Shown piece after piece: positions 1-64,000 of a stretch of 64,000 nt of DNA. The notes beneath the pieces were generated by a model, which saw only the letters and a program-made list of their open reading frames with translations, was not told the origin of the DNA and did no database searches. This DNA comes from Pseudomonas sp. G2-4. Lineage in GTDB: Bacteria; Pseudomonadota; Gammaproteobacteria; Pseudomonadales; Pseudomonadaceae. The position numbers and the translations under genes are program-made. How positions within the stretch are numbered: the first letter of the stretch is position 1; every line of letters starts with the position of its first letter. Location: assembly GCF_030064125.1 (NCBI RefSeq), contig NZ_CP125957.1, positions 2,914,001-2,978,000 of the forward strand, given 5' to 3'.

Positions 1-27
1 AGGCGAGTGCCCGCAGGTATCTTGGGC

Positions 28-100
28 GTCCCGCTAACCACGCTGGCCTAACGCAGGCATTGCGCAGTGGGCAACCCGGCATGGATGCCGGGTTAGCCCG
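28..100. repeat. Short copy of a dispersed Pseudomonas intergenic repeat
   Basis: This stretch matches the reverse complement of about 20843-20915 with few mismatches. The shared core runs from 'taaccacg' through 'aacgcaggcattgcgcagtg' and includes a palindrome around 'atggatgcc' (here ccggcatggatgccgg). It ends just before the FNR-type box at 103. Seen by eye, so the edges are approximate. Confidence 0.7.
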
Positions 101-102
101 CA

Positions 103-116
103 TTGACAACGATCAA
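103..116 (+). promoter_or_regulatory. Anr/Dnr (FNR-type) box upstream of the pdxH-moaB-moeA operon
   Basis: TTGAC-AACG-ATCAA matches the FNR-family consensus TTGAY-N4-RTCAA in every defined position. Its centre (109.5) predicts a start near 151 for a class II promoter at -41.5. A -10-like hexamer CAGACT lies at 139-144, where it should. The ATG at 173 follows. Confidence 0.7.
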
Positions 117-172
117 GGCCACCCCGGATGGCCAGGCGCAGACTGGGCCAAACCCATCGGGAGATCACCAGC

Positions 173-820
173 ATGCCCCTTTCCCTGGCCAAAATGCGCC
201 GCCAGTACACCCTCGACGGCCTGGATGAAACCCAGGCACCGGGCGATCCCATGGTCCTGTTCGGGCTATGGATGCAACAAGCCCGCGAGACCGAAAGCCC
301 ACCGGTAGAAGCCAACAGCATGGCCCTGGCGACCGTGGACGAGCAGGGCCGACCCCATTGTCGAGTGCTGTTGCTCAAGGGCTTCAGCAACGAAGGCTTT
401 TCGTTTTTCGGCAACTACGCCAGCGCCAAGGGACAGGACCTGGCGGCAAATCCGTGGGCGGCCATGACGTTTTTCTGGCCGGGGCTGGAACGGCAGGTGC
501 GGATTGAAGGGCCGGTCGCCAAGCTTGACCCGGCGCTGTCGGATGCCTATTTCGAGTCCCGTTCCGTGGCCAGTCGTCTGGGCGCCTGGGCATCGCCACA
601 AAGCCATCCTTTGGTTGATCGGGCCGCGCTCGAGACCTTGCTGGCGCAAACCGAACAACGTTTCGCCGATCAACCGGTGCCGCGTCCCGAGCATTGGGGC
701 GGCTATTGCCTGCGGCCCGAACGGCTGGAGTTCTGGCAGGGCCGCGCCGACCGTTTGCATGATCGTCTCGACTACCGCCTGCAAGAGGGTGCATGGCAGC
801 GCAGCCGTCTGGCGCCATGA
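173..820 (+). CDS. pdxH: Pyridoxamine 5'-phosphate oxidase-like flavoprotein (PdxH paralogue)
   Basis: At 215 aa it has the full length of PdxH, the FMN enzyme that oxidises pyridoxamine or pyridoxine 5'-phosphate to pyridoxal 5'-phosphate in the cytoplasm. Family motifs are present: [30 protein letters not shown], the [18 protein letters not shown] core, [11 protein letters not shown], and the C-terminal [13 protein letters not shown]. The ATG at 173 is chosen over an in-frame ATG at 128 because gggag sits about 9 nt upstream and the family length fits. It precedes moaB by 87 nt and lies behind an FNR-type box. Pseudomonas genomes normally have pdxH elsewhere, so this is probably a second, divergent copy. 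Whether it keeps PNP oxidase activity cannot be read from sequence. Confidence 0.85.
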
Positions 821-832
821 CACCGAGGGAGG

Positions 833-848
833 TACCTCCATGGAGGAA
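833..848 (+). promoter_or_regulatory. Possible NarL 7-2-7 site upstream of moaB
   Basis: TACCTCC-AT-GGAGGAA has one good NarL heptamer (TACCTCC) and a degraded inverted partner, at the NarL spacing of two bases. It lies in the 87-nt gap before moaB and would give moaB-moeA a nitrate-responsive internal promoter. GGAGG runs also resemble ribosome-binding sequence, so this is weak. Confidence 0.3.
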
Positions 849-907
849 TAGGCCCGGCATCGAATGGGGTTCAGGCTGGGCCATCTTTTCTGACAGGACG
901 GCTGATC

Positions 908-1462
908 ATGGCCCATCTGACGCAACGCCTCTTTCAACCGCTGAACATCGCGGTCCTCACCATCAGCGATACCCGCAGTTTCGAGACTGACACCTCGGGC
1001 CAGACCCTTGCGGACCTGCTGCAAACCGCCGGGCATGTGCTGATCGACCGCGGGCTGGTGAAGGACGATATCTACCAGATCCGCGCCCAGGTCTCCCAGT
1101 GGATCGCCGACCCGAACGTGCAAGTGGTGCTGATGACCGGCGGCACCGGGTTCACCCCACGCGACAACACGCCCCAGGCAGTGGCGCCGTTGCTGGACAA
1201 GCACGTCGATGGGTTTGGTGAGTTGTTCCGCCAGGTGTCCCTGGCGGAAATCGGCATGTCCACGCTGCAGTCTCGCGCTTTGGCGGGCATGAGCAACGGC
1301 GTGCTGGTGTGCTGCTTGCCGGGTTCGCCGGGGGCGTGCCGGACCGGCTGGGAAAAAATCCTGGCCGGGCAACTGGACAGCCGCACTGGCCCGTGCAATT
1401 TCACCCCGCATCTCAAGCCGCAGGCTGGCATTGTCCTGCAACCTTGTGAGGCGCGTTCATGA
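908..1462 (+). CDS. moaB: Molybdenum cofactor biosynthesis protein B (MPT adenylyltransferase)
   Basis: This is a 184-aa MoaB/MogA-family protein that activates molybdopterin by adenylation before molybdenum insertion. Conserved family motifs are TISDTR near residue 18 and MTGGTGFTPRD at about 76-86, followed by a second phosphate-binding loop region (CLPGSPGACRTGW) near 138-150. It overlaps moeA by 4 nt (ATGA), showing translational coupling. Its product is needed for the Mo-bisMGD cofactor of NarG encoded downstream in the same window. The other cofactor genes moaC, moaD and moaE are not in the window. Confidence 0.93.
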   Translation: MAHLTQRLFQPLNIAVLTISDTRSFETDTSGQTLADLLQTAGHVLIDRGLVKDDIYQIRAQVSQWIADPNVQVVLMTGGTGFTPRDNTPQAVAPLLDKHVDGFGELFRQVSLAEIGMSTLQSRALAGMSNGVLVCCLPGSPGACRTGWEKILAGQLDSRTGPCNFTPHLKPQAGIVLQPCEARS

Positions 1463-2706
1463 GCAGCGGTACGTGTGGCAGCGTCTGCGAAAGCGGTGCG
1501 CTGATGCCGGTGGATGAAGCCATCCGCTATCTGCTGGATCAGGCACCGCTGCCGCCTCCGGTGCAGCGGGTGACGCTGGACCAGGCCTTGGGCCGAGTGC
1601 TGGCGACAGACATTCGCTGCCCCATGAACCTGCCGCCATGGGACAACAGTGCCATGGACGGTTATGCCTTGCGGGCTGCCGACCTGCCGGTCGCCGGCGG
1701 TCATTTGACCTTGGCCGGGCGCATTGCCGCCGGAGAGGCACCGGGTAAGCCATTGCAGGCCGGGCAGGCGGTGCGGATTTTTACCGGCGCGCCGTTGCCG
1801 CCGGGGGCAGACACCGTGGTACCCCAGGAAAGCTGCCGGGTGGACGGTGAGCGCGTCTGGTTACCACCGGTCAATGGCGCAGACCATGTGCGCAAGGAAG
1901 GTGAGGAAATACAGCGAGGCGACCGTTTGCTTGCGGCCGGAAAACGCTTGCGCGCCCAGGAGCTGGGGTTGCTGGCTGGTGCCGGGATTGCTCGGGTGGA
2001 GGTCTATCGTCCATTGCAGGTGGGCCTGCTCAGCAGCGGTGATGAACTGCGCGAACCGGGCGAAACGCTGGCGCCGGGACAGATCTACAACAGCAATCGC
2101 CACAGCCTGGCGGCACTGCTGCGCGGCTGGGGCTTGGAAGTGCATGACTATGGCGTCATGCCTGACAAATTGCTCGCCAGTCGGCAGGCCTTGAGCCAGG
2201 CGGCGGCCGAATGCGACTTGCTGCTCACCTCTGGCGGCGTGTCGGTGGGCGAGGAGGATCATCTCAAGCAAGCCATCGAAGCGTTGGGCAGCGTTGACCT
2301 GTGGCGCCTGGCGATCCAGCCGGGCAAACCCCTGGCCTTTGGCGAGGTGTCCGGCAAACCCTGGATCGGGCTGCCGGGTAACCCTTCGGCGGCGCTGATT
2401 ACCGCGTTGATTGTCGTACGCCCGTTTCTATTCCGGGCTCAGGGCATTGATGAGGTATTGCCCGCAGCGTTGCAGTTGCCAGCCGGGTTTGACTGGCCAA
2501 AGCCCAACCGGCGACGGCAGTACCTGCGGGCGAAGTTGAGCCCGACCGCCGACGGCTCGCTGTGTGTCGAGCTGCATCCCCAGCAAAGCTCGGCGATGTT
2601 GACGGCCGCGTGCTGGGCCGACGGCTTGGCGGTGGTCGAGCGTGAGACGCTGGTGCACAAGCACGATCGGGTGCTGTACCTGCCATTCGCCGACCTGATG
2701 CATTGA
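1459..2706 (+). CDS. moeA: Molybdopterin molybdenumtransferase MoeA
   Basis: This 415-aa protein inserts molybdate into adenylated molybdopterin, completing Mo-MPT in the cytoplasm. Hallmarks are PWDNSAMDGYALRA at about 60-73, the LTSGGVSVGEEDHLK loop near 256-270, and GLPGNPSAAL near 303-312, with a C-terminal MoeA domain IV. The start overlaps the moaB stop. A second in-frame ATG at 1504 would give the more common short N-terminus, but the coupled ATG is favoured. The stop codon lies inside a 28-nt palindrome that also carries the ubiU FNR-type box. Confidence 0.94.
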   Translation: MSSGTCGSVCESGALMPVDEAIRYLLDQAPLPPPVQRVTLDQALGRVLATDIRCPMNLPPWDNSAMDGYALRAADLPVAGGHLTLAGRIAAGEAPGKPLQAGQAVRIFTGAPLPPGADTVVPQESCRVDGERVWLPPVNGADHVRKEGEEIQRGDRLLAAGKRLRAQELGLLAGAGIARVEVYRPLQVGLLSSGDELREPGETLAPGQIYNSNRHSLAALLRGWGLEVHDYGVMPDKLLASRQALSQAAAECDLLLTSGGVSVGEEDHLKQAIEALGSVDLWRLAIQPGKPLAFGEVSGKPWIGLPGNPSAALITALIVVRPFLFRAQGIDEVLPAALQLPAGFDWPKPNRRRQYLRAKLSPTADGSLCVELHPQQSSAMLTAACWADGLAVVERETLVHKHDRVLYLPFADLMH

Positions 2707-2728
2707 CGGCAATTGATTGCCGTCAATG
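2701..2728. repeat. Perfect 12-bp inverted repeat overlapping the moeA stop and the ubiU Anr box
   Basis: Bases 2701-2712 pair perfectly with 2717-2728 around a TTGA loop. The left arm contains the moeA stop codon and the right arm most of the Anr/Dnr box. There is no T-tract, so a classical intrinsic terminator is not indicated, but the hairpin could mark the moeA mRNA end. Confidence 0.75.
2713..2726 (+). promoter_or_regulatory. Anr/Dnr box of the ubiUVT promoter
   Basis: TTGAT-TGCC-GTCAA fits the FNR-type consensus. From its centre (2719.5) the expected start is near 2761. A -10-like TAGACT lies at 2748-2753. The ubiU ATG is at 2787, giving a leader of about 25 nt. Confidence 0.8.
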
Positions 2729-2786
2729 TCGTCGGCCGAGGGCTGGCTAGACTGGCGGCGCTTGAGTTTTCTCATGAGGATGCCCC

Positions 2787-3782
2787 ATGCAACTGGTTTG
2801 CCCGGCAGGGAATCTGCCTGCCCTCAAAGCGGCGGTGCGCCAAGGCGCCGATGCCGTCTATGTCGGCTTTCGCGATGACACCAATGCCCGGCACTTCGCC
2901 GGATTGAACATGGATGACAAGCAGTTCGACGCGGCTGTCGCGCACATCCGTCAACACCAACGCAAGCTGTACGTGGCGGTCAATACCTACCCGCAGCCCA
3001 AGGGCTGGGAGCGCTGGCAACGCGCCGTGGACCGTGCCGCCGATTTCGGCGTGGACGCGCTGATTGCCGCCGATCCCGGTGTGCTCAGCTACGCCAGTCA
3101 GCGCCATCCGCAACTGGCCCTGCACCTGTCGGTACAGGGTTCGGCGACCCACGCGGCGGCCCTGGCTTTTTACGCCGAGCGCTACGGTATTCGCCGCGCC
3201 GTGCTGCCACGGGTGCTGTCCCTGGCCCAGGTGCGGCAGGTGGCGGCAGCCAGTCCAGTGCCCATCGAGGTTTTCGGCTTCGGCAGTCTGTGCATCATGG
3301 CCGAGGGGCGTTGCCACTTGTCTTCCTATGTAACCGGCGAATCGCCGAACCTCTGTGGGGTCTGCTCGCCCGCCAAGGCGGTGCGTTGGAGCGAGGACGC
3401 CCAAGGCCTGAGCGCACGTCTGAGCGAAGTGCTGATCGACCGTTACACCCCTGAAGAACCGGCCGGTTACCCGACCCTGTGCAAGGGCCGCTTCCTGGTG
3501 GGCGGCAAGCGCTTCCATGCCTTGGAAGAACCCACCAGCCTCGACACCCTGGACCTGCTGCCGGAGCTGGCGGCCATCGGTGTCGAGGCCGTGAAAATCG
3601 AAGGCCGCCAGCGCAGCCCGGCCTACGTTGAACAAGTCACCCGGGTCTGGCGTGCCGCGCTGGATGCACACCAGGCCGCGCCGCAACGGTTCCGGGTGCG
3701 GGAAGAATGGCGCCAGGTGTTGGCCGGTTTGTCCGAGGGCAGCCAGACCACCCTGGGTGCCTACCATCGATCATGGCAATGA
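2787..3782 (+). CDS. ubiU: O2-independent ubiquinone biosynthesis protein UbiU (U32 family)
   Basis: This is a 331-aa U32-family protein that opens with the typical MQLVCPAGNLPALKAAVRQG. UbiU and UbiV form a [4Fe-4S] heterodimer that hydroxylates the ubiquinone ring without O2. Candidate cluster ligands are the Cys in GRCHLSSYV, both Cys in NLCGVCSPAK, and the Cys in PTLCKGRF. The genes ubiU, ubiV and ubiT are contiguous and co-directional behind an FNR-type box, which fits a role in keeping quinone available for nitrate respiration. It was long annotated as peptidase YhbU, but no protease active site is evident. Confidence 0.92.
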   Translation: MQLVCPAGNLPALKAAVRQGADAVYVGFRDDTNARHFAGLNMDDKQFDAAVAHIRQHQRKLYVAVNTYPQPKGWERWQRAVDRAADFGVDALIAADPGVLSYASQRHPQLALHLSVQGSATHAAALAFYAERYGIRRAVLPRVLSLAQVRQVAAASPVPIEVFGFGSLCIMAEGRCHLSSYVTGESPNLCGVCSPAKAVRWSEDAQGLSARLSEVLIDRYTPEEPAGYPTLCKGRFLVGGKRFHALEEPTSLDTLDLLPELAAIGVEAVKIEGRQRSPAYVEQVTRVWRAALDAHQAAPQRFRVREEWRQVLAGLSEGSQTTLGAYHRSWQ

Positions 3783-3792
3783 GGGAGGCCCG

Positions 3793-4683
3793 ATGAAGCT
3801 CAGCCTGGGACCGGTCCTGTTTTATTGGGACAAAGCGCAACTGGGACATTTCTACGCCGAGATGTCGGCCCTGCCGCTGGATGTGATTTACCTGGGGGAA
3901 ACCGTGTGCTCGAAGCGCCGGGCATTCTCTCTGGATCAATGGCTGGGCCTGGCGCGTGAGCTACAAGCGTGCAGCCAGGCGCAGATCGTGTTGTCGAGCC
4001 TGACGCTGATCGAAGCGGCTTCGGAGCTTTCCTCGCTGCGACGCCTGTGTGACAACGGCCAATTGTTGGTGGAAGCCAATGACATGGGCGCGGTGCAGTT
4101 CCTGGCCGAGCGCAAGTTGCCCTTTGTCGGCGGTCCGGCGTTGAACTTGTACAACGGTCATGCCCTGGGACAATTGCTCGACAGCGGCATGATCCGTTGG
4201 GTACCCCCCGTGGAATGCTCGGCGGCGCTGATCGGCGACGTACTCGAGCAAGTGCGGGAGCTGGGCCGTGAGGTGCCCGAGGTGGAGATCTTCGCCTACG
4301 GCCATCTGCCCTTGGCGTACTCGGCACGTTGCTTCACCGCCCGGGCCGAAAACCGACCCAAGGACGACTGTCAGTTCTGTTGCATCAACTACCCCGATGG
4401 CCTGGCCCTGAGCAGCCAGGAAGGCCAACAGTTATTCACCCTCAACGGCATCCAGACGATGTCCGGCGAGGTGACCAACCTGCTGGCCGATTACACCGCG
4501 CTGACGGCCAGTGGCGCCGACCTGCTGCGCCTGAGCCCGCGTGCCCAGGGCATGGCCGAGGTGGTCACGGCCTTCGACAAGGTTCGCCAAGGCGAGGCTC
4601 CGCCGCTGTTCGTGGACGGCTGCAACGGTTACTGGCACGGCCATGCCGGCATGTTGAAGGTAGAGGAGGCGGGTCTGTGCTGA
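3793..4683 (+). CDS. ubiV: O2-independent ubiquinone biosynthesis protein UbiV (U32 family)
   Basis: This 296-aa protein is the partner of UbiU in anaerobic ubiquinone ring hydroxylation. The start at 3793 is supported by GAGGGAGG 5-12 nt upstream and by the family start MKLSLGPVLFYW; the open frame extends further upstream only inside ubiU. Cysteines likely to bind the cluster include SARCF and DCQFCC, near residues 180 and 195. It starts 10 nt after ubiU and overlaps ubiT by 7 nt. Confidence 0.92.
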   Translation: MKLSLGPVLFYWDKAQLGHFYAEMSALPLDVIYLGETVCSKRRAFSLDQWLGLARELQACSQAQIVLSSLTLIEAASELSSLRRLCDNGQLLVEANDMGAVQFLAERKLPFVGGPALNLYNGHALGQLLDSGMIRWVPPVECSAALIGDVLEQVRELGREVPEVEIFAYGHLPLAYSARCFTARAENRPKDDCQFCCINYPDGLALSSQEGQQLFTLNGIQTMSGEVTNLLADYTALTASGADLLRLSPRAQGMAEVVTAFDKVRQGEAPPLFVDGCNGYWHGHAGMLKVEEAGLC

Positions 4684-5147
4684 GTCCAAAGAAATGGTTG
4701 CTCAAAGGCGCTGACCGGGTGCTGCCGCTCGTGGCCAAGGTGCCGTTTGTGGTGCAGCGCTTGGCGCTCCAACAGGCGCTCAATCGTTGCCTGGCCGAGC
4801 CGCTGCGCGATGGCGGTTTCGATGTGCTGCAGGGGCGCTGGCTGTGCCTGCGGGTGCCCGACCTGAAACTGTGCTGGTACCTGACCCTGGCGCGGGATGG
4901 ACTGCGCATCGCCGAGCGTGCTGATGCCCAGGTGACCATCAGCGGCAACTGGCGCGAATTCCTGTTGCTGGCCAGCCGTCAGGAGGATCCCGATACGTTG
5001 TTCTTCCGGCGGCGGCTGGTGATCGAGGGCGACACCGAACTGGGGTTGGCGCTGAAGAACCTGATCGATAGCCTCGATCCGGATGTATTGCCGCTGTGGC
5101 TGTGGCGCAATCTGGAGCGGGCGGGCAAGGGCTTGGCAACCGTGTGA
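4677..5147 (+). CDS. ubiT: Ubiquinone biosynthesis accessory factor UbiT (SCP2 domain)
   Basis: This 156-aa SCP2 sterol-carrier-like protein (formerly YhbT) binds lipid intermediates and is needed for anaerobic ubiquinone synthesis. The predicted start is GTG at 4677, overlapping the last seven bases of ubiV, preceded by GAGGAGG at 4662-4668. The SCP2-type core includes DAQVTISGNWREFLLLASRQ and the LVIEGDTELGLALKN segment near 120-135. Tight coupling to ubiV matches the ubiUVT operons of other proteobacteria. Confidence 0.9.
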   Translation: MLSPKKWLLKGADRVLPLVAKVPFVVQRLALQQALNRCLAEPLRDGGFDVLQGRWLCLRVPDLKLCWYLTLARDGLRIAERADAQVTISGNWREFLLLASRQEDPDTLFFRRRLVIEGDTELGLALKNLIDSLDPDVLPLWLWRNLERAGKGLATV

Positions 5148-5228
5148 TGACAGCGCCGAGCCTGCTGCCCCTGGTGTATTCCTGTTCCGGTTGTTCCAGC
5201 GTGGCGCAACTGGCCAACACCGTTGCCC

Positions 5229-5357
5229 GTGGCGAGGGAGCTTGCTCCCGCTGGGGGGCGAAGCCCCCCCAAGTTTGCCACTGCGGTGTGTCAGGTTGAT
5301 TGCGTCTGGCTTTTTGGGGCTGCTGCGCAGCCCAGCGGGAGCAAGCTCCCTCGCCAC
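5229..5357. repeat. REP-type inverted pair (GTGGCGAGGGAGC family)
   Basis: GTGGCGAGGGAGCTTGCTCC starts at 5229 and its inverted copy ends at 5357, with a GC-rich spacer. It lies between the convergent ubiT and dnr genes and may act as a bidirectional mRNA end. Confidence 0.85.
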
Positions 5358-5377
5358 AAGGGGTGCACTTACTCGGG

Positions 5378-6055
5378 CTATTGCTGGTAAGCCTCCAACT
5401 CCTCCTCGGCCAGGATACGAATGTTGCGTCGTTCCATGGCGATCAGGCCGCCGTCCACCAGGCGATGCAGAATGCGCGAGAAGGTTTCGGGCTGAATCCC
5501 CAGCTTGGAGGCCACCAGGCGTTTGGAAACCTGCAACACCAACTGCCCGTCGCGGGGATCGCGTTCCTGTAGCAGGAAATTGATCACCCGCCGGCTGGCG
5601 CTGGCCAGGGTCAGGTTGTCGATGTCCTTGAGGCGCTGGTGCAGGTGGATGCTCATGCTTCCCAGGATCGCCAGGCAGACTTTCGGTTGGTCTTCCAGGG
5701 CGTTGCGGTAATGATTGCCTTCGACACTCACCAGCACGCTGTCCTTGATTGCAGAGGCGCTGACCGGGTAACAACGGGCCTGGCTGAACAGCAGGGCCTC
5801 GGCGAAGGTCTGGCCGGGCTGGATGATTTCCACCAGGTTCTCCTGGCCTTCACCGGTGACCCGATACAACTTGATCTGCCCACTGATCAGCAGGAAAAAC
5901 CGCTTGGCCGCGTCGCCCTGGTGCATGAGCGTGCTATTGGCGGGCAGGCGCTTGAGGACGGCGAGATTGCACACGTCTTCGAAAATCCGCTCCGGCAACT
6001 GGCTGAACAGATGGTGACGACGCAACAGTAAAACGATGGAAGGGTGGGTCAGCAT
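5378..6055 (-). CDS. dnr: Dnr-type CRP/FNR regulator (NO-responsive)
   Basis: This 225-aa regulator has an N-terminal cyclic-nucleotide-binding fold, a dimer helix, and a C-terminal Crp-type helix-turn-helix (VASKLGIQPETFSRILHRL, about residues 180-198). It lacks the four-cysteine pattern of FNR/Anr; the only Cys residues seen are scattered (for example C29). That places it with Dnr, which senses NO through haem and binds the same TTGAT-N4-ATCAA boxes. GGAGGT at 6061-6066 sets the start. It sits between ubiUVT and narXL, with a NarL-like palindrome about 65 bases upstream. The numbered paralogue (DnrD, DnrE and so on) cannot be assigned. Confidence 0.87.
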   Translation of the reverse strand: MLTHPSIVLLLRRHHLFSQLPERIFEDVCNLAVLKRLPANSTLMHQGDAAKRFFLLISGQIKLYRVTGEGQENLVEIIQPGQTFAEALLFSQARCYPVSASAIKDSVLVSVEGNHYRNALEDQPKVCLAILGSMSIHLHQRLKDIDNLTLASASRRVINFLLQERDPRDGQLVLQVSKRLVASKLGIQPETFSRILHRLVDGGLIAMERRNIRILAEEELEAYQQ

Positions 6056-6119
6056 GGCGTACCTCCGCGTGCGGTCATGGTAGAGCCCAAGACGCCGCTG
6101 GCCTATGCCTCGGCAGGCC

Positions 6120-6135
6120 TACCTCCGAAGAGGGA
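6120..6135 (-). promoter_or_regulatory. NarL 7-2-7 site upstream of dnr
   Basis: TACCTCC-GA-AGAGGGA is a 7-2-7 inverted heptamer pair with one mismatch from the partner of the narK site. It lies 65-80 bases upstream of the dnr start. This fits NarL activation of dnr, known in P. aeruginosa. Confidence 0.6.
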
Positions 6136-6185
6136 TGAGCCGGTACTCCAGTCAGTTGAATCAACCTTTGCCTGACACAAATCCC

Positions 6186-6276
6186 GTGGCGAGGGAGCTT
6201 GCTCCCGCTGGGCTGCGTAGCAGCCCCAAAAAACAGGGCCGCTGCGCGCCCCAGCGGGAGCAAGCTCCCTCGCCAC
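6186..6276. repeat. REP-type inverted pair between dnr and narL
   Basis: This is a GTGGCGAGGGAGC-family palindrome pair whose two arms are inverted copies separated by about 40 bases. It lies between the narL stop (6314, minus strand) and the dnr promoter, so it probably forms the 3' end of the narXL transcript. Confidence 0.85.
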
Positions 6277-6313
6277 AGGATCGGTGTTCGCTCATGGAAT
6301 CTACGCGCCTGCT

Positions 6314-6961
6314 TTAGCCAGCCCCGCGCAAATGCTCCATCGCCCACACCGCCGCCTCCACCCGCGAACGCAAACCAAGCTTGTGCAGCAGGTTCTTCAC
6401 ATGCACCTTGACCGTGCCCTCGGTGATGCCCAGCTTGTGTCCGATGACCTTGTTGCTGTAGCCGCCAGCGATGGTCTTGAGCACCTGGCGTTCGCGTTCG
6501 GTCAGGTCCACCTCGGTCTGGCGCGGCGCGGCGCGCAGGGCCTGGGCCATGACGCGGGTCAGGCCGGGGCTGATCACCAGGGCGCCGTTGAGGGCATCGC
6601 GGATGTACTGGATGAGCAATTCGGGCTCCATGTCCTTGAGCAGGTAACCGTTGGCGTCCAGGCGCAGGGCATCGCGGATGTCGTCCTCGGCATCGGATAC
6701 GGTGAACAGCAGCACCTTGCCGGTGTAGTGCATGGCGCGCAGCCGGCGCAGGGTCTCGATGCCGTTCATCTGCGGCATGTTGTTGTCCAGCAGCACCAGG
6801 TCGGGCTTGAGCGGCTCGATCAGCGTCAGGGCTTCTTCGCCGTGGCTGGCTTCGCCGACGATCTGCAGATCGTCTTCAAGCTCCAGCATCTGACGGATCC
6901 CGCGACGCATCATCGGATGATCGTCGACCAGTAGCAGGGTATGGCGCAGGGGGGCGTTCAT
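6314..6961 (-). CDS. narL: Nitrate response regulator NarL
   Basis: This 215-aa two-component regulator has a receiver domain at residues 8-125 with acidic pocket residues D13/D14 and the phosphoacceptor D59 (in VLLDNNMPQMNG). Its LuxR-type DNA-binding domain at about 145-210 contains LTERERQVLKTIAGGYSN and ITEGTVKVHVKNLLHKL. It is phosphorylated by NarX, whose gene overlaps its start by 4 nt, and binds TACYNMT heptamers such as those at 8938-8953 and 6120-6135 in this window. Confidence 0.94.
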   Translation of the reverse strand: MNAPLRHTLLLVDDHPMMRRGIRQMLELEDDLQIVGEASHGEEALTLIEPLKPDLVLLDNNMPQMNGIETLRRLRAMHYTGKVLLFTVSDAEDDIRDALRLDANGYLLKDMEPELLIQYIRDALNGALVISPGLTRVMAQALRAAPRQTEVDLTERERQVLKTIAGGYSNKVIGHKLGITEGTVKVHVKNLLHKLGLRSRVEAAVWAMEHLRGAG

Positions 6962-8757
6962 GTTGCGAGGCCTTCGGTGGGTTGGCCCAGGAATTCCGGT
7001 TGGAAATGCACTTGGATACGGGTGCCCTGGGGTGTCCGGGAGAGAATCTGCAGGTGGCCGCGCAGGCTGCGGGCCCGCTCGTTCATGATGTTCAAGCCAT
7101 GATGTTCGCGCTGGTCGACCTCGCCGCTGAAGCCCCGGCCATCGTCTTCGATCGACAGCCTTACGGTTTCGCCTTCCTGGCGCAGTTCGAGCCAGGCGTT
7201 CTCGGCGTGGGCATGGCGCAGGCAGTTGGACAGCGCTTCGCGGGTTATCTGCAGGATGTGGATCTGCTCGCTGGCCGACAACTCGAAGGCCAGGGTGTCG
7301 ACGAGCAGGTGCACCTTGAAGTCCCCCCGGTTGGAGAATTCTTCGGCGGTGTCCTTGAGCTCCTCGACTAAGCCATCGTCGTGGATCTGCAAGCGGAAGG
7401 TGGTGAGTAGTTCGCGCAGTTGGCGATAGGCCGTGTTCAGCCCTTCACGCAGTTCGCCGGCCACCGTTTCGAGGGTCTGCACCGGTTCGCCCCGACGCAT
7501 CAGGGTTTGCATGCGGCTCACTTGCAGCTTCATGTACGACAGGGCCTGGGCGAGGGAGTCATGCAGCTCGCGGGCGATGATGGTGCGCTCGTCGAGCAGC
7601 AGCAGGCGATGGTCCTGTTCGCGCTGGCGCTTGAGGGACAGGGAGGTGCCGATCAGGTTCGCCAGGGCCTGGATCAATGCGATTTCCCAAGCCTGCGCCG
7701 CGTGACCGTCGACAAAATGCGCCTTGAGCTCACCCAGTTCATTGCCCTGGTTGCTGATGCTGAAGGTTTGCGGCCGGGCCGTGTGATGTTTCTGGCAGGT
7801 GGCGCAATCGCTGCTGGCACAGACCTCGCGGCTGTTGGCCCCGTGCATCGCCAGCAGTTGCCGCGCCGGCGCCTGTAGTTGTCCTTGCAGGCACAGCGAC
7901 AGTCGCAGGCCCGGTAGTCGTTGCTGGAAGCGGCGTATCAACTCATCCAGGCCCTGGGCGTTGGCCTGTCGCGTGGCGAGGTTGCGGCTGCTCTGATACA
8001 GCAATTCCAATGCCGCGTTGGCCTGTTGCAGGTTCAGGGTTTTTTGCTGGACCTGGCTTTTCAGGGTGCGATGGGACTGCTCGATGGTCTCGGCCATGGC
8101 ATTAAAGCTCGTCGCCAGTTGGCCCAGCTCATCCTCGGACTGATGATTGACCCGCACTTGGAATTCGCCACGACGAAAACGCTGGGTAGCGTCCACCAAC
8201 TCCTGCAAGGGCGTGACCACGCCGTACTGCAATTCATACAGGCCGATCAGCAGGATGATCATGGTGCTGAACAGTGCGATGCCCTGGATCGTCTGTTGCC
8301 AGCCCTGTTTGTGTTCGCTCTGGCGTTGCAACAGAGTGACAAATTGGTCCAGTTGCTCGACGAAGGAGCTGGCGCTGGCTTGGAAGAACGCCGAATCACC
8401 GCGCTCGACGGCCGGGCGCAAAGTCTGGTTCCAACGTTGCACAAGGTGCTGATAGCTCTCATGCAAGGACGTCGTGGGCCCGTCTTCCAGCACGGCGCGC
8501 AAGGCAGGGCTGTCGAGGCGCTGTTGCAGGCTCTCGATAATCACCGGGATGTCGTCGGTGGCACCCGCCGCCAGTTTCCAGCTCAGGTTGTAGGTCTCCA
8601 TGCGCACGGAGCCGGCGGTGTTGATGGCCGCGGCGTCGCCCTGGCTGAACCAGGCGATCAGCCCGGCGCTCAAGGAACTGGCCAGGGCCAGGATGGCGAT
8701 GAGGATCACGGCGAGCCCGGCGCGAGCGGGCAGGGAGCTGCGCAGCCAGCCCATCAT
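6958..8757 (-). CDS. narX: Nitrate/nitrite sensor histidine kinase NarX
   Basis: This 599-aa inner-membrane kinase has a first membrane segment at about 13-36, immediately followed by a nitrate-binding P box (GDAAAINTAGSVRMETYNL, 40-58). The second membrane segment is near 158-178, followed by HAMP (180-230). A central region carries a cysteine cluster (C313, C318, C321), then the HisKA_3 dimerisation helix with phospho-acceptor H399 (ARELHDSLAQ) and a GHKL ATPase domain (DDGRGFSGE). It overlaps narL by 4 nt and diverges from narK1 across a regulatory gap. Confidence 0.94.
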   Translation of the reverse strand: MMGWLRSSLPARAGLAVILIAILALASSLSAGLIAWFSQGDAAAINTAGSVRMETYNLSWKLAAGATDDIPVIIESLQQRLDSPALRAVLEDGPTTSLHESYQHLVQRWNQTLRPAVERGDSAFFQASASSFVEQLDQFVTLLQRQSEHKQGWQQTIQGIALFSTMIILLIGLYELQYGVVTPLQELVDATQRFRRGEFQVRVNHQSEDELGQLATSFNAMAETIEQSHRTLKSQVQQKTLNLQQANAALELLYQSSRNLATRQANAQGLDELIRRFQQRLPGLRLSLCLQGQLQAPARQLLAMHGANSREVCASSDCATCQKHHTARPQTFSISNQGNELGELKAHFVDGHAAQAWEIALIQALANLIGTSLSLKRQREQDHRLLLLDERTIIARELHDSLAQALSYMKLQVSRMQTLMRRGEPVQTLETVAGELREGLNTAYRQLRELLTTFRLQIHDDGLVEELKDTAEEFSNRGDFKVHLLVDTLAFELSASEQIHILQITREALSNCLRHAHAENAWLELRQEGETVRLSIEDDGRGFSGEVDQREHHGLNIMNERARSLRGHLQILSRTPQGTRIQVHFQPEFLGQPTEGLAT

Positions 8758-8840
8758 TGAGGCTGACCCTGCAAGAAAATCTGGAACCCGAACATGGGCG
8801 GCGCCTGGATGTGGGGTGTAGCGGCCAATCCTGGGCGCAC

Positions 8841-8856
8841 TACCTCTAAAGAGTTG
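8841..8856. promoter_or_regulatory. Upstream NarL site (degenerate 7-2-7)
   Basis: TACCTCT-AA-AGAGTTG has one consensus heptamer and a two-mismatch partner at two-base spacing. It is about 84 bases upstream of the narX start and about 150 upstream of the Anr box, so it could serve either promoter. Confidence 0.5.
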
Positions 8857-8896
8857 TCGGCCGCTCCGTTTCGATAAAAGCTTCGGCAGACTTATT

Positions 8897-8909
8897 CAAG
8901 AGATTGATA
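8897..8909 (-). promoter_or_regulatory. IHF binding site
   Basis: The minus strand reads TATCAATCTCTTG, an exact match to the IHF consensus WATCAANNNNTTR. It lies between the two NarL sites and upstream of the Anr box, where a bend would bring NarL to the polymerase. Confidence 0.65.
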
Positions 8910-8937
8910 AACAAAGGGTTTTATCAGTATCCGGGTC

Positions 8938-8953
8938 TACCTCCTTAGAGGTA
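8938..8953. promoter_or_regulatory. Consensus NarL 7-2-7 site
   Basis: TACCTCC-TT-AGAGGTA is a fully symmetric inverted heptamer pair at the NarL spacing, about 45 bases upstream of the Anr/Dnr box centre. Confidence 0.75.
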
Positions 8954-8991
8954 GACGGGCCAAGCATAGGCCAGTACCCCCCCTGCGCACG

Positions 8992-9005
8992 TTGACCCAG
9001 GTCAA
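8992..9005 (+). promoter_or_regulatory. Anr/Dnr box of the narK1 operon promoter
   Basis: TTGAC-CCAG-GTCAA is symmetric and fits the FNR-type consensus. Its centre (8998.5) places the start near 9040, and TAGGCT at 9028-9033 is in exact -10 position. The narK1 ATG is at 9064. Confidence 0.8.
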
Positions 9006-9063
9006 GTTTTTGCGGGGTACGCATCACTAGGCTGCGCTCATCGAACTGACGGAGTGCATCGTA

Positions 9064-10365
9064 ATGCGAGCGCAAGTGCAACAAGGGCTGGTACTAGGGA
9101 TGAGTACCCTGGCCTTCACCGTGTGCTTCATGGTCTGGATGATGTTTGCCGTGCTCGGCGTTCCGATCAAGGAACTGCTGGCCCTCAACGAAACCCAGTT
9201 CGGCCTGCTGGCTGCCACGCCGGTGCTGACCGGTTCGCTGGTGCGTTTGCCCCTGGGGCTTTTGACCGACCGCTTTGGTGGACGGATCGTGTTCTTCCTG
9301 CTGATGCTGGCCTGTGTGTTGCCGCTGTACCTGATCACCCTGGCCACGGCCTTCTGGCAGTTCCTGGTGCTGGGCCTGTTCGTCGGCCTGGCCGGCGGCT
9401 CGTTCTCGGTGGGCATCGCCTACGTCGCCAAATGGTTCGACAAACAGAACCAGGGTTTTGCCATGGGCGTCTTTGGCGCAGGCAACGCTGGCGCGGCGGT
9501 CACCAAGTTCCTCGCCCCGGCCCTGATCGCGTTCGGCTCCTGGCACCTGGTGCCGAAAGTCTTCAGCGCCATCCTGTTCATCACCGCGCTGCTGTTCTGG
9601 TTCCTCACCACCGAGAAAAAAGAACACAGCGGTACTGGCGGCGCCACGTTGCGCGAGCAATTGAAAGCCCTGAAAGAACCGGCCGTGTGGCGCTACTGCC
9701 AGTACTACTCGATCGTGTTCGGCGGCTACGTGGCCCTGGCCCTGTGGATGACCAAATACTACGTGCAGGAATACGGCTTCAGCCTGCAAAGCGCAGCGCT
9801 GCTGGCGGCCTGTTTCTCCCTGCCTGGTGGCGTGCTGCGGGCCGTCGGTGGCTGGATGTCCGACCGCTGGGGCGCCCAGAGCGTGACCTGGTGGGTGCTG
9901 TGGGTCAGCTGGATCTGCCTGTTCCTGCTGTCCTATCCCCAGACTCAACTGCAAGTACAGACCGTCAACGGCATCGTCGATTTCCACATCGGCCTCAACG
10001 CCACGCTGTTCACCGTGCTGCTGTTCGTGATGGGCATCGCCTTCGCGTTCGGCAAAGCCTCGGTCTTCAAGTACATCGCCAACGACTACCCGAAAAACAT
10101 GGGCGCGGTGTCCGGCATCGTCGGCCTCGCCGGCGGTCTGGGCGGGTTTGTGCTGCCGATCATGTTTGGCGCCCTGGTGGACCTCACCGGCGTGCGCTCG
10201 TCCTGCTTCATGTTGATGTACGGCGTGGTCTGGGTCTCCCTCACCTGGATGTACTTCAGCGAAATGCGCAAGCGCCCGCTGCTGGGTAAGCAGTCGCCGG
10301 CCAGCCAATCCCCGTTTTCCAGCATTGCCCAAGGAGAAGAACATGTCCGTTCTGCAAACGCCTGA
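9064..10365 (+). CDS. narK1: Nitrate transporter NarK1 (MFS)
   Basis: This 433-aa, 12-segment major facilitator protein of the nitrate/nitrite porter family has nitrate-signature-like glycine-rich helices (FGAGNAGAAVTKF near 135-147 and GIVGLAGGLGGFVLPI near 350-365). In Pseudomonas the first of two tandem NarK proteins is the NarK1 type, thought to be a nitrate/H+ symporter that starts respiration. It is the first gene of the nar operon and its 3' end overlaps narK2 by 23 nt. Assignment to type 1 rests on order and length. Confidence 0.92.
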   Translation: MRAQVQQGLVLGMSTLAFTVCFMVWMMFAVLGVPIKELLALNETQFGLLAATPVLTGSLVRLPLGLLTDRFGGRIVFFLLMLACVLPLYLITLATAFWQFLVLGLFVGLAGGSFSVGIAYVAKWFDKQNQGFAMGVFGAGNAGAAVTKFLAPALIAFGSWHLVPKVFSAILFITALLFWFLTTEKKEHSGTGGATLREQLKALKEPAVWRYCQYYSIVFGGYVALALWMTKYYVQEYGFSLQSAALLAACFSLPGGVLRAVGGWMSDRWGAQSVTWWVLWVSWICLFLLSYPQTQLQVQTVNGIVDFHIGLNATLFTVLLFVMGIAFAFGKASVFKYIANDYPKNMGAVSGIVGLAGGLGGFVLPIMFGALVDLTGVRSSCFMLMYGVVWVSLTWMYFSEMRKRPLLGKQSPASQSPFSSIAQGEEHVRSANA

Positions 10366-11740
10366 AAAAGGCCCGGTCATTCATGACTGGCGTCCGGAAG
10401 ACCCCGCGTTCTGGGGTAGCAGCGGCAAACTGACCGCCCGGCGCAACCTGTGGATCTCGATTCCTGCGTTGCTGTTGGCCTTCGCGGTCTGGATGGTCTG
10501 GAGCACGGTGATCGTGCGCCTTAACGCCATCGGCTTCAGCTTCACCACTGACCAACTGTTCTGGCTGGCGGCCTTGCCGGGGCTGTCCGGCGCTACCTTG
10601 CGCATCTTCTACTCGTTCATGGTGCCGATCTTCGGCGGCCGGCGCTGGACCGCCCTGAGCACCGCATCGTTGCTGGTGCCTGCGCTGTGGATGGGCTTCG
10701 CCGTGCAGGACTCGAGCACGCCCTACAACGTGTTCGTGCTGATCGCGCTGCTCTGTGGTTTTGGTGGCGGCAACTTCGCCTCGAGCATGTCCAACATCAG
10801 CTTCTTCTACCCCAAGTCCCAGCAGGGCACCGCCCTGGGCCTGAACGCCGGGCTGGGTAACCTGGGTGTGTCGGTGATGCAGTTCAGCGTGCCGCTGGTG
10901 ATCTCCTTCGGTGTGTTCGGCTTCATGGGCGGCCAGCCACAGGTGTTGGCCGACGGCAGCTCGTTGTGGCTGCAGAACGCCGGTTTCATCTGGGTGCCGT
11001 TCATCCTCGCCGTGACCCTGATTGCCTGGTTCGGCATGAACGACCTGTCCAGTGCCCGGGCTTCGTTCAGCGAGCAGGCAGTGATCTTCAAGCGCAAGCA
11101 CAACTGGCTGATGTGCTGGTTGTACCTGGCAACCTTCGGCTCGTTCATCGGGTTCTCTGCCGCCTTTCCACTGCTGATCAAGACCTCGTTCCCGGAAGTC
11201 ATCGCGCTGAAATTCGCTTTCCTCGGCCCGCTGGTCGGTGCCTTGGTGCGTCCACTGGGCGGCTGGCTGGCGGACAAGCTCGGTGGCGCGAAGGTCACCC
11301 TGTGGAACTTTGTCCTGATGATCGCGATGGTCTTCGGCGTCCTGCACTTTTTGCCGCAGAACGGCCAGGGCGGCAACTTCTACGGCTTCCTGGGCATGTT
11401 CATGTTGCTGTTCATCACCACTGGCGTGGGCAACGGTTCGACCTTCCGCATGATCCCGGTGATCTTCCGCACCCTGCATGAAAAATCCGCCCTGGGGAAA
11501 AAGCCCGAGGTGCGCGAGCAAGCGATCAAGAACGCCGGTAAGGAGTCGGCCGCGGTGCTGGGTTTCAGCTCGGCCATGGGCGCCTTCGGGGCGTTCTTCA
11601 TTCCTAAATCATTCGGCACTTCGATGGCCCTGACCGGCGGCCCGGAGATGGCCTTCTACATGTTCGTCGGCTTCTACCTGAGCTGCATCGTGGTGACCTG
11701 GTGGTGGTATGCCCGCAAGGGCGCCGCGACACCTTGCTAA
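10343..11740 (+). CDS. narK2: Nitrate/nitrite transporter NarK2 (MFS)
   Basis: This 465-aa, 12-segment porter is the NarK2-type partner, generally a nitrate/nitrite antiporter. Signature-like segments are GFGGGNFASSMSNISFFYPK near 139-158 and TTGVGNGSTFRMIPVIFR near 357-374. The ATG at 10343 follows AAGGAGAAG at 10331-10339. An upstream in-frame ATG at 10325 lies deeper inside narK1 without a comparable site. narG starts 64 nt later. Confidence 0.92.
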   Translation: MSVLQTPEKGPVIHDWRPEDPAFWGSSGKLTARRNLWISIPALLLAFAVWMVWSTVIVRLNAIGFSFTTDQLFWLAALPGLSGATLRIFYSFMVPIFGGRRWTALSTASLLVPALWMGFAVQDSSTPYNVFVLIALLCGFGGGNFASSMSNISFFYPKSQQGTALGLNAGLGNLGVSVMQFSVPLVISFGVFGFMGGQPQVLADGSSLWLQNAGFIWVPFILAVTLIAWFGMNDLSSARASFSEQAVIFKRKHNWLMCWLYLATFGSFIGFSAAFPLLIKTSFPEVIALKFAFLGPLVGALVRPLGGWLADKLGGAKVTLWNFVLMIAMVFGVLHFLPQNGQGGNFYGFLGMFMLLFITTGVGNGSTFRMIPVIFRTLHEKSALGKKPEVREQAIKNAGKESAAVLGFSSAMGAFGAFFIPKSFGTSMALTGGPEMAFYMFVGFYLSCIVVTWWWYARKGAATPC

Positions 11741-11804
11741 GCCGAACCTAAACCTGCGTGGGCGGGGCGCAGACCCCGCGGAGCAAGCCTGAGAGGAACA
11801 CACT

Positions 11805-14800
11805 GTGAGTCATTTACTGGATCAACTGCGGTTTTTCAACCGCAAGCAAGGCGAGTTTTCCGATGGTCACGGCGAGACCCGCAAGGAGTCCCGCGACTGG
11901 GAGAACGTCTACCGCTCCCGCTGGCAGTACGACAAGATCGTGCGCTCCACCCATGGGGTGAACTGCACCGGCTCGTGCTCGTGGAAGATCTACGTCAAGA
12001 ACGGCCTGATCACCTGGGAAACCCAGCAGACCGACTACCCGCGCACCCGTAACGATCTGCCCAACCACGAACCACGCGGCTGTCCTCGTGGTGCCAGCTA
12101 CAGCTGGTACATCTACAGCGCCAACCGGCTCAAGTACCCGAAGATCCGCAAGCCATTGCTCAAGTTGTGGCGCGAAGCCCGGCAGACCTTGCCACCGGTG
12201 GAAGCCTGGGCCAGCATCGTCGAGGACAAGGTCAAGGCCGACTCCTATAAAAGCAAGCGCGGCATGGGCGGCTTCATCCGTTCCAACTGGGAAGAAGTCA
12301 ACGAGATCATTGCCGCCGCCAACGTCTACACGATCAAGGAACACGGCCCGGACCGGGTGGTCGGCTTCTCGCCGATCCCGGCCATGTCGATGGTCAGCTA
12401 TGCCGCCGGCTCGCGTTACCTGTCGCTGATCGGTGGCGTGTGCCTGAGCTTCTATGACTGGTACTGCGACTTGCCGCCCGCTTCGCCGATGGTGTGGGGC
12501 GAACAGACCGACGTGCCGGAATCGGCCGACTGGTACAACTCCAACTACATCATTGCCTGGGGTTCCAACGTCCCGCAGACCCGTACCCCGGACGCGCACT
12601 TCTTCACCGAGGTGCGCTACAAGGGCACCAAGACCGTGGCGATCACCCCGGACTACTCGGAAGTCGCCAAGCTCACCGACTTGTGGCTCAACCCCAAGCA
12701 GGGCACCGACGCCGCGCTGGCCCAGGCCTTCAACCATGTGATCTTCAAAGAATTCCACCTGGACAAGCCCAGCGCCTATTTCACCGAATACGCCAAGCGC
12801 TACACCGACCTGCCGGTGCTGGTGATGCTCAAGCCGATGCTCGGCATGGCACCGGGTGCGGGCTACCAGCCCGACCGTTTCCTGCGCGCCAGTGACCTGA
12901 CCGACAATCTCGGCCAGGAGAACAACCCGGAATGGAAAACCATCGCCCTGGATGCCAGCGGTGAACTGGTTTCACCCCAAGGCTCCATCGGCTATCGCTG
13001 GGGCGAGAAGGGCAAGTGGAACATCCTCGCCCGTGAAGGCGGCGAGGGCCGTGAGATCGACCTCAAGCTGAGCCTGATCGGTGGCGACGTCGCCGAAGTG
13101 GCCTTCCCGTATTTTGCCGGTGAAGCCCAGGAGTACTTCCAGCACGTGGCCGGTGAAGCGGTGCAGTACCGTCGCGTACCCGTGCACAGCGTGGTGCTGG
13201 CGGACGGCAGCGTGGCGAAAGTCGCCACCGTGTTCGACCTGTCGGCGGCCAACCTGGCCATCGACCGTGGCCTGGGTGGCGCCAACGTCGCCAAGGACTA
13301 CGACGACGCCTCGGTACCCGGTACGCCGGCCTGGCAGGAGCAAATCACGGGTGTGAGCCGCGAGAAGGCGATCCAGATCGCCCGCGAGTTCGCCGACAAC
13401 GCTGACAAGACCCGTGGACGCTCGATGATCATCGTCGGTGCGGCGATGAACCACTGGTATCACATGGACATGAACTACCGCGGGCTGATCAACATGCTCA
13501 TGCTCTGCGGTTGCGTCGGCCAGACCGGCGGCGGCTGGGCTCACTATGTGGGCCAGGAAAAACTCCGTCCGCAATGCGGCTGGCTGCCCCTGGCCTTTGG
13601 CCTGGACTGGAACCGTCCGCCACGGCAGATGAACGGCACCAGCTTCTTCTACGGCCACAGTTCGCAATGGCGCCACGAGAAGATGAGCATGCACGACGTG
13701 CTCTCGCCCCTGGCCGACAAATCGCAATTCCCTGAGCACGCCCTGGACTACAACATCCGCGCCGAACGGGCCGGCTGGTTGCCGAGCGCGCCGCAACTCA
13801 ACACCAACCCGCTGCACATCTGCCGCGATGCCGCCGCCGCGGGCTTGGAACCCAAGGACTACGTGGTCAAGTCGCTGCAGGACGGTTCCCTGCGCTTTGC
13901 CTGCGAGCAGCCCGACAGCCCGGTGAACTTCCCGCGCAACATGTTCATCTGGCGCTCCAACCTGCTGGGCTCCTCGGGCAAGGGCCACGAGTACATGCTC
14001 AAGTACCTGTTGGGCACCAAGAACGGCGTGATGAACGAAGACATCGGCCATAGCACCGAGTGCAAGCCTACCGAAGCCGAATGGGTCGACGAGGGCGCCA
14101 TTGGCAAGCTCGACCTGGTGACCACCCTGGACTTCCGCATGTCCTCGACCTGCGTGTATTCCGACATCGTCTTGCCGACCGCGACCTGGTACGAAAAAGA
14201 CGACATGAACACCTCGGACATGCACCCGTTCATCCACCCGCTGTCGGCCGCCATCGATCCGGCCTGGGAGTCGCGTTCGGACTGGGAAATCTACAAAGGC
14301 ATCGCCAAGGCGTTTTCCGCCATGTCGGTCGGGCACCTGGGTGTCGAGAAAGACCTGGTTACCGTGCCGTTGATGCATGACAGCGTCGGCGAACTGGCCC
14401 AACCCTTTGGCGGTACCGACTGGAAAAGTGCCGGCGTGGCGCCGGAGCCGGGCAAGAACGCGCCGAACCTGCACGTGGTGGAGCGCGACTACCCGAACAT
14501 CTACAAGCAGTTCACTTCCCTGGGCCCGATGCTCGAGAAGCTCGGCAACGGCGGCAAGGGCATCAACTGGAACACCGAGACTGAAGTGAAATTCCTCGGC
14601 GAACTGAACCACAAGGAAGTCGAGGCAGGCATCAGTCAAGGCCGGCCGAAGATCGACAGCGCCATCGACGCTGCTGAAGTGATCCTGTCCCTGGCCCCGG
14701 AAACCAACGGCCATGTCGCCTTGAAAGCCTGGGCGGCGCTGTCGGAGTTCACCGGCATCGACCACAGCCACCTGGCCATCTCCAAGGAGCACGAGGCCAT

Positions 14801-15578
14801 TCGTTTCCGCGACATCCAGGCCCAGCCGCGCAAGATCATTTCCAGCCCGACCTGGTCTGGCCTGGAAGACGATCACGTGAGCTATAACGCCGGCTACACC
14901 AACGTTCACGAGGCGATTCCATGGCGCACCATCACCGGTCGCCAGCAGTTCTACCAGGATCACCCCTGGATGCAGGCGTTCGGCGAGCAGCTGATGAGTT
15001 ACCGGCCACCGGTCAACACCCGCACCATCGAAGGCGTGAAGGGCAAGCGCAGCAATGGCGAGACCGAGATCGTCCTGAACTGGATCACCCCGCACCAGAA
15101 GTGGGGCATTCACAGCACCTACAGCGACAACCTGCTGATGCTTACCTTGAGCCGTGGCGGACCGATTGTCTGGCTCTCGGAAATCGACGCCAAGCGCGCC
15201 GGTATCGAGGACAACGACTGGATCGAATGCTTCAACGTCAACGGCGCACTGACCGCCCGGGCGGTGGTCAGCCAGCGGGTCAAGGAAGGCATGGTGATGA
15301 TGTATCACGCCCAGGAACGGATCGTGAACGTGCCCGGTTCAGAAACCACCAAGACCCGTGGCGGCCACCACAACTCGGTGACCCGCGTGGTGCTCAAACC
15401 CACCCACATGATCGGTGGCTACGCCCAGCAGGCCTACGGTTTCAACTATTACGGCACGGTCGGATGCAACCGCGACGAGTTCGTCGTGGTGCGCAAAATG
15501 TCCAAGGTCGATTGGCTCGACGGTTCCAGTGGCGATGATCTGCCGCGTCCACTGCCGACTGATATCGAGGAGAACTGA
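11805..15578 (+). CDS. narG: Respiratory nitrate reductase alpha subunit NarG
   Basis: This 1257-aa molybdenum subunit of the cytoplasm-facing nitrate reductase reduces nitrate to nitrite. The FS0 [4Fe-4S] ligands are visible as H50, C54, C58 and C93 (THGVNCTGSC and RGCPRG). The presumed molybdenum ligand is D222 in SFYDWYCDLPPASP, at the same number as in E. coli NarG. Start is GTG, preceded by GAGGA. It needs Mo-bisMGD, hence the moaB, moeA and moaA genes nearby, and NarJ for maturation. Confidence 0.97.
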   Translation: MSHLLDQLRFFNRKQGEFSDGHGETRKESRDWENVYRSRWQYDKIVRSTHGVNCTGSCSWKIYVKNGLITWETQQTDYPRTRNDLPNHEPRGCPRGASYSWYIYSANRLKYPKIRKPLLKLWREARQTLPPVEAWASIVEDKVKADSYKSKRGMGGFIRSNWEEVNEIIAAANVYTIKEHGPDRVVGFSPIPAMSMVSYAAGSRYLSLIGGVCLSFYDWYCDLPPASPMVWGEQTDVPESADWYNSNYIIAWGSNVPQTRTPDAHFFTEVRYKGTKTVAITPDYSEVAKLTDLWLNPKQGTDAALAQAFNHVIFKEFHLDKPSAYFTEYAKRYTDLPVLVMLKPMLGMAPGAGYQPDRFLRASDLTDNLGQENNPEWKTIALDASGELVSPQGSIGYRWGEKGKWNILAREGGEGREIDLKLSLIGGDVAEVAFPYFAGEAQEYFQHVAGEAVQYRRVPVHSVVLADGSVAKVATVFDLSAANLAIDRGLGGANVAKDYDDASVPGTPAWQEQITGVSREKAIQIAREFADNADKTRGRSMIIVGAAMNHWYHMDMNYRGLINMLMLCGCVGQTGGGWAHYVGQEKLRPQCGWLPLAFGLDWNRPPRQMNGTSFFYGHSSQWRHEKMSMHDVLSPLADKSQFPEHALDYNIRAERAGWLPSAPQLNTNPLHICRDAAAAGLEPKDYVVKSLQDGSLRFACEQPDSPVNFPRNMFIWRSNLLGSSGKGHEYMLKYLLGTKNGVMNEDIGHSTECKPTEAEWVDEGAIGKLDLVTTLDFRMSSTCVYSDIVLPTATWYEKDDMNTSDMHPFIHPLSAAIDPAWESRSDWEIYKGIAKAFSAMSVGHLGVEKDLVTVPLMHDSVGELAQPFGGTDWKSAGVAPEPGKNAPNLHVVERDYPNIYKQFTSLGPMLEKLGNGGKGINWNTETEVKFLGELNHKEVEAGISQGRPKIDSAIDAAEVILSLAPETNGHVALKAWAALSEFTGIDHSHLAISKEHEAIRFRDIQAQPRKIISSPTWSGLEDDHVSYNAGYTNVHEAIPWRTITGRQQFYQDHPWMQAFGEQLMSYRPPVNTRTIEGVKGKRSNGETEIVLNWITPHQKWGIHSTYSDNLLMLTLSRGGPIVWLSEIDAKRAGIEDNDWIECFNVNGALTARAVVSQRVKEGMVMMYHAQERIVNVPGSETTKTRGGHHNSVTRVVLKPTHMIGGYAQQAYGFNYYGTVGCNRDEFVVVRKMSKVDWLDGSSGDDLPRPLPTDIEEN

Positions 15579-15579
15579 G

Positions 15580-17118
15580 ATGAAAATTCGCTCACAAATC
15601 GGCATGGTCCTGAACCTGGACAAATGCATCGGCTGCCACACCTGCTCGATCACCTGCAAGAACGTCTGGACCAGCCGCGAAGGCATGGAATACGCCTGGT
15701 TCAACAACGTTGAGTCCAAGCCAGGCATCGGCTACCCCAAGGAATGGGAAAACCAGGACAAATGGAAGGGCGGCTGGATCCGCAACGCTGACGGCTCGAT
15801 CAACCCGCGCATCGGCGGCAAGTTCCGCGTGCTGGCGAACATCTTCGCCAACCCGGACCTGCCGAGCCTGGACGATTACTACGAACCGTTCGACTTCGAC
15901 TACCAGCACTTGCACACCGCGCCACTGGGCGAGCACCAACCGACCGCACGGCCGCGTTCGCTGGTGTCTGGCAAGCGCATGCAGAAAATCGAATGGGGCC
16001 CGAACTGGGAGGAAATCCTCGGTACCGAATTCGCCAAGCGGCGCAAGGACAAGAATTTCGACCAGATCCAGGCGGACATCTACGGCGAGTACGAAAACAC
16101 CTTCATGATGTACCTGCCGCGCCTGTGCGAGCACTGCCTGAACCCGACGTGCGCGGCATCGTGCCCGAGCGGCGCGATCTACAAGCGCGAAGAGGACGGC
16201 ATCGTCCTGATCGACCAGGAGAAGTGCCGCGGCTGGCGCATGTGTATCAGTGGCTGCCCGTACAAAAAGATCTATTTCAACTGGAAGAGCGGCAAGTCGG
16301 AAAAATGCATCTTCTGCTACCCGCGTATCGAAGCCGGGATGCCGACCGTCTGCGCGGAAACCTGCGTTGGCCGGATCCGTTACCTCGGTGTGCTGCTGTA
16401 TGACGCCGACCGCATCAGCGAAGTGGCCAGCACCGCCAATGAGCACGACCTGTACGAGAAACAGCTGGAGATTTTCCTCGACCCGAACGACCCGGCGGTG
16501 ATCCGCCAGGCCCTGGCCGATGGCGTGCCGCAGTCGGTGATCGACTCGGCGCAACGCTCGCCGGTCTACAAAATGGCCGTGGATTGGAAACTCGCGCTGC
16601 CGCTGCACCCGGAATACCGCACCTTGCCAATGGTCTGGTACGTGCCGCCGCTGTCGCCGATCCAGAACGCTGCCGCCGCCGGTACCGTGGGTATGAACGG
16701 GGTGATCCCGGATGTCGACAGCCTGCGCATCCCGCTGCGTTACCTGGCCAACATGCTCACCGCCGGCGATGAAAAGCCGGTCAAGCGCGCCCTCAAGCGT
16801 TTGCTGGCGATGCGCGCCTACAAGCGTTCCGAGCAGGTGGACGGCGTGCAGGATCTGCAAGTGCTGGCCGACGTCGGCTTGAGCGTGAATCAGGTGGAAG
16901 AGATGTACCGCTACCTGGCCATCGCCAACTACGAAGATCGTTTCGTCGTACCGAGTGCTCACCGTGAAGACGCCATGAGCGACGCGTTCGCCGAACGCTC
17001 CGGGTGTGGTTTCAGCTTCGGCAGCGGTTGCAGCGGCAGTTCCGACACCAACATGTTCGGCGGCAAGAAGGCCAATCGCCGCGACGTGATCAAAACCGTG
17101 CAGTTGTGGGAGGAATGA
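15580..17118 (+). CDS. narH: Respiratory nitrate reductase beta subunit NarH
   Basis: This 512-aa iron-sulphur electron-transfer subunit has four cysteine groups: C16/C19/C22/C26 (CIGCHTCSITC), CEHCLNPTCAASCP, EKCRGWRMCISGCP and EKCIFC. The Trp in CRGWRMC replaces a Cys, as expected for the one [3Fe-4S] cluster beside three [4Fe-4S]. The ATG overlaps no coding sequence but begins 2 nt after the narG stop, preceded by GAGGAGAA. Confidence 0.97.
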   Translation: MKIRSQIGMVLNLDKCIGCHTCSITCKNVWTSREGMEYAWFNNVESKPGIGYPKEWENQDKWKGGWIRNADGSINPRIGGKFRVLANIFANPDLPSLDDYYEPFDFDYQHLHTAPLGEHQPTARPRSLVSGKRMQKIEWGPNWEEILGTEFAKRRKDKNFDQIQADIYGEYENTFMMYLPRLCEHCLNPTCAASCPSGAIYKREEDGIVLIDQEKCRGWRMCISGCPYKKIYFNWKSGKSEKCIFCYPRIEAGMPTVCAETCVGRIRYLGVLLYDADRISEVASTANEHDLYEKQLEIFLDPNDPAVIRQALADGVPQSVIDSAQRSPVYKMAVDWKLALPLHPEYRTLPMVWYVPPLSPIQNAAAAGTVGMNGVIPDVDSLRIPLRYLANMLTAGDEKPVKRALKRLLAMRAYKRSEQVDGVQDLQVLADVGLSVNQVEEMYRYLAIANYEDRFVVPSAHREDAMSDAFAERSGCGFSFGSGCSGSSDTNMFGGKKANRRDVIKTVQLWEE

Positions 17119-17120
17119 AC

Positions 17121-17876
17121 ATGCGCATTCTCAAGGTGATTTCGTTGCTGCTCGATTATCCGACCGAGACCCTGGTGGCCGGTCGCGACGAGCTGGAGCA
17201 GGCCATTGTGCAAGCGCGGGAAATCAGCCCCCAGCAGCGCGCCGACCTGTTCGAATTGCTGGAGGTGATCTGCGGCAAGGACTTGATGGACGGCCAGGAA
17301 CACTACGGCGCGTTGTTCGGTCGTGGCCGCTCACTGTCGCTGCTGCTGTTCGAACATGTCCACGGTGAGTCCCGCGACCGTGGCCAGGCCATGGTGGACA
17401 TGATGGCCCAGTACGAAGAGGCCGGTTTCGCCATCGGCGTCAAAGAGTTGCCTGACTACATCCCGCTGTACCTGGAGTTTCTTTCCACCCGCGAAGACAT
17501 CGAGGCCCGCGAGGGCTTGGCGGACGTGGCGCACCTGCTGGCCTTGCTCGCGGCGCGCCTGGACGAGCGTGAAAGCGTCTACGCCAGTTGCTTCCGGGCC
17601 TTGCTGCAGATCGCTGGGGCCGAACCCCAGGTGGCGGTGGCCGAATTGCGTGAGCAAGTGAAGGCCGAGCCTCGGGACGACTCCCTCGAAGCCCTGGACA
17701 AGATCTGGGAAGAAGAGCAGGTGGATTTCATGAAGGCCGAACAACAGGACCGTTGCAGTTCACTGCCCAGCGCACCCGGCAAGGCGCGGGATGAAAGTGC
17801 GGTGCCGTTGCACTGGGTGGATTTTCAGCATGAAGGGTTGGCCGCAGCGCCAGCCGGGGAGGTGGGTAATGTCTAA
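17121..17876 (+). CDS. narJ: Nitrate reductase maturation chaperone NarJ
   Basis: This 251-aa cytoplasmic chaperone holds apo-NarGH for cofactor insertion and membrane attachment. The family core is visible as LDYPTE near the N-terminus and ELPDYIPLYLEFLS near 105-118. Two in-frame ATGs (17115, 17121) are possible; GGGAGG at 17108-17113 favours 17121. The last 8 nt overlap narI. Confidence 0.93.
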   Translation: MRILKVISLLLDYPTETLVAGRDELEQAIVQAREISPQQRADLFELLEVICGKDLMDGQEHYGALFGRGRSLSLLLFEHVHGESRDRGQAMVDMMAQYEEAGFAIGVKELPDYIPLYLEFLSTREDIEAREGLADVAHLLALLAARLDERESVYASCFRALLQIAGAEPQVAVAELREQVKAEPRDDSLEALDKIWEEEQVDFMKAEQQDRCSSLPSAPGKARDESAVPLHWVDFQHEGLAAAPAGEVGNV

Positions 17877-18549
17877 ATGGGATCTGTTGTTGTTCGGGGT
17901 CTACCCCTATGTCGCCCTGGCGATCTGCCTGCTCGGCAGTTGGGCGCGATTCGACCTGTCCCAGTACACCTGGAAGGCCGGCTCCAGCCAGATGCTGAGC
18001 AATCGCGGCATGCGCGTGGCAAGCAACCTGTTCCACGTCGGCGTGCTGTTCGTACTGGCCGGGCACTTCGTCGGCCTGCTGACGCCGTCGGCGATCTACC
18101 ACCATGTGCTGAGCACTGAGAACAAACAGTTGTTGGCCATGGTCTCCGGTGGTTTCTTCGGCGTGCTGTGCCTGATCGGCCTGGTGATGCTGATTAACCG
18201 GCGCCTGACCGACCCACGGGTCCGCGCCACGTCCAGTACCTCGGACATCCTGGTGCTGGTGGTGCTGCTGGTGCAACTGGTGTTGGGGTTGCTGACCATC
18301 GTCGCGTCCACCGCCCACATGGACGGTTCGGTAATGGTGATGCTGGCCGACTGGGCCCAGAACACCGTGTTGTTGCGTCCGGTGGAAGCGGCCACGTCGA
18401 TTGCACCGGTGGGCTTGGTCTACAAGCTCCACGTGGTGCTTGGTCTGACCTTGTTCGTGTTGTTCCCGTTCACTCGTCTGGTGCACATCGTCAGTGCGCC
18501 GGTCTGGTACCTGGGACGTCGTTATCAAATCGTTCGGCAGAAGTTCTGA
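17869..18549 (+). CDS. narI: Respiratory nitrate reductase gamma subunit NarI
   Basis: This 226-aa membrane cytochrome b anchors NarGH and oxidises quinol. Five hydrophobic segments are visible from LLFGVYPYVALAICLL onward. Histidines in the second and last helices (VGVLFVLAGHF and the KLHVVLGL and LVHIV segments) are the expected haem b ligands. GGGGAGGTGGG lies upstream of the ATG inside narJ. Confidence 0.95.
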   Translation: MSKWDLLLFGVYPYVALAICLLGSWARFDLSQYTWKAGSSQMLSNRGMRVASNLFHVGVLFVLAGHFVGLLTPSAIYHHVLSTENKQLLAMVSGGFFGVLCLIGLVMLINRRLTDPRVRATSSTSDILVLVVLLVQLVLGLLTIVASTAHMDGSVMVMLADWAQNTVLLRPVEAATSIAPVGLVYKLHVVLGLTLFVLFPFTRLVHIVSAPVWYLGRRYQIVRQKF

Positions 18550-18559
18550 GGAGAAGATC

Positions 18560-19531
18560 ATGGCGAGTGGATGCGGATGTGGCGGTAGTGGTGGCGGTAG
18601 CGGCGGTTGTGGTTCTTCGGCAAAAGCGGCGCCGGTGATGGCGTCGATCGATGAGGTCGAACCGACCGGGGCGGTGCAGTTCGAACCGGCCCAGGCCGGG
18701 ACGGTGGCGGTGGATGAAGCCCCCGCGCAGTTGATCGCCAGCAGTGAGCAGGAATGGCCGATCATCAGCGTCAACGGGGTGGCGGTCACCCCGCAGGCGA
18801 TGGCCCAGGAGCTGCAATACCACCCGGCGGAAAGCCGCGAGGATGCGGTCTACCAGGCAGCACGGGCCTTGGTGATTCGGGAATTGCTCCAACAACGCAT
18901 CGCCGAGTTGGGCCTGGCGTTGCAGGTCGGTGCCGGTGAAAACGAAGAAGAGGCGGCCACGCGGCTACTGCTCGAGCGTGAGGTGCTGGTGCCGCAATGT
19001 GACGAAGCCACCTGCCTGCGTTATTACGAGAACAATCGGGCGCGCTTCCATAGTGCACCGTTGTTGGCGGTGCGGCACATCCTGCTTGAATGCGCGCCGG
19101 ACGATGGCGAAGCCCGCAGCCAGGCTCATGACCAGGCTGAGGTGCTGCTGGAGCGGCTGGACCAGTTTCCGGGCAGTTTCGCTGAGCTGGCACTGACGCA
19201 TTCGGCGTGTCCGTCCAAGGCACAAGGCGGTTCGCTGGGGCAAATCAGCAAGGGCCAGACCGTGCCTGAACTGGAGCGCCAGCTGTTCACCCTGCCGGCG
19301 GGCCTGGCCAGCAAACCGCTGGAGAGTCGTTATGGCTGGCACGTGATCAGCATTGACCAGCGCATCGAAGGCCAGGCGTTGCCTTACGAGGCGGTGGCCA
19401 CGGCGATTCGTACCCAGTTGCAACAGGGCGTCTGGCAGAAAGCGCTGGTGCAGTACCTGCAAACCCTGATTGGAGCGGCGGACATCCGTGGCATTCATCT
19501 TCAGGGCGTCGACTCGCCGCTGGTGCAGTGA
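18560..19531 (+). CDS. PpiC-type peptidyl-prolyl isomerase of the nar operon
   Basis: This 323-aa protein has a C-terminal parvulin (rotamase) domain at about 170-275, marked by [33 protein letters not shown] and [11 protein letters not shown]. An N-terminal NifM/SurA-like helical part precedes it. The N-terminus is unusual, a Gly-Ser-Cys run ([16 protein letters not shown]) with three cysteines and no signal peptide. The same arrangement follows narI in P. aeruginosa, so it likely helps fold a Nar subunit, though the client is unproven. It starts 10 nt after narI behind GAGGAGAAG. Confidence 0.9.
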
Positions 19532-19556
19532 GCGCTGGCTCAACCGGGAGATTTCC

Positions 19557-20549
19557 ATGAACGCGGTGTTGCAGGATGGGTTTGGGCGCCAGATCGATTA
19601 TTTGCGGATGTCGGTGACCGATCGTTGTGATTTTCGCTGTGTGTATTGCATGGCGAAAAACATGACGTTCCTGCCGCGTCAGCAGGTATTGACCCTGGAA
19701 GAGTTGCAGCGTCTGGCGGGGGTGTTCGTCGGTCTGGGGGTGAAGAAAATCCGCCTGACCGGTGGTGAGCCGCTGATCCGTCCGGGCATCGTCGGGTTGT
19801 GTCGCGAGATCGCGGCGTTGCCCGGCCTGCGGGAACTGGTGATGACCAGCAACGGCTCGCAGTTGGGGCGTCTGGCCCAGCCGCTGGTCGACGCTGGGGT
19901 CAAGCGCATGAACATCAGTCTCGATAGCCTGGACGGGGAGCGCTTTCGGGCGATCACCCGTAACGGCGACCTGGATCAGGTGCTGGCCGGGATAGAAGCG
20001 GCGAAGGTGGCCGGGTTCGAGCGGATCAAGTTGAACTGCGTGGTAATGAAAGGGCGCAACTTCGATGAGGTCCCGGCGTTGGTGCAGTACGCCATCGAGC
20101 AGCGGATCGACATCAGCTTTATCGAGGAAATGCCGTTGGGGGAGGTGGGTCGTTCCCGGGGTGAGTCGTTCTGTGCCAGCGATGAGGTCCGGGCCGAGAT
20201 CGCTCGCCATCATCGCCTGCTGGACAGCACCGAAAACAGCGGCGGGCCGGCGCGTTATGTGCGTTTGGAGCGGCATCCGCAGACTCGGATTGGGTTCATT
20301 TCGCCTAATAGCCATAACTTTTGTGCCAGTTGCAATCGTGTGCGCATGACGGTCGAGGGGCGCTTGCTGTTGTGCCTGGGGCAGGAGGATTCTCTCGATC
20401 TGCGTGGCTTGTTGCGGCGTTATCCGTTGGATGACCAGCCGATTGTTCAGGCGGTGCGCCAGGCTTTACGTGGGAAACCTCTGCGCCATGCCTTTAACCT
20501 TGGAGGGGAAGTGCAGATTGTGCGGTTCATGAACATGACGGGAGGCTAA
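19557..20549 (+). CDS. moaA: GTP 3',8-cyclase MoaA
   Basis: This 330-aa radical SAM enzyme converts GTP to 3',8-cyclo-7,8-dihydro-GTP, the first step of molybdenum cofactor synthesis. The N-terminal cluster is CDFRCVYC near residues 25-32. The C-terminal cluster is [18 protein letters not shown] near 261-278. It ends in the functionally needed Gly-Gly. ATG at 19557 follows CGGGAG. It closes the nar operon and couples cofactor supply to NarG synthesis; Pseudomonas usually has another moaA elsewhere. Confidence 0.94.
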
Positions 20550-20614
20550 GTGCTTGCGCGGCCCCCGTGGCGAGGGAGCTTGCTCCCGCTGGGCTGCGCA
20601 GCAGACCTGTTCTG

Positions 20615-20940
20615 CTCTGTTCTGAATGCAGGATGTTGTTGATCGGGGGCATATCCGTTGCTGCGGTAACGGCCACTTAGGGTTCCGCCCTTACGGCGTC
20701 TCACTTTTGAGAAGCGCAAAAGTAAGCAAAACGCTTTAGCCCCACCACTCGGTGCCTCGCCTAGGCTCGGCATGCCCTCACTCCGGCATTGCTCCGTGGG
20801 CCCGCCGCGAAGGACCATCCATGGTCCAGCGCGGCTACCTCGGCATCCATGCCGAGGTGCCCACTGCGCAATGCCTGCGTTCGGCCATCGTGGTTAACGG
20901 GGCGCCGAAATCAACGTCCGCCGCGAGGCGGCCTTATAGC
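20615..20940. repeat. Dispersed Pseudomonas intergenic element, long copy
   Basis: This segment contains an internal inverted pair around 'acttttgagaagcgcaaaag' and a palindrome around 'gcatccatgc'. Its right part (about 20843-20915) is repeated in inverted orientation at 28-100. Such elements recur between genes in many Pseudomonas. It encodes no transposase. Boundaries are estimated. Confidence 0.6.
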
Positions 20941-20971
20941 CGGCCTGGTTCTGGGGGACCGCGTTTCCCCT

Positions 20972-21130
20972 GTGGGAGCGAGCCTGCTCGCGAAGGCGGC
21001 CTCACAGCCAACCTGTTTCTCCCTGTCGCACTCCAATCCAATTGTGGGAGCGAGCTTGCTCGCGATGACGGCGGCCCGTTCAACATCGATCTCAACTGAC
21101 CCACCGCTATCGCGAGCAAGCTCGCCCACA
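20972..21130. repeat. REP cluster (GTGGGAGCGAGC family)
   Basis: There are three units: GTGGGAGCGAGCCTGCTCGCG at 20972, GTGGGAGCGAGCTTGCTCGCG near 21045, and an inverted unit ending near 21130. This family differs from the GTGGCGAGGG family elsewhere in the window. Confidence 0.85.
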
Positions 21131-21187
21131 GGGATAAGGGGGCTGCCAAATGACCTTTCAAGCTCGATGGATAGTCACCCCCGATTC

Positions 21188-21201
21188 TTGATATCGATCA
21201 A
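21188..21201 (+). promoter_or_regulatory. Anr/Dnr box of the nrdD promoter
   Basis: TTGAT-ATCG-ATCAA is a perfect FNR-type palindrome. Its centre (21194.5) predicts a start near 21236, and TACTCT at 21224-21229 is in -10 position. Confidence 0.85.
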
Positions 21202-21287
21202 TTGCAACCCTGCCTTTTGTCCGTACTCTCCACTGCATATTGTGTTTATTTAACTTTAAAAGCCTATATGTAGTGTCTGGAGCCAAA

Positions 21288-23303
21288 ATGCAGAGTACGT
21301 TGATCGCTGTGGGCTGTAACCGCTTGCATAAGCGCGATGGCAGTGTGGTTGCGTTTGATGCGGACAAGATCCGTCAGGCGCTGATTGCTGCTGGCAAGGC
21401 CACCGGTGAGTACGCCGAAGCCGAGGCCGAGGGGTTGTTGGAGGCGGTGCTGGTTCGGTTGGAAGGGCAGAATCGCTTGAGCGTCGAGCAGATCCAGGAC
21501 CGCGTCGAGCGGGTGTTGATGGACGCCGGGTTCTTCCTTTCCATGCGCGCCTATATCGTCTACCGCGAACAACACGGACGCCTGCGCCGGGACCGTCGCA
21601 CCCTGGTGGAGGTCGCCACCTCGATGAACGAATACCTGGACCGCGAAGACTGGCGCGTGCAGGCCAACGCCAACCAAGGTTATTCCCTCGGCGGGCTGAT
21701 CCTCAATGTGTCGGGCAAGGTCACCGCCAACTATTGGCTCGACGAGGTCTACAGCCAGGCCATCGGCCAGGCACACCGCGAGGCTGATTTGCACGTCCAC
21801 GACCTGGACATGCTCGCCGGCTACTGTGCCGGTTGGTCCTTGCGCACGCTGTTGCATGAAGGCCTCAATGGCGTGCCAGGGCGGGTCGAGGCCGGGCCGC
21901 CCAAGCATTTGAGTAGCGCTTTGGGGCAGATGGTCAACTTTCTCGGCACCCTGCAGAACGAATGGGCCGGGGCCCAGGCGTTCAGCTCGTTCGACACGTA
22001 CCTGGCGCCCTATGTGCGCAAGGACAGGCTCAGCTATGGCGAGGTTCGCCAGTCGCTGCAAGAGTTCATCTACAACCTCAACGTCCCGTCGCGCTGGGGC
22101 ACGCAAACGCCCTTCACCAACCTCACGTTCGATTGGGTCTGCCCGGAGGATTTGCGTGAACAGATCCCGGTGATCGGCGGCGAAGAGATGCCGTTCGCCT
22201 ACGGTGACCTGCAAGAAGAAATGGAGCTGATCAACCGCGCCTACATCGAGGTGATGCAGGCCGGTGATGCGAAAGGGCGGGTGTTCACCTTCCCGATCCC
22301 GACCTACAACATCACCCATGATTTCCCGTGGGACAGCGAGAACGCCGACCGGTTGTTCGAAATGACCGCCCGTTACGGCCTGCCGTATTTCCAAAACTTC
22401 CTCAACTCGGACATGCAACCCAATCAGGTGCGCTCGATGTGCTGTCGCCTGCAACTGGACGTACGCGAACTGCTCAAGCGCGGTGGTGGCCTGTTCGGTT
22501 CGGCGGAGCAGACCGGCTCATTGGGGGTGGTGACGATCAACTGCGCGCGCCTGGGTTACCTGTACAAGGGCGACACCAGTGCGTTGCTGCAACGCCTCGA
22601 TGCCCTGATGGAATTGGCGATGGAGAGCCTGGAGGTCAAGCGCAAGGTCATCCAGCATCACATGGATGCCGGTTTGTATCCCTACACCAAGCGCTACCTG
22701 GGCACGCTGCGCAATCACTTCTCCACCATCGGTTTGAATGGCCTGCACGAAATGCTGCGCAATTTCACCGATGATCAGCAAGGCACCCACACCGAGCAGG
22801 GCCGTGCGTTCGCCCTGAAGCTGCTGGATCACGTGCGGGCCACGCTGCTGCGTTTCCAGGAAGAAACCGGCCACCTCTACAACCTGGAGGCCACGCCTGC
22901 CGAAGGCACGACTTACCGTTTCGCCAAGGAAGACCTCAAGCGCTATCCCGATATCTTGCAGGCCGGCAGCCCTGTCGCGCCGTACTACACCAACTCGTCG
23001 CAACTGCCGGTGGGGTTCACCGACGATCCGTTCGAAGCCCTGGAATTGCAGGACGAACTGCAGTGCAAATACACCGGCGGCACCGTGTTGCACCTGTACA
23101 TGGCCGAGCAGATTTCCTCGACCCAGGCTTGCAAGCAATTGGTGCGCAAAGCCCTGGGCCGTTTCCGCCTGCCATACCTGACCATCACGCCGACCTTTTC
23201 CATCTGCCCGGTACACGGTTATCTGGCTGGCGAACACGAATTTTGCCCGAAATGCGACGAGGCCTTGCTGCTGCAACAGCAGTTGGCAGGCAGCGTTCAC
23301 TGA
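21288..23303 (+). CDS. nrdD: Anaerobic (class III) ribonucleoside-triphosphate reductase, large part
   Basis: This 671-aa enzyme makes deoxynucleotides without O2. An N-terminal ATP-cone (about 8-95, KRDGSVVAFDADKIRQAL) is followed by the ten-stranded barrel. Candidate catalytic cysteines lie in LDMLAGYCAGWSLRTLL and VRSMCCRLQ. A C-terminal zinc site follows (SICPVHGYLAGEHEFCPKCDE). The polypeptide stops right there and lacks the glycyl-radical motif that normally follows; that motif is in the next small ORF. ATG 21288 (TGGAG upstream) is preferred because the predicted transcript start is near 21236, too close to the upstream ATG at 21240. Confidence 0.93.
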   Translation: MQSTLIAVGCNRLHKRDGSVVAFDADKIRQALIAAGKATGEYAEAEAEGLLEAVLVRLEGQNRLSVEQIQDRVERVLMDAGFFLSMRAYIVYREQHGRLRRDRRTLVEVATSMNEYLDREDWRVQANANQGYSLGGLILNVSGKVTANYWLDEVYSQAIGQAHREADLHVHDLDMLAGYCAGWSLRTLLHEGLNGVPGRVEAGPPKHLSSALGQMVNFLGTLQNEWAGAQAFSSFDTYLAPYVRKDRLSYGEVRQSLQEFIYNLNVPSRWGTQTPFTNLTFDWVCPEDLREQIPVIGGEEMPFAYGDLQEEMELINRAYIEVMQAGDAKGRVFTFPIPTYNITHDFPWDSENADRLFEMTARYGLPYFQNFLNSDMQPNQVRSMCCRLQLDVRELLKRGGGLFGSAEQTGSLGVVTINCARLGYLYKGDTSALLQRLDALMELAMESLEVKRKVIQHHMDAGLYPYTKRYLGTLRNHFSTIGLNGLHEMLRNFTDDQQGTHTEQGRAFALKLLDHVRATLLRFQEETGHLYNLEATPAEGTTYRFAKEDLKRYPDILQAGSPVAPYYTNSSQLPVGFTDDPFEALELQDELQCKYTGGTVLHLYMAEQISSTQACKQLVRKALGRFRLPYLTITPTFSICPVHGYLAGEHEFCPKCDEALLLQQQLAGSVH

Positions 23304-23334
23304 TCCGATCCATCGACCGCAAGGAGCTTCACCC

Positions 23335-23496
23335 ATGAATGCGTCACAAAGCCTTCCACAAGCGCAGCGTCAACGTTGCGAAGTCTGGACCCGCGTGATG
23401 GGTTATCACCGCCCGGTGGCAGCCTTCAACCCGGGCAAACAGTCCGAGCATCGCGAACGGGTGCACTTCACCGAAAGCGCGGCCGGGCGTCCATGA
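23335..23496 (+). CDS. Stand-alone glycyl-radical polypeptide of class III RNR (split NrdD C-terminus)
   Basis: This 53-aa ORF has its own AAGGAG at 23321-23326 and an ATG overlap with nrdG (ATGA). Residues 20-46 read as the glycyl-radical loop that ends ordinary NrdD proteins: R-V-M-G-Y-H-R-P, then F-N-P-G-K-Q-S-E and ERV. Gly23 would carry the radical made by NrdG. It is in a different frame from nrdD and 31 nt beyond its stop. A shape like YfiD/GrcA, the spare radical domain of pyruvate formate-lyase, is an analogy only. It is probably an essential subunit rather than debris, since its reading frame and ribosome site are intact. Confidence 0.8.
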   Translation: MNASQSLPQAQRQRCEVWTRVMGYHRPVAAFNPGKQSEHRERVHFTESAAGRP

Positions 23497-24188
23497 GTCG
23501 AGTGCTACGGGTCGGGGGCATGGTGCCCCTGACCACCCTCGATTATCCGGGCCAACTGGCGTGCGTATTGTTCTGCCAGGGCTGCGCCTGGCGTTGTCGT
23601 TATTGCCACAACCCGCAACTGATCCCGCCGCGCGGCAGCGCGGAGGTGGATTGGTGTCGGGTCTTGGCGTTCCTGCAACGCCGTCAGGACCTGCTCGACG
23701 CCGTGGTGTTCAGCGGCGGCGAACCGACCCTGCAGGACGGCCTGGCGCCAGCGATGGAGGAGGTGCGGCAAATGGGTTTTCGCATAGGCCTGCACAGCGC
23801 CGGGATCAAGCCGGCGGCCTTCGCCAAAGTGGTCGGCCTGGCCGACTGGGTCGGCTTCGACATCAAGGCCTTGCCCGAAGATGCCCTGGACGTGACCCGA
23901 GTCCACGGCAGCGGCGCTGCCAACTGGCGCAGCCTCGACCATCTGCTGGCCAGCGGCGTGGACTATGAATGCCGCACGACCGTGCACTGGCATCTGTTCA
24001 ACCCCGAACGGCTGTTGACCCTGGCCGAACGCTTGAGCGAACGGGGCGTCACGCGGTTTGCCGTGCAACTGGTGCGCACCGAGCGGATGCTCGACCCGCA
24101 TCTTTCCAGCATCTCGGCGCATGGGTTGCAGCCGGAGTTGTGGGCCGCGATGCGTGAGTTGTTTCCTTCGTTTGTGTTGCGTAGTTGA
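23493..24188 (+). CDS. nrdG: Anaerobic RNR activating enzyme NrdG (radical SAM)
   Basis: This 231-aa radical SAM protein has its [4Fe-4S] motif at CAWRCRYC near residues 33-40 and the SGGEPTLQ loop near 75-82. It creates the glycyl radical on class III reductase. It overlaps the small glycyl-radical ORF by 4 nt, which fits co-translation of activator and radical carrier. It is of the longer NrdG/PflA-like type common in pseudomonads, not the 154-aa E. coli form. Confidence 0.92.
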   Translation: MSRVLRVGGMVPLTTLDYPGQLACVLFCQGCAWRCRYCHNPQLIPPRGSAEVDWCRVLAFLQRRQDLLDAVVFSGGEPTLQDGLAPAMEEVRQMGFRIGLHSAGIKPAAFAKVVGLADWVGFDIKALPEDALDVTRVHGSGAANWRSLDHLLASGVDYECRTTVHWHLFNPERLLTLAERLSERGVTRFAVQLVRTERMLDPHLSSISAHGLQPELWAAMRELFPSFVLRS

Positions 24189-24225
24189 GGGAGCGTTGGG
24201 ATGAACGACTGCCCGCCAAACCCCT

Positions 24226-24312
24226 GTGGGAGCGAGCTTGCTCGCGATAGCGGTGGGTCAGCTGCAGTGATGTTGGCTGTGCCGACGTCATCGCGAGCAA
24301 GCTCGCTCCCAC
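24226..24312. repeat. REP-type inverted pair (GTGGGAGCGAGC family)
   Basis: Two inverted units are separated by about 45 bases, between convergent nrdG and ftrD. This is probably the shared transcript end. Confidence 0.85.
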
Positions 24313-24364
24313 AAGGGTTTTGTGTTGAACCCATGTGAGCACCCGCTCCCACAGGTTTTGCGTG

Positions 24365-25732
24365 TCACCACCCCCAAAACTGCAACCACCAACCATAACC
24401 CACCAAGCCGCTGGCCAATATCAGGCACGCCATGCCGGCCAGTCGCTGCACAGGCGATGCCGCCATCTGCTCTAGGCGCTTCCAACCCAGCCACAGGCTC
24501 CAGGCCATCGCCGCCACCAACAGCCCGGCTCGTGCCGGCTGCACCCACTCCAGCAGCAACCCTTCATAGCGCAGCAACTTGACGGTGGTGGCCGACAGGC
24601 CGAGGAACAGGCCTGCACCGCCCACGGGCGTCAGGGTGATGGCCAGGGGCAAATATTCTGCGGGATTACCCGCGAGTCGTGCCGCCAGGCGCATCAGCAG
24701 CATCAGTGAAGTGCCCAGCAGCAGGGCACTCACGCCCAAATAGGCGACGATGCAGAAGCCGTCGAGCCAGCTGAAGCTGTCATTGAGTTGCGGATAGTGC
24801 GTCAGCAGCCACCAAGGCGCGGTGTCTTGCAACGGCCAGAACAGGTCGTGTGCCACCAGCCATTGGGCCAGCGCCTGCTTGAGGGTGATGAACCAGGGGC
24901 TGACGGTCCATTGAAAGGCCCCCATGGCCAGGCCGATGACGCCGAACAACAGCAAGCGTGCATCCCAGGGCGAGAGCGTGGAGGGTGTTGATTGCAGGAT
25001 TTCCTGGTTGCTGGAGCGGGCGATCAGGCGCACCGCATCGCGCTGGCCGCTGCAGCGACCACAGGCGTGGCAATCGCTGGCGCCACGCATGCGGCGGATG
25101 TCCAGCAAGGGCGCGCAGTTGGGCGCGGGGCGGCGCGGCGCTGGGTTTTCCAGCCAGCGTTGTTCGTCTACTTGAAAGTGCACCGGCGCCAGGCGGGCGA
25201 GCAGGGCGAAGACGCCACTGACCGGACACAGGTAACGGCACCAGACCCGCTTGCCACGGGCGAACAACAGGCCAACGATCACCGCCGCGACGGTTGAGCC
25301 GCCCAGGATCAGCAGAGCCGCCTGGGCATAGTCGTAGACGCTGATGAGTTGGCCATAAATTGTCGTCAGGCAGAACGCCAGGGTCGGCCAGCCGGCCCAG
25401 CGCACGCTTCTCGGCACACCCAGGCCTTTGCCGTAGCGACTGGCCCATTCGCTCAAGGCGCCTTCGGGGCACAGCACGCCACACCAGAGCCGACCAAACA
25501 ACACGATCGAGAGCAACACGAACGGCCACCACAGGCCCCAGAACAGAAATTGCGCCAGCAGCGTGAGGTTGTCGAACAGATGCGCCTGACTGCTGGGCAA
25601 TGGCAACAAGGCGGGTATCACCAGCAGCACCGCATAGAACAGCACCACCGCCCATTGCACGGCACGAATGGTCGCGCCGTGGCGCCTCATACCGTCGCCC
25701 AGGCGCTGGAGCCAGGGGTTCAGGTGAGGCAT
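24365..25732 (-). CDS. ftrD: FtrD: membrane 4Fe-4S polyferredoxin-like protein of iron uptake
   Basis: This 455-aa polytopic membrane protein has NapH/CcoG-like cysteine groups: LWCGVLCPEGA near 107-117, VWCRYLCPVSG near 190-200, and DCHACGRCSGQR near 243-254. In Bordetella FtrABCD the equivalent subunit is thought to pass electrons to re-reduce or release iron at the permease. The chosen start gives MPHLNPWLQ and overlaps ftrC by 13 nt; the frame open further upstream lies inside ftrC. It is last in the ftr operon. Confidence 0.85.
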   Translation of the reverse strand: MPHLNPWLQRLGDGMRRHGATIRAVQWAVVLFYAVLLVIPALLPLPSSQAHLFDNLTLLAQFLFWGLWWPFVLLSIVLFGRLWCGVLCPEGALSEWASRYGKGLGVPRSVRWAGWPTLAFCLTTIYGQLISVYDYAQAALLILGGSTVAAVIVGLLFARGKRVWCRYLCPVSGVFALLARLAPVHFQVDEQRWLENPAPRRPAPNCAPLLDIRRMRGASDCHACGRCSGQRDAVRLIARSSNQEILQSTPSTLSPWDARLLLFGVIGLAMGAFQWTVSPWFITLKQALAQWLVAHDLFWPLQDTAPWWLLTHYPQLNDSFSWLDGFCIVAYLGVSALLLGTSLMLLMRLAARLAGNPAEYLPLAITLTPVGGAGLFLGLSATTVKLLRYEGLLLEWVQPARAGLLVAAMAWSLWLGWKRLEQMAASPVQRLAGMACLILASGLVGYGWWLQFWGW

Positions 25733-26574
25733 GGCAGGTTTTCCGCCTTGCGTGGCCGCAACCATCCGGCGACGGCCAGCCAATAGCCGAGCCATACCAG
25801 CAACGTCAGCGCGCTGGGACTGGCGCGATACCCGGCGAAATCGGCGAGGAAACCACCCAAGCCATGACCGTCGTCCAGTATCGCGCTGCTGTTCCACAGT
25901 GCATCGCCGATGCCGCGGTACACCGGCTCGGGCCAATCCATCGCGAGCAATTGCCCGCCGACCCGCTCGATGCCGCTGACCAGCAACGCCGCGCCCAACA
26001 GCAGCAGGATCGCTTCACTGATGGCGAAGAAACGCGGCCAGGAGATGAACCGGCGACTGCCGTGGAGCAAGGAAACGGTCAACAGCGCCAGCACCAGGCC
26101 AGCAATTGCACCCACTGCGAACAGGCCCAGCGGCGGTCCTTGCAAGCGGGCGCCGGCGCCATACAGGAAGACCACGGTTTCACTGCCTTCGCGGCTGACC
26201 GCCAGCAAGGCCAGCACCAGCAAGCCCAGGCCACCCTGGCGGCCCAGGCGCTGGTCGGCCTGGCGCGACAGGTCTTGCTTCAGTGTCCCCGCGTTGCGGT
26301 GCATCCAGCCGACCATCTGCACGATCAACAGACTCGCGATCAATGCCAACGAAGCCTGGAACCATTCATTGGCGGCGCCGCTCATGGCTTCGCCGGCCAG
26401 CAGGATCAGCCCCGCCAGTACGCCCGACAACAGCAAGCCCAGCAGTGCGCCGCTCCAGATGTAGCGCAGCAGTTGGCTGGCCTGTGGCTGTCGACTGACC
26501 CAGGCCTGGAGAATCCCGATCACCAACAACGCCTCGACGCTTTCGCGCCAGACAATAAACATCGATTGAGTCAT
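25720..26574 (-). CDS. ftrC: FtrC: FTR1-family iron permease
   Basis: This 284-aa, seven-segment membrane permease has two REXXE iron-binding motifs, RESVE near residue 9 and REGSE near residue 140, as in yeast Ftr1 and EfeU. It imports oxidised ferrous-derived iron. AGGAGG precedes the ATG at 26574. It lies between the cupredoxin gene ftrB and ftrD in a four-gene system. Confidence 0.9.
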   Translation of the reverse strand: MTQSMFIVWRESVEALLVIGILQAWVSRQPQASQLLRYIWSGALLGLLLSGVLAGLILLAGEAMSGAANEWFQASLALIASLLIVQMVGWMHRNAGTLKQDLSRQADQRLGRQGGLGLLVLALLAVSREGSETVVFLYGAGARLQGPPLGLFAVGAIAGLVLALLTVSLLHGSRRFISWPRFFAISEAILLLLGAALLVSGIERVGGQLLAMDWPEPVYRGIGDALWNSSAILDDGHGLGGFLADFAGYRASPSALTLLVWLGYWLAVAGWLRPRKAENLPCLT

Positions 26575-26596
26575 GCAAACGCCTCCTGCTGGACGA

Positions 26597-26959
26597 TTAC
26601 TGGGCGAGGATGCCGCCCTCGGGCAGTTGCGGATTGAATTCATCGAAAAACGGATAGCGCCCAGGCTGCAGTGGGTGAATCACGACGAAGGTGGTGACGC
26701 CAGGCGACAACACTTTTTCGACCCGCAGGGGCGTGCTCTCGAATTCCGCAGGGCCCTCACCGATATTTTTCAGCACGATCTTGAAACGCTGGCCGGCCGG
26801 GACCTCCAACAGCGGCGGGATGAAATGCCCATCGCGCATGCTCAGCTCGTAAGTCGGCAACTGGGCATGGGCGATGGACGGCAGGACCAAACCGGCCAGC
26901 ATCCACCCGGCCAGGCGTCGATGGCGCGTGACAGGCCGCGCGCAGGTTGGACGACTCAT
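26597..26959 (-). CDS. ftrB: FtrB: periplasmic cupredoxin-like protein
   Basis: This 120-aa protein has a signal peptide (RHRRLAGWMLAGLVLPSIAHA, cleavage after AHA near residue 32) and a cupredoxin-like beta domain. In the Ftr system it is the presumed copper ferroxidase partner. It lacks the Cys ligand of blue copper proteins; possible metal ligands are His and Met residues (MRDGHFIPP, VIHPLQPGRYPF). It starts 2 nt after ftrA ends. Confidence 0.85.
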   Translation of the reverse strand: MSRPTCARPVTRHRRLAGWMLAGLVLPSIAHAQLPTYELSMRDGHFIPPLLEVPAGQRFKIVLKNIGEGPAEFESTPLRVEKVLSPGVTTFVVIHPLQPGRYPFFDEFNPQLPEGGILAQ

Positions 26960-26961
26960 CC

Positions 26962-27492
26962 TCAGTACCCGCCTTTTTTACCAATCCCGGCGTAGACGAA
27001 TTCGTAATGCAGTTCGCAGCGTTCGAACCACGGCGCTACGCCGGTTTCCTTGTCGGTGTGACGACCGAGGGAACCGTGGCCGCCGGGTGGCAGGACGGTG
27101 AAGGTCAGTTGGTATTTGCCGGGGCCGAGCAGCTTCACGTTGTCGCCGTAGTGGGGGCCGTCATTGGCGACCATGGCATGGAAATCGCCCTTCAGTTCGG
27201 TGTCGTCACCCTGTTTCTTCAATTGGAAGGACACGTTGAGGTAGGGCACGAAGCTGCCTTCCTGGAAGCCTTGTTTGTTGTCCGCCGTGGCGCGGATGTC
27301 GGCCTCCAGGTGCACGTCAGAATCAGCCGTGGCCCGCATCATGCCGGCCGGGGCCATTTCGATCGGTTGCAGATACACCGCGCCGACCTCCAGCCCTGGG
27401 CACATTTGTGGTTCGCCGATAGGGTATTCCTTGGCCTGGGCCAGGGGTGTGAGAAACAGCAGGGCGAGAGACAGGGGGGCAAGCGTGCGCAT
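26962..27492 (-). CDS. ftrA: FtrA: periplasmic P19-type iron/copper-binding protein
   Basis: This 176-aa protein has a clear signal peptide ending LAQA (residues 1-19). It is the P19/Tp34 family component that binds iron in the periplasm. Likely ligands lie in YPIGEPQMCPGLEVGAVYLQ and in the His of FHAMVANDGPHYGDN. AGGAAG sets the ATG at 27492. It is the first gene of ftrABCD and is preceded by a Fur-box-like sequence. Confidence 0.9.
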   Translation of the reverse strand: MRTLAPLSLALLFLTPLAQAKEYPIGEPQMCPGLEVGAVYLQPIEMAPAGMMRATADSDVHLEADIRATADNKQGFQEGSFVPYLNVSFQLKKQGDDTELKGDFHAMVANDGPHYGDNVKLLGPGKYQLTFTVLPPGGHGSLGRHTDKETGVAPWFERCELHYEFVYAGIGKKGGY

Positions 27493-27544
27493 GATGACTT
27501 CCTGGACGACTAAAAGATGGCCGAGTCTAGGAGGCATCGCTGCG

Positions 27545-27563
27545 AATAATAATGATTCTTGTC
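27545..27563 (-). promoter_or_regulatory. Fur box of the ftr operon
   Basis: AATAAT-AATGAT-T-CTTGTC fits the NATWAT hexamer arrays of the Fur 19-mer. It lies about 55-70 bases upstream of ftrA, implying repression when iron is plentiful. Confidence 0.65.
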
Positions 27564-27620
27564 AATTTTCAGCGTGAATTTCCGAACAGCGAACGCCCGA
27601 TCATCCGGGTCCGGCTGTTC

Positions 27621-27634
27621 TTGATCGTGATCAA
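27621..27634 (+). promoter_or_regulatory. Perfect Anr/Dnr box upstream of the DUF3079 gene
   Basis: TTGAT-CGTG-ATCAA matches the consensus completely. The predicted start is near 27669, and TAGGGT at 27657-27662 is in -10 position on the plus strand. No similar hexamer is placed for the divergent ftrA. Confidence 0.8.
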
Positions 27635-27694
27635 GGGGGATGTCGCGGCGACACGGTAGGGTACGGGCACACCCATCTGTTATGCGGGGTCGTC

Positions 27695-27922
27695 ATGGCA
27701 AAGCCTTTTCCCATCAGTCCCAAACATCCTGAGCGCATTTGCTGGGGTTGTGATCGTTACTGTCCGACCAATGCCCTGGCCTGCGGGAATGGTGCCGACC
27801 GAACGATGCACCCGGCCGAGATGATTGGAGATGACTGGTACTTGCATGGTGATTGGGGGCTGGAGCTGGTGGACATTACCGCCAAGGTCATCGATCCAAG
27901 TGCAACTTACCTGAAGGAATGA
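27695..27922 (+). CDS. DUF3079 small cysteine-rich protein
   Basis: This 75-aa cytosolic protein of unknown function fits DUF3079. Four cysteines are clustered at C16, C19, C23 and C30 (CWGCDRYCPTNALAC), a ferredoxin- or zinc-like spacing, and the C-terminal half is rich in Trp, Asp and Glu. It is a monocistronic gene behind a consensus Anr/Dnr box, so it is probably made when O2 is low. A role in metal binding or redox sensing is inference only. Confidence 0.82.
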   Translation: MAKPFPISPKHPERICWGCDRYCPTNALACGNGADRTMHPAEMIGDDWYLHGDWGLELVDITAKVIDPSATYLKE

Positions 27923-27948
27923 GGCAACCCTGTGGTGAGGGGACCCCT

Positions 27949-28040
27949 GTGGCGAGGGAGCTTGCTCCCGCTCGGGTGCGCAGCGCCCGCAAAATCTTGG
28001 GGTCGCTGCGCAACCCAGCGGGAGCAAGCTCCCTCGCCAC
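27949..28040. repeat. REP-type inverted pair (GTGGCGAGGGAGC family)
   Basis: Inverted arms lie downstream of the DUF3079 stop and before the convergent dipeptidase gene. Confidence 0.85.
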
Positions 28041-28052
28041 AGGAATCAAGCT

Positions 28053-28132
28053 AGCCTCAGGGACTTGCAGCCTCAAGTGACAAGCAAGCCTCAGGGACTT
28101 GCAGCCTCAAGTGACAAGCAAGCCTCAAGTGA
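28053..28132. repeat. 34-bp tandem repeat, about 2.4 copies
   Basis: Units begin AGCCTCAGGGACTTGCAGCC at 28053 and 28087, followed by a partial unit from 28121. The two full units are identical by eye. The array lies between the REP pair and the dipeptidase stop. Confidence 0.85.
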
Positions 28133-28150
28133 ACGACATGGCTCGGACAA

Positions 28151-29890
28151 TCACAACTTCGGCAACTGCCCAATCCGCCCCATCATCTCGGTCACGATCT
28201 GCAGGTCCAGCAGGAACTGCTCGACTGTCTTGAACTCGTTGTCGTTATGACCGGTGTACTTGACGTCGGGCATGGCCAGGCCGAACTGCACGCCGTTGGG
28301 CAAGTCATGGACCGAGGTGGCGCCGGCGGAGGTGCCGTACTTGTGTTCCATCCCCAGGTTCTCGGTGGACACGGCCAACAGCGCCTTGACCCATTCACCT
28401 TCAGGGTTGCGATACATCGGCTCGTCGATGGAATAGTCGAAGGCCACGGCGACCTGGGACTTCTTGCTCCACGCGGCCAGCTTATCGGCAATCTCAGTCT
28501 TGAGCGCTTCGGTGGATTTGCCGACCGGCACTCGCAGATTGACCGCGAGTTTGAAGGTCTTCTCATCCATCCCGACGTAGGTCAGGGACGCGGTCAGCGG
28601 GCCCATGAAGGCATCGGAAAAACCAATCCCCAATTGCTTGCCCAGGTAGTCCAGACCCCAGTTCTCGGCGGCGTAACGGGCGGCGTCGGTGATGTGGTTG
28701 TGCTTGAGTGCGACCTTGCCGTCGAGGCCGTTGATGAAGTCCAGCATCCTCGCCACTGGGTTGACGCCTGACTCGGGCTCGGAGGAGTGGGCAGAAACGC
28801 CCGTGAAGGTCAGTTGCACATCCTTGCCGACGACCTTGGAGGCCACTTCGAAATTGCCGCCATTGCGCTTGGCGTAGTCCGTAGCGGCTTGCAGCAGGCT
28901 GGCGGCCAGTTCGGCGGGCTTGTCGCTGGTAAAAGTGGCAACCGACGTCGACGGAATCTGGTTGGTGGCCAGGCCGCCGGTCAGTGCGGTGATTTCGGCA
29001 CCTTTGCCCTGGGCGTCACGTCGAGCAAAGTTCGCCATGACGGTGCCGTAGCCTTTCTCGGCGATCACCACGGGGTAGCCGCCATCCAGCGCCAGGTTGT
29101 AGTTGGGCGTCGGGTTGCGTTCGAAATAATAGGGGATCGCGTCGCCGGTGGTTTCCTCGGTGGTGTCCACCAGCAGCTTGAAATTCCTCGCCAGTGGCAG
29201 CTTCTCTTCCTTGATGATTTTCATGGCATAGAGCGCCACCACGATGCCGTTCTTATCGTCCTCGGTGCCCCGGCCATACATGCGATCGCCCACCAGGGTG
29301 ACCTTGAACGGATCGAGCCGGGTGCCGTCCTTGAGCACCCAGTTTTCCGGCGTCACCGGCACCACGTCGGCGTGGGCGTGAATGCCGACGACTTCGTCGC
29401 TGCTGCCTTCGAGGGAAATCTCATAGACACGGTTGTCGATGTTGCGGAAGTTCAGGTTGAAAGCCTGCGACAAGCTTTTGATCTTGTCGGCGATCTTGAG
29501 GAATTCCGGGTTTTCGTGCTGGGCAACGCCATCCTTGCGAAAGGTCGGGATCGCCACAAGCTCCTTCAGCGTCTCGGTGGCCGCTTTGCCGTACTTCACC
29601 CGTGCATAGAGGCCCAGCAGGCGATGGATTTCGTTCTGCTGTTCAGCCGACAGGGTCTTGTTGTCGAGGAAGGCGTCGATGGCCGGGCCGAGATTGGCGG
29701 TTTTCGCCAGGTCACTCTTGGCAACACTTCCCAGGAACTGCCGGAAGTCCGTGACCGAGGTGTCGGAGAAGGTTTTGACGATGGTCGCGCTTTGTTGCGC
29801 GGTGATATTGGCGTTGGCCGACATCGCGAATGACGACAGGCTGGACAGTACGAGGGTGGCAACGGCAAGACGCTTGAACGGGAAGTTCAT
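28151..29890 (-). CDS. Secreted M20-family dipeptidase
   Basis: This 579-aa protein has a Sec signal peptide (MNFPFKRLAVATLVLSSLSS with cleavage near SANA, residue 27). M20 metallopeptidase motifs are GIHAHADVVPV (metal His/Asp), YGRGTEDDKNGIVVALYAMK, DTTEETTGDAIPYY and the C-terminal GTSAGATSVHDLP. It probably removes residues from small peptides in the periplasm or outside the cell. An in-frame ATG 12 nt upstream (29902) is also possible; AAAGGA lies between the two spacings. Confidence 0.88.
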   Translation of the reverse strand: MNFPFKRLAVATLVLSSLSSFAMSANANITAQQSATIVKTFSDTSVTDFRQFLGSVAKSDLAKTANLGPAIDAFLDNKTLSAEQQNEIHRLLGLYARVKYGKAATETLKELVAIPTFRKDGVAQHENPEFLKIADKIKSLSQAFNLNFRNIDNRVYEISLEGSSDEVVGIHAHADVVPVTPENWVLKDGTRLDPFKVTLVGDRMYGRGTEDDKNGIVVALYAMKIIKEEKLPLARNFKLLVDTTEETTGDAIPYYFERNPTPNYNLALDGGYPVVIAEKGYGTVMANFARRDAQGKGAEITALTGGLATNQIPSTSVATFTSDKPAELAASLLQAATDYAKRNGGNFEVASKVVGKDVQLTFTGVSAHSSEPESGVNPVARMLDFINGLDGKVALKHNHITDAARYAAENWGLDYLGKQLGIGFSDAFMGPLTASLTYVGMDEKTFKLAVNLRVPVGKSTEALKTEIADKLAAWSKKSQVAVAFDYSIDEPMYRNPEGEWVKALLAVSTENLGMEHKYGTSAGATSVHDLPNGVQFGLAMPDVKYTGHNDNEFKTVEQFLLDLQIVTEMMGRIGQLPKL

Positions 29891-30253
29891 GGTGGCAGGC
29901 ATTCCTTTGCAGGGAAGAAGTGTCGTTTGATGAAACAATCACTTACAACCTAACACCATGGACACGCGGCGGGGGAGCCCTTGAACAGAATTTGTCGCCC
30001 GGAAAAGCGAAAACGGCGCAGAAATGAAAAATCCATTCCAGCCACCTGATATTCATTGTGGGAGCGGAACAGAAGCTTTGTGAACACCCACAACCCAATG
30101 TGGCAGCGAGCTTGCTCGCGATAGCGGTGGGTCAGCTTACATCCATGCTGGTCCTGTTGACGCCATCGCGAGCAAGCTCGCTCCCACAGGGGATCTGTGG
30201 TGGACACACATTTCATGAACACCCACTCCCACAGGGGAAGCGGGTGGGTTTAT
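29891..30253. other. 363-bp gene-free region with a REP pair
   Basis: Apart from the dipeptidase promoter region (no clear -35/-10 assigned) and the repeat at 30100-30187, I see nothing that supports a gene. Confidence 0.6.
30100..30187. repeat. REP-type inverted pair (GTGGGAGCGAGC family)
   Basis: The left arm has one variant base (GTGGCAGCGAGC) and the right arm is consensus. It lies between the dipeptidase and rlhA genes. Confidence 0.85.
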
Positions 30254-32254
30254 TTAATGTGGTGCGCGCGTGATTGTCTTGAGCAGGTCTTCAGGGCTGA
30301 TGTACCCGACAACCAGCTCGGCTTTGCTGCCCGGCAGCGGCAGGTCAAGGATGTGGCCCTTGATCTTGCCCACCACATGCATCTCGCAGGGTTTGCAGTC
30401 GAACTTCAACGTCAGCACTTCATCACCGTGGATCAACTGCATCGGGGCGACTTTGGTGCGCACGCCAGTAACCCCTTTGGCCTGTTTGGGGCAGAGGTTG
30501 AACGAGAAGCGCAGGCAGTGCTTGGTGATCATCACCGGCACTTCGCCGGTTTCCTCGTGGGCTTCGAACGCCGCGTCGATCAGCTTGACCCCATGGCGGT
30601 GATAGAAGTCCCGGGCTTTCTGGTTGTACACGTTGGCGAGGAACGACAAGTGCGATTCCGGGTACACCGGCGGCGGGTTGGTCTCGGCCTTGCGGCCACC
30701 GCGGGGGTGAGCGGCGATACGGGCGGCGGTCAGGGCTTCGATGACCTCACGGCGCAACGCCTTGAGCTGCGAATTGGGAATGAAGTACGCCTGGGGTGCG
30801 TCGAGTTGGGTCGATGTGGCGTGGTACTCGGTAGTGCCCAGTTGCCCGAGCAGGTCTTGTAACTGCTCCAAGGCTTGTTCCGGCTTGTTGGCCAGCCCGA
30901 ACGGCCCGTCCAGGGCGACGCTGGCGCTGATGCCTTCCTCGCTGGTGGCGGTCAGTTCCAGGCGCTCTTCGCGCAGGCGTGCGTTCCAGGCCAGGCCGAT
31001 GCGGCGCTCCGAGGAGGTCTTGAGCAGCGCTTGCTGCCAGTTGTGGTCCAGGTTGCGGTTCAGTGGATGATTGGGGCGCAACTGGTACATGCCGGCCGGC
31101 ATCTCGTTGGGCTCGACGCGGTAGCGGTAACGCTTCTGGCCGTCCTCTTCGAATTCGCCCTTGGGCTCGGCGATATTGGCCCGAAAGCCCACCACTTCGC
31201 GCTTGACCAGCACGTTGAGCCCGTCACCGTTGGACAGCGGGTCAAAGGTCACCACTTGCATGTCGCGCTTGCCGACTTTTTCCACCACGCCCACCGGCAC
31301 GCCAGTGAAGGTCGGTGAATCGAAGGCGCCGATGTCGATCTTGCGCTCGCTGACGAAGTAATCGGTGCTGCCGCGGTGGAAGGTCTTGTCCGGGTCGGGC
31401 ACGAAGAAATGCGCGGTGCGGCCGCTGGACGCGCGAGCCAGGTCCGGGCGGCCTTCGAGGACATCGTCCAGGCGCTGGCGGTAATAGGCGGTGATGTTCT
31501 TCACATAGCCCATGTCCTTGTAGCGCCCTTCGATCTTGAACGAGCGCACACCGGCCTCCACCAGGTCGCGGATGTTGGCGCTCTGGTTGTTGTCCTTCAT
31601 CGACAGCAGGTGTTTTTCATAGGCAACCACCCGGCCCTGGTCGTCCTTGAGGGTGTAGGGCAGGCGACAGGCCTGGGAGCAATCGCCACGGTTGGCGCTG
31701 CGGCCATTCTGGGCGTGGGAGATGTTGCACTGGCCGGAAAACGCCACGCACAGCGCACCGTGGATAAAGAACTCGATGGCCGCCTCGGTCTCGTCGGCGA
31801 TGGCGCGGATTTCCTGCAGGTTCAATTCGCGGGCCAGCACCAGTTGCGAGAAACCGGCCTGGTCGAGGAACTTCGCCCGTGCCAGGGTGCGAATGTCGGT
31901 CTGGGTACTGGCGTGCAGCTCGATGGGCGGGATGTCCAGCTCCATCACCCCCAGGTCCTGGACGATCAACGCATCGACCCCGGCATCGTACAGTTGGTGG
32001 ATCAGCTGGCGTGCCGGTTCCAGTTCGTTGTCGTGCAGGATGGTGTTGATCGTGGTGAACACCCGGGCGTGGTAACGATGGGCGAACTCCACCAGCCGGG
32101 CGATATCGCCCACTTCGTTGCAGGCATTGTGGCGCGCGCCGAAACTCGGGCCACCAATGTATACGGCGTCGGCGCCATGCAGGATGGCCTCGCGGGCGAT
32201 GGTCACGTCGCGGGCGGGGCTGAGCAATTCCAGATGATGTTTGGGCAAGGACAT
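30254..32254 (-). CDS. rlhA: 23S rRNA 5-hydroxycytidine C2501 synthase RlhA (U32 family)
   Basis: This 666-aa U32 protein with a C-terminal DUF3656 region closely resembles E. coli YdcP/RlhA along its whole length, not the shorter TrhP (YegQ). It hydroxylates C2501 of 23S rRNA. Shared landmarks include LELLSPARD, HASTQTDIRTL, SGQCNISHAQNGRSANRGDC, ACRLPYTLKDDQGRV and KHCLRFSFNLCP; the cysteines in these probably hold a [4Fe-4S] cluster. No ribosome-binding sequence is seen before the ATG; the leader is A-rich. It is the third U32 gene in the window after ubiU and ubiV. Confidence 0.93.
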   Translation of the reverse strand: MSLPKHHLELLSPARDVTIAREAILHGADAVYIGGPSFGARHNACNEVGDIARLVEFAHRYHARVFTTINTILHDNELEPARQLIHQLYDAGVDALIVQDLGVMELDIPPIELHASTQTDIRTLARAKFLDQAGFSQLVLARELNLQEIRAIADETEAAIEFFIHGALCVAFSGQCNISHAQNGRSANRGDCSQACRLPYTLKDDQGRVVAYEKHLLSMKDNNQSANIRDLVEAGVRSFKIEGRYKDMGYVKNITAYYRQRLDDVLEGRPDLARASSGRTAHFFVPDPDKTFHRGSTDYFVSERKIDIGAFDSPTFTGVPVGVVEKVGKRDMQVVTFDPLSNGDGLNVLVKREVVGFRANIAEPKGEFEEDGQKRYRYRVEPNEMPAGMYQLRPNHPLNRNLDHNWQQALLKTSSERRIGLAWNARLREERLELTATSEEGISASVALDGPFGLANKPEQALEQLQDLLGQLGTTEYHATSTQLDAPQAYFIPNSQLKALRREVIEALTAARIAAHPRGGRKAETNPPPVYPESHLSFLANVYNQKARDFYHRHGVKLIDAAFEAHEETGEVPVMITKHCLRFSFNLCPKQAKGVTGVRTKVAPMQLIHGDEVLTLKFDCKPCEMHVVGKIKGHILDLPLPGSKAELVVGYISPEDLLKTITRAPH

Positions 32255-32373
32255 TTATTTTTAGTCAGGCTGGGTCACGGTCGAAGTGCGCATTGTAGCC
32301 GCCAGGCGCGTAGCCGGCACCTGTGGACTTGGGTTTACGCGATGTGGACCGATGCGCGGCGCCCTCGCGGGGT

Positions 32374-33942
32374 TCACCCCGGCGTCGAGTCGGCGCTGCA
32401 CCAGCGGTTTCGTCCGGTGTTCTTGGCCAGGTACAAGAAGGCATCGGCGGCCCTGATTAGCATGGCCGGGGTAACGTCCTCGCCGCTCGGCTGGCAAGTG
32501 GTGACGCCCGCGCTGATGGTCACGATGCCCAAGGGATGGTCGCCATGTTCAATGTTCAAGGCCCTGACCGCTTCGAGAATATGCTGCGCGACCTTGGTGG
32601 CGCCGGCGCTGTCGGTGTTAGGCAGCAGCACAGTGAACTCTTCACCGCCGTAGCGGACCGCCAGGTCGCCCGGCCTTTTGATAGTCTGCCCGAGCGCGGC
32701 TGCAATCGCCCGCAGGCAATCGTCCCCGGCGGCATGCCCGTATCTGTCGTTGAAACGCTTGAAGTAATCGACGTCGAGCATGATCAGGGTCAGGGACGAA
32801 CCCTGGCGCCTGGCCAGGCGGATCTCATCGGCCAGGGCGATGTCCAGCCGCCTGCGGTTGCCCAGCCCGGTCAGGCTGTCGGTCAGCGCCATGTCGCGCA
32901 TGGCCTGGTGGGCGCTGCGAATCTGCTTCTCCATGGCCATGCGGTAGCGCAGCTGGCTCAACACGATGAGCCCGAAGCCCACCAGTATCGCGATCAGGAA
33001 AATCAGTACCAAACCGGTCTTGAGCAGGTCGCGGCGCCAGGGCGCGATGATCGACTCGCGGGACAAGCCGGCTTCCACCACCAGCGGGTAAGTGGTCAGG
33101 GCCCGGTAGCCATACAGGCGCTCGGTGTCGTCGACGACGGCTTTGGCTTCGGCAACCCCCTCGTTAGAGGTGGGTAAATGTTCCCTGAAAATCACGCTGT
33201 TAACGAGGCTCTTGCCAATCACCGAAGCGACGAGGGGACGTCGGACCAGGATCGTTCCGCTGCGCTTGGCCAGGACCAGCGCGCCTTTGTCATCGATTTT
33301 GAAGTCGCCGTAGTAGTCGACGAAATAGCTGACCTTCACCGTCCCCAGCAATACACCGGCAAACGAGCCATCGGGGTTGTTCAGGCGGCGGGAAATGGGA
33401 ATGATCAGGTCGTTGGTGGAACGGCTCTTGACGACGTCACCGATGCGCACGCCTTGATCCTCGTGGGTGCGGTGGTATTGGAAGTAGTCGCGGTCGGCGT
33501 TGTTCGCCATTTCCGGGATCACTTCCTTGTCTGTCGCCAGCCATTGGCCGTCCGGGCCATAGATAAACAACCCGTGCAGTTGCGGCATGATGGCGGCCTG
33601 CTGCACCAATAGCTTATGGATGCGTGGGATATCCATGTTCTGCAGGCCATCGCCCTCCACCCGTTCGGCGAGGGCGGCGGTGACGACATCCACTTGTCGA
33701 ATGGTATCTTCAGCGTGCTGGGCCGTCGCCCGCGCCAGGTTCGTCACTGAATCCCGGGCAGATGCAAAAGCGGCGCGGTAGTCGCGCCACGTCCGCCAGC
33801 CTTCAACGGCCAGGAACGCGACAACCACCACCAGCATGAAGCTCACGGTGAGTCGCAATGCCGCTCCGGCCCGGGCGGTCTGGGGAGAAAAGGCCTCATC
33901 AGAGCTTTCAATCTCTGGCTCTGGCCGTTTGCGTCCGAGCAT
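32374..33942 (-). CDS. Membrane diguanylate cyclase with periplasmic Cache-type sensor
   Basis: This is about 522 aa. A first membrane segment (LTVSFMLVVVVAFLAVEGW) is followed by a periplasmic dCache-like sensor domain of about 250 residues, and a second segment (TGLVLIFLIAILVGFGLIVL) near 310-330. A C-terminal GGDEF domain has an intact GGEEF active site near 432. An inhibitory RxxD (RPGD) lies five residues before it, so product inhibition by cyclic di-GMP is expected. Start at the second ATG (33942) is favoured by AAGGA spacing; the first (33948) is almost on top of it. The ligand is unknown. Confidence 0.9.
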   Translation of the reverse strand: MLGRKRPEPEIESSDEAFSPQTARAGAALRLTVSFMLVVVVAFLAVEGWRTWRDYRAAFASARDSVTNLARATAQHAEDTIRQVDVVTAALAERVEGDGLQNMDIPRIHKLLVQQAAIMPQLHGLFIYGPDGQWLATDKEVIPEMANNADRDYFQYHRTHEDQGVRIGDVVKSRSTNDLIIPISRRLNNPDGSFAGVLLGTVKVSYFVDYYGDFKIDDKGALVLAKRSGTILVRRPLVASVIGKSLVNSVIFREHLPTSNEGVAEAKAVVDDTERLYGYRALTTYPLVVEAGLSRESIIAPWRRDLLKTGLVLIFLIAILVGFGLIVLSQLRYRMAMEKQIRSAHQAMRDMALTDSLTGLGNRRRLDIALADEIRLARRQGSSLTLIMLDVDYFKRFNDRYGHAAGDDCLRAIAAALGQTIKRPGDLAVRYGGEEFTVLLPNTDSAGATKVAQHILEAVRALNIEHGDHPLGIVTISAGVTTCQPSGEDVTPAMLIRAADAFLYLAKNTGRNRWCSADSTPG

Positions 33943-34151
33943 CAACATTTCCTTCTACGACGGTTCTGCGCATGATTGATGCGAAGCCCATCTTATTCGA
34001 TTTCAGCACGTTAGCTAAGCTTGTCTGAGTCAATGCGAGGACTTCCTTGCGTGTGAATCGCTCGGATTTATCCGCCCGCTTTCCCAGTCGAACACACAGG
34101 TAGTGGATTTCAGAGCCGCCTAAAGCAGTTTCTCGTTCGGCCTGCAAAAGC

Positions 34152-34175
34152 TGTACAAATAAAGACTAATGTACA
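34152..34175 (+). promoter_or_regulatory. TGTACA-N12-TGTACA operator before the chalcone-isomerase-like gene
   Basis: Two exact TGTACA half-sites (34152-34157 and 34170-34175) are separated by 12 bases, and the right one runs on as TGTACAATTATT. As I recall, class II LitR (PplR) MerR-family photosensor repressors of P. putida bind this half-site and spacing. The gene starts 37 nt downstream. The regulator gene itself is not in the window. Confidence 0.65.
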
Positions 34176-34212
34176 ATTATTGAGGCGTCCTTGAGAAACC
34201 GGTGACGTGCTC

Positions 34213-34779
34213 ATGATCAGGTCGTTCGCGTTCAGGAAAAGCCTGATGGGATGCATCGTTGGCATGCTTGCGCTGTATTGCGCTCAGGCTTTGTCCGATT
34301 GGCGAGCCTCACTGCCTGGCGCACGCCTGGTTGGGCAGGCCGACTTCACCTGGTACGGGTTCGAGGTGTATCAGGCGCGACTATGGAGCGCAGCATTGCG
34401 GCCGGGCCTCGAGACGACGTTCGCCCTGGAGCTCGATTACCGGCGCTCCATCAACAAGCAAACCCTGGTCGAAACCAGTCTTGACGAAATGCAACGCATC
34501 ATCGGAGCACCTCTGGAGGCCGGGCGCCTGGATGCATGGCGCGGCCACATGAACCGGGCGTTCGTTGACGTGAAGCCGGGAAGTCGCATTACCGGCGTGT
34601 TTCTGCCGGGGTGGGGGTGTCGCTTCTATGTGAATGAGCAACTTTCCCACGTTGTTGCGGACCCGGCATTCGCCCAGGCATTTTTTGCCATTTGGCTTGA
34701 TCCTGATACCAGAGATAAAAAATCAAGAAATCAATTACTTGGGGTTAATACTTCACGTAATACTGGAGACAAGCCATGA
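34213..34779 (+). CDS. Chalcone-isomerase-like domain protein
   Basis: This is a 188-aa protein with an N-terminal hydrophobic signal or anchor (GCIVGMLALYCAQAL). Its fold is suggested by RLVGQADFTWYGFEVYQARL and ALELDYRRSINKQTLVETSL, typical of the bacterial chalcone-isomerase-like family (not a flavonoid enzyme). In pseudomonads such genes sit beside Cfa/DUF1365/FAD-oxidase sets. Its start could also be GTG 34207. The stop overlaps the next small ORF by 4 nt (ATGA). Confidence 0.8.
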   Translation: MIRSFAFRKSLMGCIVGMLALYCAQALSDWRASLPGARLVGQADFTWYGFEVYQARLWSAALRPGLETTFALELDYRRSINKQTLVETSLDEMQRIIGAPLEAGRLDAWRGHMNRAFVDVKPGSRITGVFLPGWGCRFYVNEQLSHVVADPAFAQAFFAIWLDPDTRDKKSRNQLLGVNTSRNTGDKP

Positions 34780-34931
34780 CACGTTTTCTGATGGCTCTGC
34801 AGTTGATGCCGGGCTTGACCAGCGGCGGCAATGTCAATGTGGATCGCTGCCGCTCGAGCATGGGCAAGCTCGGCGTTGAGCTGGGGCAGGCGACTCTGTT
34901 TTTCCGCCGTCAGACCGGGGCTGGGCAATGA
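34776..34931 (+). CDS. Small ORF of unknown function (51 aa)
   Basis: It starts at an ATGA overlap with the preceding gene and ends at an ATGA overlap with the next, with GGAG at 34765-34768. That tiling suggests translation. The sequence (MTRFLMALQLMPG...) is not recognised and has no clear domain. It may be a linker ORF for translational coupling or a gene remnant. Confidence 0.4.
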   Translation: MTRFLMALQLMPGLTSGGNVNVDRCRSSMGKLGVELGQATLFFRRQTGAGQ

Positions 34932-35233
34932 ATCTGCAAGTGCTGACCGACCTGGCCGCCGAAGGTCGTATCCACGAGTTGGAGTTGTTGTCGCTGCAAG
35001 GCGGGTTCTACGTGTTGCGCGCCCGTCTGGACAGTGGGCCGCGTACGTTGCTCGATGAGTCGGGCAAGACGATGCAGGTACGCTCCACCACTCATCTGCG
35101 AGAGTTGCTGCGAGCCGTGCCGCGCTTGCCGTGCACGCTGGTGCAGCAGGTGGTCCACGATGAAATGTGCGGTCAGCCTGAAGGTGTGATCGAGCCGCTG
35201 CGCATACCGCTTTTCCTCGATGAGCCCTGGTAA
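34928..35233 (+). CDS. DUF6482-like small protein (101 aa)
   Basis: This 101-aa cytosolic protein resembles the Pseudomonas DUF6482 group (GRIHELELLSLQGGFYVLRAR and LVQQVVHDEMCGQPEG). Function is unknown. It is last in the short rightward operon behind the TGTACA operator and converges on the DUF2878 gene, whose stop is 21 nt away. Confidence 0.65.
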   Translation: MNLQVLTDLAAEGRIHELELLSLQGGFYVLRARLDSGPRTLLDESGKTMQVRSTTHLRELLRAVPRLPCTLVQQVVHDEMCGQPEGVIEPLRIPLFLDEPW

Positions 35234-35254
35234 GCAGGTTGCCTGCACGGCGGA

Positions 35255-35743
35255 TCAGTGCGAATCGGCCAAGCGCAATGCCAGCGGCAGCCATAGCGCC
35301 CACAGCGGCGCCAGGACCAGTGCGGTGCCCAGCACGCCAAGGGGCAGCGTAACCCCGGCCAACGGCGCTCCCACGCAGTAGGCCAGCGGGCCGCCGACCA
35401 GGCCCACACACGCACCTCGCCAGAGCGGCGTGGCTGCCCAGGCCAGGCTATGGCGCAATCCCGTGGCAAAAACCAGCCAGAGCAAGGCCAGCCAGAGCGG
35501 CAACGGGGTTTGGCTGAATTCGAACAATCCCTGCACACCCAGTCCCCAGTCCAGCAGCATGCCGCAGAGGCCGACGCGCATCACCGCGTGCATCTCGGCC
35601 CGGGGCTCGGGGCACAGCCGCAGGTGCGCAAGCAGTCCGACGACCACCGCCAGCAGCCACCGCGGATCCTTCGCACCCAGTACACAACCCCACCAACCCA
35701 ATTGCAGCCAGAGGACGTTGATCAGCAGGCCGGTGCGGCTCAT
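35255..35743 (-). CDS. DUF2878 membrane protein
   Basis: This 162-aa protein has four to five hydrophobic segments and the opening MSRTGLLINVLWLQLGWWGC typical of DUF2878. Its function is unknown. It overlaps the cfa-like gene by 4 nt and closes the leftward operon. Membership beside Cfa, DUF1365 and an FAD oxidase suggests a part in membrane lipid or pigment change. Confidence 0.82.
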   Translation of the reverse strand: MSRTGLLINVLWLQLGWWGCVLGAKDPRWLLAVVVGLLAHLRLCPEPRAEMHAVMRVGLCGMLLDWGLGVQGLFEFSQTPLPLWLALLWLVFATGLRHSLAWAATPLWRGACVGLVGGPLAYCVGAPLAGVTLPLGVLGTALVLAPLWALWLPLALRLADSH

Positions 35744-37011
35744 TCCGGCGCCTGTTGTCCCAACCAGGGCGATTGGCGAGCGCCGGGGGCGGCAAACAGC
35801 AACTGAGCGACGCCAATGGCACGCTCCTGGAATCCCCCCTCGCAGTAACACAGGTAGAACTCCCAGAGGCGCTGGAAGGTTTCGTCATAGCCCAGCTCCA
35901 GCAACACTTGGCGTGACTGCCTGAAGTTCTCGTGCCAGTGCCGCAGCGTACGGGCGTAGTGCGCGCCGAAGTCCTCCAGGTGCAGCAGATTGAGCGGCGT
36001 CTGGGTGCTGGCGATGGTCAACAGCCTGGACAGTGATGGCAGCGCGCCGCCTGGAAAAACATGACGCTGGATGAAGTCCACCGAGCGCCGGGCCTGGTCG
36101 TAGCGCTGGTCGCGGATGGTGATCGATTGCAGCAGCATCAGGCCGTCATCCTTGAGCAGCGCGGCGCAGCGACGGAAGTATTGCGGCAGGTAGCGATGGC
36201 CGACGGCTTCGATCATCTCGATGGACACCAGCTTGTCATAGCGGCCTTGCAGGTCGCGGTAGTCCTGGCGCAGCACGCTGATGCGCTGTTGCAGGCCCAG
36301 GGCCTCGACACGCCGACAGGTGTGAGCGTATTGCTCGTCGGACAAGGTGGTGGTCGTGACCTTGCACCCATAGTGGCCGGCCGCATGGATCGCCAGGCTG
36401 CCCCAACCGGTGCCGATCTCCAGCAGGTGATCGCCGGGGCGCAGGTCAAGCTTGCGGCAGATGCGTTCGAGCTTGTTGAGTTGGGCTTCTTCCAGGCTTT
36501 GCTCAGGATTTTCGAACATCGCGGCTGAATACATCATGGTGGGGTCGAGCAAGCGCTCGAACAGCGCGTTGCCCAGGTCGTAGTGGGCCATGATGTTGCG
36601 CCGCGAGCCACGCCGATTGTTGCGGTTAAGCCAGTGCAGCCCCCGCAGCAGCGGGCGGCTGAAGCGGGCCAGGCCGCTGTCCATGGCGTCGAGCACCTCC
36701 AGGTTGGCAACGAACAGGCGCGTGACGGCCGTCAGGTCGTGGCTGCGCCAATGGCCCTGGATATAAGCCTCGCCAGCGCCGATGGAACCGTTACCCGCGA
36801 CCATGCCCCAGACGGCGTCGTCGAGGATCTCGACGTCTGCCACCAGCGGGCTGCCCGGGTCACCGAAGCTCGACATTGTTCCATCCACCGTCAGGCGCAG
36901 GTGGCCCTGGCGCAGACGACGCAACTGGCCGAGCACGGCCTGCTTGAAAAGGCCGCCGCTGAACGGGCGGAAGCTGGCGGCCTTGGTTACGCTCAGGATC
37001 GGGTCAGACAT
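35740..37011 (-). CDS. Cyclopropane-fatty-acyl-phospholipid synthase family protein
   Basis: This 423-aa SAM-dependent enzyme has the Cfa pattern YDLGNALFERLLDPTMMYS near 145-163 and the SAM loop LLEIGTGWGSLAIHAAG near 197-213. Members in DUF1365/FAD-oxidase clusters are distinct from housekeeping Cfa and may make cyclopropane, methyl or furan-type fatty acids. AAGGA lies 8 nt before the ATG, and it overlaps the DUF1365 gene by 8 nt. Confidence 0.88.
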   Translation of the reverse strand: MSDPILSVTKAASFRPFSGGLFKQAVLGQLRRLRQGHLRLTVDGTMSSFGDPGSPLVADVEILDDAVWGMVAGNGSIGAGEAYIQGHWRSHDLTAVTRLFVANLEVLDAMDSGLARFSRPLLRGLHWLNRNNRRGSRRNIMAHYDLGNALFERLLDPTMMYSAAMFENPEQSLEEAQLNKLERICRKLDLRPGDHLLEIGTGWGSLAIHAAGHYGCKVTTTTLSDEQYAHTCRRVEALGLQQRISVLRQDYRDLQGRYDKLVSIEMIEAVGHRYLPQYFRRCAALLKDDGLMLLQSITIRDQRYDQARRSVDFIQRHVFPGGALPSLSRLLTIASTQTPLNLLHLEDFGAHYARTLRHWHENFRQSRQVLLELGYDETFQRLWEFYLCYCEGGFQERAIGVAQLLFAAPGARQSPWLGQQAPE

Positions 37012-37798
37012 GGTCAGAGTCCTTGTGGGCAGTTTCGCCGACGCTCAGGCTGCCTTGGCTGGCCTGGTGGTCGTGCAGGGGAGTGCGTTTCAAGATCAGG
37101 CGCAGGGCCTGCCAGTAAATGGCGCTGACGGTGCGCAGGCTCATCCAGGGGAAGGCCAGGATGTGGCGGCGCAACGACCCGGCATCGAGGGCCTGGCGCT
37201 CAAGGACAAGCCCGGCCTCGAACACCTTCCGGCCGTCGAGCCAGTTCTCCATGTGCACGCGAATGCTGGAATCCAGGATCAGGAAACGCATGCGGTAGTC
37301 CATGTCCCTGGGCAGGAACGGTGACACATGGAAAGCCTTGGCCACCCGAAACGCCTGGGGCTCCCCGGGGCAAACCGGCAGCACATAGTGGTATCGCTCG
37401 CGCCATGGGGTGTTACGCACTTCGCAGAGGATTGCCGCCAGGCGCCCGTCGGCTTCATGGCAAAAATAGAAACTCACTGGGTTGAACGACAGGCCCCAAC
37501 TGCGCGGCTGGGTCAGCAGGTGGATCGCGCCTTGGGGGGCTGCGCCCAAGGCTTGAGCGAGGATTTCGCGCACCGCGTCGGCCAAGGGAACACCGAGTTG
37601 GGTGCGAGCTGGCAGGTAATCGCGCTCGCGCCAGCACAGCGGTGCCAGGGGCCACGGCCGCAGCAGGCGGGAAAGTCCCAGTACCTGTTCCTGTTCGGCC
37701 AGGTCCAGGTACAGCATGCCGATCGGATAACGGAACGCGTGGATCCGCGGCGTATGGCGTCGGTGATCGACCCAGCCGCGACACAGGCTGCTGTTCAA
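37004..37798 (-). CDS. DUF1365 domain protein
   Basis: This 264-aa protein of DUF1365 shows the family opening (LCRGWVDHRRHTPRIHAFRY) and the LSFNPVSFYFCHEADGRL core near 143-160. The reaction is unknown, but it is nearly always next to an FAD amine-oxidase-like gene and a Cfa-like gene. The start is TTG at 37798, overlapping the preceding stop; no better ATG lies upstream in frame. Confidence 0.85.
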   Translation of the reverse strand: MNSSLCRGWVDHRRHTPRIHAFRYPIGMLYLDLAEQEQVLGLSRLLRPWPLAPLCWRERDYLPARTQLGVPLADAVREILAQALGAAPQGAIHLLTQPRSWGLSFNPVSFYFCHEADGRLAAILCEVRNTPWRERYHYVLPVCPGEPQAFRVAKAFHVSPFLPRDMDYRMRFLILDSSIRVHMENWLDGRKVFEAGLVLERQALDAGSLRRHILAFPWMSLRTVSAIYWQALRLILKRTPLHDHQASQGSLSVGETAHKDSDHV

Positions 37799-39042
37799 AG
37801 GAGTTCACCGAAGTGCTGTGCTACGTTGAGGGCACTGACCACGCCGTCTTCATGAAAGCCATTGGCCCAGTAGGCGCCGCAGAAATAACTGTGCCGGTGC
37901 CCTTGCAGCTCATGTTGGCGTGCCTGGGCCGCCACCCCGGCGAGGCTGTATTGCGGGTGTGCGTAATCGAAGCGCGCAAGCACCTTGGACGGGTCGACCG
38001 CATCGCTCTGGTTGAGGCTGACGCAAAAGGTCACCGGGGCGTCCAGGCCCTGGAGGATGTTCATGTTGTAGGTCAGGGCGGCCGGCGCATGAGCCGGACC
38101 GCCAAGGCGATAATTCCAGCTCGCCCAGGCCTGGCGCCGCCGGGGCAGCAGTCGGGTATCGGTGTGCAGCAGTACCTCGTTGCTGGCGTAGGCCAGGGCA
38201 CCGAGCACTTCACGTTCCTCCTGGCTCGGTGTCTCGAGCAGGGCGAGCGCCTGGTTGCTGTGGCAGGCGAACACCACCTTGTCGAAACGCTCGACACCCG
38301 CGGCACTGACCACGCTCACTCCGGTGTCGTCACGACTCACGCGCTTTACCGCGCAGTTGAGCCGGATGTGCTGGCGAAAGCGCGCGCACAACGGCTCGAT
38401 GTAGCCACGCGAGCCGCCCTCGATCACGCGCCATTGCGGACGCCGGTTGACCGACAAAAGACCATGGTTGTGGCAGAAACGCACGAAGAACTGCAGCGGG
38501 AATTCCAGCATCCTGGCCGGTGACATCGACCAGATCGCCGAGCCCATCGGCACGATGTAGTGATCGATAAAACGCTGGCCGTAGCCCTGGGCATGCAGGT
38601 AGTCGCCGAGTCGGGTGGTGCCGTCGATACGCTGGGCCTGCAGATCGGTCGTCGCCTGCCGGTTGAACCGCAGGATGTCCCGCAGCATGCCCCAGAAGCC
38701 CGGCGACAACAGGTTGCGCCGGCGGGCGAACAGGCTGCGCAAGGTGTGGCCCTTGTATTCCTGCCCGGTGGCCGGGTCATGCACCGAGAAGCTCATTTCA
38801 GTGGGGCGCGAAGCGACACCCAACTGGTCCAAGAGGCGAATGAAATTCGGGTAGGTCCAATCGTTGTACACGATGAAACCGGTATCTACTCCATAGCGTT
38901 GGCCCTGCCAGTCGACGTCCACGGTGTGGGTGTGGCCGCCGATCCGGTCGTCGGCCTCGAACAGGGTGATCTGATGTCTACGGGCCAACAGGTAAGCACA
39001 TGTCAAGCCGGAGATGCCGCTGCCGATGATTGCGATGCGCAC
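37795..39042 (-). CDS. FAD/NAD(P)-dependent amine-oxidase-like oxidoreductase
   Basis: This 415-aa flavoprotein has an N-terminal dinucleotide fold (IAIIGSGISGLTCAYLL, 3-19), the ADDRIGGHTHTVD segment that contacts FAD, and a C-terminal FCGAYWANGFHEDGV motif. The partner DUF1365 and Cfa genes suggest a desaturase or oxidase role on lipid or carotenoid-like substrates, not proven. The start is GTG with AAGGAG 9 nt upstream. Confidence 0.88.
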   Translation of the reverse strand: MRIAIIGSGISGLTCAYLLARRHQITLFEADDRIGGHTHTVDVDWQGQRYGVDTGFIVYNDWTYPNFIRLLDQLGVASRPTEMSFSVHDPATGQEYKGHTLRSLFARRRNLLSPGFWGMLRDILRFNRQATTDLQAQRIDGTTRLGDYLHAQGYGQRFIDHYIVPMGSAIWSMSPARMLEFPLQFFVRFCHNHGLLSVNRRPQWRVIEGGSRGYIEPLCARFRQHIRLNCAVKRVSRDDTGVSVVSAAGVERFDKVVFACHSNQALALLETPSQEEREVLGALAYASNEVLLHTDTRLLPRRRQAWASWNYRLGGPAHAPAALTYNMNILQGLDAPVTFCVSLNQSDAVDPSKVLARFDYAHPQYSLAGVAAQARQHELQGHRHSYFCGAYWANGFHEDGVVSALNVAQHFGELL

Positions 39043-39045
39043 GTT

Positions 39046-39801
39046 TCATGACTCCTTGGAGGGACGAGCCAGGCGCCGGCCCAAGGCCAGTCGCCAGCTT
39101 GCGGGCAAGTGTCCGAGCAGGCGCAGGGCGAGGGTGAAGGTCCAGGGGAAAGCGATGTCCAGCGGCCGCGCCGGCAAGTAACGCGCGATATGCCGGGCGG
39201 CCTGTTCCGCCGACCAGCGCATGGGCATGGGGAAGTCGTTGCGTCGAGTCAGTGGCGTGTCGACGAAACCGGGGCTTACCAAGGTGACGTCAATGCCCTC
39301 GGCAGCGAGGTCGATGCGCAGCGACTCCACCAGATAGCGCAGCGCGGCTTTCGAGGCTCCGTAGGCGCCTGCACGAGGCAGGGCCAGCCAGGTAACCGCG
39401 CTGCTCACCACCACCAGGTGCGGGCGCTGGCCCCGGCGCAGTAAAGGCAGGGCCGCCTCCAGGCAGTGGCTGGTGCCCAGCAGGTTGGTGGTGATGACAC
39501 GTTCAACGAGGTGGGTATCGAAGTACCCGGGTTCCAGGTATTCGCAGGTCCCGGCGTTGAGTATCGCCAGGTCCAGCGCCAACCATTCGCGGTCAATCTG
39601 CTGGCAGATGCTGGCGACTTGGCGCGGGTCTGTCAGGTCGCCCGGCAGTACCAGCGCCTGGCCCGGATAGCGTGCCGCCAATGCCTGCAAGGGTTCTGTC
39701 TGGCGCGCGCTCAATGCCAAGTGATGGCCTTGTTCCAGCAACTGCGCCGCCAAGGCCGCACCGATGCCACTGCTGGCACCGGTCAGCCAGATGCGACTCA
39801 T
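39046..39801 (-). CDS. Short-chain dehydrogenase/reductase
   Basis: This 251-aa classical SDR has a cofactor loop LTGASSGIGAAL (4-15), a LAILNAGTCEYL segment, and the catalytic Ser and YGASK tetrad region near 140-153. It overlaps the broken SnoaL-like gene by 4 nt and sits 3 nt before the FAD oxidoreductase gene. The substrate is unknown. Confidence 0.9.
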   Translation of the reverse strand: MSRIWLTGASSGIGAALAAQLLEQGHHLALSARQTEPLQALAARYPGQALVLPGDLTDPRQVASICQQIDREWLALDLAILNAGTCEYLEPGYFDTHLVERVITTNLLGTSHCLEAALPLLRRGQRPHLVVVSSAVTWLALPRAGAYGASKAALRYLVESLRIDLAAEGIDVTLVSPGFVDTPLTRRNDFPMPMRWSAEQAARHIARYLPARPLDIAFPWTFTLALRLLGHLPASWRLALGRRLARPSKES

Positions 39802-40221
39802 GCCAGCCTCCGCTTGAGCCAGCGGATCATGGACCCGAGTAGCGGCAGGTGCTCGTAGAGCAGCGCGCCCGCATCGAAGAAGTCTTGATGGTGGTAGACC
39901 CGATCCGTCCAGCGCAGATAGCTGCAACCTTGCAACGCGATGGGGGTTCCGCCCGCCAGGCGCGGGTGGCTCAAGTGCAGCGTCCAGCGCAGATAAACCC
40001 TCTCCGGGGCCGATTTCATCAAAGGCGTGGAAGTCGTAGCGAACGTCCCTGACATTGGCATACAGCTGTGCGAAGTAGTCCTGCAACGCCGGAAGGCCGT
40101 CAATCTGGTGCAAGGGGTCCTGGAAGTGTATGTCTGCGCTGTAGAGCGCATCGAGCCCGGCCAGGTGACTGGCGTCCAGCTGGGCGAAGGCGTGGGCGAA
40201 ACGCTGCAGGTAGGCGGACAT
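39798..40221 (-). pseudogene. SnoaL/NTF2-like protein gene with a one-base frameshift
   Basis: The first half (MSAYLQRFAHAFAQLDASHL to FDEIGPGEG) is in one frame. The second half (VYLRWTLHLSHPRLAGGTPI to LGSMIRWLKRRLA) is in another, with the break near 40000-40008, in a GGAGAGGG run. The 424-nt span is 141 codons plus one base, so a single extra G explains it. Restored, it would be about 140 aa, normal for this family. It heads the leftward operon right behind the TGTACA operators. It could be a real mutation, a sequencing error, or less likely programmed shifting. Confidence 0.8.
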
Positions 40222-40238
40222 ACGAGGCTCCAAATTAT

Positions 40239-40329
40239 TGTACAGATCAGTATTTCTGTACAAGTTTGAAGCCTACTGCAGGAGTTGTACGAATTAAAGT
40301 TTTTTGTATAAGTATTTTGCGTTTGTACA
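40239..40329 (-). promoter_or_regulatory. TGTACA operator array before the Cfa/FAD-oxidase operon
   Basis: An exact TGTACA-N12-TGTACA pair lies at 40239-40262. Further half-sites are TGTACG at 40286, TGTATA at 40305 and TGTACA at 40324, the last three 19 bases apart. The pair is laid out like the one at 34152, and each is followed in its own operon direction by AATwATT. This marks a shared regulator for both operons. Confidence 0.7.
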
Positions 40330-40343
40330 ACAAAATTTAACGC

Positions 40344-40378
40344 GGCGGCGTTGGACCAAAAGGTCCATTGGAGCCGCC
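40344..40378. terminator. Hairpin downstream of nemA
   Basis: A TTGGACC-AAAA-GGTCCA stem is flanked by outer GGCGGC/GCCGCC pairing, just after the nemA stop on the minus strand. A short T-containing stretch follows on that strand, so termination is plausible. Confidence 0.5.
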
Positions 40379-40386
40379 TGTTCCAG

Positions 40387-41475
40387 TCATGACTGAGCTT
40401 GCCCCCCGGCCAATGTTGGGTAGTCGGTATAACCACGTTCTTCACCCTGGTAGAACGTCGATGCGTCAGGGGTATTCAGCGCTTGGCCCTGTTGGAAGCG
40501 TTCCACCAGGTCCGGGTTGGCCAGGAATGGCGTTCCGAACGCGACCAGGTCTGCGTCGCCGCGGCTGATGGCTGTGGCCGCGCGTTCGGCGCTGTAGCCA
40601 CCGTTGGCAATGTAGGGCCCACCAAAACGGCGTTTGAGTTCCAGGAAATCGAAAGCACCTTCACCCAGCTCCACGATGTGCAGGTAGGCCAGGCCATAAC
40701 GGCTGAGCATCCTGGCGGCGTAATCGAAGGTCGCCTGTGGGTTGCTGTCGCTCATCGAGAAATAACTGAAGATCGGCGACAGGCGAACACCCACGCGGCT
40801 GGCACCAAAGACTTCAATCACCGACTCGACCACCTCCTTGAGAAAGCGCGCGCGGTTTTCGATCGAGCCACCGTAGGCATCGGTACGTTGGTTGGTGCCG
40901 TCGCGCAGGAACTGATCGATCAGGTAACCGTTGGCGCCATGAATCTCCACGCCGTCGAACCCGGCCAACTTCGCGTTGATGGCGGCCTGGCGAAAATCAG
41001 CCACCACGCCGGGGATTTCATCGAGGTCCAATGCCCTTGGCAGCTCATAGGGCTTGAGGCCTTCAGGGGTGTAGATCTCGCCGTCGGCCTTGATCGCCGA
41101 AGGTGCCACCGGTTGGGCGCCGTTGGCCTGCACCAGCGGGTGGGAGAGTCGGCCCACGTGCCACAGCTGCAGGAACATCTGTCCGCCTTCAGCGTGAACC
41201 GCGTCGGTCACGTGTTTCCATCCGGCGATTTGCTCCGGGGTAAAAATCCCCGGCGTTCTCAGGTAACCCTTGCCCTGGGCTGAAACCTGGGAGCCTTCGC
41301 TGACGATCAGACCGGCACTGGCCCGCTGACTGTAGTACTCGGCCATGAGGGGCGTGGCCGCGTCACCGACGCCGGCGCGGCTGCGGGTCATGGGGGCCAT
41401 GATCATGCGGTTTTTCAGGGACAGCTTGCCGACTTGGGCGTGGGACAGCAGAAGATCGAGACCGATGTTGCTCAT
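40387..41475 (-). CDS. nemA: Old yellow enzyme family ene-reductase (NemA-like)
   Basis: This 362-aa FMN enzyme reduces activated C=C bonds or nitro groups using NAD(P)H. Family motifs are KNRMIMAPMTRSRA near 21-34, FLQLWHVGRLSH near 100-111, and the substrate-binding GVEIHGANGYLIDQFLRD near 175-192. It lies next to a pirin gene on the same strand (46 nt apart) and near a divergent LysR regulator. That is a common electrophile or quinone stress set. Confidence 0.9.
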   Translation of the reverse strand: MSNIGLDLLLSHAQVGKLSLKNRMIMAPMTRSRAGVGDAATPLMAEYYSQRASAGLIVSEGSQVSAQGKGYLRTPGIFTPEQIAGWKHVTDAVHAEGGQMFLQLWHVGRLSHPLVQANGAQPVAPSAIKADGEIYTPEGLKPYELPRALDLDEIPGVVADFRQAAINAKLAGFDGVEIHGANGYLIDQFLRDGTNQRTDAYGGSIENRARFLKEVVESVIEVFGASRVGVRLSPIFSYFSMSDSNPQATFDYAARMLSRYGLAYLHIVELGEGAFDFLELKRRFGGPYIANGGYSAERAATAISRGDADLVAFGTPFLANPDLVERFQQGQALNTPDASTFYQGEERGYTDYPTLAGGQAQS

Positions 41476-41520
41476 GATTCACCTCAGAAGAGATCAGACA
41501 GGGGTTGAGTCGAGGGTCGG

Positions 41521-42360
41521 CTAGGCCAACCGGCCCTCTTGTTGCAAAAGAGCGCCGATGCGCTGGATTTCGTTCTCGCCTTTTTCCAGTGCGGCTTGGC
41601 TGGTGTGCACCGAGTAGTCGCCCATCACCAGGTCGTGGGGATGCTTGGCCGCCGAGCCGAGCACGAAGGAGGTTGCGCCCTTGGCAACGATGTCGATGGA
41701 TTCGCCGGACTCTTCGAAGACCACCATTTCCCCGGCATTGACGCGGCCGCCGGCGTCGAGGCTGCCGTCGTTGACCGCCAGCCAGGCAACGGTGTGCCCG
41801 GCCGGTGGCGTGTAGCGCCAGCGTTCCTGGTCTTTCAATTGCACGGCCAGGTAGTTCATGCCTGCCGGGGCTGCCACACTGCTGCGGGCCGCGCCATATT
41901 GGCCGAGCAACACCCGCGCCGGACCTTCCCGGGGGATATCGGCGGGTGCCAGGTAGACGCTGTGGGCCGGCGCATTTTCTTCAGCGGCCGGCAGCGCGAC
42001 CCAAAGCTGGAAGCCATGGATCGACGAGCTGCCGACCGGCCGAGCGTCATGCCATACGCCGTTACCGGCTTGCATCCACTCCATGCCATCGCTGGGCAGT
42101 ACGCCCGATTGCCCAGTAGTGTCTTCGTAGGCCACCTGGCCTTCGATCATGTAGGTCAGCGTCGCGATCCCGGAGTGCGGGTGCATGCCGAAACCTCTGT
42201 GCATGGCTTCGGCCTTGAACGCGAAGAGGTCGAGAAACACAAAGGGCTTGCAGAGTTGGCCGAGGTCGCCCGGGCTCATGAGGCGGGTGATCGGCCCGTG
42301 GCGATTGCCCCGGGTGCGGTGGACGATGGTGCGCGGTGGCGCGACGACGATGCTATTCAT
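41521..42360 (-). CDS. Pirin family protein
   Basis: This 279-aa bicupin has metal-site histidines in the first cupin (GFGMHPHSGIATLTYMIEG, near 56-74, plus HDARPVG). Bacterial pirins often have quercetinase-like or regulatory roles. It is divergent from the LysR gene at 42484 and probably co-transcribed with nemA. Confidence 0.88.
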   Translation of the reverse strand: MNSIVVAPPRTIVHRTRGNRHGPITRLMSPGDLGQLCKPFVFLDLFAFKAEAMHRGFGMHPHSGIATLTYMIEGQVAYEDTTGQSGVLPSDGMEWMQAGNGVWHDARPVGSSSIHGFQLWVALPAAEENAPAHSVYLAPADIPREGPARVLLGQYGAARSSVAAPAGMNYLAVQLKDQERWRYTPPAGHTVAWLAVNDGSLDAGGRVNAGEMVVFEESGESIDIVAKGATSFVLGSAAKHPHDLVMGDYSVHTSQAALEKGENEIQRIGALLQQEGRLA

Positions 42361-42483
42361 GGGTGACCTCGGATTCGTGAGCGTTGGGGGCCTCGATGCG
42401 AGAAGGATAAGTGCCTGGTAATGGATTGATTAGCCGATACAATCGGATTGAACTCATCCAAAAAACGAAGGAATGGCGACCTG

Positions 42484-43398
42484 ATGCTCGATCTGAATGA
42501 TGTCGCACTGTTTGTCCAGGTGGTGCGCAGCGGCAGCTTTGCCGAAGCAGCCAGGCGGCTGGGCATGCCCTCCAATACCGTGAGCCGGCGCGTCCAGCAG
42601 TTGGAGGCGCAATTGGGGAAGCGACTGTTGCAACGCTCCACTCGCAAACTCACGCTGACTCAGGTGGGGCAGGGGTTCTATGAGCGCTGCGTCAGCGCCG
42701 TGGACGGGCTGACCGAGGCGGGACAGGAGCTGATGAAGGGCAGCGATGAACCCAGCGGCCTGGTGCGTATCGCGGCGATGGCGGATTTCTTCGATTTTTT
42801 CCCGATGCAATGGGTGGCGGACTTCCTCGCAGCCCATCCTCGGGTGCAGCTTGATTTCGTGCTCAGCGATGCCCGTGTCGACCTGATTGCCGACCGCATC
42901 GACGTGGCCTTTCGCGGCGGTCCGCTACAGGACTCCGGGTATGTCGGGCGCCAACTCCTCAAGAACGACGGTGACGGCATGGTTGCCAGTCCCGCTTACA
43001 TTGCCAAGCGCGGTGCGCCGACTTCGCTGGAGGACCTGGCTCACCATGACAGCGTGAGCTTCGCCCATCCCAGCGGCTTGAGTCACTGGCGGCTCATTGG
43101 CCCAGACGGTGCGGAGCAGGAAGTGCAGGTTCCCAGCCGCTTCAACGCCAACACTGCTCAAGCGCAGCGCAAGGCTGCCGTGGCGGGCCTGGGCATCGCC
43201 GTGCTGCCCTCGGCGCTGAGCCGCGTGGATCTGGAAGCTGGAAGACTGGTCCGTGTGTTGCCGCAATACCAGCGTATCGGCTTCGGCCTCAATGTACTTT
43301 ATCCGAGCCGGCGCCAATTGCCGCTGGCGGTCTCGGCGTTCATTGGGCTGGTGATGGAAAAGCTGGAGCTCAAGGCGTTTCCGGCGCGGTTGGAGTAG
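42484..43398 (+). CDS. LysR-family transcriptional regulator (for pirin/nemA)
   Basis: This 304-aa regulator has an N-terminal winged helix (FVQVVRSGSFAEAARRLGMP, SNTVSRRVQQLE) and a LysR substrate domain from about residue 90. It is divergent from pirin-nemA across 123 bp, the usual layout for a LysR regulator of its neighbour. The inducer is unknown. The start at MLDLND follows GGAATGG. Confidence 0.9.
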   Translation: MLDLNDVALFVQVVRSGSFAEAARRLGMPSNTVSRRVQQLEAQLGKRLLQRSTRKLTLTQVGQGFYERCVSAVDGLTEAGQELMKGSDEPSGLVRIAAMADFFDFFPMQWVADFLAAHPRVQLDFVLSDARVDLIADRIDVAFRGGPLQDSGYVGRQLLKNDGDGMVASPAYIAKRGAPTSLEDLAHHDSVSFAHPSGLSHWRLIGPDGAEQEVQVPSRFNANTAQAQRKAAVAGLGIAVLPSALSRVDLEAGRLVRVLPQYQRIGFGLNVLYPSRRQLPLAVSAFIGLVMEKLELKAFPARLE

Positions 43399-43643
43399 GC
43401 CGGTCAGTCAATATCCATTGCCTTCAGAACTTGCCCCCTCCTGAATCGCCTGATCCATATCGGGCGTGCAGCCAGTTTTTTCCTTCCCTGCAACGATAAA
43501 AACCCTCGTTTCGCAAATCCCCGCCCGCCAACACAATCGCCCCGACACCTTCCATCGATAGTCGCAGCCGCAGAACAACAATTCAGAACCCGAGGCGGCG
43601 TCATGCCGACCTGAACCGAACCTACTGCCGGAAGTGCACAGAC

Positions 43644-44984
43644 ATGCCTTTTGAAACAACTCACATCGATACGCTTGTCATAGGCGCCGGTCAGGCCGGC
43701 GTGGCCATGAGTGAACACCTGAGCCGGCAAGGGGTGCCTCACCTTGTGTTGGAGCGCAGCCGGATTGCCGAGGCCTGGCGCACGGCGCGTTGGGATTCGC
43801 TGGTCGCCAATGGCCCGGCCTGGCATGACCGTTTTCCGGGGCTGGAATTCGAAGGGCTCGACCCCGATGCTTTCGCGGCGAAGGATCAGGTGGCCGATTA
43901 CTTCGAGGCCTATGCCCGCAAGTTCAACGCGCCGATCCGTACCGGCGTGGAGGTCAGGAAAGTCGAGCGCACTGTCGGCCGTCCGGGTTTCACCCTTGAA
44001 ACCTCCGAGGGCCGGATCGAGGCCCTCCATGTGGTCGTTGCCACCGGACCGTTCCAACAGCCAGTGATCCCGCCGATCGCGCCGGAACTGGCGACGGTTA
44101 CCCAGATTCACTCCGCCCAGTATCGCAACCCCAACCAACTGCCCGAGGGCGCTGTGTTGGTGGTGGGAGCCGGTTCGTCAGGGGTACAGATCGCTGATGA
44201 ATTGCAGCGTGCCGGCAAGCAGGTCTACCTCTCGGTAGGCGCCCATGATCGTCCGCCGCGAGCCTATCGCAACCGGGATTTTTGCTGGTGGCTCGGGGTG
44301 CTCGGCGAGTGGGATGCGGAGGCCGTCAAACCCGGCAAGGAGCACGTGACCATCGCCGTGAGCGGTGCCCGTGGCGGCCATACCGTGGATTTCCGCCGGC
44401 TGGCCCATGAAGGCATCACCTTGGTGGGCCTGACGAAATCGTTCAACGCCAGCGTGGTGACCTTTGAAGACAACCTGGCCGAGAACATCGCCCGTGGCGA
44501 CGAAAACTACCTGGCGCTGCTGGATGCCGCCGATGCCTACATTGCCCGCAATGGCCTGGACCTGCCGCTCGAACCCGAAGCCCGCCAGCTGCCGCCTGAT
44601 CCGCACTGCCTGACCCAGCCGATCCTGGCGCTGGATTTGGTCGACGCAGGCGTGACCACGATCATCTGGGCCACCGGCTATTCGGTGGATTACAGCTGGC
44701 TGAACGTCGACGCGCTCAACACCAACGGCAAGCCCCGGCATCAACGCGGGGTCTCCAGCGAGCCGGGCCTGTATTTCGTCGGCCTGCCCTGGTTGTCACG
44801 GCGCGGCTCGGCGTTCATCTGGGGCGTGTGGCATGACGCCCGGCATATCGCCGACCACATCGTGAAGCAGCGCACCTATCTCGCTTATCGGGACGCCAGC
44901 CAACGCCAGGATGGGGACGTTCAGGGAAAAACCTCCGTTCACGATTCGCACCCTTTGAAAACCAGCCTCACGGGAGTCCGTTGA
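43644..44984 (+). CDS. Flavin-containing monooxygenase-like FAD/NAD(P)H enzyme
   Basis: This 446-aa protein has two Rossmann loops, VIGAGQAGVAMSEHL (13-27) and VVGAGSSGVQIADEL (near 173-187), and the ATG motif WATGYSVDYSW near 340-350. It is of the CzcO/YUCCA-like FMO group that oxygenates N or S atoms. It starts a tight five-gene set with ridA, DUF1028, an M20 deacylase and a solute-binding protein. The substrate is unknown. The upstream 245 bp gap holds no other gene I can support. Confidence 0.88.
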   Translation: MPFETTHIDTLVIGAGQAGVAMSEHLSRQGVPHLVLERSRIAEAWRTARWDSLVANGPAWHDRFPGLEFEGLDPDAFAAKDQVADYFEAYARKFNAPIRTGVEVRKVERTVGRPGFTLETSEGRIEALHVVVATGPFQQPVIPPIAPELATVTQIHSAQYRNPNQLPEGAVLVVGAGSSGVQIADELQRAGKQVYLSVGAHDRPPRAYRNRDFCWWLGVLGEWDAEAVKPGKEHVTIAVSGARGGHTVDFRRLAHEGITLVGLTKSFNASVVTFEDNLAENIARGDENYLALLDAADAYIARNGLDLPLEPEARQLPPDPHCLTQPILALDLVDAGVTTIIWATGYSVDYSWLNVDALNTNGKPRHQRGVSSEPGLYFVGLPWLSRRGSAFIWGVWHDARHIADHIVKQRTYLAYRDASQRQDGDVQGKTSVHDSHPLKTSLTGVR

Positions 44985-45394
44985 TGCCTACTCATACGCG
45001 CATTCGCATGTTCAACACCAAGGACACCTATCCGAACCAAACGCTGGACAACGACCTGTGCCAAGCCGTGCGCGCCGGCAACACCGTCTATGTGCGCGGC
45101 CAGGTCGGTACCGATTTCAACGGCCAACTGGTGGGCCTCGGCGATCCTCGCGCCCAGGCCGAGCAGGCCATGCGCAACGTCAAGCAATTACTGGAAGAAG
45201 CCGGTAGCGACTTGAGCCATATCGTCAAGACCACCACTTACCTGATCGACCCGCGTTACCGCGAGCCGGTGTACCAGGAGGTCGGCAAGTGGCTCAAGGG
45301 CGTATTCCCGATTTCCACCGGGCTGGTGGTCAGCGCCCTTGGCCAGCCGCAGTGGCTGATGGAAATCGACGTGATCGCGGTCATCCCCGAATAA
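44984..45394 (+). CDS. RidA family enamine/imine deaminase
   Basis: This 136-aa RidA-like protein has the segments AGNTVYVRGQVGTDFNGQ and VKTTTYLIDPRYREPVY. The Arg-containing motif of active RidA (R in YLIDPRYRE) is present. It hydrolyses reactive enamines or imines. Start ATG 44984 shares one base with the FMO stop, with CGGGAG upstream. Pairing with an FMO suggests an imine product to be cleared. Confidence 0.9.
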   Translation: MPTHTRIRMFNTKDTYPNQTLDNDLCQAVRAGNTVYVRGQVGTDFNGQLVGLGDPRAQAEQAMRNVKQLLEEAGSDLSHIVKTTTYLIDPRYREPVYQEVGKWLKGVFPISTGLVVSALGQPQWLMEIDVIAVIPE

Positions 45395-45404
45395 GGAGTG
45401 CAGC

Positions 45405-46079
45405 ATGACTTTTTCCATCGTCGGGCGTTGCGCCGAAACCGGCCAGCTGGGGATCGCCATCAGTTCCTCGAGCATTGCCGTGGGTGCCCGTTGTCCCTGG
45501 TTGCGGGCCGGTGTCGGCGCGGTGTCGAGCCAGAACATCACGCTGCCGGCCCTCGGCCCGCTGATCCTGGACGAGCTGGCTGGTGGCCTGACGGCGCAAG
45601 AGGCCGTGGATCGTGCCCTGGCGCGCAATGGTTACAGCCAATACCGCCAGGTGGCCGTGGTCGATGCCCACGGACACACGGCGATTTTCAGTGGCAGCCA
45701 TGCCCTGGGCACTCACCACGCACTGGCCGGTGAACAGTGTGTGGCGGCCGGCAATCTGTTGGCGAGCACGGGTGTGATCGAGGTCATGGTCGCGGCTTTC
45801 GAACGCAGCGAAGGCTGTCTCGCGTCACGTCTGCTGAGCGCGTTGCAGGCCGGACAGGCGGCGGGTGGCGAAGCCGGGGCGGTGCACTCGGCGGCGCTGT
45901 CGGTGGTGGATGACTTGACCTGGCACATCGTCGATCTGCGGGTGGATTGGGCCGAGGAAAACCCCATCGGCGAACTGGAGAAACTCTGGCTGGCCTATCA
46001 GCCACAACTGCAGGATTACCTGACCCGTGCCCTGGACCCGACATCGGCGCCCAGCTATGGCGTGCCGGGCGATGAGTGA
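45405..46079 (+). CDS. DUF1028 Ntn-hydrolase-like protein
   Basis: This 224-aa protein of DUF1028 has the characteristic FSIVGRCAETGQLGIAISSS opening, ARCPWLRAGVGAVSSQN, and a central LDELAGGLTAQEAVDRAL. It is related to Ntn hydrolases and probably cleaves an amide, but no substrate is established. AAGGAG precedes it, and it overlaps the M20 gene by 8 nt. Confidence 0.87.
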   Translation: MTFSIVGRCAETGQLGIAISSSSIAVGARCPWLRAGVGAVSSQNITLPALGPLILDELAGGLTAQEAVDRALARNGYSQYRQVAVVDAHGHTAIFSGSHALGTHHALAGEQCVAAGNLLASTGVIEVMVAAFERSEGCLASRLLSALQAGQAAGGEAGAVHSAALSVVDDLTWHIVDLRVDWAEENPIGELEKLWLAYQPQLQDYLTRALDPTSAPSYGVPGDE

Positions 46080-47241
46080 GCTGCGCAGCCGGGCAATGTT
46101 CGCCAGTCTGGTGGGCTTCGCCACGATCAGTCGCGATTCGAACCTGGCGTTGATCACGTTCGTTCGCGATTACCTGCAAGGCTTGGGCGTGGCCTGCGAG
46201 CTGATCTACAACCCTGAGCGGACCAAGGCCAACCTGTTGGCGAGTATCGGTCCGTCGGTGCCCGGTGGCGTGGTGTTGTCCGGGCATACCGACGTGGTGC
46301 CGGTGGATGGACAGGCCTGGACGGTGGATCCGTTTTGCTTGAGTGAGATGGACGGCAAGCTGTTCGGGCGCGGTACGGCGGACATGAAGGGCTACCTGGC
46401 GTCGGTGCTGGCAGCGGTGCCGACGTTCCTCGCCAGCCCGCTTCTTCGCCCTGTGCACTTGGCGTTTTCCTATGACGAAGAGGTCGGTTGCCTGGGTGTG
46501 CGCAGTCTGCTGGAGGTGCTGCCTCAACGCATTCCCCAACCGGCGTTGTGCCTGATCGGCGAGCCCACCCAACTCCAACCGGTGCTGGGCCACAAGGGCA
46601 AGTTGGCGATGCGTTGTCACGTCAAAGGGGCGGCTTGCCATTCGGCCTACGCACCTTATGGCGTGAACGCCATCGAGCAGGCGGCGCGCCTGATTGGCCG
46701 ATTGGGCGAGATTGGCGCAGACCTGGCCGACCCTTCGTTGCATGACACGCGCTTCGACCCGGCGTATTCGACGGTGCAGGTCGGGGTGATCCAGGGCGGG
46801 ACGGCATTGAACATTGTCCCGGCCGATTGCTGTTTCGATTTCGAGGTGCGCGCCTTGCCGGATTTCGCCCCGCAGGCGGTGGCCGAGCAATTGCAGGATT
46901 TTGCCGAGCGAACACTGCTGCCGCCGATGCGTGCGGTGCAGGGCGACACCGCGATCCGTTTTGAACAGCTGTCCGCCTATCCGGGCCTGGCGACTTCGCC
47001 TGACAGCGCTGCCGCGCAACTGATTGCCCGCCTTTGCGGCAGCGCCGCGTTCAGCACCGTCGCGTTCGGCACCGAAGGCGGACTGTTTCATCAGGCCGGC
47101 GTGCCAACGGTGGTGTGTGGCCCCGGCAGCATGGACCAGGGGCACAAACCTGACGAATACGTGAGCGTTGAACAAATGGCCGCCTGCGACCGCTTGATGG
47201 ATCGGCTGGCGAGCTATCTCTGTGAACCCAATGATTGCTGA
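46072..47241 (+). CDS. ArgE/DapE-type M20 deacylase
   Basis: This 389-aa metallo-deacylase has metal-site motifs GHTDVVPVDGQAWTVDPF near 79-96, GRGTADMKGYLA near 107-118, and FSYDEEVGCLGVRS near 140-153. It is annotated like acetylornithine deacetylase. It is not in an arginine operon, so it more likely removes an acyl group from a catabolic intermediate of this cluster. Confidence 0.88.
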   Translation: MSELRSRAMFASLVGFATISRDSNLALITFVRDYLQGLGVACELIYNPERTKANLLASIGPSVPGGVVLSGHTDVVPVDGQAWTVDPFCLSEMDGKLFGRGTADMKGYLASVLAAVPTFLASPLLRPVHLAFSYDEEVGCLGVRSLLEVLPQRIPQPALCLIGEPTQLQPVLGHKGKLAMRCHVKGAACHSAYAPYGVNAIEQAARLIGRLGEIGADLADPSLHDTRFDPAYSTVQVGVIQGGTALNIVPADCCFDFEVRALPDFAPQAVAEQLQDFAERTLLPPMRAVQGDTAIRFEQLSAYPGLATSPDSAAAQLIARLCGSAAFSTVAFGTEGGLFHQAGVPTVVCGPGSMDQGHKPDEYVSVEQMAACDRLMDRLASYLCEPNDC

Positions 47242-47418
47242 CAGCAGGTGCCTTAGGACGATGACTTCAATGGAAGGAGCTTCCTGGTGGTCAGCCAGGC
47301 GACAAAGAACAGGCCGACAAGAGCCTTTGCTGTAGACCCTACCGCCCGTGTTTACGGTCACCTTTGAGTCCCGTCACCGGCTCGTGCGGGCGAGCTGGTA
47401 TTTTCGAGGAACCGCTTC

Positions 47419-48459
47419 ATGTCCAGATCCTTGCGTTGCAATATTGCGTGTGCCCTGGCGTTGTTGAGTACCAGTGTTATAGCCGCGCCACAGAGCCTGA
47501 CCGTGATTTCCTTCGGCGGCGCTACCAAGCAGGCCCAGGACAAGGCCTACTTCCAACCCTTCAACGCCAGCGGTGCGGGAAGCATCGTGGCCGGCGAATA
47601 CAACGGCGAGCTGTCGAAGATCAAGGCCATGGTTGCAGCCGGGCATACCAGCTGGGACGTGGTCGAAGTGGAAAGTCCCGAGCTGTTGCGGGGCTGTGAA
47701 GAAGGGCTGTTCGAGAAGCTCGATCTGGGGCGGATGGGCGACCCGGCGAATTATGTGCCGGGGGCCCTCAATGAATGCGGTGTCGCCACCTACGTCTGGT
47801 CGATGGTCCTGGCCTACGACCAGAGCAAGCTCGCCAAGGCGCCCAAGTCCTGGGCGGATTTCTGGAACGTTGCCGAGTATCCGGGCAAGCGCGGCCTGCG
47901 CAAGGGTGCCAAGTACACATTGGAAATCGCTTTGCTGGCCGATGGGGTCAAGGCGCAGGAGTTGTACAAGGTGTTGAATACGCCGGAAGGCGTGTCCCGG
48001 GCCTTCGCCAAGCTCGACCAGATCAAGGCGAACATCCAGTGGTGGGAGGCCGGCGCGCAACCGGCGCAGTGGTTGGTGGCAGGGGATGTGGCGATGAGTG
48101 CCGCCTACAACGGACGTATCGCTTCGGCGCAAAAGGAAGGCATGAAGCTGAGTATTGTCTGGCCGCAGAGCCTGTACGACCCGGAGTACTGGGCGGTGGT
48201 CAAGGGCACGCCGAACAAGGCCCTGGCCGAGCAATTCATTGCTTTTGCCAGCCAGCCACAGACCCAGAAGGTGTTCTCGGAAAACATCCCTTACGGACCG
48301 GTGCATCGCCAGACCCTGGCCTTGCTGCCCGCGGCGGTGCAGGCGCAGTTGCCCACGGCCGAGGCCAATTTGGCCGAAGCCCAGGCGGTGGATGCCGAGT
48401 TCTGGGTCGACCATGGCGAGGAACTGGAGCAACGCTTCAACGCCTGGGCGGCTCGCTAG
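47419..48459 (+). CDS. Periplasmic solute-binding protein (polyamine/PotD-like ABC type)
   Basis: This 346-aa protein has a signal peptide (CNIACALALLSTSVIAA, cleavage near residue 23) and the PotD-like pattern LTVISFGGATKQAQ, SWDVVEVESPELLRGCEEG and WWEAGAQPAQWL. It lies 177 nt after the M20 gene. No permease or ATPase gene is adjacent, so it is an orphan that must use a transporter elsewhere. Confidence 0.88.
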   Translation: MSRSLRCNIACALALLSTSVIAAPQSLTVISFGGATKQAQDKAYFQPFNASGAGSIVAGEYNGELSKIKAMVAAGHTSWDVVEVESPELLRGCEEGLFEKLDLGRMGDPANYVPGALNECGVATYVWSMVLAYDQSKLAKAPKSWADFWNVAEYPGKRGLRKGAKYTLEIALLADGVKAQELYKVLNTPEGVSRAFAKLDQIKANIQWWEAGAQPAQWLVAGDVAMSAAYNGRIASAQKEGMKLSIVWPQSLYDPEYWAVVKGTPNKALAEQFIAFASQPQTQKVFSENIPYGPVHRQTLALLPAAVQAQLPTAEANLAEAQAVDAEFWVDHGEELEQRFNAWAAR

Positions 48460-48469
48460 GCACACCTTT

Positions 48470-48600
48470 GTGGCGAGGGGATTTATCCCCACTGGGCTGC
48501 GCAGCAGCCCCAAGCCCGGTTACCTCGGTGTATCAGGGAGATTGCGTTCGACCTGTTTGGGGTCGCTTCGCAACCCAGCGGGAGCAAGCTCCCTCGCCAC
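48470..48600. repeat. REP-type inverted pair (GTGGCGAGGG family)
   Basis: A variant left arm (GTGGCGAGGGGATTTATCCC) and a standard right arm lie between the convergent solute-binding protein and LysR genes. Confidence 0.8.
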
Positions 48601-48648
48601 GGGGTTGGTGTTTTACTTACAGGCCGGGGCGGGCGGGCCTGCTTTGGC

Positions 48649-49560
48649 TCACGGTAACCACTGCTTGAATTGTTCCTTGCAGTAATCGACAAACAACTGC
48701 GCCGGCTTGGTGAGGTGCGCGCGCTTGAGCCAGCCGGCCACCAGCGCCGACCCGGTCACGTCCTCGGCGATGTCGACGCACACCACTTGTTGCCCATCGT
48801 AGGTGCAGGTGGACTGCGGCCGGGTCACCAGCACGGCAAAACCGAACGCCTGGCCGACCATGCCACGCACCATCTCGATCGACGGCGAGCTGAACACGAT
48901 GTTCGGTGTCAGGCCCAACTCTTCGAAGATGCTCACGAAATAGGTCCGGCTGGGTTGCACGTCCAGCAGGATCATTGGCTCCAGCGCCAGGTCACGCAGC
49001 GACACTTGGGCCTGACCGGCAAAGCGATGCCCCGCCGGCAACAATGCATAGGGTCGCTGCGGCGCAGTCAGCGCTTCGGTCTCGATGGTGCTGTCCAGGT
49101 CGTGCTCGTAGAAAATCGCCAGGTCGAACCGTCCACCGGTCAAGCCTTGCACCAGCTCCTGTTGCTCACCGTCCTGCACGCGGATTTCCACCCCCGGGAA
49201 GCGCTGGCGGAAACCGGCGATCAGACGCGGCAGGTAGAGCGGGGCGACGGTTTCGAAACAGCCGATGTCAATCTGTCCGCTGACCACATCGTTATCGGCC
49301 AACGCGTTCTGTTCGAACTCCCGGGCCATGCGCAACAGCTCCTGGGCCTTGCGATAGAAGCGGGCGCCACCCGGGGTCAACGACACGCCCTGGGCGTGAT
49401 GACGGATGAGCAACTGCACACCGAAACTGTCCTCCAACCCCTTGATGGCCGTGGCAATCGATGGCTGGGCGATGTACAGCTTGCGAGACGCTTCAGCGAC
49501 GCTGCCGCATTCGACGGTGGTGACGAAGTACTTGAGCTGACGCAGGGAATAGGACGCCAC
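48649..49560 (-). CDS. LysR-family transcriptional regulator
   Basis: This 303-aa protein has an N-terminal HTH (LKYFVTTVECGSVAEASRKL, IAQPSIATAIKGLE) and a substrate domain with FETVAPLYLPRLIAGFRQRF. It is convergent with the solute-binding protein and may control the FMO-RidA set, though it is not divergent from it. The start is GTG with GAGG upstream. Confidence 0.88.
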   Translation of the reverse strand: MASYSLRQLKYFVTTVECGSVAEASRKLYIAQPSIATAIKGLEDSFGVQLLIRHHAQGVSLTPGGARFYRKAQELLRMAREFEQNALADNDVVSGQIDIGCFETVAPLYLPRLIAGFRQRFPGVEIRVQDGEQQELVQGLTGGRFDLAIFYEHDLDSTIETEALTAPQRPYALLPAGHRFAGQAQVSLRDLALEPMILLDVQPSRTYFVSIFEELGLTPNIVFSSPSIEMVRGMVGQAFGFAVLVTRPQSTCTYDGQQVVCVDIAEDVTGSALVAGWLKRAHLTKPAQLFVDYCKEQFKQWLP

Positions 49561-49845
49561 GGCGCACCTCGATCCAGATGGGTCTGCCTACCTTACCGTG
49601 TGCACGCGGGGCAGGGCATGGGCATTGATACGGATTTTGCTGGGCATTGACGATATTCAGACTGGCTTGGGCAAGGGCGCAGCGCACCCCTGCGCTGCGC
49701 TATGCGTGACCCAGGTTTCCGCAGCCACTCCTTCCACCGGGTCAATTATCCGTTTTTGGCACAATTGCATGATCTGGCTCCCGGGCGGAATGGAACTTGC
49801 CTGACCGTTGACTCCTAAGCCCAGGAATCATCAAAGGTCGGGTCA

Positions 49846-50838
49846 ATGAACAACCACAACATGGCGCAGCCACCGGTCTCCGCAGACGTGTTGCCGACAC
49901 TGCCGATCAATCGGTTCCGCACCGCAGACATCGACGAGCACGCCCGGAACATGGGCGGTTGGCAGGTGAGCTACGACCAGTTGACCCCCGGACGTTTCGA
50001 AGGCGAACTGATCGAACTGCGCTGCGACTGGATGCAACTGGTGCGCGACCGCTCTAATCAGGCCCTGACCAAGCGGGGCATCGCCTGGGAGGGCGCGATT
50101 ACCTTCAGCGTGCCGCTGAGTGCCGACGGGCCGGTCTTTTGCTCGGGGCACCCCATTGTCGAACCGAGCCTGCTGGTCGCCTGTGGCCATAACCTGCCCG
50201 AGTTGCGCACGCCCCAACATCTGGACCTGCTTGGTGTCGCGATCGAGGAGCAGGCACTGGAGCATGTGCTGGAGCGCCAGGGTAGCCGCTTTCGAATTAC
50301 CGATCTTCCCAAGTGTTACCGCCTCGGCGACTCGACGCTGCCAGCCGAGCTCGCGGTGCTGTTCGATGATCTCGACGGCGGCGAGCAGGGGCGCGACTCG
50401 TTGCTGGGGTACGAATCGATCCGCCGGGGCCTGCGCGACACGGTGATGCTGCATGTGCTGGAACTGGTGGCGCCGGACGAGGCGCCACCACTCAACCCCA
50501 CGGCGCGCAAACGCATGGTCGACCGGGCCCGGGAGTACGCCCTGGCCCATGTCGACGAACCGCTGTCGATCCTTGACCTGTGCAACCACATCGGCGCCAG
50601 CCGACGGAAATTGCAGTACTGCTTCCAGGAGACGCTGGGCATCAACCCGGTGGCTTATTTGCGTGCGCTGCGCCTCAATGCCGTGCGTCGTGAACTATGC
50701 AATGGCGATCAGCCGTTGGGCGTACAAGAGGTGGCGGCACGCTGGGGGTTCTGGCATTTGAGCCGGTTTTCCAGTGATTACCGGACCCTGTTTGGCGAAA
50801 CCCCGTCACAAACCTTGCGTCGCACGCATCTGTGCTGA
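49846..50838 (+). CDS. AraC-family transcriptional regulator (EutR-like)
   Basis: This 330-aa protein has a C-terminal double HTH (LSILDLCNHIGASRRKLQYC near 230-249 and VQEVAARWGFWHLSRFSSDY near 290-309). The N-terminal part resembles EutR-type sensors (TPGRFEGELIELR). It precedes, on the same strand, a porin-like protein, an MFS transporter and an amidase, its likely targets. The 285-bp gap before it shows nothing else. Confidence 0.88.
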   Translation: MNNHNMAQPPVSADVLPTLPINRFRTADIDEHARNMGGWQVSYDQLTPGRFEGELIELRCDWMQLVRDRSNQALTKRGIAWEGAITFSVPLSADGPVFCSGHPIVEPSLLVACGHNLPELRTPQHLDLLGVAIEEQALEHVLERQGSRFRITDLPKCYRLGDSTLPAELAVLFDDLDGGEQGRDSLLGYESIRRGLRDTVMLHVLELVAPDEAPPLNPTARKRMVDRAREYALAHVDEPLSILDLCNHIGASRRKLQYCFQETLGINPVAYLRALRLNAVRRELCNGDQPLGVQEVAARWGFWHLSRFSSDYRTLFGETPSQTLRRTHLC

Positions 50839-50907
50839 AAACGGATAACGGCTGACGGACCGGCTCCCTAGGATGACCCCAACACCACATGGTCGTAGGG
50901 GCATTCG

Positions 50908-51840
50908 ATGAATCAGAATAAAAACACAAACGTCTGGCGCTGTACGTGGTTGACCCTGGGGCTGATTGGTACCTGTACCGCAGCCCATGGCACCGAAAAC
51001 GGCGCGCCGACCACCGCAGTCGGGGTCTACGATTTCGGTGCAGGCATGATGCCGCCGGCCACGCCTTTCGGGACCGTCGGCCTGCGTACCGCGTTCTATT
51101 CGGCCAACGTGCAGAAGGATCGCCACGGCAAGTCCGTGGACAACAATCTCTCCCTGGATGTGCTGTCCATCGGCGTCGCCTACATGCGCATGACCGATTA
51201 CACCGTGCTGGGCGCCAAGTATGGCTTCGGCGCCGTGGTGCCGTTCTTCCAGATGGACGCTTCGCTGCAGGTGCAGACGCCAGTCGGCCCGCTGAACCTT
51301 GAAGCCGATCCGTTTCGCATGGCTGACATGCAGGTGCTGCCGGTGATCCTGCAGTGGACGCTTTCGCCGAACCTGTTCGTCAATGCCCAGTTCCAGATCC
51401 AGGCCCCCACGGGCGATTACGACAAGGATCGCTTGATCTCACCGGGGCTCAATCACTGGACCTTCTCGCCGATCCTCAACGCCACGTACATCTCCGACAG
51501 CGGTTTCGAGGTGTCTTCAAGCTTCGAAGCCGACATCAATACCCGCAACCACGACACCGACTACAAGAACGGCGTCGAGTACCGTCACGAATTCGCCGTG
51601 GGCCAGCACGTCGGGCCATGGACCTTGGGTGTGGGCGGGTACTACTACCGTCAGTTCACCGATGACGACGCGCCGGGACTGGAAACCGGCAATCGCGCCC
51701 GGGTGTTGGCCGTCGGGCCGGCGGTGAGCTACTTCAAGCCTGGCATCCCACCGGTGTGGCTGCATGTCTACAAGGAACTCGATGCGCGCAACCGCGCCGA
51801 AGGCTACACCGCGGCGCTGCGTATCTCTCAAAGCTTCTAA
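50908..51840 (+). CDS. Outer-membrane SphA/MetA-pathway-like transporter
   Basis: This 310-aa protein has a signal peptide (TWLTLGLIGTCTAAHG, cleavage near 32) and alternating beta-strand character ending in an aromatic residue (ISQSF). It fits the family often named for the meta-pathway of phenol degradation (SphA-like), outer-membrane channels for aromatic or hydrophobic substrates. The MFS gene begins 10 nt after it. Confidence 0.8.
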   Translation: MNQNKNTNVWRCTWLTLGLIGTCTAAHGTENGAPTTAVGVYDFGAGMMPPATPFGTVGLRTAFYSANVQKDRHGKSVDNNLSLDVLSIGVAYMRMTDYTVLGAKYGFGAVVPFFQMDASLQVQTPVGPLNLEADPFRMADMQVLPVILQWTLSPNLFVNAQFQIQAPTGDYDKDRLISPGLNHWTFSPILNATYISDSGFEVSSSFEADINTRNHDTDYKNGVEYRHEFAVGQHVGPWTLGVGGYYYRQFTDDDAPGLETGNRARVLAVGPAVSYFKPGIPPVWLHVYKELDARNRAEGYTAALRISQSF

Positions 51841-51850
51841 GGGGCTCGCC

Positions 51851-53107
51851 ATGAACCAATCAAGTTCCGTTTCAACGGCCGGCGCCCCGTGGCGCCAGGC
51901 CGGTCGACGCGAAGGGCTGGTGCTGATGCTGGGCAGCAGCCTGACCATCATGGGCTCAGTGATGGTCGCGCCCATCCTGCCCCGGCTGGGCGCCGAATTC
52001 GGTCCGCTGGACCCGCGAGCCGATCTGTTGGTGCCGCTGGCGATCACCGGGCCGGCCCTGGCGATTGCTGTGTGCGCGCCGTTGGCCGGCTGGCTGGCTG
52101 ATCGGGTAGGGCGCAAGGTCTTGCTGGTGGTTGCCACGTTGCTTTACGCCGTGCTCGGCGCGCTGCCGGCCATGCTCGATAGTCTGACTTCGATTGTCGG
52201 GGCACGGCTGTTATTCGGTTGCACCGAGGCGGCGGTGATGACCTGCTGTGCAACCCTGATCGCGGACTATTGGCACGGCGAGGAACGCCTGCGCTACGTC
52301 AACCGCCAAGTGGTGACCATCGGCCTGGTGGGGGCGCTGTTTTTCGTGGTGGGCGGCGTGCTCGGCGAGCACTCGTGGCGGTCGCCGTTCCTGTTGTATT
52401 TGCTGCCGCTGTTGCTGGTGCCGGTGATGATGAAGGTGCTGTGGGAGCCACCTGTGGCGAAGTGCCGGGCGGTCGAGCAGCAGGTCCATGAATCGGGGCC
52501 GGCCAAGGTCGCCGTGCTGCAACTGGTGGTCGGCTATTTGATGATTCTGGGTGGCATGGTGCTGGCCTTCGTCATGGCCATCCAGGCGCCGACATTGTTG
52601 GTTGGCCTGGGCATTACCTCGAGCACGATGATTGGCCTGGCAGCTGGACTGAGCCTGCTGGCGACCCTGGGCGGCTCGTTGGCCTGGCCCATGTTGCGCC
52701 GCCGCTTTGGCATCGCCGGTTGCAACGCCTTGTTGCTGGGACTAATGGGGATCGGGCTGTGGCTGCTGATGCGCGCGCAAAGCTACAACGCGGTGCTGGT
52801 GGCCGCGCTCATCCAGGGCCTGGGTTCCGGGTTGCTGGTGCCTAACGTCATGGCGCCAGTGATGAATGCCTTGACCGCCAGCACCCGTGGTCGCGGCTTG
52901 GGCGGGTTCACCTCGTTTCTTTACTTCGGCCAGTTCGTCAGCCCGCTGGTGGTGGCTTTTGTGGCCGCTTTTGCCGGTGACCTTCGCCAGGCCATCCAAT
53001 GGCTGGCGTTCGCCAGTCTTGCTTCAGCGCTGCTCTGGGTGATCGTCGGCCTGCGAGCGCGGGGCCACGGCCAGGCAAACGCCCTCGGATCACGTCAATC
53101 GTCATGA
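51851..53107 (+). CDS. MFS transporter
   Basis: This 418-aa protein has 12 hydrophobic segments and the MFS loop DRVGRK between segments 2 and 3. It is probably the inner-membrane carrier for the amide substrate handled by the next gene, or an exporter. The start MNQSSS follows AAGGGGC; a longer frame overlaps the porin gene and is not needed. Confidence 0.85.
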   Translation: MNQSSSVSTAGAPWRQAGRREGLVLMLGSSLTIMGSVMVAPILPRLGAEFGPLDPRADLLVPLAITGPALAIAVCAPLAGWLADRVGRKVLLVVATLLYAVLGALPAMLDSLTSIVGARLLFGCTEAAVMTCCATLIADYWHGEERLRYVNRQVVTIGLVGALFFVVGGVLGEHSWRSPFLLYLLPLLLVPVMMKVLWEPPVAKCRAVEQQVHESGPAKVAVLQLVVGYLMILGGMVLAFVMAIQAPTLLVGLGITSSTMIGLAAGLSLLATLGGSLAWPMLRRRFGIAGCNALLLGLMGIGLWLLMRAQSYNAVLVAALIQGLGSGLLVPNVMAPVMNALTASTRGRGLGGFTSFLYFGQFVSPLVVAFVAAFAGDLRQAIQWLAFASLASALLWVIVGLRARGHGQANALGSRQSS

Positions 53108-53124
53108 AATAAGGAACCTGAAGC

Positions 53125-54582
53125 ATGGGTATGCAAGACATCCACCACTTGATGGACAACGAAGACGCCACCGGGCTGGCCGAGTGGGTCAGGCGTGGCG
53201 AAGTCCAGCCCGGCGAACTGCTTGAGGCGGCCATCGAGCGCCTTGAACAGGTCGAACCACAGATCAATGCCGTGGCCGAGCGGTTGTACGAATCGGCACG
53301 GGAGTCGGCGCGTACCGCCCAGGTCGGGCAAGGCCTGCTGGCCGGTGTGCCGACCTTGATCAAAGACCTGTTTTCACCGGTCAACGGCGCGGCGATGACC
53401 AACGGTTCCTGCTCCCTGGGCGATGCTCGTGCGGAGTTCGAATCAGAAATCGTGACGCGTCTACGGCGCGCAGGTTGCCAAGTCGTGGGCACCAGCACAT
53501 CGCCGGAATTCGGTACGTCGTATTCCACCGAATCCTCGCGTTTTGGCGCCACCCGCAACCCATGGAGCACCGACCACAGCGCCGGCGGCTCCAGCGGTGG
53601 CGCCGCGGCGCTGGTGGCGGCCCGAGTAGTGCCGTTCGCCCACGGCAATGATGGCGGCGGGTCTTTACGGGTGCCGGCGTCCTGCTGTGGCGTGTTCGGG
53701 CTCAAGCCCAGCCGAGGCCTGTTGCCGTCGGGGCCGATGGTGGGCGAGGGCTGGGCCGGAATGGGCACGCCCCATGCGATCACCCTGTCGGTGCGCGATA
53801 GCGCGGCGCTGCTGGACGCCACCGCCGGGATGGACCTGGGCGCGCCGTACGCGGCGCCGGTCCAGGCACAGCCTTATGTGACGGCAGTGCTGCGTGATCC
53901 AAAGCCGTTGCGCATTGCCCTGGTCGAACAGCTCGGCCCTTGGCCGACGTCGCCGCAGAGCCTGGAGGCTGTGCGCCAGGCCGCGCGGTTGTGCGAGTCC
54001 CTGGGGCACCGTGTCGAACCGGCAAGCCTGCCGGTGGTGTTGCCGGAATTCCTGGATCAGGTCTTTACCATCATCGGTGCAAGCAGCCGTCATTACGTTG
54101 ACCTGCTGGGGCAGATACGTGGTTTTGCAGTGCGGGCCGAAGAACTGGAAGTACGCACCCGGATCATCTTGCGGGACAAGGGTAACGTCAGCGGCGCCCA
54201 GTACGCGGCTGCCGTGGAATGGATTCATGCCCTGGGTCGGCAACTGGCGGTATTCATGCAGGATTACGACCTGGTCCTGACGCCGGTCCTGACCCGAGAA
54301 CCGGTGCCGATTGGCGAACTGGACATTCAGGATGTGTGCATGAGCCTTGATCAACTGCTTGAGCGATATCACAGCTATTCGCCGTTCACCGCACTGTTCA
54401 ATGCCAGCGGCCAGCCGGCAATGTCGGTACCGTTGTCCTGGAGCGCCAACGGCCTACCGATGGGCGCGCATTTCGCCGGTCGCTTTGGCGAGGAAAGCAC
54501 CTTGCTGGCCCTGGCCGCGCAACTGGAACGTGCCCAGCCGTGGCGCTGCCGAGTCCCGCCGGTCAACGCCTGTCGTCGTTGA
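53125..54582 (+). CDS. Amidase (amidase signature family)
   Basis: This 485-aa enzyme has an intact Ser-cisSer-Lys triad: Lys in GVPTLIKDLF near 76, cis-Ser in SAGGSSGGAAA near 155, and nucleophile Ser in DGGGSLRVPAS near 178. It hydrolyses an amide to acid and ammonia; the substrate is not evident. It is last in the porin-MFS-amidase set, 17 nt after the MFS gene with AAGGA upstream. Confidence 0.9.
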   Translation: MGMQDIHHLMDNEDATGLAEWVRRGEVQPGELLEAAIERLEQVEPQINAVAERLYESARESARTAQVGQGLLAGVPTLIKDLFSPVNGAAMTNGSCSLGDARAEFESEIVTRLRRAGCQVVGTSTSPEFGTSYSTESSRFGATRNPWSTDHSAGGSSGGAAALVAARVVPFAHGNDGGGSLRVPASCCGVFGLKPSRGLLPSGPMVGEGWAGMGTPHAITLSVRDSAALLDATAGMDLGAPYAAPVQAQPYVTAVLRDPKPLRIALVEQLGPWPTSPQSLEAVRQAARLCESLGHRVEPASLPVVLPEFLDQVFTIIGASSRHYVDLLGQIRGFAVRAEELEVRTRIILRDKGNVSGAQYAAAVEWIHALGRQLAVFMQDYDLVLTPVLTREPVPIGELDIQDVCMSLDQLLERYHSYSPFTALFNASGQPAMSVPLSWSANGLPMGAHFAGRFGEESTLLALAAQLERAQPWRCRVPPVNACRR

Positions 54583-54636
54583 TCACCGCTGTAACCCTGT
54601 GGTGGACATGACGTCCATGAACACCCCGAGACCCAT

Positions 54637-54724
54637 GTGGGAGCGAGCCTGCTCGCGAAGACGGCGGTACATTCAGCGTCGAGGCAAGCTGATCCACCGC
54701 CATCGCGAGCAGGCTCGCTCCCAC
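54637..54724. repeat. REP-type inverted pair (GTGGGAGCGAGC family)
   Basis: Both arms are near consensus, between the convergent amidase and PIG-L genes. Confidence 0.85.
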
Positions 54725-54756
54725 AGGGAATCTGCGCTGTCCAGGCGATTCAGGTT

Positions 54757-55521
54757 TCAGATGAAGACGATCTCATACGGCATGCCCATGCGATCAAGAA
54801 TGACCCGTGGTACCAGGGGGGAGATGCCGCTGGCGGGTTCGCCGTTGAGCTGGCTGGCATAGGCGTGCATCGCGTGACGCTTGCGGGCAGTGGTCCAGAC
54901 GTCCAGGCGCAGCTTGCGTGCCCGGTGCCAGGGTATTTTGTTCTGCTCGCGGACTGGCCAGTGCCAGGCCCACACCGGCAGTTCGTTAAAGACGGCCCCA
55001 ATGTTTTCAGCCACCAGGGCCCCGGCGCGGCCGACCGTTTCGTGGTCGGTGTCGCCATCCTTGCGCCAAGTGCTGAACACCACGTCTCCGGGGTGCAGAT
55101 ACCGACCAATGAAGGCGGCTATTTGTGCTTCATGTTCGACCAGGTTTTTTTCCGGGAAGCCGCCGCGCACCCATTGCAGGCCATGGGCCGGTATGCCCAG
55201 CCGATGCAGGGCGTCGACGCTTTCCTGGGGGTGAGGGCGGTGCGTGCGCAGACGCTCATCGCTCCACAACGGCGAACCGGGATGGCCGAGGCTGCCGTCG
55301 GTGATCGAAATCAATAACATGGGCTGGTCCAGACTGCTCAGCAACTGGAGCAATCCGCCGCAGGCCCCGACTTCATCGCCCGGATGTGGCGCGAGGATGA
55401 CGGCGCGAGCGCCGGCCGGGATGAGCGTTTGGGTACTGATGATAGGAATGTCGGCCAATTGCGGGGCGCTGTTCCATATTTGCGGGTGCTGCCGACTTTG
55501 CAAGCGAGAGGCGGGTTTCAT
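54757..55521 (-). CDS. PIG-L/LmbE-family deacetylase with altered active site
   Basis: This 254-aa zinc deacetylase-like protein has a motif APHPGDEVGACGGLL in place of the usual HPDDE. The first Asp, the general base in MshB, is Gly here; the zinc His and second Asp remain, and SITDGS and DHETVGRA are seen. Loss or change of activity is possible. AAGGA sets the start MKPASR at 55521. It is a single gene, convergent with the amidase. Confidence 0.83.
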   Translation of the reverse strand: MKPASRLQSRQHPQIWNSAPQLADIPIISTQTLIPAGARAVILAPHPGDEVGACGGLLQLLSSLDQPMLLISITDGSLGHPGSPLWSDERLRTHRPHPQESVDALHRLGIPAHGLQWVRGGFPEKNLVEHEAQIAAFIGRYLHPGDVVFSTWRKDGDTDHETVGRAGALVAENIGAVFNELPVWAWHWPVREQNKIPWHRARKLRLDVWTTARKRHAMHAYASQLNGEPASGISPLVPRVILDRMGMPYEIVFI

Positions 55522-55775
55522 GGGGGACGTCCTTGTTGAATTCAATCTTTCAGTCATGCACCGGGCCGACTGCCCGATGGCGCCCATAAGGGCCTGACTG
55601 CGATCCGCAGCGCTCCTGATCCTGGAGTACCGTACGCGAAGTATTGACTATGTCGACCGATTCGTCGCGTCACATGTCTATCTGAGCTGCATTTTTCTAC
55701 TCGAACTGAGTTGCACAGTATTGAAGAACCGCGTCCTTGCGGGTCTCCCTCTACGGCCGCCGTTTATCGCAGGTC

Positions 55776-57935
55776 TTATTCCTCTTCTTCCCGTTGCAGT
55801 TCGAACAGCAGCAGCGAACGTCCGGTAACAGAGTATTCGTAATTGAAATCGAAGCGCTCCTGGCCGCGTACCGCTGGCTGGTTAGTGTCGACCATGCAGG
55901 TCCAGAAACTGCCCTCCGGAACTTCCGGCAGGAGGAAGTTGACGATGTCATGGTGGGCATTGACCACCAGCAGCAACGTCGCATCACCACCCTTGCGACG
56001 GATACCGGTCTCCTGGGCGCGCCCGTCCATCAGCATGCCCAGGCAACGACCGTTGCTGTCATGCCATTGTTCGGTGGTCATCTCACTGCCGTCCGGCGCC
56101 AGCCAGGTCACGTCCTTGACGCCGATGTCCTCGTTGTAATTGCCCACGAGGAACCGCCCACGGCGCAGGATCGGGTAGGTCAGGCGCAATTTGATCAGGC
56201 GCTTGACGAACTTGAGCAACGCCGCGCCTTCCTCGCTCAGGTCCCAGTTGACCCAACCGATTTCGCTGTCCTGGCAATAGGCATTGTTGTTGCCGTGCTG
56301 GGTGCGGGCGAACTCGTCCCCGGCGACGATCATCGGTGTGCCTTGGGCCAGCAGCAAGGTGGCGAAGAAGTTACGCATCTGCCGATGGCGCAGCTCGTTG
56401 ATCTCCGGATCGTCCGTCGGGCCCTCGACACCATGGTTCCAGGACAGGTTGTTGTTGCTGCCGTCCTGGTTGTTTTCGTCGTTGGCTTCGTTGTGCTTGT
56501 CGTTGTACGAGACCAGGTCATGCAGGGTAAATCCGTCATGGGCGGTCACGAAATTCACCGAGGCGTAAGGGCGGCGACCACGCTGGTTGAACATCTCGCC
56601 CGAGGCGGTCATGCGGCTGGCGAAATCGGCGAGTTGGCCGTCGTCGCCTTTCCAGAACGCGCGCACCGTGTCGCGGAACTTATCGTTCCACTCCACCCAG
56701 CCCGGTGGAAAGCCTCCCACTTGATAGCCGCCGGGGCCGCAGTCCCAGGGCTCGGCAATCATCTTTACCTGGCGCAGCACCGGGTCCTGGCGGCAGGCGA
56801 CGAGGAAGCTGTGACGCTCGTCGAAGCCATCATGGTAGCGGCCCAGAATCGTCGCCAGGTCGAAGCGGAAACCGTCGACATGCATCTCCGTGGCCCAGTA
56901 GCGCAGGGAGTCGGTGACCATCTGCAAGACGCACGGGTGGCTCAGGTCCAGGGTGTTGCCGGTGCCGGAGTCGTTGATGTAGTAGCGTTTGTCGTCAGGC
57001 ATCAGCCGGTAGTACGAGGCATTGTCGATGCCGCGCATGGACAGGGTCGGGCCCTGTTCGTTGCCTTCGGCCGTATGGTTGTAGACCACATCGAGGATGA
57101 CCTCGAGCTTGGCTTCGTGCAGGTGGGCGACCATTTCCTTGAACTCGGCGATCTTGCCGCTGGCCAGGTACCGCGGGTCCGGGGCGAAGAAGGCGATGCT
57201 GTTGTAGCCCCAGTAGTTGGTCATGCCCTTGTGCAACAGATGCTGGTCATTGACGAAGGCATGGACGGGCAGCAACTCTACCGACGAAACACCCAGTTTG
57301 CGGATATGTTCCATCACGTCGTCGACCATCAACCCGGCGAAAGTCCCGCGTAGATTATCGGGCACCGAGGGGTGACGCATGCTGATGCCGCGCACATGGG
57401 TTTCATACAGGATGGTCTTGTCCCAGGGCACGCTGACACGCTGGTCATTGCCCCAGGTGTGGGCCGGGTCGATGACTTTGCACTTGGGCACGAACGGTGC
57501 GCTGTCGCGCTCATCGAAACTGAGGTCACCGTCGGGGTGGCCAATGGTGTAGCCGAACAGCGCTTCAGACCACTTCAGTTCACCGACCAATTGTTTGGCA
57601 TATGGATCGATCAGCAACTTGTTGGGGTTGAAACGATGGCCGTTCTCCGGATCGTAGGCGCCGTAGACCCGGTAGCCGTAGATCATTCCCGGATGGGCGT
57701 CGGGTAGATAACCGTGGTAAATCTCGTCGGTGTACTCCGGCAGCTCGATGCGTTCGAGCTCGACCTCGCCGGCATCATCGAAAATACACAGTTCCACCTT
57801 GGTGGCGTTGGCTGAGAACAGTGCGAAATTGACCCCGAGGCCATCCCAAGTTGCACCGAGCGGAAAAGGCAGCCCTTCACGAATCCGCGAAGCCTCGATA
57901 ACGGGCGGCGGCGTGGTTTGTTTTGGACGGGTCAT
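55776..57935 (-). CDS. glgX: Glycogen debranching enzyme GlgX
   Basis: This 719-aa GH13 isoamylase-type enzyme cuts alpha-1,6 branches of limit dextrins. An N-terminal CBM48 (PLGATWDGLGVNFALFS) precedes the barrel. Catalytic regions are DVVYNHTAEG, GFRFDLATILGR (nucleophile Asp), AEPWDCGPGGYQVG and FVTAHDGFTLHDL. AGGAGC precedes the ATG. It shares strand and theme with treY, malQ and treZ upstream of it. Confidence 0.95.
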   Translation of the reverse strand: MTRPKQTTPPPVIEASRIREGLPFPLGATWDGLGVNFALFSANATKVELCIFDDAGEVELERIELPEYTDEIYHGYLPDAHPGMIYGYRVYGAYDPENGHRFNPNKLLIDPYAKQLVGELKWSEALFGYTIGHPDGDLSFDERDSAPFVPKCKVIDPAHTWGNDQRVSVPWDKTILYETHVRGISMRHPSVPDNLRGTFAGLMVDDVMEHIRKLGVSSVELLPVHAFVNDQHLLHKGMTNYWGYNSIAFFAPDPRYLASGKIAEFKEMVAHLHEAKLEVILDVVYNHTAEGNEQGPTLSMRGIDNASYYRLMPDDKRYYINDSGTGNTLDLSHPCVLQMVTDSLRYWATEMHVDGFRFDLATILGRYHDGFDERHSFLVACRQDPVLRQVKMIAEPWDCGPGGYQVGGFPPGWVEWNDKFRDTVRAFWKGDDGQLADFASRMTASGEMFNQRGRRPYASVNFVTAHDGFTLHDLVSYNDKHNEANDENNQDGSNNNLSWNHGVEGPTDDPEINELRHRQMRNFFATLLLAQGTPMIVAGDEFARTQHGNNNAYCQDSEIGWVNWDLSEEGAALLKFVKRLIKLRLTYPILRRGRFLVGNYNEDIGVKDVTWLAPDGSEMTTEQWHDSNGRCLGMLMDGRAQETGIRRKGGDATLLLVVNAHHDIVNFLLPEVPEGSFWTCMVDTNQPAVRGQERFDFNYEYSVTGRSLLLFELQREEEE

Positions 57936-58004
57936 AGTTGCTCCTGCAAAAGACAGATACGCAATGCTGTTCAAGTTAAGACGGGTGGTTGTGCGATGAA
58001 CCCT

Positions 58005-58032
58005 GTGGCGAAGGGATAAATCCCCTCGCCAC
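58005..58032. repeat. Single short REP palindrome
   Basis: A compact GTGGCGAAGGG/CCCCTCGCCAC palindrome with a TAAAT-type centre lies between glgX and the DUF2934 gene. Confidence 0.75.
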
Positions 58033-58069
58033 AAAGAGCTGTTTGCTTGAGATCAGCGAGGGGGGAAAA

Positions 58070-58399
58070 TCAACTCGCTGGCGGCTTGCGTGCCGCCCGT
58101 GGCTTCTTGTTGGCAGGTTTTTCAGCGGGCGTGACCGCCGCTGCCGCAGGCTTGGCCTTGGCTGTGCTTTTGGGCGCGGCCTTGGCAGCGGTGCTTTTGG
58201 CAGCGGCAGGCTTGGCGCCGTCGGCCTTGGCAACCGCGGGCTTTCCCGCAGCCTTGGGCGGTTTGCTGGGTGCCAGGGCTTCGGCTTCGGCGAGTTTGCG
58301 AGCCATCTCCCAGTGACGTTTTTCGTGCCCTGTCGGCTTACCCTCGGATTCCCAGATTTGATAGGCGAATTCACGAATGCGTTTATCGTCGGTACTCAT
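58070..58399 (-). CDS. DUF2934 protein with histone-H1-like tail
   Basis: This 109-aa protein has an N-terminal DUF2934 (RIREFAYQIWESEGKPTGHE) followed by about 65 residues almost only of Ala, Lys and Pro (for example KPAAAKSTAAKAAPKSTAKA). Such basic tails, like that of AlgP, often bind nucleic acid. It is in the glycogen/trehalose cluster with AGGAG before the ATG. The role is unknown. Confidence 0.82.
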   Translation of the reverse strand: MSTDDKRIREFAYQIWESEGKPTGHEKRHWEMARKLAEAEALAPSKPPKAAGKPAVAKADGAKPAAAKSTAAKAAPKSTAKAKPAAAAVTPAEKPANKKPRAARKPPAS

Positions 58400-58419
58400 C
58401 GCGGTGCTCCTGACTGAAC

Positions 58420-61206
58420 TCAAGGTTGGATAAAGACATTGACCGGGAAATTCCCCAGTGCGGCGCTGAGCATCAGCTCCCCTTGGGGTGTGACTGCTGT
58501 GCTTGAAAAAAGTCCCTTCAGTTTTTCATCCTCGGCGGCAAACGGTAACGCCACGCGGGTATCGCCCCAGTCCGATGCAGCCACCTGTGGCACGGCACTG
58601 TTTTCCAGCAGGCGGGCGGCATGGATCGGTACCACGACGACTGCCCGTTGTTGCTCGTGTTCTCGCATAAAGGCCAACACCCGTTGGGCGTGTTCACCGA
58701 CCACCTGTAGCGGCTGGTAGCTGCCTTGGCGGAACAGCTGCGGGTATTCGGCCCGCAGGGCCAGTGTCCTGGCGATCAATGCCTGCTTGACCCGGCCGTC
58801 ACGCCAGTCGTGTACCAGCGCTGCTGGGGTATTGTCGGCGTGCATCGCCTCACGGCGCGCCTCGAAATCCACCGGGCGACGGTTGTCCGGATCCACCAGG
58901 CTGAAATCCCAGAACTCGTTGCCCTGGTACAGGTCCGGCACGCCGGGCACGGTCATGCGCAGCAAAGTCTGCGCCAAGCTGTTGAGGGCGCCTGCCGCGG
59001 CAATGGCCTGGACCGCTTCGGCGATGGCACTGCGCAAGGGCACTCCTTCATCGCACAGCAGCAGCCGTTCGAGGAACATCTGGGTGGCTTGCTCATAGGC
59101 GTCATTCACCGCCGCCCAGCTGCTTTGCAACTTGGCTTCACGCAAGGCCTTGCGTTGCCATTGCCACAGGCGCTCGTTGTAGTCGGCCAGTGCCTTGGGG
59201 TCGTGTGGATCAAGGTCCAGCGGCCAGCTTCCGAGTAGCGCCTGGTACAGAATCAGCTCATCCCCGGCCGAGGGGGCCGCAGGGTCGCTGTGCAGCGAGG
59301 GCGAGAGGATGCGCCATTGTTCCACGCACGCGGTGTACCAATCGGGACGTTCGCTGAGCACCGCCAACCGGGCGCGGGTGTCTTCGCCGCGCTTGTGGTC
59401 GTGGGTGGCGGTGGTCATCAGGTTGTCCGGGCAATGTTCCAGCCGCTCAAGACAGGCGTTGTGGAACGCTTGAGGCGGGGCGCTGAAACGCTCGGTGTTA
59501 TAGCCCACGTCATTGCGCGACAATAGCACTGCCGACCGATAGAGCGCGGTGTCTTCCACGGCCTTGGCCGCCGCTGGAGAGGTCAGTTGCTGGAAACGCA
59601 CACAGGCATGTCGCAGGCGTTTGCGCTGACTCCCACGGGGGCGATATCGCCATGGCGTGCCGCCGAGCCAATCGGCCAGGTAATCGAGCACCGGCCAGTC
59701 GGCTTCACTGAGGGTTTGCCGGGCGCCTTCCAAGGCCTGGTTGAAAAACACCTCGTCCTCGGCAGAGCGACCCAACGGGTTGATGTACGTACGGTACACC
59801 GGGAAATGCACAATCAGTTCCTGCAACGCTCGCCGAATCGCACCCAAGGTCAGGTCGCGGGTCATCACATCGTCCCGAGCCACTTGCAGCAGGGCCTGGG
59901 CGACGCTTTCGAAGTCGCCGGCGAGGGAACCGTTGAGAATCTGCTGGCGAGCCAGGCGGGCTTCTTCGATGAAGTGTGCCGGGCGTTCGCTGTGACGGCT
60001 CCAGAACTCGGCAAGGGGCTCGGCACCGGCCGGATCATGCTGCAGCAGCGAGATCTGGTTCATGAATTCGTAACCGGTGCTGCCGTCGATGTTCCAGTCA
60101 CGACGCAAGGTTTCGCCATCGCCGAGGATCTTCTCGATGAAAATCGGCAAGTGCCGCGACGGCGACAGTGAATCGACGCGTCTGCGCAATTTGCGGCAGT
60201 AGCCGCGAGGATCGGCAAGCCCGTCGATATGATCGATCCGCAGCCCGTCCACCAGCCCTTCGCTGATCAATTCGAAAATCTTTGCATGGGTGGCTTCGAA
60301 CACGGTCGGGCGTTCGACCCGCAAGCCGCCCAGTTCGTTGACATCGAAAAACCGCCGCCAGTTGATGTCGTCCGCTGCGGTGCGCCAACTGGCGAGGCGG
60401 TAGCTCTGGCGCTCCAACAGCTGATGCAGGCGCTTGAAACCCTCGGACTCGAGGGAGTCGTAGCCGCTCAGGTTATCCTCGATGGCGGCGAGGATGCCCG
60501 GCTGTGTTGCCAGCTCCCGCAGCTCTACTTGCAGCGGGCGGGCGAGGGTGTGAGCGTCAGTCTGGTAATTCAACGTGGTAAAGCGCTCGGCCAGGGCCTT
60601 GAGCGCTTCGGCCTGCTCCGATGGCAGGGTCTCGGCGGGTTTGAGTAACTCGCCGTACTGCATCGGGCAGATGGGGAAGTGATGTTCGTAATGCTCGACG
60701 TAGAAGCTGCCTTGCGTTGCATCGAAGCGCGGCTTCAGCGTGCCTTCCTGCAAGGCGACGCCGTAGTCACTGCCCAGGAACGGCAGCAACAGCTGGCCTT
60801 CCATCAGCGGGTCCGGGGAGTGCCACTGGATGTCGAAAAACTCACCGTAGGGACTCAGGCGTCCCCATTCCAGCAGGTCCAGCCACCAGGGGTTGTCGTT
60901 GCCGCCGACGGCCATGTGGTTGGACACGATGTCGAGGATCAGTCCCATCCCGTGTTCACGCAGGGTCGCGACCAGGCGCTTGAGTGCGGCTTCGCCGCCT
61001 AGCTCCGGGTTGACCTGGGTCGGATCGACGACGTCGTAGCCGTGCATGGACCCGGCCCGGGCCTTGAGCAGTGGCGAAGCATAAATATGACTGATGCCCA
61101 GCGCCGAGAAGTACGGCACCTGAGGCACGGCATCGTCCAGGGTGAAACCCTTATGAAATTGCAGGCGAAGGGTCGCCCGTAGTGGTTGGGCCAAGGTCGG
61201 TTTCAT
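58420..61206 (-). CDS. treY: Maltooligosyl trehalose synthase TreY
   Basis: This 928-aa GH13 enzyme turns the reducing end of maltodextrins into a trehalose unit. Motifs are GLILDIVSNHMAVGGND, GLRIDHIDGLADPRGY (nucleophile Asp), IFIEKILGDGETL (acid Glu) and TATHDHKRGEDTRARL. It overlaps malQ by 4 nt. With TreZ it makes free trehalose from glycogen, useful against osmotic and desiccation stress. Confidence 0.95.
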   Translation of the reverse strand: MKPTLAQPLRATLRLQFHKGFTLDDAVPQVPYFSALGISHIYASPLLKARAGSMHGYDVVDPTQVNPELGGEAALKRLVATLREHGMGLILDIVSNHMAVGGNDNPWWLDLLEWGRLSPYGEFFDIQWHSPDPLMEGQLLLPFLGSDYGVALQEGTLKPRFDATQGSFYVEHYEHHFPICPMQYGELLKPAETLPSEQAEALKALAERFTTLNYQTDAHTLARPLQVELRELATQPGILAAIEDNLSGYDSLESEGFKRLHQLLERQSYRLASWRTAADDINWRRFFDVNELGGLRVERPTVFEATHAKIFELISEGLVDGLRIDHIDGLADPRGYCRKLRRRVDSLSPSRHLPIFIEKILGDGETLRRDWNIDGSTGYEFMNQISLLQHDPAGAEPLAEFWSRHSERPAHFIEEARLARQQILNGSLAGDFESVAQALLQVARDDVMTRDLTLGAIRRALQELIVHFPVYRTYINPLGRSAEDEVFFNQALEGARQTLSEADWPVLDYLADWLGGTPWRYRPRGSQRKRLRHACVRFQQLTSPAAAKAVEDTALYRSAVLLSRNDVGYNTERFSAPPQAFHNACLERLEHCPDNLMTTATHDHKRGEDTRARLAVLSERPDWYTACVEQWRILSPSLHSDPAAPSAGDELILYQALLGSWPLDLDPHDPKALADYNERLWQWQRKALREAKLQSSWAAVNDAYEQATQMFLERLLLCDEGVPLRSAIAEAVQAIAAAGALNSLAQTLLRMTVPGVPDLYQGNEFWDFSLVDPDNRRPVDFEARREAMHADNTPAALVHDWRDGRVKQALIARTLALRAEYPQLFRQGSYQPLQVVGEHAQRVLAFMREHEQQRAVVVVPIHAARLLENSAVPQVAASDWGDTRVALPFAAEDEKLKGLFSSTAVTPQGELMLSAALGNFPVNVFIQP

Positions 61207-63281
61207 CGGTCACGCTCGTTCGCCTGAAGTCGCGCGCAGGCGAGTATTTCCAGGCGCCGGGCGGCGTCTGGGGCATCCAGCAACGCCTGGCTGTCGTGGG
61301 CCAGGCGGCGACGCCAATTCGGGTGGGTGTCGGTGGTGCCGGGCAGGTTGGCCTGCTCGTCGATGCCCAGGGCATCCTCGAGCGGCAGTAACACCAGCGG
61401 CGCGCGGGTGTGGCCGAGGAAACGCACGCTGGCATCCAGCACCTCGTCGGTTTCGTGACGTTCTTCGCGAAAGTTCTGCGGGTCCTCGTTCAACACGTTG
61501 CGCAGGCCTTCGCGTTCACGCTCGCGGTGTTTGCGCCAGTCCATTTCGCTGTGGGAGTCGATCAGGTCCAGGCGGGCGTTCCAGTCGATATCATGACCGT
61601 GCCACCAGCCATTGAGGGTCGGCAGGTCATGGGTGCTGGTGGTTGCCAGGGCGTTGTCCGGCCAATCGAGGATAGGGTTGAAGCGAGTGTTGTCCTGTTC
61701 AAACAACAGCACGCGCATGCCCAGGATCGACCGGGCACTGAGCTTTTCCCGCAGGCCTTCGGGCACGGTGCCGAGGTCCTCGCCGAGCACGATGGCTTGG
61801 TGCCGGTGGGATTCCAGCGCCAACAGGCGCAGCAGGTCATCCAGCGGATAGTAAAGGTACGCGCCATCACAAGGCGGGGCGTCGTTCGGGATCACCCACA
61901 GGCGTTGCAGGCCCATGACGTGATCGATACGCAAGCCGCCGGCATGGGCGAAGTTGGCCCGCAGCATTTCAATGAAGGCGCGAAAGCCGTTGCGCACCAA
62001 GCCTTCCGGAGAAAACGCCGAGATACCCCAGCCTTGGCCGGAGCGGTTGAGAATGTCCGGCGGTGCGCCCACGGTCAGCGAAGCGAGCAGTTCGTCCTGC
62101 CGGCTCCAGGCCTGGCTACCGCCGCCATCGGCCCCCACCGCGAGGTCGGCGATCAGGCCGATGCCCATGCCACTGGATTTGGCCGCGCTTTGGGCGCGCT
62201 CCAGGCAGCGGGCGATCAGCCACTGGCAAAACGCGTAGTAGCCGATTTCGTCGGCGTTTTCTTCGGCAAAGTGGGCCAGCGCCGGGCTGCGGGGATTACG
62301 CCACTCTTCGGGCCAGTGGCGCCAGTCGAGGCTTTCCCCCCGAGCTGCGCGTTCGGCCTGCAAGGCTTCGAAGCGACAATGGTTTTCCAGGGCTTCGCCG
62401 CTGGTATGGCGGAAACTGCTGAAATCTTCATGCAGCGGATGCTCACCCTGGCTGAAACCGTCGTACAGGGCCCGCAGGACTTTCTGTTTGGCCTGGGCCG
62501 CCACCGGCCAGTCGACCAGCGGCTGCTCTTCCAGGCTGCGCAGTTGATTGGTCAAGCCAGTGGCATCGATGGCGGTGCGCAGGGCGCGTTCACCCAGAAT
62601 GGTCCCCGGCGCCGCATACAGGCTGTTGAGGAACAGGCGGCTGGACGGCGAATAAGGGCTGTAGCGTCCGGTGTCGCTGCTGAACATCGCATGCATCGGG
62701 CTGATGGCCAGGGCATCGGCACCGCGCTCGCCGGCCACCCGCGCCAGTTCTTCCAAGGCCTGGGTGTCGCCGAAACCGCCATCGCCTGGGCGTCGTAGTG
62801 AATATAACTGTGCGCTCAGGCCCCAGGCCCGCGGTGTCGGCTCGTCCACCGCATCGGCCACGCTGTAGCAGCGGGCCGGCGCGACCGCCAGGGTAAAGTG
62901 CTGGTCCTGGATGCGAACGTGCTGATAACCCACCGGGATCATCCCCGGCAGCTTGGCATCGGCGTCGAGTTTCAGGTTCAGCGTCGCGCCGTCCTCGAGT
63001 TTGATCTCGCAGGGCGTTGCGGCTTCGAAATAGCGGCTCAGGTCCACGCTGGTCCCGACGTCGGCGGTGATCAGCGGTGGCAACTGATGGTTCTGCTGGG
63101 CCTGTTGCAATTGCTGCAAGCTGGCGTCGATTTCCTGGGCGCTACCCGCCGGATGGCCGAGGCCAGTCAAGACTGAGCGCAGCACGGCAGGCGAGACTTT
63201 TTGTGCCCGGCCGTTCGCGTCTATCCAGTCGACTGCAAGGCCTGCTCGACCGGCGAGGATTTCAAGTTGCGCATCGCTCAT
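61203..63281 (-). CDS. malQ: 4-alpha-glucanotransferase MalQ
   Basis: This 692-aa GH77 amylomaltase re-sizes maltodextrins. Active-site regions are GLRIDHVMGLQRLW (nucleophile Asp), VLGEDLGTVPEGL (acid Glu) and TTSTHDLPTLNGWWHGHD. It is coupled by 4-nt overlaps to treY and treZ, feeding chains of suitable length to TreY. Confidence 0.95.
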   Translation of the reverse strand: MSDAQLEILAGRAGLAVDWIDANGRAQKVSPAVLRSVLTGLGHPAGSAQEIDASLQQLQQAQQNHQLPPLITADVGTSVDLSRYFEAATPCEIKLEDGATLNLKLDADAKLPGMIPVGYQHVRIQDQHFTLAVAPARCYSVADAVDEPTPRAWGLSAQLYSLRRPGDGGFGDTQALEELARVAGERGADALAISPMHAMFSSDTGRYSPYSPSSRLFLNSLYAAPGTILGERALRTAIDATGLTNQLRSLEEQPLVDWPVAAQAKQKVLRALYDGFSQGEHPLHEDFSSFRHTSGEALENHCRFEALQAERAARGESLDWRHWPEEWRNPRSPALAHFAEENADEIGYYAFCQWLIARCLERAQSAAKSSGMGIGLIADLAVGADGGGSQAWSRQDELLASLTVGAPPDILNRSGQGWGISAFSPEGLVRNGFRAFIEMLRANFAHAGGLRIDHVMGLQRLWVIPNDAPPCDGAYLYYPLDDLLRLLALESHRHQAIVLGEDLGTVPEGLREKLSARSILGMRVLLFEQDNTRFNPILDWPDNALATTSTHDLPTLNGWWHGHDIDWNARLDLIDSHSEMDWRKHREREREGLRNVLNEDPQNFREERHETDEVLDASVRFLGHTRAPLVLLPLEDALGIDEQANLPGTTDTHPNWRRRLAHDSQALLDAPDAARRLEILACARLQANERDR

Positions 63282-64000
63282 AGGCGCTCTCCAGTGATGT
63301 TGGGCAAGTTTGTCGCCTGCGTCAGACTGACCAGAGCGCTGTAGGGCGCAAGGACGCCCTGTTGCAACAGACCCATGGCTTGGTGCGGATGTTCGAAAAG
63401 AATGTGCACCTCTTCTGGAGCGGTGTGTTCGAGCGGTTGGTCGCTGAGGTTCAGGTCGATGCGCAATACGCTGCCGTCGCCCAGCCGCCAGCGTGCGCTG
63501 ACGGCGCCATGGCCCAGGACATCGGCGCCCAGGGCTTGGGCACCGGGCAGGCGCGGGACGATTTCTTCACGGCGGATCTTCAGCAATTGGCGGTACAGCG
63601 CCTCGGTGGCGTGCTGATGAGAATGCTGGGTTTCGAACACCGGCCGCGAGGCCTCGAAGGTACCGACGTCGTTGGGGTCGGGAATCCGTTCGCGCTTCTC
63701 GGGGTCGGCGAAGGCGCTGAAGGCCGCGAACTCGTTGCGCCGGCCTTCGCGCACCAGTTCCGCCAGTTCGCCATGATGGCTGGTGAAAAACAGGAACGGG
63801 TGTTCGGCGGCCACTTCATCGCCCATGAACAGCAACGGAATCATCGGTGATAACAACAGCAGGGCGATCGCCGCGTGCAGGGCCTGGGGCGGCGCCAGTT
63901 GATGCAGGCGTTCCCCCAGGGCTCGATTGCCGATCTGGTCATGGTTCTGCAGGAACAGCACGAAGGCGCTGGGTGGCAAATGACCGCTGGGTTCACCCCG
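63278..64000 (-). CDS. treZ: Malto-oligosyltrehalose trehalohydrolase TreZ (partial, C-terminal part)
   Basis: The 240 C-terminal residues are visible; the start lies beyond the window. The FLQNHDQIGNRALGER segment holds the conserved His-Asp of GH13 near the active site, and PLLFMGDEVAAEHPFLFF is typical of TreZ. It releases trehalose from the product of TreY. The stop overlaps malQ by 4 nt. Confidence 0.92.
   Translation of the reverse strand, partial: RGEPSGHLPPSAFVLFLQNHDQIGNRALGERLHQLAPPQALHAAIALLLLSPMIPLLFMGDEVAAEHPFLFFTSHHGELAELVREGRRNEFAAFSAFADPEKRERIPDPNDVGTFEASRPVFETQHSHQHATEALYRQLLKIRREEIVPRLPGAQALGADVLGHGAVSARWRLGDGSVLRIDLNLSDQPLEHTAPEEVHILFEHPHQAMGLLQQGVLAPYSALVSLTQATNLPNITGERL

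Follow-up and report, generated by a model that had tools for sequence, protein, structure and literature searches.

The class III ribonucleotide reductase is described in a 2014 review, which also covers a split class II enzyme, as NrdD with a glycyl radical in its C-terminal domain, plus NrdG (PMC4009431). In the NrdD of P. copri, the Cys/His site is counted within the glycyl radical domain (PMC11226230). The one-chain NrdD/NrdG systems with solved structures (1h78, 4coi, 8p2s and 9d3x) resemble the locus analysed here in their family profile, ATP-cone, fold, Cys/His site and adjacent NrdG, but here the radical loop lies on its own polypeptide and the last 32 profile positions are missing from NrdD.

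Small free-standing proteins with a radical loop are known as cofactors of PFL, namely YfiD/GrcA of E. coli and Y06I, which is borne by phage T4. In an account of autonomous glycyl radical cofactors, only these are called validated and others possible (PMC8683613). Unlike YfiD/GrcA, the small protein of this locus belongs to the NRDD family and its partner NrdD has no loop of its own, so that the small chain looks obligatory and not merely a repair kit. Within the same genus, P. aeruginosa likewise encodes a reductase, NrdJa/NrdJb, in two ORFs, but that split enzyme is of another class, class II (PMC4860495, PMC4009431).

Among 128 phage genomes with RNR genes, six cases of nrdD in pieces are reported; excerpts of that survey relate them to introns, inteins, homing endonucleases or unexplained breaks and describe no free-standing radical domain (PMC3653736). 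In the open-access excerpts that were searched, no account was found of a class III enzyme divided in this way, with the radical on a chain of its own; two 1999 studies, by Siedow et al. on A. eutrophus NrdD/NrdG and by Jordan et al. on Pseudomonas reductases, may contain an earlier mention.

One family profile over two reading frames

The stretch of DNA that was analysed, 64 kb from Pseudomonas sp. G2-4 (hereafter the window), contains the nrd operon detailed in Table 1.

Table 1. Features of the nrd operon in the window
Feature	Position	Strand	Description
nrdD	21288..23303	+	671 aa; class III ribonucleotide reductase catalytic subunit; ATP-cone, core and Cys/His site; without radical loop
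Separate glycyl-radical-domain gene	23335..23496	+	53 aa, ~6.1 kDa (computed mass); PF13597 positions 531-562; selection
nrdG, radical-SAM activase	23493..24188	+	231 aa; TIGR02495 NrdG2, 211.8 bits against a cut-off of 131
AAGGAG ribosome-binding site of the small gene	23321..23326	+	sequence; 8 nt upstream of ATG
Radical loop R-V-M-G-Y	23392..23406	+	sequence and NRDD family match; presumed radical Gly23 at 23401-23403
Presumed zinc site of NrdD, C640-P-V-H643 ... C653-P-K-C656	23205..23255	+	stays on the large chain
Anr/Dnr-type box TTGATATCGATCAA	21188..21201	+	86 nt upstream of nrdD ATG; exact TTGATNNNNATCAA match

The NRDD family profile (PF13597, 562 positions) is divided between two of these ORFs. 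It matches NrdD over positions 2-528 (E 1.3e-174) and the small ORF, with its motif RVMGY...FNPGKQSE, over nearly all of the remainder (E 5.2e-9, with 35.7 bits where the gathering score is 26.2). The N-terminus of NrdD is a PF03477 ATP-cone, and the protein also matches NF006126 with 1132 bits. In a profile search of the whole genome, NRDD matches were restricted to these two ORFs, and no radical motif was detected within the NrdD chain, which stops 15 residues past CPKC. The NRDD core, the Cys/His site before the loop and the cognate NrdG of a class III enzyme are thus all present, and the in-chain radical loop is absent.

A sequence-only reading of this DNA had claimed that nrdD stops after its zinc site and lacks the radical loop, and that the radical motif, assigned from family knowledge, lies in a separate frame with its own AAGGAG and an ATGA overlap with nrdG. 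The end of the profile match in NrdD, the score of the small ORF above the gathering threshold and the coordinates in the sequence, with the small-gene stop TGA (23494-23496) overlapping the nrdG ATG (23493-23495), bear this out, and no full-length radical motif turned up inside nrdD or as another NRDD match in the genome. Its description of the separate piece as a glycyl-radical domain held for the loop and tail, which are detached, but not for the Cys/His site, which is kept on NrdD. Because this site remains on NrdD, the cut passes through the glycyl radical domain as named in the P. copri enzyme; the detached part is the radical loop and the tail only.

The four residues of this site (C640, H643, C653 and C656 in L004 numbering, which agrees here) are invariant in all 33 rows of alignment A7, their zinc being presumed, and R-V-M-G-Y is invariant across eight free copies (alignment A1). 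The small protein shares with GrcA/YfiD the form of a small free-standing radical-loop protein, but neither homology to the PFL C-terminus nor a target with its own radical domain was found, and at E up to 1 Pfam lists no PFL-type glycine-radical family for the 53-aa ORF. A PDB sequence search with this short query returned no class III match.

A cysteine of the window protein, C15 (in CEVWTRVMGY), eight residues N-terminal to the radical glycine, is near-invariant. Of the copies matched by a sequence pattern, 153 of the 156 from cells and 75 of the 79 from viruses have its equivalent; the one-chain L076 and L102 have Thr instead.

Two TTGATNNNNATCAA boxes, which we take to be of the Anr/Dnr consensus, were found in the window against 0.03 expected, and none of 100 shuffles contained two or more. 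A Dnr box has been described in the P. aeruginosa nrdDG promoter (PMC5645315). The genes upstream of nrdD encode the gamma subunit of a nitrate reductase, a rotamase of the PpiC type and a MoaA-type protein, neighbours that are consistent with anaerobic nitrate respiration. Scans for sigma-70 promoters and terminators gave no signal above shuffles.

Other features were noted around the operon. The second perfect TTGATNNNNATCAA box lies at 27621-27634, and a small DUF3079 gene (27695-27922) starts 60 nt downstream of it. By eye, GGGAGCGAGCTTGCTCGCGAT-type inverted repeats (REP-like) occur on both sides of the operon, at 21045-21130 and 24225-24315. Beside it, a cluster on the minus strand (24365-27537) encodes a 4Fe-4S-binding-domain protein, an FTR1 iron permease, a cupredoxin and an Fe2+ transport protein.

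The small gene in Pseudomonas and beyond

An NRDD match was detected in 32 of 149 sampled Pseudomonas genomes, and in all 32 the second piece lies apart, as confirmed at the DNA level. Between the nrdD stop and the small-gene ATG lie 19 to 116 nt, and relative to nrdD the small frame is offset by +1 in 15 genomes, by +2 in 13 and by 0 in the other 4. All 32 have a purine-rich site ahead of the chosen ATG, the script having favoured ATGs with such a site upstream, and the ATGA overlap with nrdG is kept in 28. In G005, G090 and G103, open frames of 756-787 aa were considered as fusions; a stop was found between the pieces, and none is fused.

The two pieces could form one chain after all through a programmed frameshift, stop readthrough or splicing, giving an ordinary enzyme, as their adjacency in most genomes seen and the existence of fusions might suggest. 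However, the shifting offsets, each with an ATG and a purine-rich site, make a shared frameshift or readthrough very unlikely. The same combination of shifting offsets and constant start signals excludes, for practical purposes, a sequencing or assembly error that splits one gene: the split recurs in dozens of assemblies with differing offsets and spacers, so that the relatives are not continuous, as such an error would imply, but split too.

The median pairwise dN/dS of the small ORF in the 32 genomes was 0.116 for the whole and 0.033 for 36 core codons, compared with 0.088 for NrdD (31 of the 32). Of 36 columns for each codon position, 4, 3 and 32 were variable at positions 1, 2 and 3, respectively. 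Read in its two alternative frames, the small ORF contained 27 and 37 stops. Strong purifying selection therefore acts on the small ORF.

This selection speaks against a decaying remnant beside a NrdD that is dead or radical-independent, although 117 of the 149 Pseudomonas genomes have no NRDD match and the locus is to that extent dispensable in the genus. Excerpts of two P. aeruginosa studies also make such decay extremely unlikely: NrdD, listed at 76 kDa, was detected anaerobically (PMC12284477), and cell shape under anaerobic conditions is restored, in the absence of B12, by an nrdDG fragment (PMC5645315). In P. stutzeri, proteins of the nrd cluster are reported as induced, and the excerpts of that report do not name the small protein (PMC10433244).

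Pseudomonas, in which the sequence-only reading had proposed a survey for the split, agreed throughout but proved too narrow a frame, the split being seen in many Pseudomonadota families, on a Campylobacterota plasmid and in viral contigs. In a sample of relatives, 16 of 57 genomes had an NRDD match (14 split, 2 single); in a class sample, 38 of 369 (28 split, 7 single, 3 partial or weak only); and in a phylum sample, 57 of 398 (13 split, 43 single, 1 weak), where G725 was placed with the help of separate evidence. The single-chain genomes that were fetched are mostly distant from the NrdD type of the window in the tree described below.

A scan of named genomes gave at least 576 relatives, and the best 80 loci comprised 76 split ones, three with a single ORF for both pieces (L173, L184 and L190) and one without NrdD within 5 kb (L188); as the scan was seeded with the small protein, these counts are not frequencies. 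In a protein database, at least 7999 matches to the small protein were obtained, and all 7999 scored candidates, restricted to 0.55-1.75 times its length, match.

Among seven plasmid records, four were split (Cupriavidus necator pHG1, Bradyrhizobium, Sulfuricurvum and Sulfuricystis) and three had one chain (Acidiphilium, Actinomyces and Geoalkalibacter). In the four split plasmids, the RefSeq name of the small ORF is 'nrdD, anaerobic ribonucleoside-triphosphate reductase'; annotation pipelines thus see the homology, but as nrdD and not as a distinct subunit. In C. necator H16 the small protein has 66 aa. The NrdD of A. eutrophus studied by Siedow et al. in 1999 is reportedly of 76.2 kDa, and its NrdG reportedly of 30.9 kDa. 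As the product of the pHG1 nrdD frame by itself has a mass of 76,191 Da, the NrdD of that study would be without the loop. The reported NrdG mass disagrees with the 25.4 kDa of the annotated frame.

Long in-frame, intein-like inserts were seen to break the NrdD cores of L068, L185 and L186, in G303, Thiomargarita and Thiodictyon.

NrdD tree, fusions and copies lying apart

A quick maximum-likelihood tree was built from 106 NrdD cores, with the radical domain excluded. Six loci with inserts or partial genes were left out (L037, L068, L084, L085, L185 and L186), the exclusion of cores of 380 residues or fewer reduced the set to 173, and that of equally labelled near-copies above 93% reduced it further to 106. 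Some states were set individually: L061 was set to split by its Pfam match, the pattern having missed it; L105 to single, as its profile match reaches the end; and L100 and L101 to single, with the radical match in the same open frame. Alignments A2 and A3, in which short GRD rows were misplaced, with an invariant Arg in mid-core, were discarded.

All 77 split rows fell in a single clade of 87 rows, alongside 10 single rows. At least six changes of state are needed on the tree, of which strongly supported branches force only two, and 40 of the 103 inner forks are open. On this tree, most members of a large NrdD clade are split. The one-chain rows inside it (10 of 87) and the 43 one-chain genomes among the 57 matches of the phylum sample are a counterpoint: since one-chain forms exist, class III chemistry can proceed without the split.

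The one-chain rows differ in the distance from the CxxC pair to the radical motif, which is 8 residues in L035, L060, L064, L076, L086 and L102 and 16-22 residues in L032, L173, L184 and L033, all in the clade, and 9-12 residues in three rows outside it. L032, L173 and L184 were placed among split rows, the placement of L033 being open, and L173 and L184 retain the RQPCEVWTR start typical of the free protein. The long linkers of these four are what a secondary fusion would leave. L076 and L102, whose linkers are short, were likewise placed among split rows and may be old forms or products of recombination.

Copies of the small gene were also found at a distance from nrdD. In G824, the gene lies beside an nrdG-like ORF (by eye), and the pair begins at least 8.4 kb from nrdD, with the long ORFs between nrdD and the small gene mostly on the opposite strand. 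In the Holosporaceae MAG G960, contig C9 carries nrdD, whereas the small gene lies with nrdG on contig C15. Extra copies occur in G961, with two near nrdD and nrdG, and in G436, with a second one (L083:1953-2141, minus strand) beside ssb- and recT-like genes (by eye) and apart from the host nrdD set, which looks like a prophage copy. Whether apart from nrdD or extra, these copies argue for a product that acts in trans, and the separation in G824 and G960, together with the lone genes in viral contigs, is at odds with synthesis of the two pieces as one chain.

AlphaFold2 was run on the L004 read-through, in which NrdD and GRD lie in one frame with one TGA between them, as an artificial tether. 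The radical piece was modelled at pLDDT 25-43, too weak a prediction to weigh for or against docking; when residues of low confidence were included, 7 of 21 alignments with class III structures reached 705-709, beside Gly704, and 14 ended at 634-662. The natural fusion L173 was the better test, and its model has a fold like that of the solved class III enzymes, with aligned ranges that extend into the radical domain, which was predicted at pLDDT 66-71, lower toward its end.

Viral copies and a proposed two-piece reductase

A scan of IMG/VR with the small-protein alignment gave 152 relatives, and the ORF was confirmed by profile in 79 of the best 80 loci (L197-L276), L209 being truncated by the contig end. 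In the flanks of these best 80 of 152, some of which end near the gene, neither the NrdD core nor an NrdG match was detected (0 of 80 for each), and L211 and L216 showed weak NRDD matches confined to the radical end of the profile. In 50 whole viral records of the 80, the NrdD core was again not detected (0 of 50), all matches lying at profile positions 513-562; as these records span 7.8-108 kb, with no completeness rating as high as 90%, the absence applies to the contigs and not to whole viruses.

When the scan was made with an NrdD alignment, 54 of the best 80 of 232 were single chains, 23 had the radical ORF apart (doubtful for L314) and 3 showed none in the locus. Viral contigs thus variously bear the complete reductase, its split form or the radical piece on its own.

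The function-unknown family phrog_4132 was matched by the window protein and by 5 of 5 viral small proteins tested. With PHROGs on seven viral contigs, structural hallmarks were found in three (L213 tape measure, L247 tail and L256 portal) and replication genes on L203 and L235, and two L248 proteins had no match. Among INPHARED phage records, two weak matches to the window small protein were obtained at E up to 0.1, one of them in the ANMV-1 virus (KP703175; L277:2686-3120), whose host is an uncultured archaeon. Its 144-aa protein has Cys pairs and the radical loop and is annotated 'anaerobic ribonucleoside triphosphate reductase'; the whole 38-kb record matches only positions 519-562.

A Cys-rich stretch before the radical loop was seen by eye in L201, L208, L211, L214, L216, L217, L240, L256 and L271, and is perhaps a zinc module of these viral copies' own. 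On L274, another of the seven contigs, a reverse transcriptase (phrog_1423; L274:2656-3804) lies some 2 kb away from the lone radical domain.

The small protein is most probably an obligatory subunit, activated by NrdG and docking on NrdD, of a two-piece class III reductase. This subunit role, which the sequence-only reading had offered as an inference, is strengthened by the purifying selection, the natural fusions, the separation in G824 and G960 and the lone viral copies. In such an enzyme, NrdD would contribute the ATP-cone, the zinc ribbon and the barrel, which bears the loop of the thiyl-radical cysteine (presumably C385/C386), and the 53-aa protein the glycyl-radical loop and C-terminal tail, docking in trans at the site of the C-terminus of a one-chain NrdD. 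NrdG with S-adenosylmethionine would generate the radical on Gly23 of the 53-aa protein, and this would in turn produce the radical on the active-site cysteine.

Oxygen cleaves glycyl-radical chains at the radical glycine. Because of this, and by analogy with YfiD, a replaceable part is the likely benefit of the split: after oxygen damage only the 6-kDa piece would be lost, and the 76-kDa NrdD could be re-armed. The same logic would apply if the small chain with its radical loop were a YfiD/GrcA-like spare part or a regulator, used after damage only and not as a constant subunit, in the way that YfiD and T4 Y06I repair oxygen-cut PFL (PMC8683613). As NrdD has no radical loop of its own, however, it would depend on the small protein from the outset, and the small gene sits between nrdD and nrdG, which makes a role limited to repair or regulation decidedly unlikely.

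Beyond the constant-subunit role, the small protein might be a mobile, general radical carrier, a replaceable subunit in bacteria, at an oxygen cost of 6 kDa, and in phages a lone copy that arms or re-arms the host NrdD, as T4 Y06I does for its own target. The lone viral copies suggest the phage part, and we consider this broader proposal about evenly poised.

If the radical lies on a separate small protein, the picture of class III changes for Pseudomonas, Cupriavidus, Bradyrhizobium and other Pseudomonadota. Studies of NrdD plus NrdG would then miss a subunit, and constructs chosen by the name 'nrdD' could be inactive. The lone viral copies, of which the five tested match phrog_4132, would acquire a specific functional hypothesis.
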